A stretch of 43,130 nt of DNA, taken from positions 1 to 43,130 of the forward strand of contig JAOAGZ010000013.1 of assembly GCA_026415495.1 (NCBI GenBank). The letters run 5' to 3'. This stretch comes from Eximiradius proteiniborus. GTDB lineage: Bacteria; Bacteroidota; Ignavibacteria; Kapaibacteriales; UBA2268. The translations under genes were made by a program, and so were the position numbers. Under the pieces are notes generated by a model, which worked only from the letters and a program-made list of their open reading frames with translations, was not told where the DNA came from and did no database searches. Positions 1 through 43,130 of the stretch are shown here, piece by piece; positions within the stretch are counted from its first letter, which is position 1, and every line of letters begins with the position of its first letter.

Positions 1-1993
1 GAATAATCCTTTGGTCTCGTATGTCCGAATAAAAATTATATGGTCTTAGCATAGCGCGAGTGAGATACTCCCTAAAACGTCTAAATCGATTAATAAAAAA
101 CAACAATACTACTAACAATATAAAACCAAATATTATGAAACTGACCAAAGTTTCACCTGAATAACTTCCCGCATTTATCAATGGTTCTTTTTCGTCGTTG
201 AATAAAGCTTGCAACATCGAATATGAAAAACGTGGCTTGTTGGTCGCATCCGTAATTCCTGTAGTCAAAATTGATGAATGATAATTGTCTGTACCTAAAT
301 ATGGATGATTAAGCTCATAATCATTGAAGGAATTAATTACAACACCAAACGAACCATTCTGAAAAGACAAATTATATAGGCTTTTAATATAAAAAGCCTG
401 ATGTTCATTTGAATATGGATCAGAATATCCATTGTGGTTGTGTTCATTAACAGGAACACCAAAGCAAGTGATAAAAGGCTTGTTGTTACTTCTTTGAATA
501 ATATCTCTCAATATACGAGATTGGCTCAAAATTGAATTTTCTTTCTTTAGATTAATTCCAATGAAATCAAAATTGTCCGAATTGACAATCTTCTCATCAG
601 AATTAATAAACTTATAAAACAAATAATTTCCATTTGAAGTGATAATAGATTTTATATTAGATGCAAATTCATTGGGGAAACTTGCTTCGCAAATCCCATC
701 AGAGAAGCCAAATGCAAAAGTTGAAGCATAATTTTGCTTGAAGTATATGAGTAATTTGCTCTGGTTTTTAATATATACTTTAAATTCGTCGCGTTCTAAA
801 AGTTTGCTTGGAATTGCATATATCGGTAAGTCAACAAGCATCAACAATCCGTATTTATCACATAAATATGCAAAGTATGGATGAGGTGGATTAAATTTGA
901 AACGTACTGCATTTGCACCAAGTGTCTTTATCATTCTTATGTTTTCTTCCATTCTCCATAGCGATAAACTTTGCCCCGAAGAAATATGATAATCAATATA
1001 AGTTACTGCTTTCAATGGAATGTGATAGCCATTGAGCATTAACTTTGATTTTTCCTCTTTCGATACAGATACATCGCGAAGCCCAAAATTTGTTGCAAAG
1101 TTGTCCACTGTTCTTCCCGCTTGAACAAGATTTGCCTGAATTTGATATAAATTAGGATTTGATGGCGACCATAAAGCTGGTGCTATAATATTAAATTTAA
1201 TATCTACATCAATGGTTCTTTCCGCTTCAATCGAAATCTGTCGTGGTTCCCCAATGGCAATTGTCTCGCCAATCCCAATTTTTACAATCTTTGTTTCGAG
1301 CAGAAAATTTGCCTTATTTTTCGCTTCCAAATATTCGCCTGAACTACTCTGGAATTTTGAAATTAAGTCGAAGTTAGCAGAAGAAACAGAAATAGTTGCA
1401 TTTATATTTGCTTGCGAGTAATTATTCGACAAAGAGTAATTTGTATTAATGTCGCTTATCCAAACTGGTGGGTTTCCGATTAAAAAAGCTTCACGCACTA
1501 ACCCGTTATATCGCTTCCTTGCATAAATATAATGCTCAAAAACAGTTTTTATAATATCATTGGGCACTAAAAAAGAAATTCTTATCTCATTTTCTCCAGG
1601 TTCCAAAGCCTTCGGAGGAATTTTAACCCATATCGGCGCCATCGAACTGATAAAGCGTCCCAAAAATTGCTCATTTATCGAAATTTCTGCTTGGTGGTTA
1701 AATCCTAAGAATAACAATTGCCAACTTAGCGATTCTTCTTGAGATTTTTCAATACGTACTTTTCTCACTAATGTGATTTTTTCTAAATTAATATCTGAAT
1801 AAGGTATATGAACATTTTCCCAGTTTATTCCATCAGTGGATTTTTCCCATTGCCCGTTCAAAGGAATTATGTGTCGCGTGTCGGAATTTAGTATTGTCTT
1901 TATTTCATTTTGGGATAAATTTTTTGCATTTATTGAAGTATTTATAAATATTATAGATAGGAGAATAATAAAAAGTTGAATGTTTCTATACAT
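1..1993 (-). CDS. Glycoside hydrolase family 2-like membrane-anchored protein, catalytic residues missing (partial, C-terminus off window)
   Basis: The reading frame starts at ATG 1993-1991 and stays open to base 2, giving more than 660 residues without a stop, so the C-terminus lies outside the window. It begins with a signal peptide (MYRNIQLFIILLSIIFI, ending near INAKN). A jelly-roll/sugar-binding region follows, then a GH2-type TIM barrel. Typical GH2 features are GANAVR (around residue 360), HPYFAYLCDKYGLLMLVDLP, and a late INSFNDY segment. The position of the canonical acid/base motif (NE) reads SD at residues 431-432 in FAFGFSDG. The position of the nucleophile motif (xEFG) reads TCFGV with Cys510. 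Both catalytic glutamates therefore appear to be absent. A single transmembrane segment at about residues 617-634 is followed by a basic stretch (NRFRRFREYLTR). The GH2 fold is confident; hydrolase activity is doubtful. A TATTTTTG -7-like box is at 2021-2028 upstream. Confidence 0.8.
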   Translation of the reverse strand, partial: MYRNIQLFIILLSIIFINTSINAKNLSQNEIKTILNSDTRHIIPLNGQWEKSTDGINWENVHIPYSDINLEKITLVRKVRIEKSQEESLSWQLLFLGFNHQAEISINEQFLGRFISSMAPIWVKIPPKALEPGENEIRISFLVPNDIIKTVFEHYIYARKRYNGLVREAFLIGNPPVWISDINTNYSLSNNYSQANINATISVSSANFDLISKFQSSSGEYLEAKNKANFLLETKIVKIGIGETIAIGEPRQISIEAERTIDVDIKFNIIAPALWSPSNPNLYQIQANLVQAGRTVDNFATNFGLRDVSVSKEEKSKLMLNGYHIPLKAVTYIDYHISSGQSLSLWRMEENIRMIKTLGANAVRFKFNPPHPYFAYLCDKYGLLMLVDLPIYAIPSKLLERDEFKVYIKNQSKLLIYFKQNYASTFAFGFSDGICEASFPNEFASNIKSIITSNGNYLFYKFINSDEKIVNSDNFDFIGINLKKENSILSQSRILRDIIQRSNNKPFITCFGVPVNEHNHNGYSDPYSNEHQAFYIKSLYNLSFQNGSFGVVINSFNDYELNHPYLGTDNYHSSILTTGITDATNKPRFSYSMLQALFNDEKEPLINAGSYSGETLVSFIIFGFILLVVLLFFINRFRRFREYLTRAMLRPYNFYSDIRDQRII

Positions 1994-2111
1994 ATAAACA
2001 CCGAAGTATTTAAAAATACACAAAAATAAAAAATAAAAATAATCAAAAACGGAGTGAAAAAAAAGTATAAATATAAATCAAATCGATTACCACCAATCTA
2101 ATCCAACAAAA

Positions 2112-2142
2112 AAAAGGTTGCCACTTCTGGGGCAACCTCTTT
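2112..2142 (-). terminator. Intrinsic terminator of the rocD-COG2403 operon
   Basis: The 7-bp stem GGTTGCC/GGCAACC (2116-2122 with 2131-2137) has an 8-base loop. On the minus strand it is followed directly by a run of T residues (complement of the A run at 2108-2115). It lies about 20 bp after the stop of the COG2403 gene. Confidence 0.8.
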
Positions 2143-2162
2143 TGAATATTATTAACTACAAA

Positions 2163-3485
2163 TTACTTTAACTTTGGCATATCTCTCAGAACATCTGCGA
2201 TTTTTGGAGCTGAAATTTCAGTTAATTCGTAGTAAACACGTGTATTTGGCTTGTTAATTTTAATGAAGCGCGCAAGATTAATCGGAGTGCCGATAACAAC
2301 AGAGTCGCACTCAACACTATTAATTGTAGCTTCAAGATCAGCCATTTGTTGCTTGCCATATCCCATTGCTGGAAGCAACACACCAATTTCCGGATAAATT
2401 TCAAATGTTTCAGCAATTTTTCCAACAACATAAGGACGTGGATCAACAAAATCAGCAGCACCATAGCGACGAGCTGCTACCATTCCTGCTCCGTGATCCA
2501 TTTCGCCGTGTGTTAATGTTGGACCATCTTCAACTACCAATACATTCTTGCCTTTGATAACTTCTGGTTTTTCAACCATAATTGATGATGCTGCAAGAAT
2601 AATATGTGCTTTCGGGTTATATTCGCGAACATTATCCAATACTTCTTCAATATCTTCCGGATATGCAGAATCAACTTTGTTTACTACGATTACATCAGCC
2701 ATACGAAGGTTTACTTCACCGGGATAGTAGCTGATTTCGTGACCAGGACGTAATGGATCTACTACTACGATATTTAAATCTGGCTGATAGAATGGCATAT
2801 CATTGTTACCACCGTCCCAAACTATTACGTCAGCTTCTTTTTCTGCTTCACGTAAAATTGCTTCATAATCTACACCAGCATAAATTACTGAACCCATTGC
2901 GATATGTGGTTCGTATTCTTCCATTTCTTCGATTGTGCAATTGTGCTTGTCTAAATCTTCAATCGAAGCAAAACGCTGAACTTTCTGAGCTTCCAAATCA
3001 CCATAAGGCATTGGATGGCGAACAGATACAACTTTTTTGCCCATTGCTATCAATTGGCGAACTACTTCTCTTGTTGTCTGGCTCTTTCCACAGCCAGTGC
3101 GAACTGCACAAATTGAAATAACTGGTTTTGTTGATTTAATCATTGTTGGATATGAACCCATCATTGAGAATTTTGCACCAGCTGCCATTACGCGTGAACC
3201 AATGTGCATTACTTTATCATAAGGAAGGTCGCTGTATGATAATACGCATTCATCTACATTATATTCTTTGATTAATTTTTCTAAGTCTGCTTCATCAAAA
3301 ATTGGAATTCCATTTGGATAAAGTTTACCTGCTAACGATGCTGGATATTTACGACCATCAATATCTGGAATTTGAGCTGCTGTGAATGCAACTACTTCAT
3401 ACATTTCATTGTCGCGATACATCGTGTTGAAATTGTGAAAATCACGACCTGCAGCACCAATGATAATTACACGTTGTTTTTTCAT
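2163..3485 (-). CDS. COG2403 GTPase / cyclic 2,3-diphosphoglycerate synthetase-like protein
   Basis: The 440-residue soluble protein has an N-terminal Rossmann-like segment (RVIIIGAAGRDFHNFN). A P-loop follows in the middle third (AVRTGCGKSQTT), with the downstream segments VIVWDGGNNDMPFYQPDLN and VVNKVDSA, the latter resembling a guanine-specificity NKxD motif. This arrangement is that of the COG2403 family, whose characterised archaeal member makes cyclic 2,3-diphosphoglycerate. The function of bacterial members is unknown to me and the product is not assigned here. It is the second gene of a minus-strand operon, 38 bp after rocD, and is closed by a hairpin terminator. The pairing with ornithine aminotransferase suggests a link to arginine/ornithine metabolism, but that is inference. 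Confidence 0.85.
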   Translation of the reverse strand: MKKQRVIIIGAAGRDFHNFNTMYRDNEMYEVVAFTAAQIPDIDGRKYPASLAGKLYPNGIPIFDEADLEKLIKEYNVDECVLSYSDLPYDKVMHIGSRVMAAGAKFSMMGSYPTMIKSTKPVISICAVRTGCGKSQTTREVVRQLIAMGKKVVSVRHPMPYGDLEAQKVQRFASIEDLDKHNCTIEEMEEYEPHIAMGSVIYAGVDYEAILREAEKEADVIVWDGGNNDMPFYQPDLNIVVVDPLRPGHEISYYPGEVNLRMADVIVVNKVDSAYPEDIEEVLDNVREYNPKAHIILAASSIMVEKPEVIKGKNVLVVEDGPTLTHGEMDHGAGMVAARRYGAADFVDPRPYVVGKIAETFEIYPEIGVLLPAMGYGKQQMADLEATINSVECDSVVIGTPINLARFIKINKPNTRVYYELTEISAPKIADVLRDMPKLK

Positions 3486-3523
3486 AAAATCTCCTGATTA
3501 ATTGTAAAATTATTTAAAAAAAA

Positions 3524-4726
3524 TTATCCTAAATTTTCATTTAATACTTTTTCAATTGTCGAAACAGCCCAATCAATTTCCTCTTTTGTAATTACAAGAG
3601 GTGGAGCTATTCTGATAATAGTTTCATGTGTATCTTTGCAGAGCATTCCTTCTTCCATCAATCTTACGCAATATGGACGTGCCTTTGTGTTCAACACAAG
3701 ACCTATCCACAAGCCACGACCGCGAACCATATTGATTTTTGGGTTGTTTATTGCGCGAAGCTTGTTGATAAAGTATTCGCCCATTTCTGCTGAACGCTCA
3801 ATCATTTTTTCTTCTATCAATACATCTAATGCACGAATCGCTACCGCTGCTGCAAGTGGATTGCCGCCAAAAGTCGAACCGTGTTGCCCCGGCTTTATTA
3901 CAAGCATAATATGTTTATCAGCCAAAACTCCCGATACTGGATAGAACCCGCCAGAAAGTGCTTTGCCTACAATTACTATATCCGGGCGAACACCTTCATA
4001 ATAATGTGCAAATAGCTTTCCTGCACGACCAAGTCCAGCTTGAATTTCGTCGCAAATAAACAAAATGTTGTTTTCACGGCAAATCTGTTCTACTGCTTTC
4101 AAATATCCTTCTGGTGGAATTACAACTCCGCCTTCGCCTTGAATTGGCTCGATAAGTATTCCGACTGTATTCTTTGAAATCTTGGACTTCAAATCTTCAA
4201 TATTACCATATTCATGCATTGGGAAAGATTCTTTGCAATATGGACCGTATCCATAAAATGAATCCGGGTCGTCAGAAAAACCTACAATTGTCGTTGTTCT
4301 TCCATGAAAATTTCCGGTTGCTACAATAATTTCAGCTTTGTCTTTTTCGACGCCTTTCACGTCATATCCCCAACGACGTGCAAGTTTAATCGCTGTTTCT
4401 ACTGCTTCAGCACCTGAATTCATCGGCAAAAACATATCATAGCCAGTCAGCTCATGCATTTTCTTATAGAGCATAGGCAATTTGTCGTTACGGAATGCAC
4501 GACTTGTGAGTGTTACTTTGTTTACTTGCTCCAGAAAAGCTTCTTTAATTTTTGGATGGCAATGTCCTTGATTAACTGCTGAATAAGCAGCAAGGCAATC
4601 CAAATACTTTTTCCCTTCCACATCGTACACAAAGCAACCTTCGGCTCTTTCTACAACTACATCTAACGGATGATAATTGTGAGCTCCGTATTCATTCTCA
4701 ATAGCAATGTAATCTTGTGTTTTCAA
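3524..4726 (-). CDS. rocD: Ornithine--oxo-acid aminotransferase
   Basis: The 400-residue class III PLP-dependent aminotransferase transfers the delta-amino group of ornithine to 2-oxoglutarate, giving glutamate-5-semialdehyde and glutamate. It fits the usual length of RocD (about 400). Recognisable segments are ENEYGAHNYHPLDVVVERAEG at the N-terminus, the cofactor-binding MNSGAEAVETAIKLARRWGY, GNFHGRT, the aspartate motif FICDEIQAGLGR, and the Schiff-base lysine Lys255 in VGKALSGG. The AHNYHPL start and GNFHGRTT favour ornithine over acetylornithine or GABA as substrate. The start ATG at 4726 is preceded by TTGGAG. It is first in an operon with the COG2403 gene. The 290-bp upstream region holds a 24-bp palindrome and a small ORF. 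Confidence 0.93.
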   Translation of the reverse strand: MKTQDYIAIENEYGAHNYHPLDVVVERAEGCFVYDVEGKKYLDCLAAYSAVNQGHCHPKIKEAFLEQVNKVTLTSRAFRNDKLPMLYKKMHELTGYDMFLPMNSGAEAVETAIKLARRWGYDVKGVEKDKAEIIVATGNFHGRTTTIVGFSDDPDSFYGYGPYCKESFPMHEYGNIEDLKSKISKNTVGILIEPIQGEGGVVIPPEGYLKAVEQICRENNILFICDEIQAGLGRAGKLFAHYYEGVRPDIVIVGKALSGGFYPVSGVLADKHIMLVIKPGQHGSTFGGNPLAAAVAIRALDVLIEEKMIERSAEMGEYFINKLRAINNPKINMVRGRGLWIGLVLNTKARPYCVRLMEEGMLCKDTHETIIRIAPPLVITKEEIDWAVSTIEKVLNENLG

Positions 4727-4800
4727 TGTAATTCTCCAATTAATTAATAAAATGTATTAATTTATAAGTTGTTTATTTCAATTTTTTGAGGTAAAAAAAA

Positions 4801-4938
4801 TCAAATAGGAGCATCTGTTGAATAGTGTTTGAATCGCAAAATTTTTCCTGCTCGTGATGCAGGAACTGCAAATGGACTTTTGCTTGTTTTGCCATTCAAA
4901 TAAGAATAGTTGGTTATATGTAAATCGATTTTATACAT
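4801..4938 (-). CDS. Possible small basic protein or leader peptide upstream of rocD
   Basis: This is an unrecognised 45-residue reading frame starting MYKIDLHITNYSYL and ending FKHYSTDAPI. The coding part (about 4801-4920) is visibly less AT-rich than the flanking spacers and contains a run SKSPFAVPASRAGK that looks protein-like. No good Shine-Dalgarno sequence precedes the ATG. That ATG (4936-4938) forms the edge of a perfect palindrome at 4936-4959. It lies 74 bp upstream of rocD on the same strand. It could be a genuine small protein, a leader, a remnant of a larger gene, or chance. Confidence 0.35.
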   Translation of the reverse strand: MYKIDLHITNYSYLNGKTSKSPFAVPASRAGKILRFKHYSTDAPI

Positions 4939-4959
4939 ATACTTTTTCAAAAGTATATG
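4936..4959. repeat. Perfect 24-bp palindrome, candidate operator upstream of rocD
   Basis: CATATACTTTT and AAAAGTATATG are exact 11-base inverted arms separated by TC. The element lies between the stop of the glycerophosphodiesterase gene and rocD, about 210 bp before the rocD start. It is not followed by a T run on either strand, so an operator for a dimeric regulator is a better guess than a terminator. No regulator can be named. Confidence 0.6.
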
Positions 4960-5014
4960 CAAATATACAAAAATATAATCACATAAAAAATATGTTTCTA
5001 CTATGAAAAAAAGA

Positions 5015-5776
5015 TTAATAATTGTTTAATTTTGAAAGCAATTCGTTCATTTTACAAGGATAATTCGTCCCTATCGCATTTACTCCCGACTTTATCGCAA
5101 GCTCAAAATCTTCCTCGCTATCTGTATTGTATACTCCCCAGATAATTCTGTTCTTGCTTATATCTTCTCTGATTTTGTCATTTATTTCATCTACCGAGCA
5201 AATGTATGCATCTATTGCGAAGTTTGCTTGTATCTCCGAGGGCAAAATGTTGTCTCCGGGAATTTTTATCGCCGCTATATGTGCAATTGGATATTCCTGC
5301 TTGATTGTTTTCAAAATATTGTAATCAAAAGAAGCTAAAACAGATGAGGCTATAAAATTGTGCTTCTCTAATGTTTTCAGAATTATTTTTGCCGTTTTTA
5401 ACGTTTCAAGGTTAGGTTTAATTTCTAATCCTAAAAAGGCTCGACCCTTGATCAATTCAATCAATTCATCTAATAGCGGAATTTTTTCATTTTCATACTC
5501 TTTTTTGAACCAAATACCTGCTGAAAGATTTCTTAGTTCGTTATACGTATATTCTGCTATCAGACCAGTTCCCGAAACTGTTCGCCCCAACTCGTCATCG
5601 TGAAACACAATAGGAACATTATCCTTTGTAATTTGGACGTCAGCTTCTACCACCTTCGCACCACAAGCTATTGCCTGACGAAAGGCTTCTAATGTATTTT
5701 CAGGAGCGTTTCCCGATGCTCCGCGATGTGCTGCTATAAATCTATTGTTCTTCTCAACAAACTCTTTTAGTGTCAT
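5015..5776 (-). CDS. Glycerophosphodiester phosphodiesterase (cytoplasmic type)
   Basis: The 253-residue protein has a GDPD-type TIM barrel. It would hydrolyse glycerophosphodiesters from lipid turnover to glycerol-3-phosphate and an alcohol. The N-terminal catalytic motif AAHRGASGNAPENTLEAF holds the first catalytic His and the metal-binding Glu. VEADVQITKDNVPIVFHDDELGRT supplies the second metal ligands and the second catalytic His. EIKP comes later. There is no signal peptide, so it resembles cytoplasmic UgpQ rather than periplasmic GlpQ. The length fits the UgpQ-like group (about 250). It lies 64 bp downstream of the vWA/T9SS gene on the same strand and may be cotranscribed with it. No terminator is obvious after the stop. 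Confidence 0.9.
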   Translation of the reverse strand: MTLKEFVEKNNRFIAAHRGASGNAPENTLEAFRQAIACGAKVVEADVQITKDNVPIVFHDDELGRTVSGTGLIAEYTYNELRNLSAGIWFKKEYENEKIPLLDELIELIKGRAFLGLEIKPNLETLKTAKIILKTLEKHNFIASSVLASFDYNILKTIKQEYPIAHIAAIKIPGDNILPSEIQANFAIDAYICSVDEINDKIREDISKNRIIWGVYNTDSEEDFELAIKSGVNAIGTNYPCKMNELLSKLNNY

Positions 5777-5840
5777 GTCCTGTATTTATCCAATATGCAA
5801 TTATCAAAAAAATTAATATACGAATTTTCTGTTTAAAATA

Positions 5841-7691
5841 TTAATTCGAACTCTGCAAAATAAATTTTCCGTTAAGCCATTTGTCCGGTTCATACTCGTA
5901 TCTGATAAAATAATATCCATTTGGAAAACTTGTTAAATCAACCGTAATCAATCTATTGCTCGTGTTTTCAATACGATAAATTATTTTTCCTGTAATGTCT
6001 GCAATAAATAGTTCCTTAATATCTTGTCTGAGTTCTATATTCAATACTCCGTTGCACGGATTCGGATAATATTTCCATTTAACTTCAAAATTATCACTGA
6101 TTGTATTCTTTTCATCAGATGGCATAACCGAGTTTATTACTTCATTGTTTGGATTAGCAACAATTAATGTGTCGCCGGTCAGAGCTGTCTTTGCTATGCA
6201 CGGTGGCAGATAGCTGAACTGATATATAGTTCGCAAAATTAACGAGTTCAGTAGTTGCACTGAATAATTATCTGTTGTAGGCTCTAAGTGTTTTCCGCCA
6301 ATACCGCTGTCATCAGTTAAAAATAAATATGTTCCATTGGTAAGTAGTGCAAATGCTCTCATTAAATATTCTGTGCTTTTGTCGATTCCGCTGCAGGTTA
6401 GTGGAACAATGCGTATTCCTTTTGCCGAAGCGAGTTTTACATACTTTTGAAGCCGTTCGATAACCTGAGGCTCGGAGTGGGGTGGAGCATCGAGCACAAG
6501 AAACAAAATTCTTGATGTTGCGTTCTCGCTCCAACTCAGATTTGTAATCGCTTCTTCCAGTGCATAATCTACTGCTTCCGGAAAATCTCCTCCTCCATTG
6601 GCTTCATTTGTTTTGATAAAATCTACTAACTTCGTAATATCTTCCGTGAAATCAACAGACTTTACTAAATATTCATCTCCGAAATCACGGTAGAATGACG
6701 ACGAAATGCGTATCGATAGCTCCGGTATTGTATCCTTTACTCGCTCAATTATGTCGGTCAGTTCCGCTTTCAAATATTCAATCTCATCGCCCATCGAACC
6801 AGTTGCATCAACTACAAAAGCAATATCAAGAGTTCTGTTGTAATCGCAATTCTCATCGAGTTCGACAAAGTTTATTCCTTCGTAAAATTTCTTTGGCTTT
6901 TCAATAAAATAACTGTGGTTTTTATAGTTTATTTCAACATTTAATTTTTTTTGATTTTCAAAATTATTAAACGAGTTTGCCCAGAGTTCTGCTTTGCCTG
7001 TATTATCTGTTCTTGATTGCCACAACACTTTCTCGCCGTCTTTGAGAGCAACTAAGGCATCTACTATCGGACTGTTAGTCGAAGTTTTTATCTGAACAGT
7101 AAATCTATCAATCGGACTAAAACTCCAATTTTTTCTATATTCATACAAATCGCTTTCTGAAATATCATTCCACATTTTCCATTTTTTAAAGTCATTTATA
7201 TCGCCAGCGGTTAGTTTCTTCGATGAAATATTATCCTGCGTAACGGATGATGCAAATTCCGCCAAATCCATCGTTACTTTTGGTTTAGCATAATCTGCTC
7301 CATCTTTTCTCGCTGCCAACGCTCCGGTTCTGCCTTCGTACACTGCTGTTGTTCTGTAATATCCCTTCCCTCCGCTACTAACCTTGTATTCCTTGCTTAG
7401 TGTTATCAGATAATTTTCATTGTTGAATGCAAATACAGTGATTTCCTTTGTTCCGTATGATTTACTTTTGATTATGAGTGTTCCCGTGCTGTCGGTTGTT
7501 TCAAACGAGAAATATCCTTTTGCATTTGTTTCACTTTTGATTGTTTGGTTAGAGCCTTTAAATTCGATTTTGGCTTTTGCTATTGGCTTATGCTGGTCAT
7601 TTATTACTCTTCCTTTGACATTATAAGCTGCAAATAATGAACCAAAAGAGAGCAAAAATACAACCACGAAAATTCCGATATGTTTTTTCAT
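5841..7691 (-). CDS. Secreted vWA protein with carboxypeptidase-regulatory-like N-domain and T9SS sorting tail
   Basis: The 616-residue protein has a signal peptide (MKKHIGIFVVVFLLSFGSLFA). It is followed by a carboxypeptidase regulatory-like beta-sandwich (VKGRVINDQHKPIAKAKIEFKG, about residues 24-95). A second beta-rich segment (about 190-270) precedes a von Willebrand A domain at about 285-490. The vWA MIDAS reads DATGSMGDE, the accepted DxTxS variant, and the domain includes a GGGDFPEAVDYAL segment. The C-terminal 80 residues are a T9SS type A sorting domain (YYPNPCNGVLNIEL, ADITGKIIY, FPNGYYFIRYE). It is probably exported and attached to or released from the outer surface. The ligand is unknown. 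A purine-rich RBS-like stretch (AGAGGAAA) precedes the start. It is divergent from ruvA. Confidence 0.85.
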   Translation of the reverse strand: MKKHIGIFVVVFLLSFGSLFAAYNVKGRVINDQHKPIAKAKIEFKGSNQTIKSETNAKGYFSFETTDSTGTLIIKSKSYGTKEITVFAFNNENYLITLSKEYKVSSGGKGYYRTTAVYEGRTGALAARKDGADYAKPKVTMDLAEFASSVTQDNISSKKLTAGDINDFKKWKMWNDISESDLYEYRKNWSFSPIDRFTVQIKTSTNSPIVDALVALKDGEKVLWQSRTDNTGKAELWANSFNNFENQKKLNVEINYKNHSYFIEKPKKFYEGINFVELDENCDYNRTLDIAFVVDATGSMGDEIEYLKAELTDIIERVKDTIPELSIRISSSFYRDFGDEYLVKSVDFTEDITKLVDFIKTNEANGGGDFPEAVDYALEEAITNLSWSENATSRILFLVLDAPPHSEPQVIERLQKYVKLASAKGIRIVPLTCSGIDKSTEYLMRAFALLTNGTYLFLTDDSGIGGKHLEPTTDNYSVQLLNSLILRTIYQFSYLPPCIAKTALTGDTLIVANPNNEVINSVMPSDEKNTISDNFEVKWKYYPNPCNGVLNIELRQDIKELFIADITGKIIYRIENTSNRLITVDLTSFPNGYYFIRYEYEPDKWLNGKFILQSSN

Positions 7692-7830
7692 ATCTATTTC
7701 CTCTAATTGTTAAATTAATAACGTAGCATATTAATTATTAGTTACATAGAAAATTAATAATTTGTAAAACTTCTTTTTCATTCTTGTTAATTGATTATTA
7801 TATTTGCTAAACAATAAATTGTATAGTTAT

Positions 7831-8433
7831 ATGATTTCATTAATTACTGGAAAAATTTTAGAAAAGAAACCAACTTCCGTAATAATTGACTGCAACGGTA
7901 TTGGCTACCTGTTGCTTGTCTCGGTTATCACTTCTTCAAAACTTCCGGAGATAGGGGATAGCGTACGGCTTCTTACTGTTTTAATCCCACGCGAAGACCA
8001 AATCTTACTTTTTGGTTTCATAGATGAGAACGAAAGAGAACTATTCAAATCATTAATTAGCATTTCGGGCATTGGTCCGAAAACTGCTATCGGAATTTTA
8101 TCTGCTGCAAGTCCTGCTGAATTAGCAAATTATATACAAACTGAAAATATTCGCGCACTTCAAAAGTTGCCCGGCATTGGAAAAAAATCTGCCGAGCGTC
8201 TTCTGATTGAACTAAAAGATAAAATTTCTAAGTTATCCATTACCGGCGAAGACTTGCTTGGCGAAAATGCTATGCTCAAAAGCGAAACTGTCGCTGCTTT
8301 GTGTGCGTTAGGGTATAATCGTTCAGTTGCCGAAAAAGCTGTTAAAAAAGTCTATGATGAAAATGCCGGAAAAATTAACAACATTGAAACTTTGATTAAG
8401 CTTTCTCTTCAATTTGCGATGGAAATCAAATGA
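7831..8433 (+). CDS. ruvA: Holliday junction branch migration protein RuvA
   Basis: The 200-residue protein is the DNA-binding subunit of the RuvAB branch-migration complex. It has an N-terminal OB-fold (MISLITGKILEKKPTSVIIDCNGIGY), two helix-hairpin-helix motifs (ISISGIGPKTAIGIL and LQKLPGIGKKSAERLL), and a C-terminal domain III (ALCALGYNRSVAEKAVKKV) that contacts RuvB. The ATG at 7831 is chosen over an upstream TTG because family members start at this MI. A TATATTTG -7-like box lies at 7799-7806. Its stop overlaps the next gene in an ATGA, which implies translational coupling. ruvB and ruvC are not in the window. Confidence 0.95.
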   Translation: MISLITGKILEKKPTSVIIDCNGIGYLLLVSVITSSKLPEIGDSVRLLTVLIPREDQILLFGFIDENERELFKSLISISGIGPKTAIGILSAASPAELANYIQTENIRALQKLPGIGKKSAERLLIELKDKISKLSITGEDLLGENAMLKSETVAALCALGYNRSVAEKAVKKVYDENAGKINNIETLIKLSLQFAMEIK

Positions 8434-9194
8434 TTCTGGTAATGCCACTGATAAAACTTGCCGAGGGTGTTGGGGCAATCAAAATTCAATGTTTGCCCGA
8501 ATTCGATGATTATTTCTGTCGTATTTCCGAGGACCCATTGCTGCTTGTAAAATTATGGCGAAAAGAAAATGCTAAGTGTGTTCATATTGTTGATACAGAT
8601 TCTTTCGAACGAAACAATAATTATCTGAATTCCACTGCTGCCGTTTATATTGCTGAATCGGTTGATATACCTATCGAATTTTCTTCTGAATTTTCCGATA
8701 TTGAAGAATGCAGAGCGCTTCTAAATTCAGGTATTTACAGAATTGTGCTCAACGAGCTTACAATTGTCGATCCAATTAATGTACGTAAGTTGGTAGAAGA
8801 ATTTACTCCGTCTCGCGTAGCTTTTCTCTGTAAATTAGTTCAGGGAATGGTCTATTTCCCTATTTCAAACTTATATTACAATATCTCTGACTATTTAAAA
8901 CTTATCAAGAGCTTCGGCGGCGACAGAATTATTTTTCACGATGAAACCTCTTTGTTAAAAAACGAAGATTATAGCTTCAATTTAATCGAGCAAATTGGTA
9001 AAACCTTTGGAATTAAAATTACATTATACGAAGGTATCAGTAGTTCAAAATCATTAATTGAGCTAAAAAATCTAAACACCCAATATATTGATTCTGCAAT
9101 TCTTGGAATTCCACTTTACCAAAACATTTTCCCTTGCCAGAATATTTGGCGGGAAGCCGAATCTCAAAAAATATCACTATTTTTAGAAGATTAA
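8430..9194 (+). CDS. HisA/HisF-like TIM-barrel protein, probably not catalytic
   Basis: The 254-residue protein has the layout of HisA (phosphoribosylformimino-AICAR ribotide isomerase). MPLIKLAEG corresponds to PAIDLxxG, ISEDPLLLVKLWRKENAKCVHIVDTDSF to the DPxxxAxxWxxxGAxxLHVVDLD strand-helix unit, and EECRALLNSGIYRIVLNE to the xxxLxAGVDRVIIGT unit. The first catalytic Asp (after PAI) is Lys9. The second (in VVSLDxRxG) is replaced in AFLCKLVQG. The GGGIR phosphate loop reads SSEFS. Only GISSSKSLIEL recalls the second phosphate site. It was therefore probably recruited to another role or substrate. It overlaps ruvA by 4 bp and ends directly against the convergent DUF3137 gene. No other his gene is present. 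Confidence 0.65.
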   Translation: MILVMPLIKLAEGVGAIKIQCLPEFDDYFCRISEDPLLLVKLWRKENAKCVHIVDTDSFERNNNYLNSTAAVYIAESVDIPIEFSSEFSDIEECRALLNSGIYRIVLNELTIVDPINVRKLVEEFTPSRVAFLCKLVQGMVYFPISNLYYNISDYLKLIKSFGGDRIIFHDETSLLKNEDYSFNLIEQIGKTFGIKITLYEGISSSKSLIELKNLNTQYIDSAILGIPLYQNIFPCQNIWREAESQKISLFLED

Positions 9195-10196
9195 CTACTG
9201 CTTTGTCCAAATCCGGGTGTTTAAATTAAGTTCCTCAACAATTGAAACTGTATCGTTTATTAATGAGAAAAATTCTTCTGTTTTCTTGTAATCATTGTTG
9301 GAACGAAAAACTGACGGTTCAAACAGTTTCTTCTTAAATGGCAAAGCTATATAAAGGCAACTATCTACAAGAGAAATAAAGAGATATTGAAATTTACCTT
9401 GTTTCAGCTTTAATATCCGCTCCATCATACTCGACGAAAGCAAATATCTCGCTTCAATTTGGTCCGAACCATATACTACAAATTCACGTTCAAAATCTGG
9501 ATTTTCGAGTTCAATAAGTTTCCCTCTGCTAAAGTTCATCTTCTGGAAAAATTTTCCAAGCCCACCAAATCTTTTTTGTGCAAAATCAGGAAATATAAAG
9601 TATTTCCCATTGAAGTCTTTATGAAAATCTGCAATGAAAAATATTCCATCGAATATCGGTTGTTTTTTCCTTTTGTCCTCACCCGAATCAACTATTTTCC
9701 AGGCATGAATTTCCGAAAATTTTATCTCGGTTTTATCAATCGTACCCGAAACCAAATCGTCTCCGTAATATTTGTTTATTCTATCTCTGAAAATATCTGA
9801 TTTAATAAATTGTTCAGGTGGAATATATTCTGTCGGTGAGTAATTCAAATTCTCATTTATGAACTTTACGATTTTCTCTATTACTATTTTTTTGAAGTTA
9901 TAGATAAATTCTTGTATTGTTTTAGCATTTTTCTGAAAAAGCAGAATAATTGTCGAAATTGAAAAAACTATTGAAACAATAAGCGGAATATTGTATTCTT
10001 TTTCATTAAAATAATCGCCGTAAATTAATTTATTTACAAATAGACCAACCACAACTAATAAAACAATGATACTTATATAAATAAGAATATTTTTGAAAAT
10101 TTGCTTAATAGTTTGCTGCCGCTTATGTTCAAGCATATTCAAATCGATATGCAAAGTAGTATCGAAAAAATTCTTGAACTCTTCAATAGTTTTCAT
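9195..10196 (-). CDS. DUF3137 membrane protein
   Basis: The 333-residue protein has an amphipathic N-terminus, two transmembrane helices (about residues 35-58, ILIYISIIVLLVVVGLFV, and 68-88, IPLIVSIVFSISTIILLF), and a cytosolic C-terminal domain. That domain contains FSEIHAWKIV, FDGIFFIADFHKDFNGKYFIFPD and a final LYIALPFKKKLFEPS, the pattern of the DUF3137 family. These proteins are commonly encoded next to LemA, as here, where lemA is 11 bp upstream. The biochemical function is unknown. A membrane complex with LemA is an inference from conserved pairing. Confidence 0.8.
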   Translation of the reverse strand: MKTIEEFKNFFDTTLHIDLNMLEHKRQQTIKQIFKNILIYISIIVLLVVVGLFVNKLIYGDYFNEKEYNIPLIVSIVFSISTIILLFQKNAKTIQEFIYNFKKIVIEKIVKFINENLNYSPTEYIPPEQFIKSDIFRDRINKYYGDDLVSGTIDKTEIKFSEIHAWKIVDSGEDKRKKQPIFDGIFFIADFHKDFNGKYFIFPDFAQKRFGGLGKFFQKMNFSRGKLIELENPDFEREFVVYGSDQIEARYLLSSSMMERILKLKQGKFQYLFISLVDSCLYIALPFKKKLFEPSVFRSNNDYKKTEEFFSLINDTVSIVEELNLNTRIWTKQ

Positions 10197-10207
10197 CTTA
10201 CTATCCT

Positions 10208-10765
10208 TTAACTATTGAATAAGTTTTTTACATTTACATTTTGACGTTCTGTTTCGCTTGCTTCGAAGAATGGACGAGCTTTAAAACCCAGAATCATTGC
10301 CACTATGTTCGTTGGAAACATTTGCACTGCGTTATTATAAGAATTAACTGCAGCGTTGTATGCACGGCGTGCAGCAGAAATCTGTTCCTCGACTTCATTG
10401 AGTGCCGCCTGAAGTTGAAGGAAGTTCGTGTTTGCCTTCAAATCAGGATAATTTTCCACAGCAATATTTATTGCCCCCAATGCTCGGGATATTTTGTTGT
10501 CGAGTTCCACTCTTTCGCTGTCTGATATGTTCCCGCTAATAGCCCGCGAACGAAGTTCAGTAATCTCTGTTAGCAATCCTCGCTCGTGTTCCATATATTT
10601 CTGAACCGCAGCCACCAAATTGGGAATTAAGTCGTATCGCTTCTTTAAATATGCATCAATCCCTGAAAATGCATTGTTTACAGCATTTCGCTTCGCTATC
10701 AACGAGTTGAACAATATAACGACTAACAAAAGAACAGCTATTATGACTATTAATTCTACTGACAT
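10208..10765 (-). CDS. lemA: LemA family protein
   Basis: The 185-residue protein has an N-terminal transmembrane helix (VELIVIIAVLLLVVILFNSL) followed by the LemA helical bundle. Family signatures are NAVNNAFSGIDAYLKKRYDLIPNLV, the PDLKANTNFLQLQAALNEVEEQISAARRAYN region with its ENYPDLKA core, and NNAVQMFPTNIVAMILGFK before a C-terminal FEASE. The family's role is not settled. The gene is the first of a lemA-DUF3137 operon and is divergent from the large secreted WD40 gene. Confidence 0.93.
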   Translation of the reverse strand: MSVELIVIIAVLLLVVILFNSLIAKRNAVNNAFSGIDAYLKKRYDLIPNLVAAVQKYMEHERGLLTEITELRSRAISGNISDSERVELDNKISRALGAINIAVENYPDLKANTNFLQLQAALNEVEEQISAARRAYNAAVNSYNNAVQMFPTNIVAMILGFKARPFFEASETERQNVNVKNLFNS

Positions 10766-10843
10766 AACACACCTGCATTTATGAGGATAATAATTAACTT
10801 GCTTAATTTAAATAAATAAAATATAAATAGCAATAAATAAATC

Positions 10844-10873
10844 TTGAAAAAATTAAAAATATTTTTATTTTTG
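10844..10873 (+). promoter_or_regulatory. Bacteroidota-type promoter for the secreted WD40 gene
   Basis: TTG at 10844-10846 is followed after 19 bases by TATTTTTG at 10866-10873, matching the Bacteroidota -33/-7 consensus TTG-N19-TAnnTTTG. It lies 70 bp before the chosen ATG. The region is very AT-rich, so a chance match is possible. The same octamer recurs at other starts in this window. Confidence 0.45.
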
Positions 10874-10943
10874 GTATATTTATTGCAGAATTATTTGAAA
10901 TTTTAATTAGTTATAAGACCCTATGTTGGTTGGGGGGGATAAA

Positions 10944-13900
10944 ATGAGAAAAGTTTTTATTATTTCGTTGCTGTTTGTGCTTTCGGGTTCTCTTCTCCAA
11001 AGCCAGAATTTCCTGAAAATAGTTGATTATTCCTACTCTGATTATCCATTGATGAAACTTCGTTTTTTTGCATATTCTGCGAATGGAGAATTAATTGTAA
11101 ATCCTGATAAAAATAATTATTCTCTTTCTGATAACGGTGCCGTGTTGAATTTCTCTGGTATTGACTGCAATTTAGTTGATTTAAATAATAAAAACTCTCT
11201 CGTCCTCTCTCTCGATAAAGCTCTTTCTTTAGGCGACGCCAACCAACTTTATCTTAAACTTGCAAAAAGAATATTTGATACATTAAGTTTTTTGATGAGT
11301 GCAAAAGAAAATGAAATTGCTATCACTTCTTTCGACACCCGCAGCTATTTAAATCACGATTTCTCAAACAATTATGTTTCGCTTTCACGTGCAATTTCCG
11401 TAATCCCAAGTTCATCAAGCTCTTCAATCAATAAAGGTCTCCAATACAATTTGCTCGGTTCGCTTAATATTGCAAAACTTGGTGGTTGGAAACGTTCTAT
11501 AATTATTGCTACACAAGGAGTTGCCGATTTTCAGGCTGACTACATCGCCCAAATTGCTAACCGTGATAGCATCTCAATCTTCTTTATCTACTTTGGAGCA
11601 AAAGCACCTGCTGAAATAATTGAATTATGCAAATCTACTAATGGTATTTGCTTTGATAATATTAATAATCTTGATGATATTACTCCTCTTGTTAATTCTT
11701 TGTTCTATCTTGTTAGCGGTTCAGAACCTTGTAGTGTTGATTTTATTGGTAATTATGACTGTTCGGAACATCATACTATTAGGCTTACAGATATTTCAAG
11801 TGGATATTTTGATGAATTTGAATTTGGTATTATTGATAAAGATAAACCAACAATTCAATCAAATCCACCGTATCTGAGCTACTCATCTGTTCCAATTGGT
11901 CAAACTCTTACGCAGGATATTACTATTACTGCTATTAATTCTGATATCACCATCAATTCCATAAGAACGGAAAATCCATTATTTTCAATAGTTGCTGGGG
12001 CAATTGCTAATCCATTTGTGCTTGCAAAGAACCAGTCTCACACTATTTCGATACGATACTCACCATTAGATTCAGCAATTGTTTTTACTCGATTAATTAT
12101 TGAATCAAATGCTTGTATTGGAAACGAAGTCTTCATTACCGGTGGTTTTCCGAATCGCCCTCCAAAAGAAAAAACTATTGAAATAGTAAATCCTAAATGC
12201 GGAGAAACTCTTGTTGTCGGTGATACAGTTGATATTCGTTGGAATGGTTTGCTTCCGAAAGACATTATCCAACTCGAATATTCAATTGATGATGGCAAAA
12301 ATTGGCACGCTCTTGCAAAAAATATCGAAAACCTAAACTACCGCTGGGTTGTTCCGGATATGGAAACAAATAATTTGCTTATTCGTGCTGTTCAGCTCTG
12401 GCCTAATAACGTTGGCAGAACCTTGAATTTAGAACATAGAAATTCAGTTAATTCTGCTTTCTTCAATACTATTTGCGATAGGGTGGTTACTGCTTCCGAC
12501 GATTCTACTGTGGTGGTTTGGAACTCCAACAATGGTGATAAAATTGCCACTTTTAATTTTTCTGATAAAGTTAATTACGCCGTTTTTGATAAAACGGGGA
12601 ATTATATTCTTGTTGCTGTAAAAGATGGATATGTTTACAAATATAATCTCTCAAATTTAAAATTGGAGGGAATGTATTATCATAATATTAATACCGAAGT
12701 GCTTAATGTTCAGGTTTGCCCGCATAATCAACGCTTTGTTTCAACTACAAAAGATGGTAGCTTTTATATTTGGAATTTAAATGGCAGCTTAATCAAAAAA
12801 ATTGTCTATAACGGTGATGATTACGCTCTCTATGCTACTTTTGATGCTGCTGGTAGTATGATTATGGTGAATACTCAATCTGGGAGAACTAAGTTTTATA
12901 ATATTGATGGAAATGAAATTTACTCTATTGATACTAAACTAACAGGGCAAACTATTTCTTATTCCAGAAATGGCGCTATCAACTCCAATAACACATTGAT
13001 TGCTGCAGTTAATGACCCTGATAATTCTGCCGTTATCTATAATTTTAATGATAAAACCTTAAAATATAAAATTCAACACAAATCTGATGATACTACGAGA
13101 GTCTTCATCAATTATCTATCATTCTTTTATAATCCTGACGATAACACTGAATATCTGCTTTCTGCTGGAACTGATAATACTGTCCGTCGCTGGATAGCCC
13201 GCGATGGCTCAGTTCCAAAAGGATTAGATGGCAAGGATACTCTTCACATTTTCCGCGAACATACTAAACCCGTAATGACAAGTGTTTTCAACTTTGATGG
13301 CTCGCGTCTTCTTACTGCCAGTTGGGATTCTACTGCCAAAATCTGGAACTTAAATCAACGTGACCTGCAAATGGATACAGTTGATTGTATGCTCTCAATT
13401 GGTAAAGCGAAAATAGAAACTATCAGCGTTGATTTTGGCGATGTATATCTCAACGACGTTTCTGTCCGAACTCAAGGCTTTATCAAGAATTTGAAGAACT
13501 TTAAATTCCAAATCAAAGAACTTAGCTTCTATGGTCCTGATTTAAGTGAATTCCAAATAATCAATAAGTTCAATACTCCTTTTATTCTGAAAGAAAATGA
13601 ATTGCTGAATATTTCTATTAGGTTTGAACCTAAAACGCCGGGCGATAAAAGGATTTATGCAAAAATTGTTATTCCCGGCGATACAATTTATGCTGAAATC
13701 AAAGGTCGCGGCATCGGCTACGGTTTAACTTCTTTGGGCGATATTGTCGATTTCGGCACTCTTGATATTAATGATTATCGCGATACTACGCTTGTCGGAT
13801 TTATCCGTAATATCTCCCAAAGTAATATTACAATCGATAGCATTTACTTCGCAGGTCCAACTGATAAATATTTCAAACTTCTCTCTTTCCCTGAAACTCC

Positions 13901-14732
13901 TTTTGTCCTCACTTCCAACCAGTCTATCGATTTGAACTTAAGGTTTATTCCATATCATTTGGGTAGAAGTAATGGAGTGATCGCTATCAAGCATAGCGGT
14001 TCCCAGGTTCCTCTGTTCATCAACTTATTTGGAAATGCAACCGGTGTTCTGTTTGATAGTCTTCAAATCGAAGTAGGTAATATTACAGGGGCAAGCGGTA
14101 AAATAGTTGAATTACCTATCAAAATCACTAACCTTTCAGAAAATAAGCTCCTCAAACTTAATAATATTAAAGCAAGCTTATCTTTCAACTCTACTATGCT
14201 CGCTCCGATTGGCACTTTTGCTGATGATGTAATAGACTTATATAATAGAACTATTACGTTTGTAATGCCATTCGATGGTCGCCTGTCTGAAAATCATTTC
14301 TCAATTAAATTTCACGTTGGAACAGGCAATGATACGGTAACCGCTCTGAAGCTGTTCAATGTATATCCACTTGAAGATATTAAAGTTAAATTTCTAACCA
14401 CTGATGGCTCTTTCAAATTAACAGGTTATTGCAATCAAGGTGGTCCGCGACTTTTCGACCCGGTTTCCGGTAATTTTAGCTTAGCTCAAAATCGACCTAA
14501 TCCTTTTACTGTATCGACGACAATCGATTTTGAATTGCTCGAACAAGGTTTTTCCAGCCTGAAAATTTACGACCTTACCGGGCAATTGATAAAAGTCGTT
14601 TTCGAAGAATACAGAAAGCAAGGGAGATATTCAGTTATATTAAATGCCGTCGATATTGCACCAGGTTTGTATTATTACGTCTTAGAAACACCAACTCAGA
14701 AATATATCAGAAATATGAGAGTGTTAAAATAA
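10944..14732 (+). CDS. Large secreted protein: vWA-like, ASH-like, WD40 repeats, T9SS sorting domain
   Basis: The 1262-residue protein starts at ATG 10944. That start follows GGGGGGAT and opens a signal peptide (MRKVFIISLLFVLSGSLLQSQ); an ATG 21 bp upstream would add MLVGGDK. Residues about 60-270 resemble a vWA domain with an imperfect MIDAS (SLDKALS). An ASH/choice-of-anchor-D-like domain lies near 305-400 and a beta-sandwich (NPKCGETLVVGDTVDIRW) near 410-490. WD40-like blades span about 495-805 (TASDDSTVVVWN, SAGTDNTVRRW, TASWDSTAKIWNLN). Two more ASH-like domains cover about 825-1040, followed by a cohesin-like segment near 1055-1160. The final 85 residues are a T9SS sorting domain (NRPNPF, KIYDLTGQLIK, APGLYYYVL). 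It is likely a cell-surface protein of unknown ligand. Confidence 0.85.
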   Translation: MRKVFIISLLFVLSGSLLQSQNFLKIVDYSYSDYPLMKLRFFAYSANGELIVNPDKNNYSLSDNGAVLNFSGIDCNLVDLNNKNSLVLSLDKALSLGDANQLYLKLAKRIFDTLSFLMSAKENEIAITSFDTRSYLNHDFSNNYVSLSRAISVIPSSSSSSINKGLQYNLLGSLNIAKLGGWKRSIIIATQGVADFQADYIAQIANRDSISIFFIYFGAKAPAEIIELCKSTNGICFDNINNLDDITPLVNSLFYLVSGSEPCSVDFIGNYDCSEHHTIRLTDISSGYFDEFEFGIIDKDKPTIQSNPPYLSYSSVPIGQTLTQDITITAINSDITINSIRTENPLFSIVAGAIANPFVLAKNQSHTISIRYSPLDSAIVFTRLIIESNACIGNEVFITGGFPNRPPKEKTIEIVNPKCGETLVVGDTVDIRWNGLLPKDIIQLEYSIDDGKNWHALAKNIENLNYRWVVPDMETNNLLIRAVQLWPNNVGRTLNLEHRNSVNSAFFNTICDRVVTASDDSTVVVWNSNNGDKIATFNFSDKVNYAVFDKTGNYILVAVKDGYVYKYNLSNLKLEGMYYHNINTEVLNVQVCPHNQRFVSTTKDGSFYIWNLNGSLIKKIVYNGDDYALYATFDAAGSMIMVNTQSGRTKFYNIDGNEIYSIDTKLTGQTISYSRNGAINSNNTLIAAVNDPDNSAVIYNFNDKTLKYKIQHKSDDTTRVFINYLSFFYNPDDNTEYLLSAGTDNTVRRWIARDGSVPKGLDGKDTLHIFREHTKPVMTSVFNFDGSRLLTASWDSTAKIWNLNQRDLQMDTVDCMLSIGKAKIETISVDFGDVYLNDVSVRTQGFIKNLKNFKFQIKELSFYGPDLSEFQIINKFNTPFILKENELLNISIRFEPKTPGDKRIYAKIVIPGDTIYAEIKGRGIGYGLTSLGDIVDFGTLDINDYRDTTLVGFIRNISQSNITIDSIYFAGPTDKYFKLLSFPETPFVLTSNQSIDLNLRFIPYHLGRSNGVIAIKHSGSQVPLFINLFGNATGVLFDSLQIEVGNITGASGKIVELPIKITNLSENKLLKLNNIKASLSFNSTMLAPIGTFADDVIDLYNRTITFVMPFDGRLSENHFSIKFHVGTGNDTVTALKLFNVYPLEDIKVKFLTTDGSFKLTGYCNQGGPRLFDPVSGNFSLAQNRPNPFTVSTTIDFELLEQGFSSLKIYDLTGQLIKVVFEEYRKQGRYSVILNAVDIAPGLYYYVLETPTQKYIRNMRVLK

Positions 14733-14739
14733 TTCACTG

Positions 14740-14767
14740 GGGCAACTATAATAGTTGCCCTTTTTTT
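14740..14767 (+). terminator. Intrinsic terminator of the secreted WD40 gene
   Basis: GGGCAACT pairs with AGTTGCCC around a 5-base loop (14740-14760) and is followed by seven T residues. It lies 7 bp after the stop codon. Confidence 0.9.
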
Positions 14768-14874
14768 ATTTAAAGGCAATTGTTTTTCTTTAATAATTCG
14801 TCTATTTTGCAACCTTCATTTCTTCTTGAAATACTTGTAATTGAGTATACTTAATATTAAGAAAATCTATAAAT

Positions 14875-14900
14875 AAAAAAGGCTACTCGAAAGTAGCCTT
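14875..14900 (-). terminator. Intrinsic terminator of the rpmI-rplT operon
   Basis: The stem GGCTACT/AGTAGCC (14881-14887 with 14892-14898) reads with a TTCG tetraloop on the minus strand and is followed by TTTTTT there. It lies about 25 bp after the rplT stop. The UUCG loop makes it especially stable. Confidence 0.88.
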
Positions 14901-14924
14901 TATATCAGAATTATTAAGCAAAAT

Positions 14925-15269
14925 TTACATTACTTGCTTTACAATAGCTGCAAAAACTTCTGGTTTATTTGTTGCATAATAAGCCAAAACTTTGCGATTG
15001 ATTACTACACCCTTTTCTTTTAGTGCGTGTATCAATCTTGAATATGTAGTGCCATTTAATCGGGCTGCTGCATTGATACGAACAATCCACAAACTGCGGT
15101 ATTCGCGTTTCTTTAATTTTCTTCCCACGTAAGCGTGGAGCAACCCTTTTTCAATGTGGTTCTTCGCTATTGTCCAGACATTTTTGCGACGCCCCCAGTA
15201 ACCTTTGGCGAGCTTTAACATTTTTTTACGTCTGGCACGCGAAGCTACTTTGTTGACTGACCTTGGCAT
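14925..15269 (-). CDS. rplT: 50S ribosomal protein L20
   Basis: The 114-residue, strongly basic protein is full length for the family. It begins [32 protein letters not shown] and includes [24 protein letters not shown]. It is an early-assembly 23S rRNA-binding protein and, in other bacteria, the autoregulator of its own operon. An AAGGG ribosome binding site is at 15279-15283. It is separated from rpmI by 75 bp that contain a hairpin. Confidence 0.97.
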
Positions 15270-15303
15270 AATAAAAACCCTTAATAATTAAACAAACATT
15301 AAC

Positions 15304-15337
15304 GGACTTAGGGAGAGCTTCGATACCCCATTCGTCC
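15304..15337 (-). promoter_or_regulatory. Hairpin in the rpmI-rplT spacer, possible L20 operator
   Basis: On the minus strand GGAC pairs with GTCC, then a small asymmetric internal loop (GAA opposite A), then TGGGG pairs with CCCTA, closing a 12-base loop. There is no T run, so it is not a terminator. In other bacteria L20 binds structured leader RNA in the infC-rpmI-rplT operon. A similar role here is inferred from position only. Confidence 0.35.
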
Positions 15338-15344
15338 AAAAAAA

Positions 15345-15539
15345 TTAAAGCGCAAGCAAACGTTTTACTCTTGGCTCATCCACTGCCGAAATTAACGTAG
15401 TCGTGCGAAGCAATCTCTTGCGTTTTGGAGATTTCTTCGTAAGAATATGGCTGTGATAAGCTCTCTTACGTTTAATCTTGCCGCTTCCTGTGATTTCAAA
15501 GCGTTTCTTTGCCGAACCGCTTGCTTTCATTTTTGGCAT
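15345..15539 (-). CDS. rpmI: 50S ribosomal protein L35
   Basis: The 64-residue basic protein starts at the [15 protein letters not shown] typical of L35. An in-frame start three codons earlier is rejected. It includes [25 protein letters not shown]. It lies downstream of alr rather than infC, which is the more usual upstream partner, and precedes rplT. Confidence 0.95.
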
Positions 15540-15611
15540 AATAATCACCCGTAAGCTTTGATAAAAATCGAACTACAAAATTACAATTAATTCTATTATA
15601 AAAAAAGAAAA

Positions 15612-16721
15612 TTATTGATTTATTATTATCCGCGGCACTCGCTTCGTAATTAACGTTGTTACTTCATACGTGATTGTTCCTGCTAATTCAGCAATTTCAT
15701 AAACTGATATCTCTTCGTCTCCTTGCTTTCCTATTATCACGACTTCGTCCAATGGTTCTACTTCACTATTTCCTATATCGAACATACATTCGTCCATACA
15801 AATTGTACCAATTTGATTGTATCTTTTTCCTTTTATCAAACACTGCATCTTGTTGCTTAGATTTCTCAGAAGTCCATCGCCATATCCAATTGGCACAACT
15901 GCAACATTTGTATCTTTTTCAGCAATATATTTGAGTGAATAACCTACAGTTTCACCTTTTTTTACCGGTTTAATTAACTGCACCCGCGATTTCAAGCTAA
16001 GAACTGGCTTCAAATCCATCTTTTCTGCAAGATCCTCGGTGCTCATCAATCCGTGCAGAGAAATACCCGGTCTTACAAGATTGCACGCTTTGCAGGGAAT
16101 ATTGACAAGCCCTGCACTATTCGATAGATGTTTGTATTTAAATTTATATCCTTTGCTTTCAATATATTCAACAGTTCGGTTGAATATTTCCATTTGTTCC
16201 AAAGCAAATTCTAAGTCATCACTATCAGCAGTGGATAAATGCGAGCAAATCCCAATAATCTCCACATTCTCCAGTTTATCTGCATTTTCGATAAATTTTG
16301 CTGCTTCTTCTGGTGATACTCCATCGCGATGCATCCCCGTATCTACAAACAAATGGGCATAAACAACCTTGTTCTGTGCCTTAGCTTTCTCAGAAAATAA
16401 TCGGGCAATTTCGAAACTCGAAAAAGTTGTTTCTATATTGAATTCCAAATATTTCTCGATTTCATCTTCCTGAGCTGAAACAAGCACAATCATTTTCCCG
16501 CGGTCGCCCAACTGCCGTACCTCGATTGCCTCATCGACAAACGCAAATCCGAGATATTTAACTCCTTCTTCGCGCAAAACTTTAGCATAATGCTCTATTC
16601 CGTGTCCGTAAGCATTTGATTTCACCATTGCTACTATTGATGAATTCGGCGCGAATTTTTTTATCTGGGAAATATTATGGCGAAGGTTGCTCTCGTTTAA
16701 CTCCGCAACTGTATATCTCAT
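15612..16721 (-). CDS. alr: Alanine racemase
   Basis: The 369-residue fold III PLP enzyme interconverts L- and D-alanine for peptidoglycan. The PLP lysine is Lys34 in VAMVKSNAYGHG. VDTGMHRDGV, SAGLVNIP, CNLVRPGISLHGL and VGYSLKY (the catalytic Tyr of the second base) are present, and GTICMDECMFDI is in the C-terminal beta domain. The length is normal. It lies 22 bp after the isochorismatase-like gene and about 70 bp before rpmI. ddl, the next step in D-Ala-D-Ala formation, is in the same window at 38.9 kb. Confidence 0.95.
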   Translation of the reverse strand: MRYTVAELNESNLRHNISQIKKFAPNSSIVAMVKSNAYGHGIEHYAKVLREEGVKYLGFAFVDEAIEVRQLGDRGKMIVLVSAQEDEIEKYLEFNIETTFSSFEIARLFSEKAKAQNKVVYAHLFVDTGMHRDGVSPEEAAKFIENADKLENVEIIGICSHLSTADSDDLEFALEQMEIFNRTVEYIESKGYKFKYKHLSNSAGLVNIPCKACNLVRPGISLHGLMSTEDLAEKMDLKPVLSLKSRVQLIKPVKKGETVGYSLKYIAEKDTNVAVVPIGYGDGLLRNLSNKMQCLIKGKRYNQIGTICMDECMFDIGNSEVEPLDEVVIIGKQGDEEISVYEIAELAGTITYEVTTLITKRVPRIIINQ

Positions 16722-16743
16722 TTATTTCCTCTTTATGCTCGTT

Positions 16744-17289
16744 TTATTTTATTATTTTAGATATTTCTCTAAATTTTGGATGTTTGGAAGTGTTTGTGAT
16801 TTCCATTAACACCGACTCATATGTACCTGGAAAAGCACCTTCTCTCAACATCCTCTTCAAACCATACTTTTTATCAGACAGCTTCCTCGACGAGACGCAA
16901 TCTGCGACAACAAACGGATTAAAGTCATTTGCTATCAAATCTCTTACCGTTTGCATAACGCAAATATGAGCCTCTATTCCTGTTATTATTACGTTTTTTC
17001 TTCTCGATTGGCGAAGAGTGTCCAATACTTCGTCGCAACCTAAACAGCTAAAAGTATCCTTTTCAATGGGTTTGTAATCATCACCAAGCACATCAATCAA
17101 TCTATCCGCCGTTCTCCCAAGCCCTTTAGGATATTGCTCGGTAACGATTATCGGCACTTCTAATAGCTTTAAGCCACTAATCAATCTTTCATTATTATTT
17201 ATTAATTCTTCATTTTGATATATATAAGGCAACAATTTCGATTGAATATCGATTATCAATGCGATTGAATTATCAGGTGTGAGAACCAT
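16744..17289 (-). CDS. Isochorismatase-family cysteine hydrolase
   Basis: The 181-residue cytoplasmic protein has the catalytic triad arrangement of the family: Asp in ALIIDIQSKL near residue 14, Lys in IEKDTFSC, and Cys in GIEAHICVMQT followed by VRDL. Substrates in this family range from nicotinamide to isochorismate and carbamoyl compounds, and the sequence does not decide between them. It starts 2 bp after the STAS gene and is probably cotranscribed with it and alr. Confidence 0.88.
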   Translation of the reverse strand: MVLTPDNSIALIIDIQSKLLPYIYQNEELINNNERLISGLKLLEVPIIVTEQYPKGLGRTADRLIDVLGDDYKPIEKDTFSCLGCDEVLDTLRQSRRKNVIITGIEAHICVMQTVRDLIANDFNPFVVADCVSSRKLSDKKYGLKRMLREGAFPGTYESVLMEITNTSKHPKFREISKIIK

Positions 17290-17291
17290 TT

Positions 17292-17645
17292 TTATTCTTC
17301 TGTTTCTTTCACAAAAGTTTCTAACGCTTCGTCCACTGTATCGTAGAACTCAAACAACTCATCAATTCGTGTGATGTTCATCAAACTACGAACAAAATCT
17401 TTTACACCAGTCAAAATGACAGGTATTGAGTAATCTTTCAGTTGTCTGTGAGCGAGCAGCAATGCCCCAAGACCCGAACTATCTATTGCTTCTACCGGTG
17501 ATAAATCGATTATTAATGCTTCAATATCTGGTTGTGCCACTATCAAAAGCTTCGCTTTCAGCTGAGCTGCCACCTGCCCGTCTACATTAGAATTTTTCAA
17601 ACGGAATATCACAATATTATTCTGGTTTTCTAACGTAAAGTTCAT
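17292..17645 (-). CDS. STAS-domain protein (anti-anti-sigma factor-like)
   Basis: The 117-residue single-domain protein has the SpoIIAA-like STAS pattern. NSNVDGQVAAQLKAKL precedes a central strand ALIIDLSPVEAIDSSGLGALLLAHR, where the Ser in DSSG is the usual phosphorylation site. No partner anti-sigma kinase or phosphatase is visible nearby, so its pathway is unknown. It is first in an operon with the isochorismatase-like gene. Confidence 0.88.
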   Translation of the reverse strand: MNFTLENQNNIVIFRLKNSNVDGQVAAQLKAKLLIVAQPDIEALIIDLSPVEAIDSSGLGALLLAHRQLKDYSIPVILTGVKDFVRSLMNITRIDELFEFYDTVDEALETFVKETEE

Positions 17646-17721
17646 TTTATTCCCTACTATTTTTTATATTTAATCTTATTCATATTTTTATTAATTTGTT
17701 TAAATATCAATTCATTAATAT

Positions 17722-18741
17722 ATGAAATTATTTGAAAAAAACAATATTTTAATCGCAAGATTTAGTTCCATAGGTGATGTGGTTCTTACCACTCCTCTTC
17801 TTCGTGCTATCAAAGAGCAAGTCCCTGATTCTAAAATCACTTACATTACTACTAAACCTATGGCTTGCCTTCTCGAAGGAAACCCATTCATTGATAAATT
17901 GTTCCTGTTCGATAAATCTGACTCGAATCGTCAAATTCAAATTCTGAAAAGGGATATTCTCCGGGCTAACAACTCTCAAAAGTATAGCATTGCTATCGAT
18001 TTGCAAAACAACCTTCGCAGCAAAATAATGCTTTCTGGACTTTATGAAAATAAAATAAGCTACAATAAATACAGGCTTTATAAACTTTCGCTTGTTCATC
18101 TTAAATGGCTTATTCGCAAACCTAAGCACGTTGTCGATAGATACTTCGAGGCTCTCGCTCATCTTAACGTTTACAATAAAAATTACAAAACCGAAATTTT
18201 TGTTTATAATAAAGAAGCAAGAAAGCATAAGAACGAAAAATTAATTTTCGGTATTGCTCACGGAGCCCAACACTTCACAAAACAATGGCTTCCCGAATAC
18301 TTTGCCGAACTAATGAGACTAATCTCATCACAATATCAGGCTCAATTCTACTTGTTTGGCAACAAAAACGAAATTGATAATTCAAATATCATCACAAACT
18401 TGTTTAATGTTAATGTTGAAAATTTCACCGGGAAGCTCTCACTTTCCGATACTATCAATAAAATAAGCGAATGCGGCTATTTTATTTCCAATGATACCGG
18501 ACTAATGCATATTGCCTCAGCTTTGCAAAAGCCAATTGTTGCAATTTTCGGCTCCACTGTTCCTGAACTTGGCTTTACTCCCTATGGTGTCAAAAATATT
18601 ATATCCCAGGTTAGTTTGAATTGCCGCCCCTGTAGCCATATCGGACGCTCCAACTGTCCCAAAAAACATTTCAACTGTATGAAAAAAATCACTCCACACC
18701 AGGTATTCAGTGATTTACAAAATTTGATAAACATTCAATAA
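17722..18741 (+). CDS. Glycosyltransferase family 9 (ADP-heptose:LPS heptosyltransferase-like)
   Basis: The 339-residue GT-B protein begins NILIARFSSIGDVVLTTPLLRAIK, the GT9 signature. It has AHGAQHFTKQWLPEYFAEL in the linker region and the nucleotide-sugar motif FISNDTGLMHIASALQKPIVAIFG near residue 255. The C-terminal CRPCSHIGRSNCPKKHFNCM gives a cluster of cysteines that is common in heptosyltransferase II-like proteins. It probably adds heptose or a related sugar to the LPS core on the cytoplasmic face. It stands alone, divergent from the STAS gene. Confidence 0.88.
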   Translation: MKLFEKNNILIARFSSIGDVVLTTPLLRAIKEQVPDSKITYITTKPMACLLEGNPFIDKLFLFDKSDSNRQIQILKRDILRANNSQKYSIAIDLQNNLRSKIMLSGLYENKISYNKYRLYKLSLVHLKWLIRKPKHVVDRYFEALAHLNVYNKNYKTEIFVYNKEARKHKNEKLIFGIAHGAQHFTKQWLPEYFAELMRLISSQYQAQFYLFGNKNEIDNSNIITNLFNVNVENFTGKLSLSDTINKISECGYFISNDTGLMHIASALQKPIVAIFGSTVPELGFTPYGVKNIISQVSLNCRPCSHIGRSNCPKKHFNCMKKITPHQVFSDLQNLINIQ

Positions 18742-18802
18742 TAATGTTTTAGAACGTGCAAATTGAATAAAATATATTAATATATAAAACGTAAATTATT
18801 TG

Positions 18803-18834
18803 TTTGTAGAATATTCGCCATTTTGTTATTTTTG
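18803..18834 (+). promoter_or_regulatory. Bacteroidota-type promoter for the TPR lipoprotein operon
   Basis: TTTG at 18803-18806 is followed after 20 bases by TATTTTTG at 18827-18834. This is a full match to TTTG-N19-21-TAnnTTTG. It lies 63 bp upstream of the ATG at 18898. Confidence 0.55.
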
Positions 18835-18897
18835 TTATAAATAATTGGTAATTATGAAAATAGTTACAACTTTTTTGTATTATTGAGAAATTCAAAA

Positions 18898-21000
18898 ATG
18901 CGTTCAATACCAATAAATCGGCAATTTTTGCTTTTTCTGCTACTCGTATCGCTTAGTTCGTGTTTCCGATATGATAATTTTACCGCATACTTCAATACAT
19001 ACTACAATGCTAATCGCCTGCTTAAAGAAGCCGAAGAAGAGTTCGAATACCAGGAAGAAAAAAAACGTGTGCTGCCTCGTGTTCTGATTCCCGTCCAGCC
19101 TGTGAGTATTGAGATTCCACGTCGAAGCGGTATGCCCGATTTTTTGCAGGAATTCATCATTAATAGATTTAAACGCCAACCCGTCAACGCTAAGCTTGAT
19201 TCAATCATTATCAAAGGTTCTAAAATCTTAGCATACAAGCCGAAAAGCGATTATGTCGAAGATGTGCTTTTTTTGATGGCAAAGACTTATTTTTACCGTG
19301 AAGAGTGGCTGCCCTCGCAAGTAAAATGCAGTGAGCTTATCGATAAATTCCCTGATGGCAAGCTGTCTCCCGATGCACATTTATTGCTCGCTTTAAACCT
19401 ATTAGTTCAGCAGAAATTTTACGCCGGCAGAATAATTCTCTCCCGCACAGTTGATATTGCCTGGCAGAAAAAACGTTACGACATCCTTTCTGATGCTTTC
19501 AGAATTGAAGCCGAACTTGCTCTTTACGAAAACGATTTGCCCTCGGCTCTTAAACCATATTTGCAGGCAGTTGCTCAATCAGATGACGAAGAAATGAAAG
19601 CCCGCTGGCAGCTTGAACTTGCCTCACTTCTTTTCCGTATGGGAATGTTCGAACGTGCAGAAGTTGAATTTGCTAATGTCCTGAAATATAAACCCGATTA
19701 CTTGGGCATTTTCGAAGCCCATCTGTACAGAGCTGCCTCGCTTATCCGACTTGGGAAAACCGACGAAGCCGAAAAAATTCTCAACCGTCTCGATAACGAT
19801 GGAAAATTCAGCGAATGGCGTGTTTATGTTCATACTCAAAGAATGCAAATTGCCCGTTATCATAACGACGAAGAAAAAATTGCTCAGTTTGAACGCACTG
19901 CCGATTCTTTGTATAACGTCAATCCTGTTACTTCTGCCTTTGCTTATGAACGTGGTATTGATCTCTATTTGAAAAATGATTATTCAAAAGCTCGAATGTA
20001 TTTCGCCCGCGGTCGTGCTTCAGGGAATGTTCAGAATAATTTCTCAGATCAAATGTATCAACTCCTTAATGCGTGGGATTCCTATCAGACAAAAACAAGA
20101 GACGCACTCGCAAGATTGCAACGCGGCGAGTCACTTCAGGACACTTCACGCAAAATCTTAGCTAATGATTTATTCGAACTGGGGCGTGTTCACTCCCGAC
20201 TTAGAAACATTGATAGCTCTCTCTATTACTATAATATCGCCATGACTGCTTCTCCAGAAAGCGATACTACTTCGGCACGTTATCTTTATGTTGTCTCATA
20301 CCATCTGAGAGCTTCTGATTTGAGAACTTCTGATTCTCTGCTTGAAGTGATTGTTGAAAAATATCCCAAAACTGAATACGGCAGAGAAGCTATGAAAATT
20401 TTAGGCTATACAAAAGCCTTCGTTCAAGACACTGTCGAGGAAATTTATTCTTCTGGTAGAGATTTGATGAAATTCGGAGATTATAATTTTGCAATTAAGC
20501 AATTTCAAAGAGTTTATCTAAATTATCCAAATTCGGTTTTAGCTCCAAGAGCATTATATAATATTGGCTGGATATTTGAACGTTTCAAATCTTTGCCCGA
20601 TAGTGCTTTAACTTATTATTCCCTGTTAATTGAAAAGTATCCGAATTCAGATTATGCAAAAGATGTCAAACTTAGCGTTGAATACCTTCTCGCTGTTCGC
20701 AGTGGGGAGCCAATTCCCGAACACCTTCGCGATCGGGAAAAAACCGTTTTCGAGAAAAAAGATATTCAGCTCCACGACCCGAATTTCAACCCAAATTTGC
20801 CTAAACAAGATAATGTAAAAGACTTGCTTAAACCCGAAAATTTACTGAAAAAAGCTGTTGAAACAATTATCGAGCAACCATCAGAAGAATTTCAGAAATT
20901 GAAAAATCTTAAACCGGAAGAACTTGTTCCTCTCCAAAAAAATGAAACTGTGCCAGATAGCACAAAAATTAATCCTGATGTGAAAAAAGAAAAGAAATAG
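18898..21000 (+). CDS. TPR outer-membrane lipoprotein, PorW/SprE-like
   Basis: The 700-residue protein starts at ATG 18898; a TTG five codons earlier is rejected. It has a lipoprotein signal ending LLLVSLSSC. Directly after the Cys comes FTAYFNTYYNANRLLKEAEEEF, a signature I associate with TPR lipoproteins of this bacterial group and similar in pattern to SprE/PorW of the type IX secretion and gliding machinery. Many TPR-like helical pairs follow from about 95 to 600 (for example LPSALKPYLQAVAQ, SALTYYSLLIEKYPNSDYAKDVK), and the final about 90 residues are charged and low complexity. The PorW/SprE assignment is inference. It is 2 bp upstream of a histidine kinase gene. Confidence 0.7.
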   Translation: MRSIPINRQFLLFLLLVSLSSCFRYDNFTAYFNTYYNANRLLKEAEEEFEYQEEKKRVLPRVLIPVQPVSIEIPRRSGMPDFLQEFIINRFKRQPVNAKLDSIIIKGSKILAYKPKSDYVEDVLFLMAKTYFYREEWLPSQVKCSELIDKFPDGKLSPDAHLLLALNLLVQQKFYAGRIILSRTVDIAWQKKRYDILSDAFRIEAELALYENDLPSALKPYLQAVAQSDDEEMKARWQLELASLLFRMGMFERAEVEFANVLKYKPDYLGIFEAHLYRAASLIRLGKTDEAEKILNRLDNDGKFSEWRVYVHTQRMQIARYHNDEEKIAQFERTADSLYNVNPVTSAFAYERGIDLYLKNDYSKARMYFARGRASGNVQNNFSDQMYQLLNAWDSYQTKTRDALARLQRGESLQDTSRKILANDLFELGRVHSRLRNIDSSLYYYNIAMTASPESDTTSARYLYVVSYHLRASDLRTSDSLLEVIVEKYPKTEYGREAMKILGYTKAFVQDTVEEIYSSGRDLMKFGDYNFAIKQFQRVYLNYPNSVLAPRALYNIGWIFERFKSLPDSALTYYSLLIEKYPNSDYAKDVKLSVEYLLAVRSGEPIPEHLRDREKTVFEKKDIQLHDPNFNPNLPKQDNVKDLLKPENLLKKAVETIIEQPSEEFQKLKNLKPEELVPLQKNETVPDSTKINPDVKKEKK

Positions 21001-21002
21001 TT

Positions 21003-22106
21003 ATGGCAAAATCCGAAAAGAAAAGAGAATCACTAAAAGCAAAAGTCGAACGTTTAGAAAAACAACTTTCCTGGTATAAATCCTTTTTCGATAATGCCTC
21101 AGATGCTGTTTTCATCGTTCAACCAGAAACCTGGTGCATCCTTGATGCGAATGAGTATGCAGCATCTCTTTTGGGCACTTCCCGCGATGAACTTATTGGT
21201 TCAACATTACCCCAATTTCGCCGTATTTTTAAATTGTTGCAGAAATCAAGTTCTCCAATGGTTCTTAGCGAACTATCTTTGGAAACTAATAATGACGAAA
21301 GCCTTATGGTTGAAGTAAGTGCTCGCTTTGTCCAATATGACGGAAAAAATTTAATTCAGGCAATTGCCAGAGATGTTAGCGAGCAACACGCTCTCACCGA
21401 TAAGCTGGTCCAGGCTGATAAACTTGTTCTTTTGGGGCAACTCTCCGCTGGTGTTGCTCACGAAATAAGAAATCCACTCGCAGCTGTTAATTTAAACCTG
21501 CAAATTCTTAAACGCAATATTTCCGAGAATGCTCCGGAATTTGATTATATTAATACCGCATTGCAAGGAGTAGAACGCATTTCTCGAATTGTCGAAGTTA
21601 CTTTGAATTTCTCTCGTCCTACAATTCCAGATGTCAAAGAAGTTAATTTAAATTCTCTTGTCCCGACTACTCTTGAATTAGTTGCCTCTGTGCTGAAACG
21701 AAAAGAAATCACAGTTGAATTGCAACTTCAGGATAATTTGCCTCTTGTTGCTGCCGACGAGAAGCAATTACAGCAAGTTTTCGTCAATCTCATTACAAAC
21801 TCTGCCGACGCAATTAAAACAAAAGGCAATATTATTATTAAAACTTATGTAGAATCCGGTATAAAACATAACGAAGGCGAGATGGTAGTTGTCTCCATTA
21901 CCGATAATGGCGTCGGTATTACTCCCGAAGATTTATCCAAAATATTCAATCCGTTCTTTACTCGTAAACCTGATGGAACAGGTCTCGGACTGCCTATTAC
22001 TCAAAGAATATTGCACCAACACGGTGGTGTTATAGATGTCGAAAGCAAAGTTGGTGTCGGTACTACTTTTTATGTTAAATTACCTGTTCCAAAACAATTT
22101 GAATGA
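21003..22106 (+). CDS. Soluble PAS-domain sensor histidine kinase (NtrB-like)
   Basis: The 367-residue protein has no transmembrane segment. A short coiled coil (KKRESLKAKVERLEKQLSW) precedes a PAS domain at about residues 20-130 (FFDNASDAVFIVQPETWCILDANEYAA). The HisKA dimerisation helix has the phosphoacceptor His153 in LSAGVAHEIRNPL. The HATPase region shows the N box (NLITNSADAI), DNGVGI, the F box (FNPFFTRKPDGTGLGLPI) and a final GVGTTFYVKLP. The start lies 2 bp after the TPR lipoprotein stop. The next gene is its likely partner, an NtrC-type activator. Confidence 0.93.
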   Translation: MAKSEKKRESLKAKVERLEKQLSWYKSFFDNASDAVFIVQPETWCILDANEYAASLLGTSRDELIGSTLPQFRRIFKLLQKSSSPMVLSELSLETNNDESLMVEVSARFVQYDGKNLIQAIARDVSEQHALTDKLVQADKLVLLGQLSAGVAHEIRNPLAAVNLNLQILKRNISENAPEFDYINTALQGVERISRIVEVTLNFSRPTIPDVKEVNLNSLVPTTLELVASVLKRKEITVELQLQDNLPLVAADEKQLQQVFVNLITNSADAIKTKGNIIIKTYVESGIKHNEGEMVVVSITDNGVGITPEDLSKIFNPFFTRKPDGTGLGLPITQRILHQHGGVIDVESKVGVGTTFYVKLPVPKQFE

Positions 22107-22134
22107 TATTTGTAAAAATAAATAAGGGTTAAGA

Positions 22135-23559
22135 ATGTCCAAAAATAATTACACAATAGTAGTAATAGAGGACGATCCATTAGTCAATCAAACTGTCAAA
22201 GGTATTCTTTCCAGTAAGTACTCAAAAGTAGTTACCTTTACAGATGCAAATCAGGCGCTTGACGAACTTCATATGATCTCGCCCGATCTAATTCTTCTCG
22301 ATATCTTCTTAGGGCATGCAAACGGGCTTGATATTTTGGAGCAACTTCGAAAGCAAGGATACTCTATGCCGGTTATCATTATGACTGCCTTCTCCGATAT
22401 TAAAATGGCAGTCCGTGCAATGAGACTCGGGGCAGAAGATTTTATTGTTAAACCTCTCGACCTCGAACAACTCGAAGTTTCTGTCGAACGTGCTTTGAAA
22501 AACTTTGATCTACGCCGTCAAGTCGATATCTTATCCGAACAACTGAAAAAAGATCAACCAAGCGAGATTTTAGGTTCGTCCGAGGCAATGCTGAAAGCTA
22601 TCGAAATGGCTAAAATTGTCGCTCGTGCCGATGATACCACTGTACTTATTCTCGGTGAATCAGGTACCGGTAAAGAATTGATGGCTCGCTTTATTCACGA
22701 AAATTCTCCACGTGCCAAAGGTCCTTTCGTTACTATCAATTGCGGAGCAATCCCCAGAGAACTTGCAGAAAATGAACTCTTTGGCTATGAACGTGGTGCT
22801 TTCACCGGTGCAACAGAAAAAGTCAAGCAAGGTAAATTCGAACAGGCTCACCACGGCACAATTCTGCTGGATGAAATTGCCGAACTAAGTTTGGAACTTC
22901 AAGTAAAATTACTCCGTGTTTTGCAGGAAAGGCAATACTACCGTCTTGGCGGTTCAAAAGAAATCTCTGTTGATGTGCGCGTTATAGCCTCTACTAACAA
23001 AGATTTAGAAAAGTTGGTCGAAGAAGGCTCTTTCCGCGAAGACCTCTATTACCGTTTGAATGTTGCTCGTATTCTTTTGCCACCGCTTCGTGAACGTGGT
23101 GGTGATATCCTGAAAATTGCAACCGCTTTCGTTAATGAATTCAATCTGAAATTCGGTAAAAATATCAAAGGGTTTTCTCCCGAAGCCGTAGAAGCTATCA
23201 ATAATTATCATTGGAAAGGAAATGTAAGAGAACTTCGGAACGTTATTGAACGTGTCGTTCTTCTCGAATCTAATGATTTAATTACTAAAGAATCTCTAAG
23301 CTTCCTCAAGTCCACTACGACAAGCGTGCAAATACCGGGAAAACAAACAATCGAGCTTGCCGAAGGGCAGCACTTCCTCCAAATTTCAAAATCTGGTGCA
23401 CCTATGGGAAATGTTGTCCGTGATTTGATTATCCAGACATTGAAAATCACTAACGGCAACCAGATTAAAGCTGCTAAAATTTTAGGCATTTCCCGTGCCA
23501 AATTGCGTTATAGAATTGAGCAATTAGGAATTAATATTACTGGAAAAAATATTGAGTAA
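22135..23559 (+). CDS. NtrC-family sigma-54-dependent response regulator
   Basis: The 474-residue protein has three domains. The receiver (1-120) has phosphoacceptor Asp56 in LILLDIFLG. The AAA+ sigma-54 interaction domain at about 145-380 has Walker A GESGTGKE, the sigma-54 contact loop ERGAFTGATE, Walker B ILLDEIAEL and the arginine-finger region FREDLYYRLNV. The C-terminal Fis-type helix-turn-helix reads GNQIKAAKILGISRAKLRYRI. It should activate RpoN promoters when phosphorylated by the upstream kinase. I see no convincing TGGCAC-N5-TTGC site in the spacers of this window, so its targets are elsewhere or not recognised. Confidence 0.95.
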   Translation: MSKNNYTIVVIEDDPLVNQTVKGILSSKYSKVVTFTDANQALDELHMISPDLILLDIFLGHANGLDILEQLRKQGYSMPVIIMTAFSDIKMAVRAMRLGAEDFIVKPLDLEQLEVSVERALKNFDLRRQVDILSEQLKKDQPSEILGSSEAMLKAIEMAKIVARADDTTVLILGESGTGKELMARFIHENSPRAKGPFVTINCGAIPRELAENELFGYERGAFTGATEKVKQGKFEQAHHGTILLDEIAELSLELQVKLLRVLQERQYYRLGGSKEISVDVRVIASTNKDLEKLVEEGSFREDLYYRLNVARILLPPLRERGGDILKIATAFVNEFNLKFGKNIKGFSPEAVEAINNYHWKGNVRELRNVIERVVLLESNDLITKESLSFLKSTTTSVQIPGKQTIELAEGQHFLQISKSGAPMGNVVRDLIIQTLKITNGNQIKAAKILGISRAKLRYRIEQLGINITGKNIE

Positions 23560-23644
23560 AAATAAAATAATTTTGCTTGATATTTATCTATAATAAAATT
23601 ATTTTAACTATATTAAATTATACAAAATTAATTTTTGTAATTCT

Positions 23645-24955
23645 ATGGATAAAGCACGCTTAATAAAAGAGCTTAACGAAGGGAACGAAACATCTTTACT
23701 TATAGAAACCATTATTTCTATTGCCCAGACAAATGATTTCGACGAAGATGTTGTAAAATCTCTTTGTGAATTAATCACTCATGATGATAGCGGCGTTCGT
23801 GATGTCGCTGTTCGAGCTTTGTGTGATTTGAAAGGAGATTTGGCACGCCTTGCAGCTGAAATTATTGCTCCGCATATTCTAAGTCATAATATCGAGCTTC
23901 GTAATACTGCTGGCGATATTCTGGCTCACCTTGGAGAACCCTCTGCCGAATTTCTTCTGAACTATCTGGACAATCCTGACCCTGATGTCAGAAAATTTGC
24001 GTGCGATTTGTTCGGGCTTATTAACACTCGCCATCTGGCTCATAGAATTCATCCTTTGCTCGACGATCCTGATGAAAATGTTGTTCAGGCAGCTATTGAA
24101 ACGCTTGGTAATTATCAGGATGAAGCCATTATTGAAAAATTAGTTAAAATTTACAACACCAAAGAAGAACAAAAACCAAATGTTATCGAAGCCCTTGGCA
24201 AAATTGGTTCACGAAAAGCTATTGATTTCCTTATATTTGCTTTAACAGACGAAAAAGACGATTTTCTAAAAACAGAAATTATCGATGCCTTATCCATAAA
24301 TTGCGATGATATTGAAGTAGCTCGCCAACTTTTTTCAAAAATAGAAGAAGTTAGCGAAACAATTCAGATTATTATTCTAAAAACTGTTGCAGCTATATCA
24401 TTTAGGTTAGGTGAAGAATTTACTCTTCCCGATAATTTACGATACCTTGCCTACAAAGCCCTATTCGACGACGATGATGATATTCGTGCCGCTGGTCTTA
24501 TTTCCTTAGGAAATGTGTTTGTAAAAGACGATTTCCCATCATTAATGAATGAAATTTTCAAAGGCAATAGCGATACTCAAAGCTTTGTTTTAGAAAAGTT
24601 GTTAAAATATAACTCACCCGAAATAATTAAAGATTTTTTCAAAGCTTTCTATAATGAAATTATTAATCGTTCAATGATTGGTTGCGATATAGATTTTCTC
24701 TCATTGCTTACTTATCTTTGGGATGAAACTCCCGATAACAACAAATATGCTGTAATAGACGTTATTTTTGATAATCTAATTGTTTGCAAATCAATCGAGT
24801 GTTCCTCTGCTGTGGAATTATTATTTAAACTTGATTATCAGAAATCAATTGAAAAAATTAAACAATTGTATGTTATTTCAGACGACAATAATAAAGAGTA
24901 TATCGAAGAATTGTTCAATAATGCAGGAATCGACACAAGTTTAATTCATCATTAG
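23645..24955 (+). CDS. HEAT-repeat protein
   Basis: The 436-residue protein has no signal peptide. It is built from helical HEAT-like repeats, clearest between residues 40 and 260 (DDSGVRDVAVRALCDL, HNIELRNTAGDILAHLGEP, PDPDVRKFACDLFGLI, PDENVVQAAIETLGNY, KPNVIEALGKIGSRKAIDFL). The C-terminal half is more divergent. It is probably a cytoplasmic protein-binding scaffold. Its position just upstream of cheR, on the same strand with 65 bp between, suggests a link to the chemotaxis-type module, but a partner cannot be named. An AT-only inverted repeat lies just before it at 23564-23605. Confidence 0.82.
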   Translation: MDKARLIKELNEGNETSLLIETIISIAQTNDFDEDVVKSLCELITHDDSGVRDVAVRALCDLKGDLARLAAEIIAPHILSHNIELRNTAGDILAHLGEPSAEFLLNYLDNPDPDVRKFACDLFGLINTRHLAHRIHPLLDDPDENVVQAAIETLGNYQDEAIIEKLVKIYNTKEEQKPNVIEALGKIGSRKAIDFLIFALTDEKDDFLKTEIIDALSINCDDIEVARQLFSKIEEVSETIQIIILKTVAAISFRLGEEFTLPDNLRYLAYKALFDDDDDIRAAGLISLGNVFVKDDFPSLMNEIFKGNSDTQSFVLEKLLKYNSPEIIKDFFKAFYNEIINRSMIGCDIDFLSLLTYLWDETPDNNKYAVIDVIFDNLIVCKSIECSSAVELLFKLDYQKSIEKIKQLYVISDDNNKEYIEELFNNAGIDTSLIHH

Positions 24956-25020
24956 AATTTTTTGTTTTTTTATTATGAATTGTTTATTAAGTTATAATAC
25001 ATTATTAATGAGTTTAGTAA

Positions 25021-25932
25021 ATGGCAGCTCGATTATTTCAATTTGGGGCTGGCAAGCCAACAGAAGAAAGTAAAGAAGTAAAAAAAATAGTGCCGGTGAA
25101 AATGGAACTAAGTGATAATACTTTTAATGAGTTAAGAAATTTTATATACGATCAGTGTGGAATTTACTATACTGACAATAAAAAGTATTTGCTCGAAGGA
25201 AGAATTGCAAAACGTATTTCCAATAATAAACTTTCTTCGTTCGAAGAATATTTGAATTTCCTTCGCTCTCCAATGGGAAGAAACGAACTGAATGAACTTT
25301 TCGATGCTATTACTATCAACGAGACTTATTTTTTCCGTGCTCCCCAGCAGTTCGAAGCTTTTGAAACCCATATTGTCCCGGAAATTCTTTCTCCCCGCCA
25401 AAATTTATTCAACCCTGTATTTCGTATTTGGAGCGCAGCCTCTTCAACCGGCGAAGAAGCCTACACGCTGGCTATGATTGTTGCTGAAAAGCTCAAACCA
25501 ATGTATCCTCGCGTGCAATTCCAGATCCTTGCAAGTGATATTAATAAATCTGTATTGGAACAAGCTCAACAAGGCGTTTATAAAGAATATTCTATCAGAA
25601 ATGTTCCACCACATCTGCTAAAAAAATATTTCACTCAGCATGGCACAAACTATGTTCTAAGCGATGAAATAAAACAGATGGTTAAATTTATGAATATTAA
25701 TCTCTATGATGCCCAGCAAATGCGCACTGTTACTAATTGCGATGTTATCTTCTGCTGTAATGTGTTGATCTATTTCGATATGCCATCTAAGCAGCAGGTG
25801 GTTACTCATCTTTATAATTCTCTTAACAAAGGTGGATACTTGTTCATTGGTTACTCCGAATCTTTGCACGGTATCTCAAAGGCATTTAAATTGGTTCATT
25901 TCCCTAAAGCTATGGCTTATCAAAAAGAATAA
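25021..25932 (+). CDS. cheR: CheR chemoreceptor glutamate methyltransferase
   Basis: The 303-residue protein has an extra basic N-terminal tail of about 25 residues, then the CheR alpha-subdomain (FNELRNFIYDQCGIYYTDNKKYLLEGRIAKRI). The SAM-binding domain follows, with TINETYFFRAPQQFEAF, RIWSAASSTGEEAYTLAMI, ILASDINKSVLEQAQQGVY, VIFCCNVLIYFD and LFIGYSESLHG. It methylates receptor glutamates. No receptor gene and no CheB methylesterase are in the window. It is the first gene of the cheR-cheY-cheY-cheZ-cheA run. Confidence 0.95.
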   Translation: MAARLFQFGAGKPTEESKEVKKIVPVKMELSDNTFNELRNFIYDQCGIYYTDNKKYLLEGRIAKRISNNKLSSFEEYLNFLRSPMGRNELNELFDAITINETYFFRAPQQFEAFETHIVPEILSPRQNLFNPVFRIWSAASSTGEEAYTLAMIVAEKLKPMYPRVQFQILASDINKSVLEQAQQGVYKEYSIRNVPPHLLKKYFTQHGTNYVLSDEIKQMVKFMNINLYDAQQMRTVTNCDVIFCCNVLIYFDMPSKQQVVTHLYNSLNKGGYLFIGYSESLHGISKAFKLVHFPKAMAYQKE

Positions 25933-25956
25933 TTTTGAATTAATTCGGGTTTGAAG

Positions 25957-26322
25957 ATGGCAAAAACAATATTAATAGCCGAAGATTCACCATCAGTTCG
26001 CAAGTTTATTACGCTTGCACTCAAAATTAAAGGCTATCGCGTGCTTTCTGCCCAAGACGGTATGGAAGCCCTCGAAATTCTTCCAAAAGAAAAAATAGAT
26101 TTGCTGATTACTGATTTAAATATGCCTAATATTGATGGATTTAAACTTATTCGCTCCATTCGTCAAAATCCGGAATATAAAGATATTCCTATCATTATTC
26201 TTTCTTCTCTTGCAAAAGATGAAGATGTCAATGCTGGGCTGGCTGCTGGTGCAAATTCATATTTAATCAAACCTTTCAATACAAAACGAATTCAATATGA
26301 AGTTGCAAAATATATTGGATAA
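25957..26322 (+). CDS. CheY-like single-domain response regulator
   Basis: The 121-residue receiver starts at ATG 25957 (a TTG two codons earlier is rejected). The acidic pair is in LIAEDSPSVRKF, the phosphoacceptor is Asp53 in LLITDLNMPNIDG, the switch Ser is in IIILSSLAK, and the conserved Lys is in LIKPF. There is no output domain. It differs from its neighbour at 26389 in having ILSSLAK rather than MVTTRG, so it may be a phosphate sink or have a separate target. Confidence 0.93.
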   Translation: MAKTILIAEDSPSVRKFITLALKIKGYRVLSAQDGMEALEILPKEKIDLLITDLNMPNIDGFKLIRSIRQNPEYKDIPIIILSSLAKDEDVNAGLAAGANSYLIKPFNTKRIQYEVAKYIG

Positions 26323-26388
26323 TCCTATTAAAGTTTTGTCCCATTTTATCGATAATATTATTGAATAATAAATTTATGAGGTTGTTTT

Positions 26389-26766
26389 ATGATTTTTTTA
26401 GTTGTGGATGATTCTCCAACTATGAGAAGAATAGTGATAAATGCACTTAAAACTTTCGGCTACAACGACGTTATTGAAGCCGGCGACGGACAAGAAGCAC
26501 TCGAAAAACTTCATCAAAATAAGGTTGATTTCGTTATCACAGACTGGAATATGCCTAATATGAGTGGGCTCGATCTTACTAAAGCTATTCGTTCGGACGC
26601 TCAATTAGCTCATCTTCCTATTCTTATGGTTACCACACGTGGTCTTAAACAGGATATTATCGAAGCTCTGAAAGCAAGAGTTAATAACTATGTAGTTAAG
26701 CCTTTTACTCCACAAGTGCTTAAAGAAAAATTAGATGCTGTCCTTAAAACTATTCAAAATTCATAG
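26389..26766 (+). CDS. cheY: Chemotaxis response regulator CheY
   Basis: The 125-residue receiver is very close to canonical CheY. It has the acidic pair VVDDSPTMRRIV, phosphoacceptor Asp52 in FVITDWNMPNMSGL, switch Thr in LMVTTRG, and the Lys in YVVKPFTP. GAGG precedes the start. It lies 12 bp before cheZ, which fits a CheY whose dephosphorylation is driven by the CheZ encoded next. Confidence 0.95.
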   Translation: MIFLVVDDSPTMRRIVINALKTFGYNDVIEAGDGQEALEKLHQNKVDFVITDWNMPNMSGLDLTKAIRSDAQLAHLPILMVTTRGLKQDIIEALKARVNNYVVKPFTPQVLKEKLDAVLKTIQNS

Positions 26767-26778
26767 TTTGGAGTTGAT

Positions 26779-27741
26779 ATGAAACAAAAAGATATTTCCC
26801 TTTTGCTCCAAAAAGCTGATGAATTGAGAGCACTTTTCGTATTAGGTCAGAGAGTTATTCCTTTCCTCGAAGAGATTTTTATTTTCGTAAGTGAAATTCA
26901 GCCACTTTTGGACGAGATAAATGCCTCTATTCAAGAGAATTTAAAGAAAATGCCTTCCGCTTCCAAGCAACTCAGCAAAGTTACAGAAGCTACCGAAATG
27001 GCAATTACCGAAGTTATGGATATAGTTGATGGCATCCAGTATAAAGTTGAAATTATCAAAAAGAACTATAATAGAATTATTGAAATTGTCCAAAAGAAAA
27101 GAGAAAATCCTATTGCTTTGCTCGAAGCACTTTATAAAGCAATTGAAAATGGTGAAGACCTTAAACAACATCTTCCCGTACTCGCAACAATTATTACAAC
27201 AATGAAAAAAATCCCTAATGCTGAAATTGACAAGATTTCTTATGAGACCGAAGAATTAATTTCCAGCATTACAAACGATTCAAACTCTATCATGATTTCA
27301 CTTCAAGTGCAGGATATTACTGCTCAGCAAATTGCTGCAGTTAATAACCTACTTGAAACTATCCAGGGCAAATTAACTAAAATTCTCCACCATTTCAATG
27401 AATCCGAAATTAGCGAACTTATGCATAAAGAGCCCTCGCCAGATGACAAAATGCAAGTTACTCAGCTTCACCGCAAAATTGCTTTCGACCCCGAGGCAGT
27501 CGAAGCTATGGCTAATAAAGAATTCCGCCAACAACAAGTCGATGAGGTTATCGAGCAAGTTGAAAGTGGAAATTTGGATGAACCAGTTGATATGGATGAA
27601 ATTGAAAAAATGTTCTCTAACCAAAATCCTTCGACTGAAGCAACCGGTGATACCAAATCCCCAGTTGTCGAAGATAATACCGAAGAAGATTCATTCGAGC
27701 AATTCTCTCAAGACGATATAGATGCTCTTTTTGGTAAATAA
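26779..27741 (+). CDS. cheZ: CheZ family CheY-P phosphatase with extended tail
   Basis: The 320-residue, largely helical protein is longer than E. coli CheZ (about 214). The catalytic segment VQDITAQQIAAVN matches the E. coli QDLTGQVI element, with Asp179 and Gln183 at the two key positions. A long four-helix region precedes it. After residue 230 the protein becomes acidic and probably disordered. It ends in SQDDIDALFGK (310-320), which resembles the C-terminal CheY-binding peptide of CheZ and the N-terminal one of FliM. A second similar peptide, DMDEIEKMF, is at 271-279. It sits between cheY and cheA. Confidence 0.88.
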   Translation: MKQKDISLLLQKADELRALFVLGQRVIPFLEEIFIFVSEIQPLLDEINASIQENLKKMPSASKQLSKVTEATEMAITEVMDIVDGIQYKVEIIKKNYNRIIEIVQKKRENPIALLEALYKAIENGEDLKQHLPVLATIITTMKKIPNAEIDKISYETEELISSITNDSNSIMISLQVQDITAQQIAAVNNLLETIQGKLTKILHHFNESEISELMHKEPSPDDKMQVTQLHRKIAFDPEAVEAMANKEFRQQQVDEVIEQVESGNLDEPVDMDEIEKMFSNQNPSTEATGDTKSPVVEDNTEEDSFEQFSQDDIDALFGK

Positions 27742-27753
27742 TTTGGAGTGATT

Positions 27754-29802
27754 ATGGCTTCGATGAGTTTTAACGACCCTGAAATGCAAGAATTATTCGA
27801 AGGTTATCTGATTGAAACTTCTGAACTTCTCGAAAATTTAAGCCAGGATCTAATTGAAATTGAAACAAGGGCAGACGATTTAGATTTAATAAATAGAATT
27901 TTCCGCAGTTTCCATACCATCAAGGGAACCTCTTCCTTTATGGGTTTCAATGCTATTGCTGATATTACACACCATGCCGAAGATATTCTTAATAAACTTC
28001 GTCGAGGCGAGATTAATGTTAATCAAGAAATCATAGATGTTCTTCTCGAAGTGCAGGATTGGATAACGATGATGGTTGCTCAGATTAAAGAAGGCAACGA
28101 ACCATATGCAGATTACTCTGAAACTATTGTTAAAATCCAGCGTTTGAAAGACACTCAGGCTCAGTCCACCTCATCAGAAGCACAAGAGACTCAAGGAACT
28201 CAGCAAATATTACCGGAGGGAACAAGTTTTGTTGAAGCTGTCCTTTCTAATCCTGAAATTGCTACTAAGCCGGGCGATTTCACTGATGAAGAATTAAAAC
28301 TTATCGATGCCGCTTTCCAGGAAATTAACGTCAAATTCAAAGACGAAATTTCTCAAACAAGTGATGCAGTTGATACCAGTGACGAGCAGGTCGAAGATCA
28401 AACTGTTGCTTTAGAGCCTCCACCTGTTCAAGAACAACAAAAGCCTGTTGAACATATTCACGGAATACCTGTTGTCGAATCTTCTGTTCAACATACAGTT
28501 GATCAGCCAGTAATACAACAAAATATTGCATCATCGCAACAAATCAAACCATCTTCCGGCAAAGAAACTTCAAAAGCTCCCGGTAAAGCCATCTCGTCTG
28601 ATACTATCAGAATTGATGTTAATCGCGTCGAAGCTCTTATGGATTTATCTGGGGAACTTGTGCTTGGTCGCAACCGTTTAGCTCAGATTACCGAATTGGT
28701 AGAGCAGGAATTCGGTAAAAATGAACACGTTCGCGATTTAATTGAAACTACTGCCCAAATTGATTTCGTTACTTCCGAAATTCAGGCTGCCGTTATGCGT
28801 ATGCGTATGGTGCCAATTGGCAAACTCTACCAAAAAGCTCCTCGTATTGTTCGCGATCTTAGCAAAGAATTTGGCAAGAAAATTAATCTAATCGTTAAAG
28901 GTGAAGAAACTGAAATAGACCGTGGTATTATTGAAGAATTAAATGATCCTCTTGTACATATGATTCGCAATTCTTGCGATCACGGTATAGAACCTCCAGA
29001 AGATAGAATTCGCCTTGGCAAACCTGAATATGGAACAATTACCTTAGACGCAGACCAGGAAGGCAATAACATTGTTCTGCGTATTTCCGACGACGGACGC
29101 GGAATGGATCCGGAAAAACTTAAAGCAAAAGCTATCGAAAAAGGAATCCTCACTCCCGAACAAGCATCACAAATGTCACCACGTGAAGCATTCCAACTTA
29201 TTTTTGCTCCCGGATTTAGCACTGCTGCCAAAGTTACTGCTGTGTCCGGTCGTGGGGTGGGTATGGACGTCGTCCGTTCCAATATCCAGAACCTAAAAGG
29301 AATGATTGATATTGAATCCGAAATTGGCAAAGGAACTACTTTTATAATTAAACTTCCTCTTACCCTTGCTATTATTCAAGGCTTGCTTGTTAAAGTGCAA
29401 GACGAAACTTATGCTCTTCCGCTTAGCTCCGTTGTTGAGGTTGTTGCAATAAATACTGATAGCGTCTATACCGTTAGCCATCAGGAAGTAATCCGTATTC
29501 GTCAGGAAGTAATTCCAATTCTTAGATTGGATAAAGTTTTAGGCGTTACTAATCCACGCGAAGAATTAGATAATCGCTATGTCGTCAATGTTGGCTTGGG
29601 TATGCAACGCATCGGACTTGTTGTTGATGAACTTCTCGGACAACAAGAAATTGTTATCAAGTCGCTCGGTGAATATTTAGGAAGTATAACAGGTGTAGCT
29701 GGTTCGACTATTTTAGGAGATGGGCGAGTAATTATGATTATTGACGTTGCCGACCTGATTCAGTCAATCTACAAAAATCAGTTTATGCAATTTGGTAAAT
29801 AG
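27754..29802 (+). CDS. cheA: Chemotaxis histidine kinase CheA
   Basis: The 682-residue protein starts at ATG 27754, 6 bp after TTGGAG; a GTG two codons earlier is rejected. The Hpt domain has phosphoacceptor His54 in IFRSFHTIKGTSSF. A Gln/Pro-rich linker (about 130-280) shows no recognisable P2 response-regulator-binding domain. P3 dimerisation (RVEALMDLSGELVLGRNRL) is followed by the P4 kinase (MIRNSCDHGIEPPEDR, RISDDGRGMD, FSTAAKVTAVSGRGVGMDVV, GKGTTFIIKLPLTLAI). The C-terminal P5 CheW-like domain contains ALPLSSVVEVV and LLGQQEIVIKSLG. It would phosphorylate the upstream CheY proteins. cheW is not in the window. Confidence 0.96.
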   Translation: MASMSFNDPEMQELFEGYLIETSELLENLSQDLIEIETRADDLDLINRIFRSFHTIKGTSSFMGFNAIADITHHAEDILNKLRRGEINVNQEIIDVLLEVQDWITMMVAQIKEGNEPYADYSETIVKIQRLKDTQAQSTSSEAQETQGTQQILPEGTSFVEAVLSNPEIATKPGDFTDEELKLIDAAFQEINVKFKDEISQTSDAVDTSDEQVEDQTVALEPPPVQEQQKPVEHIHGIPVVESSVQHTVDQPVIQQNIASSQQIKPSSGKETSKAPGKAISSDTIRIDVNRVEALMDLSGELVLGRNRLAQITELVEQEFGKNEHVRDLIETTAQIDFVTSEIQAAVMRMRMVPIGKLYQKAPRIVRDLSKEFGKKINLIVKGEETEIDRGIIEELNDPLVHMIRNSCDHGIEPPEDRIRLGKPEYGTITLDADQEGNNIVLRISDDGRGMDPEKLKAKAIEKGILTPEQASQMSPREAFQLIFAPGFSTAAKVTAVSGRGVGMDVVRSNIQNLKGMIDIESEIGKGTTFIIKLPLTLAIIQGLLVKVQDETYALPLSSVVEVVAINTDSVYTVSHQEVIRIRQEVIPILRLDKVLGVTNPREELDNRYVVNVGLGMQRIGLVVDELLGQQEIVIKSLGEYLGSITGVAGSTILGDGRVIMIIDVADLIQSIYKNQFMQFGK

Positions 29803-29807
29803 CCGAA

Positions 29808-30467
29808 TTATTTCTTTATTCCCATTATCAAACCATCGCCGATGGGAACAAGAGTTACAAAATAGTTTTCATTGTAAAGAAATTTTTCGTTAAAATTCTT
29901 TATCGATTTTACTTCATTTAGGTCGCGCTCGGGTGCACTATCAAGCACATATCCAAAAGCAAATGCATTGTCTGCTGCAAATATCCCACCTTTTCTGATA
30001 AACGGTGTGAGCTTATTTAAATAAATGTAATAGCCAGGTTTATCCGCATCCACAAATACAAAATCCAACTCATAATCAAATATACAATTTTCAACAAAAT
30101 TTCGTCCATCATCGCAAATTACTTCAATCTTATTCGCGACGCCTGCTATCTCAGCATTTTCCTTGATGATTTTCGCATATTCCGGATTTAGTTCAACTGC
30201 TACAAGTTTCCCGTCATCTGGTAATGCCCTTGCCATAGAAATTGCACTATATCCGGCAAGACTGCCAATTTCAAGCACATATTTTGCCTGCATTGCTTTT
30301 AGCAAAAATTGCATAAATCTTGCTTGATTCCCACTTATGTGGATTTTCGGAAGTCCCTTGCGCTCAGCATTCTCCAATACTTTTTGCATAATTTCATCCT
30401 CAGCTGTAAACTGAGTATGCAAATATCTATCGAGTTCCTCTGTAACAACCGTTGTTTTTGCAGACAT
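29808..30467 (-). CDS. Class I SAM-dependent O-methyltransferase (CCoAOMT/COMT-like)
   Basis: The 219-residue protein starts at ATG 30467 behind AAAGGAA; a TTG five codons earlier is rejected. SAM-binding motif I is YVLEIGSLAGYSAISMA, the acidic loop is LVAVELNPEYAKI, and the metal/substrate region is FDYELDFVFVDADKPGYYIYL. A final LVPIGDGLIMGIKK is typical of this O-methyltransferase family. The substrate is not predictable. It lies 16 bp after mlaD and converges on cheA with 5 bp between stops. Confidence 0.9.
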   Translation of the reverse strand: MSAKTTVVTEELDRYLHTQFTAEDEIMQKVLENAERKGLPKIHISGNQARFMQFLLKAMQAKYVLEIGSLAGYSAISMARALPDDGKLVAVELNPEYAKIIKENAEIAGVANKIEVICDDGRNFVENCIFDYELDFVFVDADKPGYYIYLNKLTPFIRKGGIFAADNAFAFGYVLDSAPERDLNEVKSIKNFNEKFLYNENYFVTLVPIGDGLIMGIKK

Positions 30468-30483
30468 TGCTATTCCTTTCAAA

Positions 30484-31431
30484 TTATGGTCGGGTTCCTA
30501 ACCTGACGTTTACATTTACTCCGTGCTTCTCAATTTGGTTAAGCAGAGTATTGATTGATTTCAATGTTGAATCAAGTTCACTCGCGAGTTTCTTGTCGTA
30601 AATTAATCGGTTCGCAAGACCACTCCCCGAACGAACCTCTTCGGTAATACTATTAATATTTACAAGTGTTTTATCAGCCTCGCCGATAGTATTTTGCATC
30701 TTCGAAAGCAAATCATTTGCGTTCGTTAATGCACTCTCTATTTGACCTATGATTTTATTTAGTTTCGGTTCATTTTGAGAATAAGTTTTCTTCAAATCAG
30801 ATACAAGCATATTTAAATTGCTAACTGTAGTTTGCAGAACAGTGTAATTTTCTTTAATGAAGGTATTCAGATTTTGAGTTATTTCGCTTGTATTATGTGC
30901 AATTGTTTCAAGATTTTCAAGCAATTGCTTGTTGTTCATTACATAATTGAGATTTTGAGTGAGAGTATCAAGATTCTTCACAAGCGAAGCAGCATCATTA
31001 CTCACTTCGCCCAAAGTTGCAACCAAATCGGACAAATCCGCAGTCGCTCTTCCCGGTATCTCCTTGCTTATATCAAAAGGTTTGTTCGATTTCCCAGGAA
31101 TAATTTCTATTTTCTTTCCACCAGTAATTTCTAATATTGTTATTCTTGCATAACAATCAGCCCTCAAATTTTCAATGGTCTCCATATCTGCTGTTATCAG
31201 AACAGAGCCATTGTCGTTTGCGATAGACTTAACTATACCACATCGCACACCATTAACAACTACCGGCGAGCCTTCTGTTATCCCGCCGGAGTTGTCAAAT
31301 CTAAATTTCACTAAATTTTTCGCTGGTGAAATGCTTACTCCTTTCGCAAGCGAAAGTCCAATTATTAAGATAATTATTGCGAGTACTGATACTATGCCAA
31401 CTTTTATCTCGATTTTCTTTTGTTTATTCAT
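30484..31431 (-). CDS. mlaD: MlaD/MCE-domain lipid-transport protein
   Basis: The 315-residue protein has a short cytoplasmic basic start (MNKQKKIEIKVG), one transmembrane helix (IVSVLAIIILIIGLSLA) and the MCE domain at about 38-120 (VKFRFDNSGGITEGSPVVVNGVRCGIV, ITILEITGGKKIEIIPG). A long helical, coiled-coil-like tail full of Asn/Thr/Leu follows (SDLVATLGEVSNDAASLV). It should form a periplasm-spanning substrate-binding ring of a phospholipid transporter. The expected permease and ATPase genes (mlaE, mlaF) are not adjacent; instead ssb is upstream and an O-methyltransferase downstream. Confidence 0.88.
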   Translation of the reverse strand: MNKQKKIEIKVGIVSVLAIIILIIGLSLAKGVSISPAKNLVKFRFDNSGGITEGSPVVVNGVRCGIVKSIANDNGSVLITADMETIENLRADCYARITILEITGGKKIEIIPGKSNKPFDISKEIPGRATADLSDLVATLGEVSNDAASLVKNLDTLTQNLNYVMNNKQLLENLETIAHNTSEITQNLNTFIKENYTVLQTTVSNLNMLVSDLKKTYSQNEPKLNKIIGQIESALTNANDLLSKMQNTIGEADKTLVNINSITEEVRSGSGLANRLIYDKKLASELDSTLKSINTLLNQIEKHGVNVNVRLGTRP

Positions 31432-31447
31432 CTCTTCTCGTCAATTA

Positions 31448-31960
31448 TCAGAAAGGACTATCATCGTTTTTCTTATCCGATTCGTCGAAATCGAAAGATT
31501 CGTCGAAGGTATCAGTTAGCTCGGTATCAAAATCTGAAAAATCATTTGCATCAAAACTTGTATCAGGATATAGTGAATCAGAAATAATTCTTTCCTCTGC
31601 ACTGTCAGCACTTTCCTTTTGCTTACGTGCATCAAGAACAATCATATTTTCAGCAATTACCTCAACAATATTGCGGCGTGTGTTGCTGTTTTTGTCCTCA
31701 ATTGTTCTTGTCTGCAATTTACCTTCAAGATAAATTCGCGTCCCTTTGCGAAGCAACTTCTGACATACTTCTGCAAGCCCGCGCCACGCAACAATGGTAT
31801 GCCAATCTGTGTGCTCCTGTAAATTCCCGTTGCGGTCCTTCCAGGTTTCCGATGTTGCTAATCTAAATGTTGCAACAGGTATGCCACTCGGTGTGAATTT
31901 TAATTCGGGATCTCTTCCCACGTTTCCAATTAACATTACTTTGTTTAATGTTCTCGACAT
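31448..31960 (-). CDS. ssb: Single-stranded DNA-binding protein
   Basis: The 170-residue protein starts at ATG 31960 (MSRTLNKVMLIGNVGRDPE), eight bases after GGAG; a TTG four codons earlier is rejected. The OB-fold shows PVATFRLATSE, WHTIVAWRGLAEVCQKLLRKG and IYLEGKLQTR. An acidic Asp/Ser-rich linker leads to the tip DDSPF, the conserved protein-interaction tail. It coats ssDNA in replication and repair. It is first in an operon with mlaD and the O-methyltransferase. Confidence 0.96.
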   Translation of the reverse strand: MSRTLNKVMLIGNVGRDPELKFTPSGIPVATFRLATSETWKDRNGNLQEHTDWHTIVAWRGLAEVCQKLLRKGTRIYLEGKLQTRTIEDKNSNTRRNIVEVIAENMIVLDARKQKESADSAEERIISDSLYPDTSFDANDFSDFDTELTDTFDESFDFDESDKKNDDSPF

Positions 31961-32186
31961 ACTTTTCTCCAAACGTTATAATTAATCACCCTTTCACATT
32001 ACTTTTATTGAAAAAATAATATTATTATTAACGATTATGTTAAAAAAAAATTTATATTTTCTCCTCCAATGATAATATTTTTTCTAAAAATCCTTTTATA
32101 ACTTATTTGAATTATTATCAAATCTCATCTTTGTGATATTTATCTCTAAATTTTCCATAAAAAATGCGATTTTTTAAAAAAATATT

Positions 32187-32217
32187 TTGGTTGTTATCTG
32201 AAAAGTCCTTATTTTTG
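32187..32217 (+). promoter_or_regulatory. Bacteroidota-type promoter of tRNA-Thr
   Basis: TTG at 32187-32189 is followed after 20 bases by TATTTTTG at 32210-32217, 34 bp before the tRNA 5' end. The perfect 12-bp palindrome CGTCAATTGACG at 32222-32233 falls at the expected transcription start. Confidence 0.55.
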
Positions 32218-32251
32218 TATTCGTCAATTGACGCTGTTCTTTCTAAATAAA

Positions 32252-32324
32252 GCCACTTTAGCTCAGCTGGTAGAGCAGCTGATTTGTAATCAGCCGGTCG
32301 GCGGTTCGAGTCCGTCAAGTGGCT
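32252..32324 (+). tRNA. tRNA-Thr (anticodon TGT)
   Basis: The cloverleaf is complete. The acceptor is GCCACTT/AAGTGGC with discriminator T. The D arm is GCTC-AGCTGGTA-GAGC. The anticodon stem GCTGA/TCAGC encloses the loop TTTGTAA, giving anticodon TGT for ACA-type threonine codons. The variable loop is CGGTC and the T arm is GGCGG-TTCGAGT-CCGTC. CCA is not encoded. Confidence 0.97.
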
Positions 32325-32327
32325 CTC

Positions 32328-32356
32328 AAAAGCAGGCAATTAAAGCCTGCTTTTTT
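32328..32356 (+). terminator. Intrinsic terminator after tRNA-Thr
   Basis: AAAAGCAGGC pairs with GCCTGCTTTT around a 7-base loop and runs into a T6 tract. It starts 4 bp after the tRNA 3' end. Confidence 0.9.
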
Positions 32357-32392
32357 GTTTTATGCTTTTGGGCTATTCTTTGCTACAATAAA

Positions 32393-32427
32393 AATAAGGC
32401 AAATCGAAAGATTTGCCTTATTTTTTT
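32393..32427. terminator. Bidirectional intrinsic terminator
   Basis: AATAAGGCAAATC and GATTTGCCTTATT form a perfect 13-bp stem with a GAAA loop, with an A run on the left and a T run on the right. It serves the minus-strand barrel gene that ends at 32445 and backs up the tRNA terminator on the plus strand. Confidence 0.88.
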
Positions 32428-32444
32428 GTTAAACTAATAACGGA

Positions 32445-34856
32445 CTAAAACTCATCGAAATCCATTCCGCCACCGGAATTGTCTGTTTGACGTCGGCGTT
32501 CACGTTGTTTAGGTCCTTCATTTATTTTATACTGGAATCCAAGATAAGCTACTCTGGTTTCACGTTTCATTGTATAGCGATTATAAAAACTTGAATTTTC
32601 TGCATATCCACCGAATTTCATCTCATTAAATATATCTGAAATACGGAATGTAAGTGCAAGTTTCCTATCAAACATTTCATAACGCGCTCCAAAATCAAAT
32701 GAACTAAACGAATATCTCTGTCCTTGTGCTGTTATTGTTGGTCCGGTGTAAAAGCCTGTTATTTGCATCGATAGTTCACGCGATAAAAATATACTTGCAT
32801 TGCTTCTAATTGACCAACTGTAATCATTATTGTCCATTTCAAGAGATTTATCCTTTCCCTTTATTTCCGAACGATAATACGAAAAATCACTCGATAGCCT
32901 CATAAATTTGAAATAATCGAATGTTACATTTAGTTCCAAACCATAATTAGTTCCCTTTGCCACATTTTCGAAAGTTGTTTTGATAATACCGTCTGAAACA
33001 ATATTGGCGACGAAAGATATGTTATCATCTGTCTGGCGATAAAATAGAGTTGGAGTAACCGACAAAATTTCGAAATTCTTTACATAAGCAATCTCGTATG
33101 CATTTATAAATTCCGGCTTTAATTTCGGATTTCCTCCACGTAAGTTATATGGGTCAGAATAATCTACAAATGGGTTCAGAAAATGTGAACGTGGACGATT
33201 TATCCGACGCGAATAATTTATCTGAAATTCATCAGTTTTTGATAGTTTGTAGCTGAAATTTGCTGAAGGGAATAAATTTGCATAATCTTGTTCATTTTTC
33301 TCTCCGGTTGTTTTGAGCTCAGTTTCTATTTTGCTATGTTCAAATCGTAACCCAAATTGAACCGAAAAATCATCGAATTTCCCGCTAAGTATTGCATATG
33401 CCGCAGAAATACGTTCATTATATAAAAAGTGATTTGATTTGTTTGTGTCTAAAACTGAATATTGGAAAAACTTATAATCGTCATCAAGCTTCTGGAAAGA
33501 GACTTTTGCACCTGTTTCAAGTTTATAATTCCCAAATGGATATGAATAATCAGATTGTATGTTTATATTCCGATTAATATTATTTGATTTTGTTGCCTCT
33601 TCTAAAACTGTTCCGACTGGTACTTGCCACGTTTGAATGTAATTCCCGTCATCATTGCCATCAAATTCCGAAAAATATACATCAAATGTTAAATCGTGTC
33701 CTCGCTCACCGAAATTATGTTTATAATTCAGAGAGTAATCCCAGTATGGATTATCGTCTTCGTCTTTTGATATTCTGTAATATAAACTATTCGGATTAGT
33801 TGCAAAATTCAGGTAATTCTCATACTCAATATTTCTTTTTCTAGTTCCCTCCGATGCCCTATATGAAGCAGACATCGAAAGTTGATCGAATTTTGTAAAG
33901 TTATATTCAAAACCTGTTCTAATACCTTGATTTAAAAAACTTCTGCGATTTTGGAAATCTTGTAATAATTCTGTTGTGTCTTTTAGTCGGGTTATTCTAT
34001 ATGAATTGCCGCTTCCTTGCATACGCCGGGAACCATAATCATAATTCAAAAAAAAGTTCCAGTCTCCATACTGATATGTTGAATTCACAGAAAATGAATA
34101 TTTATCCTTAGTTCCCAAATTTACACTGAACAAACCATTCAGCCCTTCATCTCTCTTTTGATTTAGAATAACGTTGATTATCCCTGTCATTCCTTCTGCA
34201 TCGTATCGGGCTGATGGATTAGTTATGATCTCTATACTTTCAATTGAAGAGGCAGGTGTCTGCTCGAAAAAAATTGTTGGACTTATACTTGTAGGCTTAC
34301 CATTAATTTGAAGGCGGAAATTTGAACTGCCACGAAGGCTCACATTACCATCAATATCTACGCTCACAGATGGGATGTTCTTAATGATGTCAAGAGCGGT
34401 TCCACCAGTTGCAGCAATATTTTTATCAACATTAAATATCCTTTTGCCTTGCGAGTATTCCACCATCTGTCTTTCAGCAGTAACTTCAACTGCATTTGTG
34501 CGAGTCGCGCTCTGTATTAACCCAATTGTGTTTAAATCAACAGTTCTTATCTCTCGTGTAATTGCTATCGGTTCTGAATTAAAAGTCTCGTATCCTACAT
34601 AATTTATGCGAACGATGTATGTCCCCAATCGAATGTTGCTGATTTCAAATTTTCCTGAAGCATCTGCTACCGCTCCTGTTGCTACCGATGAATCAGGTAA
34701 TGCGATTACCGATACATTTGCGCGTGAAAGTGGTGCACTTGTAGCAGCATCAACTATTTTTCCCTTAATAGTTCCTCCCCGCTGGGGTTGCTGCCCAAAT
34801 ATATCTAATCCGGTTATTGTTATTAATAATAAAGCAAAATAAAACACTTTTTTCAT
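32445..34856 (-). CDS. TonB-dependent-receptor-like outer-membrane beta-barrel protein
   Basis: The 803-residue protein has a signal peptide (MKKVFYFALLLITITGLDIFG). A carboxypeptidase-like domain follows at about 27-110 (GTIKGKIVDAATSAPLSRANVSV, RINYVGYETF). The plug domain is at about 115-240 (GTALDIIKNIPSVSVDIDGNVSLRG, IEIITNPSARYDAEGMTGIINVIL). A large barrel rich in alternating aromatic residues fills the rest (FQINYSRRINRPRSHFLNPFVDYSDP, LRGGNPKLKPEF). This is the outer-membrane beta-barrel family related to TonB receptors. No SusD-like partner or TonB system is adjacent, so no substrate is assigned. Confidence 0.92.
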   Translation of the reverse strand: MKKVFYFALLLITITGLDIFGQQPQRGGTIKGKIVDAATSAPLSRANVSVIALPDSSVATGAVADASGKFEISNIRLGTYIVRINYVGYETFNSEPIAITREIRTVDLNTIGLIQSATRTNAVEVTAERQMVEYSQGKRIFNVDKNIAATGGTALDIIKNIPSVSVDIDGNVSLRGSSNFRLQINGKPTSISPTIFFEQTPASSIESIEIITNPSARYDAEGMTGIINVILNQKRDEGLNGLFSVNLGTKDKYSFSVNSTYQYGDWNFFLNYDYGSRRMQGSGNSYRITRLKDTTELLQDFQNRRSFLNQGIRTGFEYNFTKFDQLSMSASYRASEGTRKRNIEYENYLNFATNPNSLYYRISKDEDDNPYWDYSLNYKHNFGERGHDLTFDVYFSEFDGNDDGNYIQTWQVPVGTVLEEATKSNNINRNINIQSDYSYPFGNYKLETGAKVSFQKLDDDYKFFQYSVLDTNKSNHFLYNERISAAYAILSGKFDDFSVQFGLRFEHSKIETELKTTGEKNEQDYANLFPSANFSYKLSKTDEFQINYSRRINRPRSHFLNPFVDYSDPYNLRGGNPKLKPEFINAYEIAYVKNFEILSVTPTLFYRQTDDNISFVANIVSDGIIKTTFENVAKGTNYGLELNVTFDYFKFMRLSSDFSYYRSEIKGKDKSLEMDNNDYSWSIRSNASIFLSRELSMQITGFYTGPTITAQGQRYSFSSFDFGARYEMFDRKLALTFRISDIFNEMKFGGYAENSSFYNRYTMKRETRVAYLGFQYKINEGPKQRERRRQTDNSGGGMDFDEF

Positions 34857-34965
34857 AAGAAAAACCTACTGAATTAATTACTAAAAACAATACTAAGACG
34901 TTTGAAAATGAAAAAGGTTTAAAAATTTTTTAAGAAGAAATTCATTTTTTAGGTTTTCTTGCTCT

Positions 34966-36036
34966 TTATTTGAATGAAATGTGAAACGGATAAACTAAAT
35001 ATAATTTGGTAACTCTTCCAAATTCAACAGCCGGCGATGGGAACTTAAAGTAGTTCAGATTCTGCCTTAGCCAATTCCAGAAGCGTCCTCCCTCTGGCAG
35101 TAAATGAATTAAATTGTAATCTAATGCAATTATATATCTCGGGCTTCCAAAATAAAATCCATCTACCCATTTGTCTCCTCGGCACGGCTTACATTTCCCC
35201 AAGGATGCCTGCACAGTATCGCAAAGTCCTCTCACCGCGTATCCGAAAGATAATTCTAACCATTTGGGAATATGTTGTGATACACTTTCAGGTAAAGTGT
35301 TCCTCAAATTTACTGATAGCCACAATGTATGCGAACTATAATCATCGTTAAACATTTCGTGAGGATAACGCTTCCTTTCATTGTGCCAGTCAGCAGGAAA
35401 ATACATAAATTTTGGCGTAAAGTTCTGAAGGTATGGAATGTAGAATTGTCCTATATGCAACGCTGCGCCGGCAACATCTGCATAAAAATCTGACGGGCTA
35501 AATCCCCACTGCTTCCCATAACCGTCCAATATTTCTATGTATGTTGAATAAGACAAACCAAAAGCAGTTCCGGCGATTGTTGCACTTTCCCAACTTAAAC
35601 CGCCTTGCATAAATCCTTCTGTCATTAAGGTTGAAGTAAGGTAGCAACCATAGATGTGCCCGGCTTTATCAGCATACATTGCATATTTGCCGTCTTCCTG
35701 TATCTTGAATTTTGTCTGCTCTTTCCAGATTGTTTCCATCTGAAATTGATGTTGCCAATATAAAAATGCTGATAAAACACCTACAAATATCCCAAAGTTT
35801 AATGGTTTGATATGCGTTTTCTTATATGGCAACTCTCCCGTAATTGTATGTCTCGCTGCTCCGGCTATTGTAAACTGGCTTTGCTCCCATCTTTCATAGT
35901 CTTGACGAACGTCTGATTGCACTGTATCAACGTTGTTTTCTGGATAAAGCAACAATCCCGAAACATTGCAGTTGCAATCTTCAGCATACAGGCATATGCA
36001 ATTAAACAGCAAATATAAAAATATTGTTTTCTTCAT
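34966..36036 (-). CDS. DUF2279-family exported protein
   Basis: The 356-residue protein has an N-terminal signal (MKKTIFLYLLFNCICLYA). A hydrophobic helix follows (NFGIFVGVLSAFLYWQHQF). The core region contains the family-like DKAGHIYGCYLTSTLMTEGF, then SWESATIAGTAFGLSYSTYIEILDGYG and FSPSDFYADVAGAALHIGQ, as in DUF2279/YfiM-type envelope proteins. The C-terminal half looks beta-rich. The function is unknown. It lies upstream of the barrel protein on the same strand with about 110 bp between. Confidence 0.7.
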   Translation of the reverse strand: MKKTIFLYLLFNCICLYAEDCNCNVSGLLLYPENNVDTVQSDVRQDYERWEQSQFTIAGAARHTITGELPYKKTHIKPLNFGIFVGVLSAFLYWQHQFQMETIWKEQTKFKIQEDGKYAMYADKAGHIYGCYLTSTLMTEGFMQGGLSWESATIAGTAFGLSYSTYIEILDGYGKQWGFSPSDFYADVAGAALHIGQFYIPYLQNFTPKFMYFPADWHNERKRYPHEMFNDDYSSHTLWLSVNLRNTLPESVSQHIPKWLELSFGYAVRGLCDTVQASLGKCKPCRGDKWVDGFYFGSPRYIIALDYNLIHLLPEGGRFWNWLRQNLNYFKFPSPAVEFGRVTKLYLVYPFHISFK

Positions 36037-36153
36037 AAGCTAATGAGCAAAATTAGATGTATTTTTTGTATTATTCCAAATATTATTTAGATGTGGAAAA
36101 CTATGTTCACAATTATTTTATAATTTTAAGCCCAATTATTAATTCATAATTAA

Positions 36154-36161
36154 TATTTTTG
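36154..36161 (+). promoter_or_regulatory. -7 element upstream of dnaB
   Basis: TATTTTTG matches the Bacteroidota -7 box and is identical to those at three other starts in this window. It lies 27 bp before the dnaB ATG. No TTG occurs at the expected upstream distance, so support is partial. Confidence 0.3.
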
Positions 36162-36188
36162 CTGTTGAAAATTATCAAATAGAAAAAG

Positions 36189-37619
36189 ATGGAAGCAAAA
36201 AGAAGAAACATAAAGAAATTGGACGAAGCTCCAAATTTAATAAGTGCAAATATTCCTCCTCATTCCCGTGAAGCTGAAATTGCTGTGCTGGGTGCAATGA
36301 TGCTGAGCCGCGAAGCTATCTCTCGCGCTCAATCTTTGCTTGAACCTAATTCTTTCTTCGACCCCCGTCACAAAATTATCTACGAAGCTTTGATTAATTT
36401 AAACGAGAAGGGGCTCAACGGCGACCTAATTTCTCTCAAAGAGCATCTTAAAAGTCGAGGCGTGCTCGACGAAGTCGGAGGCATTCAGTATCTTTCAGAA
36501 ATTAGCTCTCTAACCCCAACCGCAGCACTAATTGATAATCACACCCGAATTGTTCAGGAAAAATACCTGAAACGTAGATTAATTGAAGTTGCTGGCAATA
36601 TCCTGAAAAATGCCTACAGCGAAGCAACTGACGCTCTCGAAGAAATTGATTCTGCCGAAGCTCAAATCTTCTCTATCGCCGAAAAGCTACTTCATAAAAA
36701 CTATACTTCTATGAAAACTCTTGCCCATCAAGCTTATGAGATGATTGTCCGGCTTTCTCACCGCTCAAACGATGGGCTTAGCGGTTTGCCAACTGGATTT
36801 ATCGAACTTGACCAAATGCTTGGTGGATTGCAGAATTCAGATTTGATTATTATTGCTGCCCGTCCGTCAATGGGTAAAACAGCCTTTGCCCTTTCTATGG
36901 TTCGCAATATTGTTGTTGGCGAAAAATTGCCGGTTGCCTTCTTTTCCCTCGAAATGACTGCTATCCAGCTTGTCCTTAGATTGATTTCTGCCGAAGCTCA
37001 AATTAATCAGCAAAAACTTCGCACCGGTAGAATTTCCTCCGAAGAAAATGCAAAAATTATTTCGGCTTTGGGAAAACTTGCTGATGCTCCACTTTTTATC
37101 GACGATACCGCCGGGTTGCCTATTATGGAGCTTCGGGCTAAAGCCAGACGCTTGAAATATGAACACAATATTAAATTATTGGTTGTAGATTATTTGCAAT
37201 TAATCCATCCACCAAAAGCAGAAAGCAGAGAACGTGAAATCTCGATTATTTCACAATCTTTGAAAAATCTGGCAAAAGAACTCGATATCCCAATAATTGC
37301 TCTTGCTCAGCTCAATCGTTTGGTTGAAAATCGCGCCGACAAGCGTCCTATGCTTAGCGACCTACGTGAGTCCGGTTCAATCGAACAAGATGCCGACGTG
37401 GTAATGTTCATTAACCGTCCGGAAGTTTATAAAATTATGAAATACGAAGATGGGGCACCAACCGAAAATACTGCCGAAATCATTATCGGAAAGCAACGTA
37501 ACGGTCCTACTGGTGTCAAACGCCTTGCTTTTGTCAAAGATTTTGCTCAATTCGGCAATCTTGCTTATCAATATGAAGAACCTCCTTATCAACAGGATGT
37601 TGATGTTTCTGATTTCTAA
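36189..37619 (+). CDS. dnaB: Replicative DNA helicase DnaB
   Basis: The 476-residue protein has an N-terminal primase-interacting domain (PPHSREAEIAVLGAMMLS, FFDPRHKIIYEAL) and a RecA-like C-terminal motor. Walker A is IIAARPSMGKTAFALSM, followed by FFSLEMTAIQLVLRL. Walker B is LLVVDYLQLI, and DLRESGSIEQDADVVMFINRPE and IIGKQRNGPTGVKRLAF follow. It is full length with no intein. hutI follows 19 bp later, apparently in the same transcript. Confidence 0.97.
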   Translation: MEAKRRNIKKLDEAPNLISANIPPHSREAEIAVLGAMMLSREAISRAQSLLEPNSFFDPRHKIIYEALINLNEKGLNGDLISLKEHLKSRGVLDEVGGIQYLSEISSLTPTAALIDNHTRIVQEKYLKRRLIEVAGNILKNAYSEATDALEEIDSAEAQIFSIAEKLLHKNYTSMKTLAHQAYEMIVRLSHRSNDGLSGLPTGFIELDQMLGGLQNSDLIIIAARPSMGKTAFALSMVRNIVVGEKLPVAFFSLEMTAIQLVLRLISAEAQINQQKLRTGRISSEENAKIISALGKLADAPLFIDDTAGLPIMELRAKARRLKYEHNIKLLVVDYLQLIHPPKAESREREISIISQSLKNLAKELDIPIIALAQLNRLVENRADKRPMLSDLRESGSIEQDADVVMFINRPEVYKIMKYEDGAPTENTAEIIIGKQRNGPTGVKRLAFVKDFAQFGNLAYQYEEPPYQQDVDVSDF

Positions 37620-37638
37620 TAATTGCAAGGAACTATAA

Positions 37639-38889
37639 ATGGCTACTTTAATAAAAAATATCTCTTCGCTTGTTACAATAAACGCCAACGGTAAACCATT
37701 CAAATGCGGCGAAGAAATGTCCAATATTGGCGAAATTCAAAACGGCGCTATCATTTTCCAGGAGAAAATTCTGTTTGTCGGAACAACTGATGATGCTTTA
37801 CGTTTTATTTTCAATAATAATATTCAAATTCAACACACAATTGATGCCTTAGGAAAAACTGTTCTTCCGGGATTTGTTGATTCGCATACTCATTTTGTTT
37901 TTGCAGGGAACCGCTCATCTGAATTTGCTCGCCGGCTCCGTGGAGTTACCTACCAACAAATCGCAAAGGAAGGTGGTGGCATTCTAACCACAATGAAAGC
38001 AACTCGCGAAGCAAGTTTAAACCAACTTGTTGAAAATGGTATGAAACTTGCCAATTCCGCTCTTCAACACGGAACTACAACTGTCGAAATCAAAAGCGGT
38101 TACGGGCTCTCGCTTGATTCCGAAATTCGTCAGCTCGAAGCTATTGCTGTTTTGAAAAAAACTGCTCATCAAAACATTGTTTCCACATTTCTTGGGGCTC
38201 ACGATTTCCCGCCCGAATATGCAAATAACCGCAATGCCTATGTAGATTTGATATGTGATGAAATGCTTCCTCTTGTTGCACAGAAGAAACTTGCTTCCTT
38301 CTGCGATGCTTTTGTTGATGAAGGCTACTATACTACCGAACAAGGACGGAAAATTTTCCAACGTGCCAAAGAATTAGGACTGAAAATCAAAGCACACGCC
38401 GACGAACTCGCAAACGTTGCGGCTGCTGAACTTGCTGCCGAACTCGGAGCTATATCTGCCGACCATTTGCTTTTTATTTCCGATAGCGGAATTGATGCTT
38501 TAAAAAATGCTGGAACAGTTGCAACCTTGCTGCCCGGAACTGCATATTTTACTCGTCTGCCGTATGCTCCAGCCCGAAAATTAATTGAAAGCGGCGCGAT
38601 TGTTGCTCTTGCTACTGATTGCAACCCCGGCTCCTGCTTTACCGAAAATATGCAAATGATTCTTTCGCTTGCTGTGATAAATATGAAAATGACTGCCGAA
38701 GAAGCTCTTACAGCTGCTACTTTAAATGCTGCTGCTGCTCTTTGCCTGAGCTCACAGGTCGGAAGTCTGGAAATTGGTAAGCAAGCAGATTTGCTCATTG
38801 CAGATGTTTCCTCATATACCGACTTGTTCTATCATTTCGGAATTAATCACATTCAAAGCGTTTTTGTAAATGGAAAAAAAGTAGTCTGA
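37639..38889 (+). CDS. hutI: Imidazolonepropionase
   Basis: The 416-residue amidohydrolase converts imidazolone-5-propionate to formiminoglutamate in histidine degradation. The metal-binding entry motif is GFVDSHTHFVFAGNRSSEFARRLRG. Substrate and metal residues are in TTVEIKSGYGL, FLGAHDFPPEY, LKIKAHADEL and SADHL, and the metal Asp is in ALATDCNPGS. AAGGA precedes the ATG. No hutH, hutU or hutG is in the window, so the rest of the pathway lies elsewhere or is absent. Being second to dnaB is unusual. Confidence 0.95.
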   Translation: MATLIKNISSLVTINANGKPFKCGEEMSNIGEIQNGAIIFQEKILFVGTTDDALRFIFNNNIQIQHTIDALGKTVLPGFVDSHTHFVFAGNRSSEFARRLRGVTYQQIAKEGGGILTTMKATREASLNQLVENGMKLANSALQHGTTTVEIKSGYGLSLDSEIRQLEAIAVLKKTAHQNIVSTFLGAHDFPPEYANNRNAYVDLICDEMLPLVAQKKLASFCDAFVDEGYYTTEQGRKIFQRAKELGLKIKAHADELANVAAAELAAELGAISADHLLFISDSGIDALKNAGTVATLLPGTAYFTRLPYAPARKLIESGAIVALATDCNPGSCFTENMQMILSLAVINMKMTAEEALTAATLNAAAALCLSSQVGSLEIGKQADLLIADVSSYTDLFYHFGINHIQSVFVNGKKVV

Positions 38890-38914
38890 ACTTAATTGTT
38901 CAGACTACTTTTTT
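38877..38914. terminator. Bidirectional terminator between hutI and ddl
   Basis: GTAGTCTGAAC and GTTCAGACTAC form a perfect 11-bp stem (38881-38891 with 38898-38908), flanked by an A run and a T run. The hutI stop codon lies inside the left arm. It serves both convergent genes. Confidence 0.9.
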
Positions 38915-38935
38915 ATTCATCTTATTTTGTGTTAT

Positions 38936-39955
38936 TTATTTTTCCAAAGCGAGCTTTATTATTCTTTCGCAAAGTTCAGGAAATTCTATTCCAATTTGCT
39001 TTGCCGCTTTCGGTACTAACGAAGTTGCCGTAAATCCCGGAACTGTATTTATTTCCAGAAAATATGGTTGCCCCTCATCTGTTAATCGAAAATCAACACG
39101 ACTAAATCCGCTACAACCTAAAACGTTGTGTGCTGTAATCGATAGTCCTTTAACAAATTCAGCTATATCTTCATCAATTTCTGCCGGGCAAACATATTGC
39201 GTCTTGCCTTTTGTATATTTATGTTCATAATCATAAAATCCGCTTTCTGGAATTATTTCTATCACTGGCAAAGCCTCGTCTCCGACAATTCCAACAGTTA
39301 TTTCACGCCCATCTATATATTGCTCGATAAGCACATCACGGCAGTATTTTCCCGCTTCAGCAATTCCACGCGAAATCTCATCTAAATTTCCATCTCTCAC
39401 TATTGTCAAACCTATCGTTGAACCTTGGTCATTCGGCTTTATCACAAGTTCATTTCCAAATTCGTTCCTGATTTCCTTTATTACTTCAAATTCATCTGCT
39501 GTTTCAGGAGTAACAAGAGTGCCAGCCGGAACAGGTATTCCGGCAACAAGCATTAAATTTTTTGTTGTAGCTTTGTCAATAGAAATTGCATTTGCTTTTA
39601 CTCCACTGCCAGTGTATGGAATTCCCCTCAATTCAAGCAACGACTGTATTATTCCATCTTCTCCATATTTTCCGTGAAGCACGATAAACGCACAATCGAT
39701 ATTGTCGAATATCTCTGAATTTATGCACTCAATAATTGACTTTGGGGAAAACATCTTTAGTTCATCCAATGTATTAAAATGATTAACGTTGTTTATGTGC
39801 TCTTCAGCTTTTATTTGTCCGTCTTTCCCAAAAGCAGGGTCCACAGGGACAACATCATAACCAAGGCTGCGTAATGCTTCTACAACGGCTCGACCACCGC
39901 TTATTGATACATTCCTTTCGGTAGAAATACCACCAAACAATACTGCTATTCTCAT
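38936..39955 (-). CDS. ddl: D-alanine--D-alanine ligase
   Basis: The 339-residue ATP-grasp enzyme makes D-Ala-D-Ala for peptidoglycan. It shows the N-terminal RIAVLFGGISTERNVSISGG. CAFIVLHGKYGEDGIIQSLLE and PYTGSGVKANAISIDKATTK follow. The ATP-binding region has LVIKPNDQGSTIGLTIV and VLIEQYIDGREITVGI. The metal/substrate region is FSRVDFRLTDEGQPYFLEINTVPGFTATSL. Its start lies 1 bp after the uracil-DNA glycosylase stop, so the two are cotranscribed. Confidence 0.96.
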   Translation of the reverse strand: MRIAVLFGGISTERNVSISGGRAVVEALRSLGYDVVPVDPAFGKDGQIKAEEHINNVNHFNTLDELKMFSPKSIIECINSEIFDNIDCAFIVLHGKYGEDGIIQSLLELRGIPYTGSGVKANAISIDKATTKNLMLVAGIPVPAGTLVTPETADEFEVIKEIRNEFGNELVIKPNDQGSTIGLTIVRDGNLDEISRGIAEAGKYCRDVLIEQYIDGREITVGIVGDEALPVIEIIPESGFYDYEHKYTKGKTQYVCPAEIDEDIAEFVKGLSITAHNVLGCSGFSRVDFRLTDEGQPYFLEINTVPGFTATSLVPKAAKQIGIEFPELCERIIKLALEK

Positions 39956-39956
39956 T

Positions 39957-40799
39957 TTACTCCTTTTTAGATTTTTCTATTGATTCATCATACAATTTTC
40001 TTAATAATTTCATATCTTCCCAAACTGGTTTCTTCCAGTTAGGATTGCGTAATAATGCAGCTGGATGATATGTAACTAAAGTTTGAATTCCATTATAATC
40101 GAATAACTTGCCTCTTATATCACCCATTTTATAGTTTGATTTTAATAGCGTGTTCGCTGCTGTTAGTCCAAGTGCCAAAATAAACTTTGGTCTGATAAGC
40201 TCGATTTGCTTCAGAAGAAATGGTTCGCAGGCTTCTACTTCGTTTTTTGCCGGAACCCTGTTTCCGGGAGGACGGCACTTGTTTATGTTTCCGATGAAAA
40301 CGTCCTTTCTTTCAAAACCAACCGATTCTAATATTTTTGTCAGCAATTGCCCTGCTCTTCCTACAAATGGACGTCCCTGCATATCCTCGTCTGCACCCGG
40401 TGCTTCCCCAATTACCATTATATCTGCATCTGGATTGCCCTCGCCAAAAACAAACTTTGTGCGTGTCATCCCAAGAGGGCATTTCTGACAATCTTTTATT
40501 TTATTATACAACTCATCTAATGATTTCGCTCTGTCCCAATCAGGCAAAACTTTCTCGTCCAGTAAGGTCGGTGCGACACTTACTTGTATAGATTGTTTGA
40601 TTTCCTCAGATTTTTTCTCTTCCATTTTAATTATGCTTTCCTGTGGTTTTTTGCTTGCCTGATTTTCAGTTTTAGTTGTGGGTGGCACCGGAACCGCTTC
40701 GTATTGCTTCGGCATTTCCTCAAAATAGATATATTCGCCCGTTTGCTGGCGTATTCCCTCAAAATATACGATAATTTTGTCGAAAATATCTTTATGCAT
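39957..40799 (-). CDS. Family 4 uracil-DNA glycosylase (Fe-S)
   Basis: The 280-residue form from ATG 40799 (MHKDIFDKIIVYFEGIRQQTGEYIYFEE) is preferred because it matches the usual N-terminal helix of the family. The frame is open to an ATG at 40883 that would add 28 residues. The catalytic motif is VIGEAPGADEDMQGRPFVGRAG and the second motif is TYHPAALLRNP. The 4Fe-4S ligands are the CQKC pair near the middle plus the Cys residues in INKCRPPGNR and VEACEPF. A Pro/Lys/Glu-rich linker separates the N-terminal helix from the catalytic domain. It removes uracil from DNA and is upstream of ddl. Confidence 0.92.
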   Translation of the reverse strand: MHKDIFDKIIVYFEGIRQQTGEYIYFEEMPKQYEAVPVPPTTKTENQASKKPQESIIKMEEKKSEEIKQSIQVSVAPTLLDEKVLPDWDRAKSLDELYNKIKDCQKCPLGMTRTKFVFGEGNPDADIMVIGEAPGADEDMQGRPFVGRAGQLLTKILESVGFERKDVFIGNINKCRPPGNRVPAKNEVEACEPFLLKQIELIRPKFILALGLTAANTLLKSNYKMGDIRGKLFDYNGIQTLVTYHPAALLRNPNWKKPVWEDMKLLRKLYDESIEKSKKE

Positions 40800-40895
40800 A
40801 GTATGCTTTATATTTATTTTGCAAATTAAGATTTTTTTCAACGCTTCAAAAATACAATTTTGTGTGTTTTGTGAATTATTCATTACAATATTGTT

Positions 40896-40926
40896 TTTGC
40901 TGAATTCAATATATTTACTATATTTA
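40896..40926 (+). promoter_or_regulatory. Probable promoter of the small lipoprotein gene
   Basis: TTTG at 40896-40899 is followed after 19 bases by TATATTTA at 40919-40926, one mismatch from TAnnTTTG. It lies 33 bp before the TTG start at 40960. Confidence 0.35.
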
Positions 40927-40959
40927 AATATATTTTTCTTTCAAAGAAGGAGTTACTCT

Positions 40960-41520
40960 TTGAAAAATTTTACTTATTTTTTGCTTTCACTATTAATCTT
41001 CGCTGCTTGCACTCCTGTTGGGGCTCGTAATCAGTCTTCACCAAAAGGCAAATCACTCCCTGTCGAAACAAAAAATCGCTTCTCCGACACAACTTTTATT
41101 GATATCAACTATTCTCCACCAAAGGAAATGACTAAAAGCGTTCAAGCGATGAACGATGAACTAAAGCAAGCCATTGACCTTTATCACGATGGCAAAGTCA
41201 ATGAAGCTTGCGAAATCTTTGCTCGTCTTCTAACCAATACCAATAAGCAAGCAAAAGACTATCAAATTCTTCTTTATTATTCTTCCGAATGCTACATTGC
41301 TAAAAATATGTTCGAACCGGCAAAAAAACTATTGACAGACATCCTTTCATTAGATGAACTATTTGACGATATTAAAGAAAAATCACTCGTGCGCCTTGGG
41401 CAGGTTTATTGTATTGAAAACAAAAAAACAGAAGCTGACCGTTTGTTTCGTCAGCTTCGTCGGGAATATCCTAAATCGAAATATATAAAACTTGCTGATT
41501 GCGATGCAATAAAGAAATAG
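40960..41520 (+). CDS. Small TPR-like lipoprotein (TTG start)
   Basis: The 186-residue protein starts at TTG 40960, exactly seven bases after a strong AAGGAG (40947-40952). This start gives a compact lipoprotein signal (KNFTYFLLSLLIFAAC), whereas starts further upstream would bury it behind a hydrophobic extension. After a polar linker come TPR-like helical repeats (LKQAIDLYHDGKVNEACEIFARLL, YYSSECYIAKNMFEPAKKLL, LVRLGQVYCIENKKTEADRLFRQL). It is probably an outer-membrane lipoprotein with a protein-binding role; no family name is certain. Its stop abuts the convergent nupC stop with no spacer. Confidence 0.82.
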   Translation: MKNFTYFLLSLLIFAACTPVGARNQSSPKGKSLPVETKNRFSDTTFIDINYSPPKEMTKSVQAMNDELKQAIDLYHDGKVNEACEIFARLLTNTNKQAKDYQILLYYSSECYIAKNMFEPAKKLLTDILSLDELFDDIKEKSLVRLGQVYCIENKKTEADRLFRQLRREYPKSKYIKLADCDAIKK

Positions 41521-42771
41521 CTAAATTAATATACTTGCAATAATTGTTGTCATAATATTTGTAAGTGCACCAATAATCATTGCTCTCAACCCAAGCTGGG
41601 CTATCTCGTTTCTACGTTCCGGTGCCATACTTCCAATTCCGCCAATTTGAATTGCAATTGAACTGAAATTTGCAAAACCACACAGTGCAAAAGCTGCTAA
41701 TTTAGCTGTGCGTTCGCTTATTGCACCATTGCGAATTAGCACCGACAAATCAGAATAAGCGATGAATTCATTGATGCTCACTTTTGTTCCTACAAGACTT
41801 CCGAATACTTTTGCTTCTTCGGCTGGTATTCCTACCAAATATGCAAAAGGCTGAAATACTACTCCCAAAAGTTCTCTCAAACTGCTCGGAAACCAGGATA
41901 TTCCAGTATGAACTAACTGTGCACTTATAAATCCCATAAAAGCGTCAATTACTGCAATTAAAGCTATAAATGCAATAAGCATTGCCATAATGTTAAGCGC
42001 CAGTTTCATACCGTCAGAAGCACCATTTGTTATTGCTACAAGTGCACTTTCCGACTTCGGAATATCCACTTTTTTGATGTCTTCCATCGTTTTTGTTCCA
42101 TCTTGCGGTGGAATCGCAATTTTCGAAAGATACAATCCACCCGGAACAGAAATCAATGATGCAGTTATCAAAATCGTTGCCGATATGCCCATCTGCACAA
42201 ACGCCGCCATCACTCCACCCGCTATCGTTGCAAATCCACAGACCATTATTGAATTAATTTCAGAGCGTGTCGCTGTCGGGATATAATGTCTGATAAGTAG
42301 CGGTGCTTCAGTTTGCCCCATAAATACATTTGCAGAACCCGAAAGTGATTCTATCCCGCTTGTTCCCATTGTTTTCATCATTACCCAAGCCATTCCTTGC
42401 ACAATTTTTTGCATTACCCCAAAATGGTATAGCAACGAAACAAACGACGAGAAAAATATTATTGTTACCGAAACCACTACTGCAAACTGAAAGCCAAAAG
42501 TAGTTGCGAAATTTGGATTAATAACATTTCCAAATAAAAATTCAGCCGCCTTATTGCTGTATCCAAGAAATATTGCTACTTGGTCGCCGAACCATTTGAA
42601 AAATGCTACGCCAGCAGGAAAATTCAGCACTATCGCGCCGATTATAAATTGTAATGCTACTCCCCACAATACAATTCTCCACGGGAATTGTCTTTTTTTC
42701 TCGCTCATTATCCAAACAATGAACATTATCAGTAGCATCCCGAATACTGCTATTAATTTCTGTAGTAGCAT
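41521..42771 (-). CDS. nupC: Concentrative nucleoside transporter (NupC/CNT family)
   Basis: The 416-residue inner-membrane protein has about 8-10 transmembrane helices. It begins with hydrophobic segments (LIAVFGMLLIMFIVWIM, ALQFIIGAIVLNFPAGVAFF). The CNT core includes GTSGIESLSGSANVFMGQTEAPLLIR, TRSEINSIMVCGFATIAGGVMAAFV and VGTKVSINEFIAYSDL, followed by ALCGFANFSSIAIQIGGIGSMAP, where the substrate-binding Gly/Gln/Thr/Glu and Phe/Ser residues of the family are retained. It imports nucleosides with Na+ or H+. It is 9 bp downstream of glmS. Confidence 0.95.
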   Translation of the reverse strand: MLLQKLIAVFGMLLIMFIVWIMSEKKRQFPWRIVLWGVALQFIIGAIVLNFPAGVAFFKWFGDQVAIFLGYSNKAAEFLFGNVINPNFATTFGFQFAVVVSVTIIFFSSFVSLLYHFGVMQKIVQGMAWVMMKTMGTSGIESLSGSANVFMGQTEAPLLIRHYIPTATRSEINSIMVCGFATIAGGVMAAFVQMGISATILITASLISVPGGLYLSKIAIPPQDGTKTMEDIKKVDIPKSESALVAITNGASDGMKLALNIMAMLIAFIALIAVIDAFMGFISAQLVHTGISWFPSSLRELLGVVFQPFAYLVGIPAEEAKVFGSLVGTKVSINEFIAYSDLSVLIRNGAISERTAKLAAFALCGFANFSSIAIQIGGIGSMAPERRNEIAQLGLRAMIIGALTNIMTTIIASILI

Positions 42772-42780
42772 AAATAATTC

Positions 42781-43130
42781 CTATTCAACTGTTACACTTT
42801 TTGCTAAATTTCGAGGTTGGTCGATTGGGCGTCCCAATTCTTTTGCAAAGAAATATGCCAGCAATTGCAACGGAACAACCGATAGAATTGGTGTAAGCAT
42901 AGGTAAAGTTTCCGGAATATAAAATACATCATTTGCGAATTGCTTTATTTGTGTGTCGCCCTCTGTTGCAATGGCAATTACTTTTCCTCCGCGGGCACGC
43001 TCTTCCTCAATATTTGAAAGTATTTTATGATAAATTTCATCTTTTGTCGCAATAAAAACAACCGGCATATTCTCGTCTATCAACGCTATCGGTCCGTGCT
43101 TCATCTCCGCGGCTGGGTATCCTTCTGCGT
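42781..43130 (-). CDS. glmS: Glutamine--fructose-6-phosphate aminotransferase, C-terminal part (partial)
   Basis: Only the last about 116 residues are in the window; the frame continues past the right edge. The segment [19 protein letters not shown] and the end [27 protein letters not shown] are diagnostic of the second isomerase (SIS) domain of GlmS, including the Glu of the EMKHG loop and the C-tail [13 protein letters not shown]. The enzyme makes glucosamine-6-phosphate for peptidoglycan and LPS. No terminator separates it from nupC. Confidence 0.96.

Follow-up and report, generated by a model that had tools for sequence, protein, structure and literature searches.

How many CheY molecules can a single CheZ phosphatase engage, and which CheY would they be? 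E. coli CheZ has one docking helix per subunit, and it is a long-standing dispute whether the enzyme acts as a simple dimer or as an oligomer driven by CheY-P. The window analysed here, a stretch of 43,130 nucleotides from Eximiradius proteiniborus (contig JAOAGZ010000013.1), encodes a CheZ for which an earlier note had claimed more than one CheY-binding-like peptide. Several CheY-gripping peptides, compared with one in the well-studied enzyme, could hold several CheY signal molecules simultaneously. The features of the locus are collected in Table 1.

Table 1. Features of the cheZ locus, with positions in the window
Feature	Positions	Strand	Basis
cheR, conserved neighbour	25021..25932	+	Pfam; gene order in relatives
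cheY1, the other response regulator, improbable as partner of the acidic peptides	25957..26322	+	Glu at the position of E. coli K119 in 66/66 homologues
cheY2, E. coli-like CheY, likely partner	26389..26766	+	Identity to E. coli CheY; peptide-binding face conserved
cheZ, 320 aa, long acidic C-terminal tail	26779..27741	+	ATG start; Pfam CheZ over cut-off
Catalytic motif QDITAQ (D179, Q183)	27310..27327	+	Both residues invariant in 27 homologues
Conserved tail block LHRKIAFDPEAV, residues 230-241, directly ahead of motif A	27466..27501	+	H231, R232, F236, D237, A240 nearly invariant
Motif A (RQQQVDEVI, residues 250-258), docking-like helix of the CheZ type	27526..27552	+	Conservation; predicted helix
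Motif B (DMDEIEKMF, residues 271-279), internal docking motif in degenerate form	27589..27615	+	Shuffle score, alignment, contact positions
Motif C, SQDDIDALFGK, residues 310-320, canonical FliM/FliN-like, C-terminal	27706..27738	+	Near-universal in homologues; helix predicted
cheA, conserved neighbour	27748..29802	+	Pfam; gene order in relatives

The CheZ protein and the elements of its tail

The cut-off of the Pfam CheZ family (PF04344, 30.7 bits) was exceeded narrowly, with 32.3 bits, whereas the score with the NCBIfam equivalog NF041271 (Phos_CheZ) was 19.1 bits, far under the cut-off of 350 bits. Judged by these two scores, the protein is a divergent CheZ outside the NF041271 equivalog. 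The catalytic pair had been recognized correctly in the earlier note: D179 and Q183, located within VQDITAQQ, were found invariant in the alignment of all 27 homologues. In E. coli CheZ the catalytic pair is at D143/Q147, and hhalign paired the QDITAQ stretch with that region, with a low score. Comparison with solved CheZ yielded no sequence match at E values up to 1. CheZ phosphatases are characterised by a long helical hairpin, two of which dimerise into a four-helix bundle; in the structure prediction of the single CheZ chain within a fusion (see below), long helices occupied residues 2-123 and 147-208. Conservation is highest over the N-terminal approximately 100 residues of the protein (ELRALFVLGQRVIPFLEEIF..., 26779-27090), over which several distant relatives match by 58-69% while being far less similar downstream.

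The tail comprises residues 217-320, i.e. 104 amino acids with 28 D/E and 9 K/R. It had been described as an acidic stretch of roughly 90 residues with the peptides located beyond it; its acidic nature is evident, but the peptides lie inside the tail. The residue numbers given for motifs B and C were exact. Among the docking-like parts of the tail, motif A, which was absent from the earlier note, is conserved best. According to PMC3774744, contacts between the FliM peptide and CheY of E. coli are made by Q8 with V108, by D12 with K119, and by I11/L14 with I95, A99 and Y106. Of the corresponding residue types (Q, I, D, L/M, then a hydrophobic residue), motif C has all, and motif B has every one save Q, with E in place of D. 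The contact residues of motif A are Q, V, D, V and I, the form seen in E. coli CheZ. The contact pattern matched three times in the tail, compared with a mean of 0.16 in shuffled tails (P = 0.00035). Only 0.1% of the shuffled tails reached the score of DMDEIEKMF, and not one reached the score of SQDDIDALF. These shuffled-tail comparisons rule out chance matches as the origin of the docking motifs.

Motif A has the consensus RQxxVDx[LIV][IVF], which resembles QDQVDDLL of E. coli CheZ, and it is preceded by a conserved LHRxIAFDPxAV block. Q251 was invariant in 27 homologues and D255 nearly so; the pattern FDxxA...Q..[VAI]D was present in 81 of 93 homologue tails and in 18 of 4650 shuffled tails. 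The motif scores poorly with a position-specific matrix derived from C-type copies. In five homologues belonging to one branch (L018, L023, L097-L099) it has the form of the full [RK]Q[DE][DE]ID[RK][LI]F motif. Although hhalign paired it with the C-terminus of E. coli CheZ, the profile search did not separate this pairing from shuffles, and the relation between the two stays a likeness. Several homologues without any C-type motif terminate shortly after the LHRxIAFDPxAV/motif A block, as E. coli CheZ does after its docking helix, and for this reason the ancestral docking helix of CheZ may be represented by motif A, and motif C may be a FliM/FliN-like element gained later.

With E. coli CheZ (PDB 1KMI, in complex with CheY; tail ending in SQDQVDDLLDSLGF) the protein has in common the catalytic Asp/Gln and the vicinity of cheZ to cheY, together with two features that are putative in the window's CheZ, the helical hairpin and a disordered tether with a CheY-docking helix at its end. 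The tail of the E. coli enzyme is about 45 residues long and bears a single docking helix, whereas here about 100 residues carry three docking-like elements, the terminal one of which is of the FliM/FliN-like IDxLF rather than the VDDLL type. Profile similarity between the two proteins is weak.

The likeness of the peptide to the start of FliM and FliN, noted earlier, was found in this genome's own proteins: FliM begins with the docking peptide (MADVLSQHEIDSLL) and so does FliN (MTMTQEEIDALI). The SQxEIDxLL pattern and the contact positions are common to these N-terminal CheY-binding peptides and the CheZ tail; FliM and FliN, however, are motor switch proteins with one N-terminal peptide each. 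As both are encoded, a non-flagellar system is ruled out. The genome (2.2 Mb in 163 contigs; nearest named relatives labelled Candidatus Kapabacteria, Bacteroidetes and Ignavibacteria) was scanned with the pattern, which gave seven hits compared with none for the reversed control: CheZ, FliM, FliN, three sites interior to long open frames, and a seventh (L186) that is covered by no open frame of more than 60 amino acids. A looser scan gave eight hits compared with three for the control, the additions lying in the interior of frames, outside long frames, or, in one case (L040), near the end of a doubtful 121-residue frame. In these scans CheZ, FliM and FliN were the only plausible genes with the motif at a protein end.

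Copy number in relatives and the state of motif B

A homologue was present in 36 of 60 relatives, in 52 of 123 genomes of the order and in 61 of 395 genomes of the phylum sample. From 106 distinct family ORFs, 93 tails could be excised by means of the catalytic motif. Copies were scored with a PSSM built from the C-terminal copies, the threshold being the score reached by 1% of shuffled tails; motif C scores high by construction, as C-terminal copies trained the matrix, whereas internal copies were mostly outside the training set. Counted as sequences and not as independent events, 8 tails had no copy and 40 a single one; two copies occurred in 20 tails, three in 13, four in 9, five in 2 and seven in 1. 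Thus at least two copies were found in 45 of the 93 tails, with a maximum of seven in one relative, and the claim of more than one CheY-binding-like peptide per CheZ holds clade-wide, with 2-7 copies in many relatives. A strict copy of motif C occurred in 83 of the 93 tails, the median distance of the last copy from the tail end being 2 residues, and many relatives have internal copies that hardly differ from motif C. Matches to the contact pattern over all tails numbered 230, compared with about 7 in shuffled tails. Copy number correlated with tail length (0.77). Strong adjacent copies were separated by a minimum of 14 and a median of 23 residues, a spacing that would leave enough room for separate CheYs. 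On the tree of CheZ cores, a quick tree with many open forks, the single/multiple state changed at least 12 times. A short motif common to the motor (FliM, FliN) and the phosphatase has been repeatedly copied and lost in evolution, and CheZ proteins ranging in nature from one docking peptide to seven would make valency directly testable against cooperativity and motor output.

E. coli CheZ and the CheZ loci of plasmid records L177, L178, L180 and L182 had one C-terminal motif each (5 of 5 read; L179 and L181 were left out). Second CheZ paralogues were observed outside the che operon in relatives L101, L102, L105 and L106, the one in L102 having four SQDDIDAMF copies within near-identical repeats, and in L126, L154 and L156 two cheZ-like genes stand in tandem inside the operon. 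In the literature searched, which excluded most subscription papers, none of the titles, abstracts or text passages seen described a CheZ with docking peptides in several copies.

Motif B aligns with a canonical SQDDIDALL/F in two sister genera (L005 and L006), which are the nearest sister lineages of the window's genus on the tree. Relative to these, the window's genus has lost the S and the Q, the latter being the Gln that contacts V108. In one congener (L002) the motif is under the 1% shuffle threshold, and copy number is labile on the tree. These observations are what would be expected if motif B were a decaying, functionless remnant of a duplicated docking peptide, with CheY bound by motif C alone or perhaps also by motif A. 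On the other hand, I275, M278 and F279 are constant in the four species of the genus and position 276 is always acidic (E/D), while residues 270, 273, 276 and 280 vary, the non-contact residue 273 being D, H, Q or G. Conservation of residues 271-279 among close homologues, which the earlier note had named as a check, thus extends to these contact positions in the four congeners. Retention of contact positions next to a freely varying residue 273 is unlike freely decaying sequence, in so far as four close species with few changes can tell, and we regard decay of motif B as doubtful.

CheY2 as the candidate partner of a proposed multivalent tether

CheY2 shares about 50-54% identity with structures of E. 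coli CheY. It keeps K92, I/V95, Y106, V108 and K119 almost without exception (K92 in 83 of 85 homologues, K119 in 85 of 85); in E. coli the two lysines make contact with acidic peptides of this kind. The alpha4-beta5-alpha5 face of CheY is the one used by FliM and CheZ in E. coli. That E. coli CheZ uses the same CheY face as FliM is also stated in PMC3774744. The position equivalent to E. coli E89 is Arg in 84 of 85 CheY2 homologues; E89 of E. coli CheY is linked to CheZ-mediated dephosphorylation by the title of PDB entry 1MIH.

Taking together what is directly observed, namely the sequences, their conservation, the variation in copy number and the matching face of CheY2, we consider it probable (about 0.65) that the disordered tail of CheZ tethers a single partner, the E. 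coli-like CheY2, in a multivalent manner. From these observations we infer binding, stoichiometry and what the tail would do, as follows. The Asp/Gln site of the core would dephosphorylate CheY-P, while the helix-forming peptides A, B and C would dock on the alpha4-beta5-alpha5 face of CheY2. Motif C would serve as the canonical site, motif A as a CheZ-type site common to nearly all homologues, and motif B as a weakened duplicate of C. Several CheY2-P molecules could in this way be kept close to the active sites, which would result in avidity and a steeper response, CheZ dimers could possibly be cross-linked, and the CheZ peptides would compete with FliM and FliN for the same face of CheY2. 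The distinct phosphatase architecture proposed earlier would thus amount to the known CheZ tether with altered valency and nothing beyond that.

Structure predictions with paired rows were made for two read-through fusions, CheY2-CheZ and CheY1-CheY2-CheZ. In both (pTM 0.35 and 0.29), CheY adopted its fold, CheZ formed long helices, and A, B and C were isolated helices within a tail of low confidence. The confidence of the tail helices, by blocks of ten residues, was 37-50 for B and 46-58 for C, and motif C formed a short helix in both. The best 50 matches of a fold search started from the fusion predictions were all CheY chains. The low pTM values and the low confidence of the tail helices, the missing Gln in motif B and its score in L002, the poor C-type score of motif A and its non-significant likeness to the E. 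coli C-terminus, and the Arg of CheY2 at the E89 position count against the tether.

A CheY-P-driven network, in which the tail of one CheZ dimer holds CheY-P at the active site of another and oligomers arise, is modelled in PMC1447658; for E. coli CheZ this model was later doubted (PMC2673030). The model of PMC1447658 was proposed for a one-peptide tail, and a multi-peptide tail would ease cross-linking. Extended to the present family, multi-peptide tails might cross-link CheZ dimers via CheY2-P into a network acting as a tunable CheY-P sink, with phosphatase activity rising cooperatively with the signal and lineages tuning its steepness by gain or loss of peptides. We think this extension unlikely.

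It is quite improbable that the tail peptides bind a target other than CheY (CheA, CheZ itself or the motor ring), setting the location of the enzyme rather than capturing CheY. Docking of the C type leaves the strong conservation of the LHRxIAFDP block and of Q251/D255 unexplained, and CheZ localisation elements are known elsewhere (PMC7750401). However, the pattern of motifs B and C fits the CheY-contact residues of FliM as given in PMC3774744, and the same genome deploys the pattern in FliM and FliN.

CheY1 and the gene neighbourhood

The order cheR-cheY1-cheY2-cheZ-cheA is conserved in relatives. In CheY1 homologues position 92 is mostly acidic or polar. The CheY1 family retains Tyr106 and Lys109, yet it carries Glu at position 119 (66 of 66), which suggests that CheY1 has a different partner. 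The number of motifs is not tracked by the presence of cheY1: 33 homologues with a single motif adjoin both CheYs, and a few with multiple motifs have no adjacent CheY1, although, with the short flanks of some loci, its absence is certain only if cheR or a long flank is visible. The earlier suggestion that the peptides serve the two neighbouring CheYs, with motifs B and C each specific for one of them, could draw on the conserved adjacency of cheY1 and cheY2 to cheZ and on the different sequences of B and C, but it is rejected as very improbable on account of the altered face of CheY1, this pattern of co-occurrence and the internal copies near-identical to C in many relatives.

CheA has Hpt, dimerisation, ATPase and CheW domains according to Pfam, which detected no separate CheY-binding P2 domain in it. 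A HEAT-repeat gene (23645-24955) lies upstream of cheR, and HEAT-like genes occupy this place also in relatives such as L093 and L097-L100.
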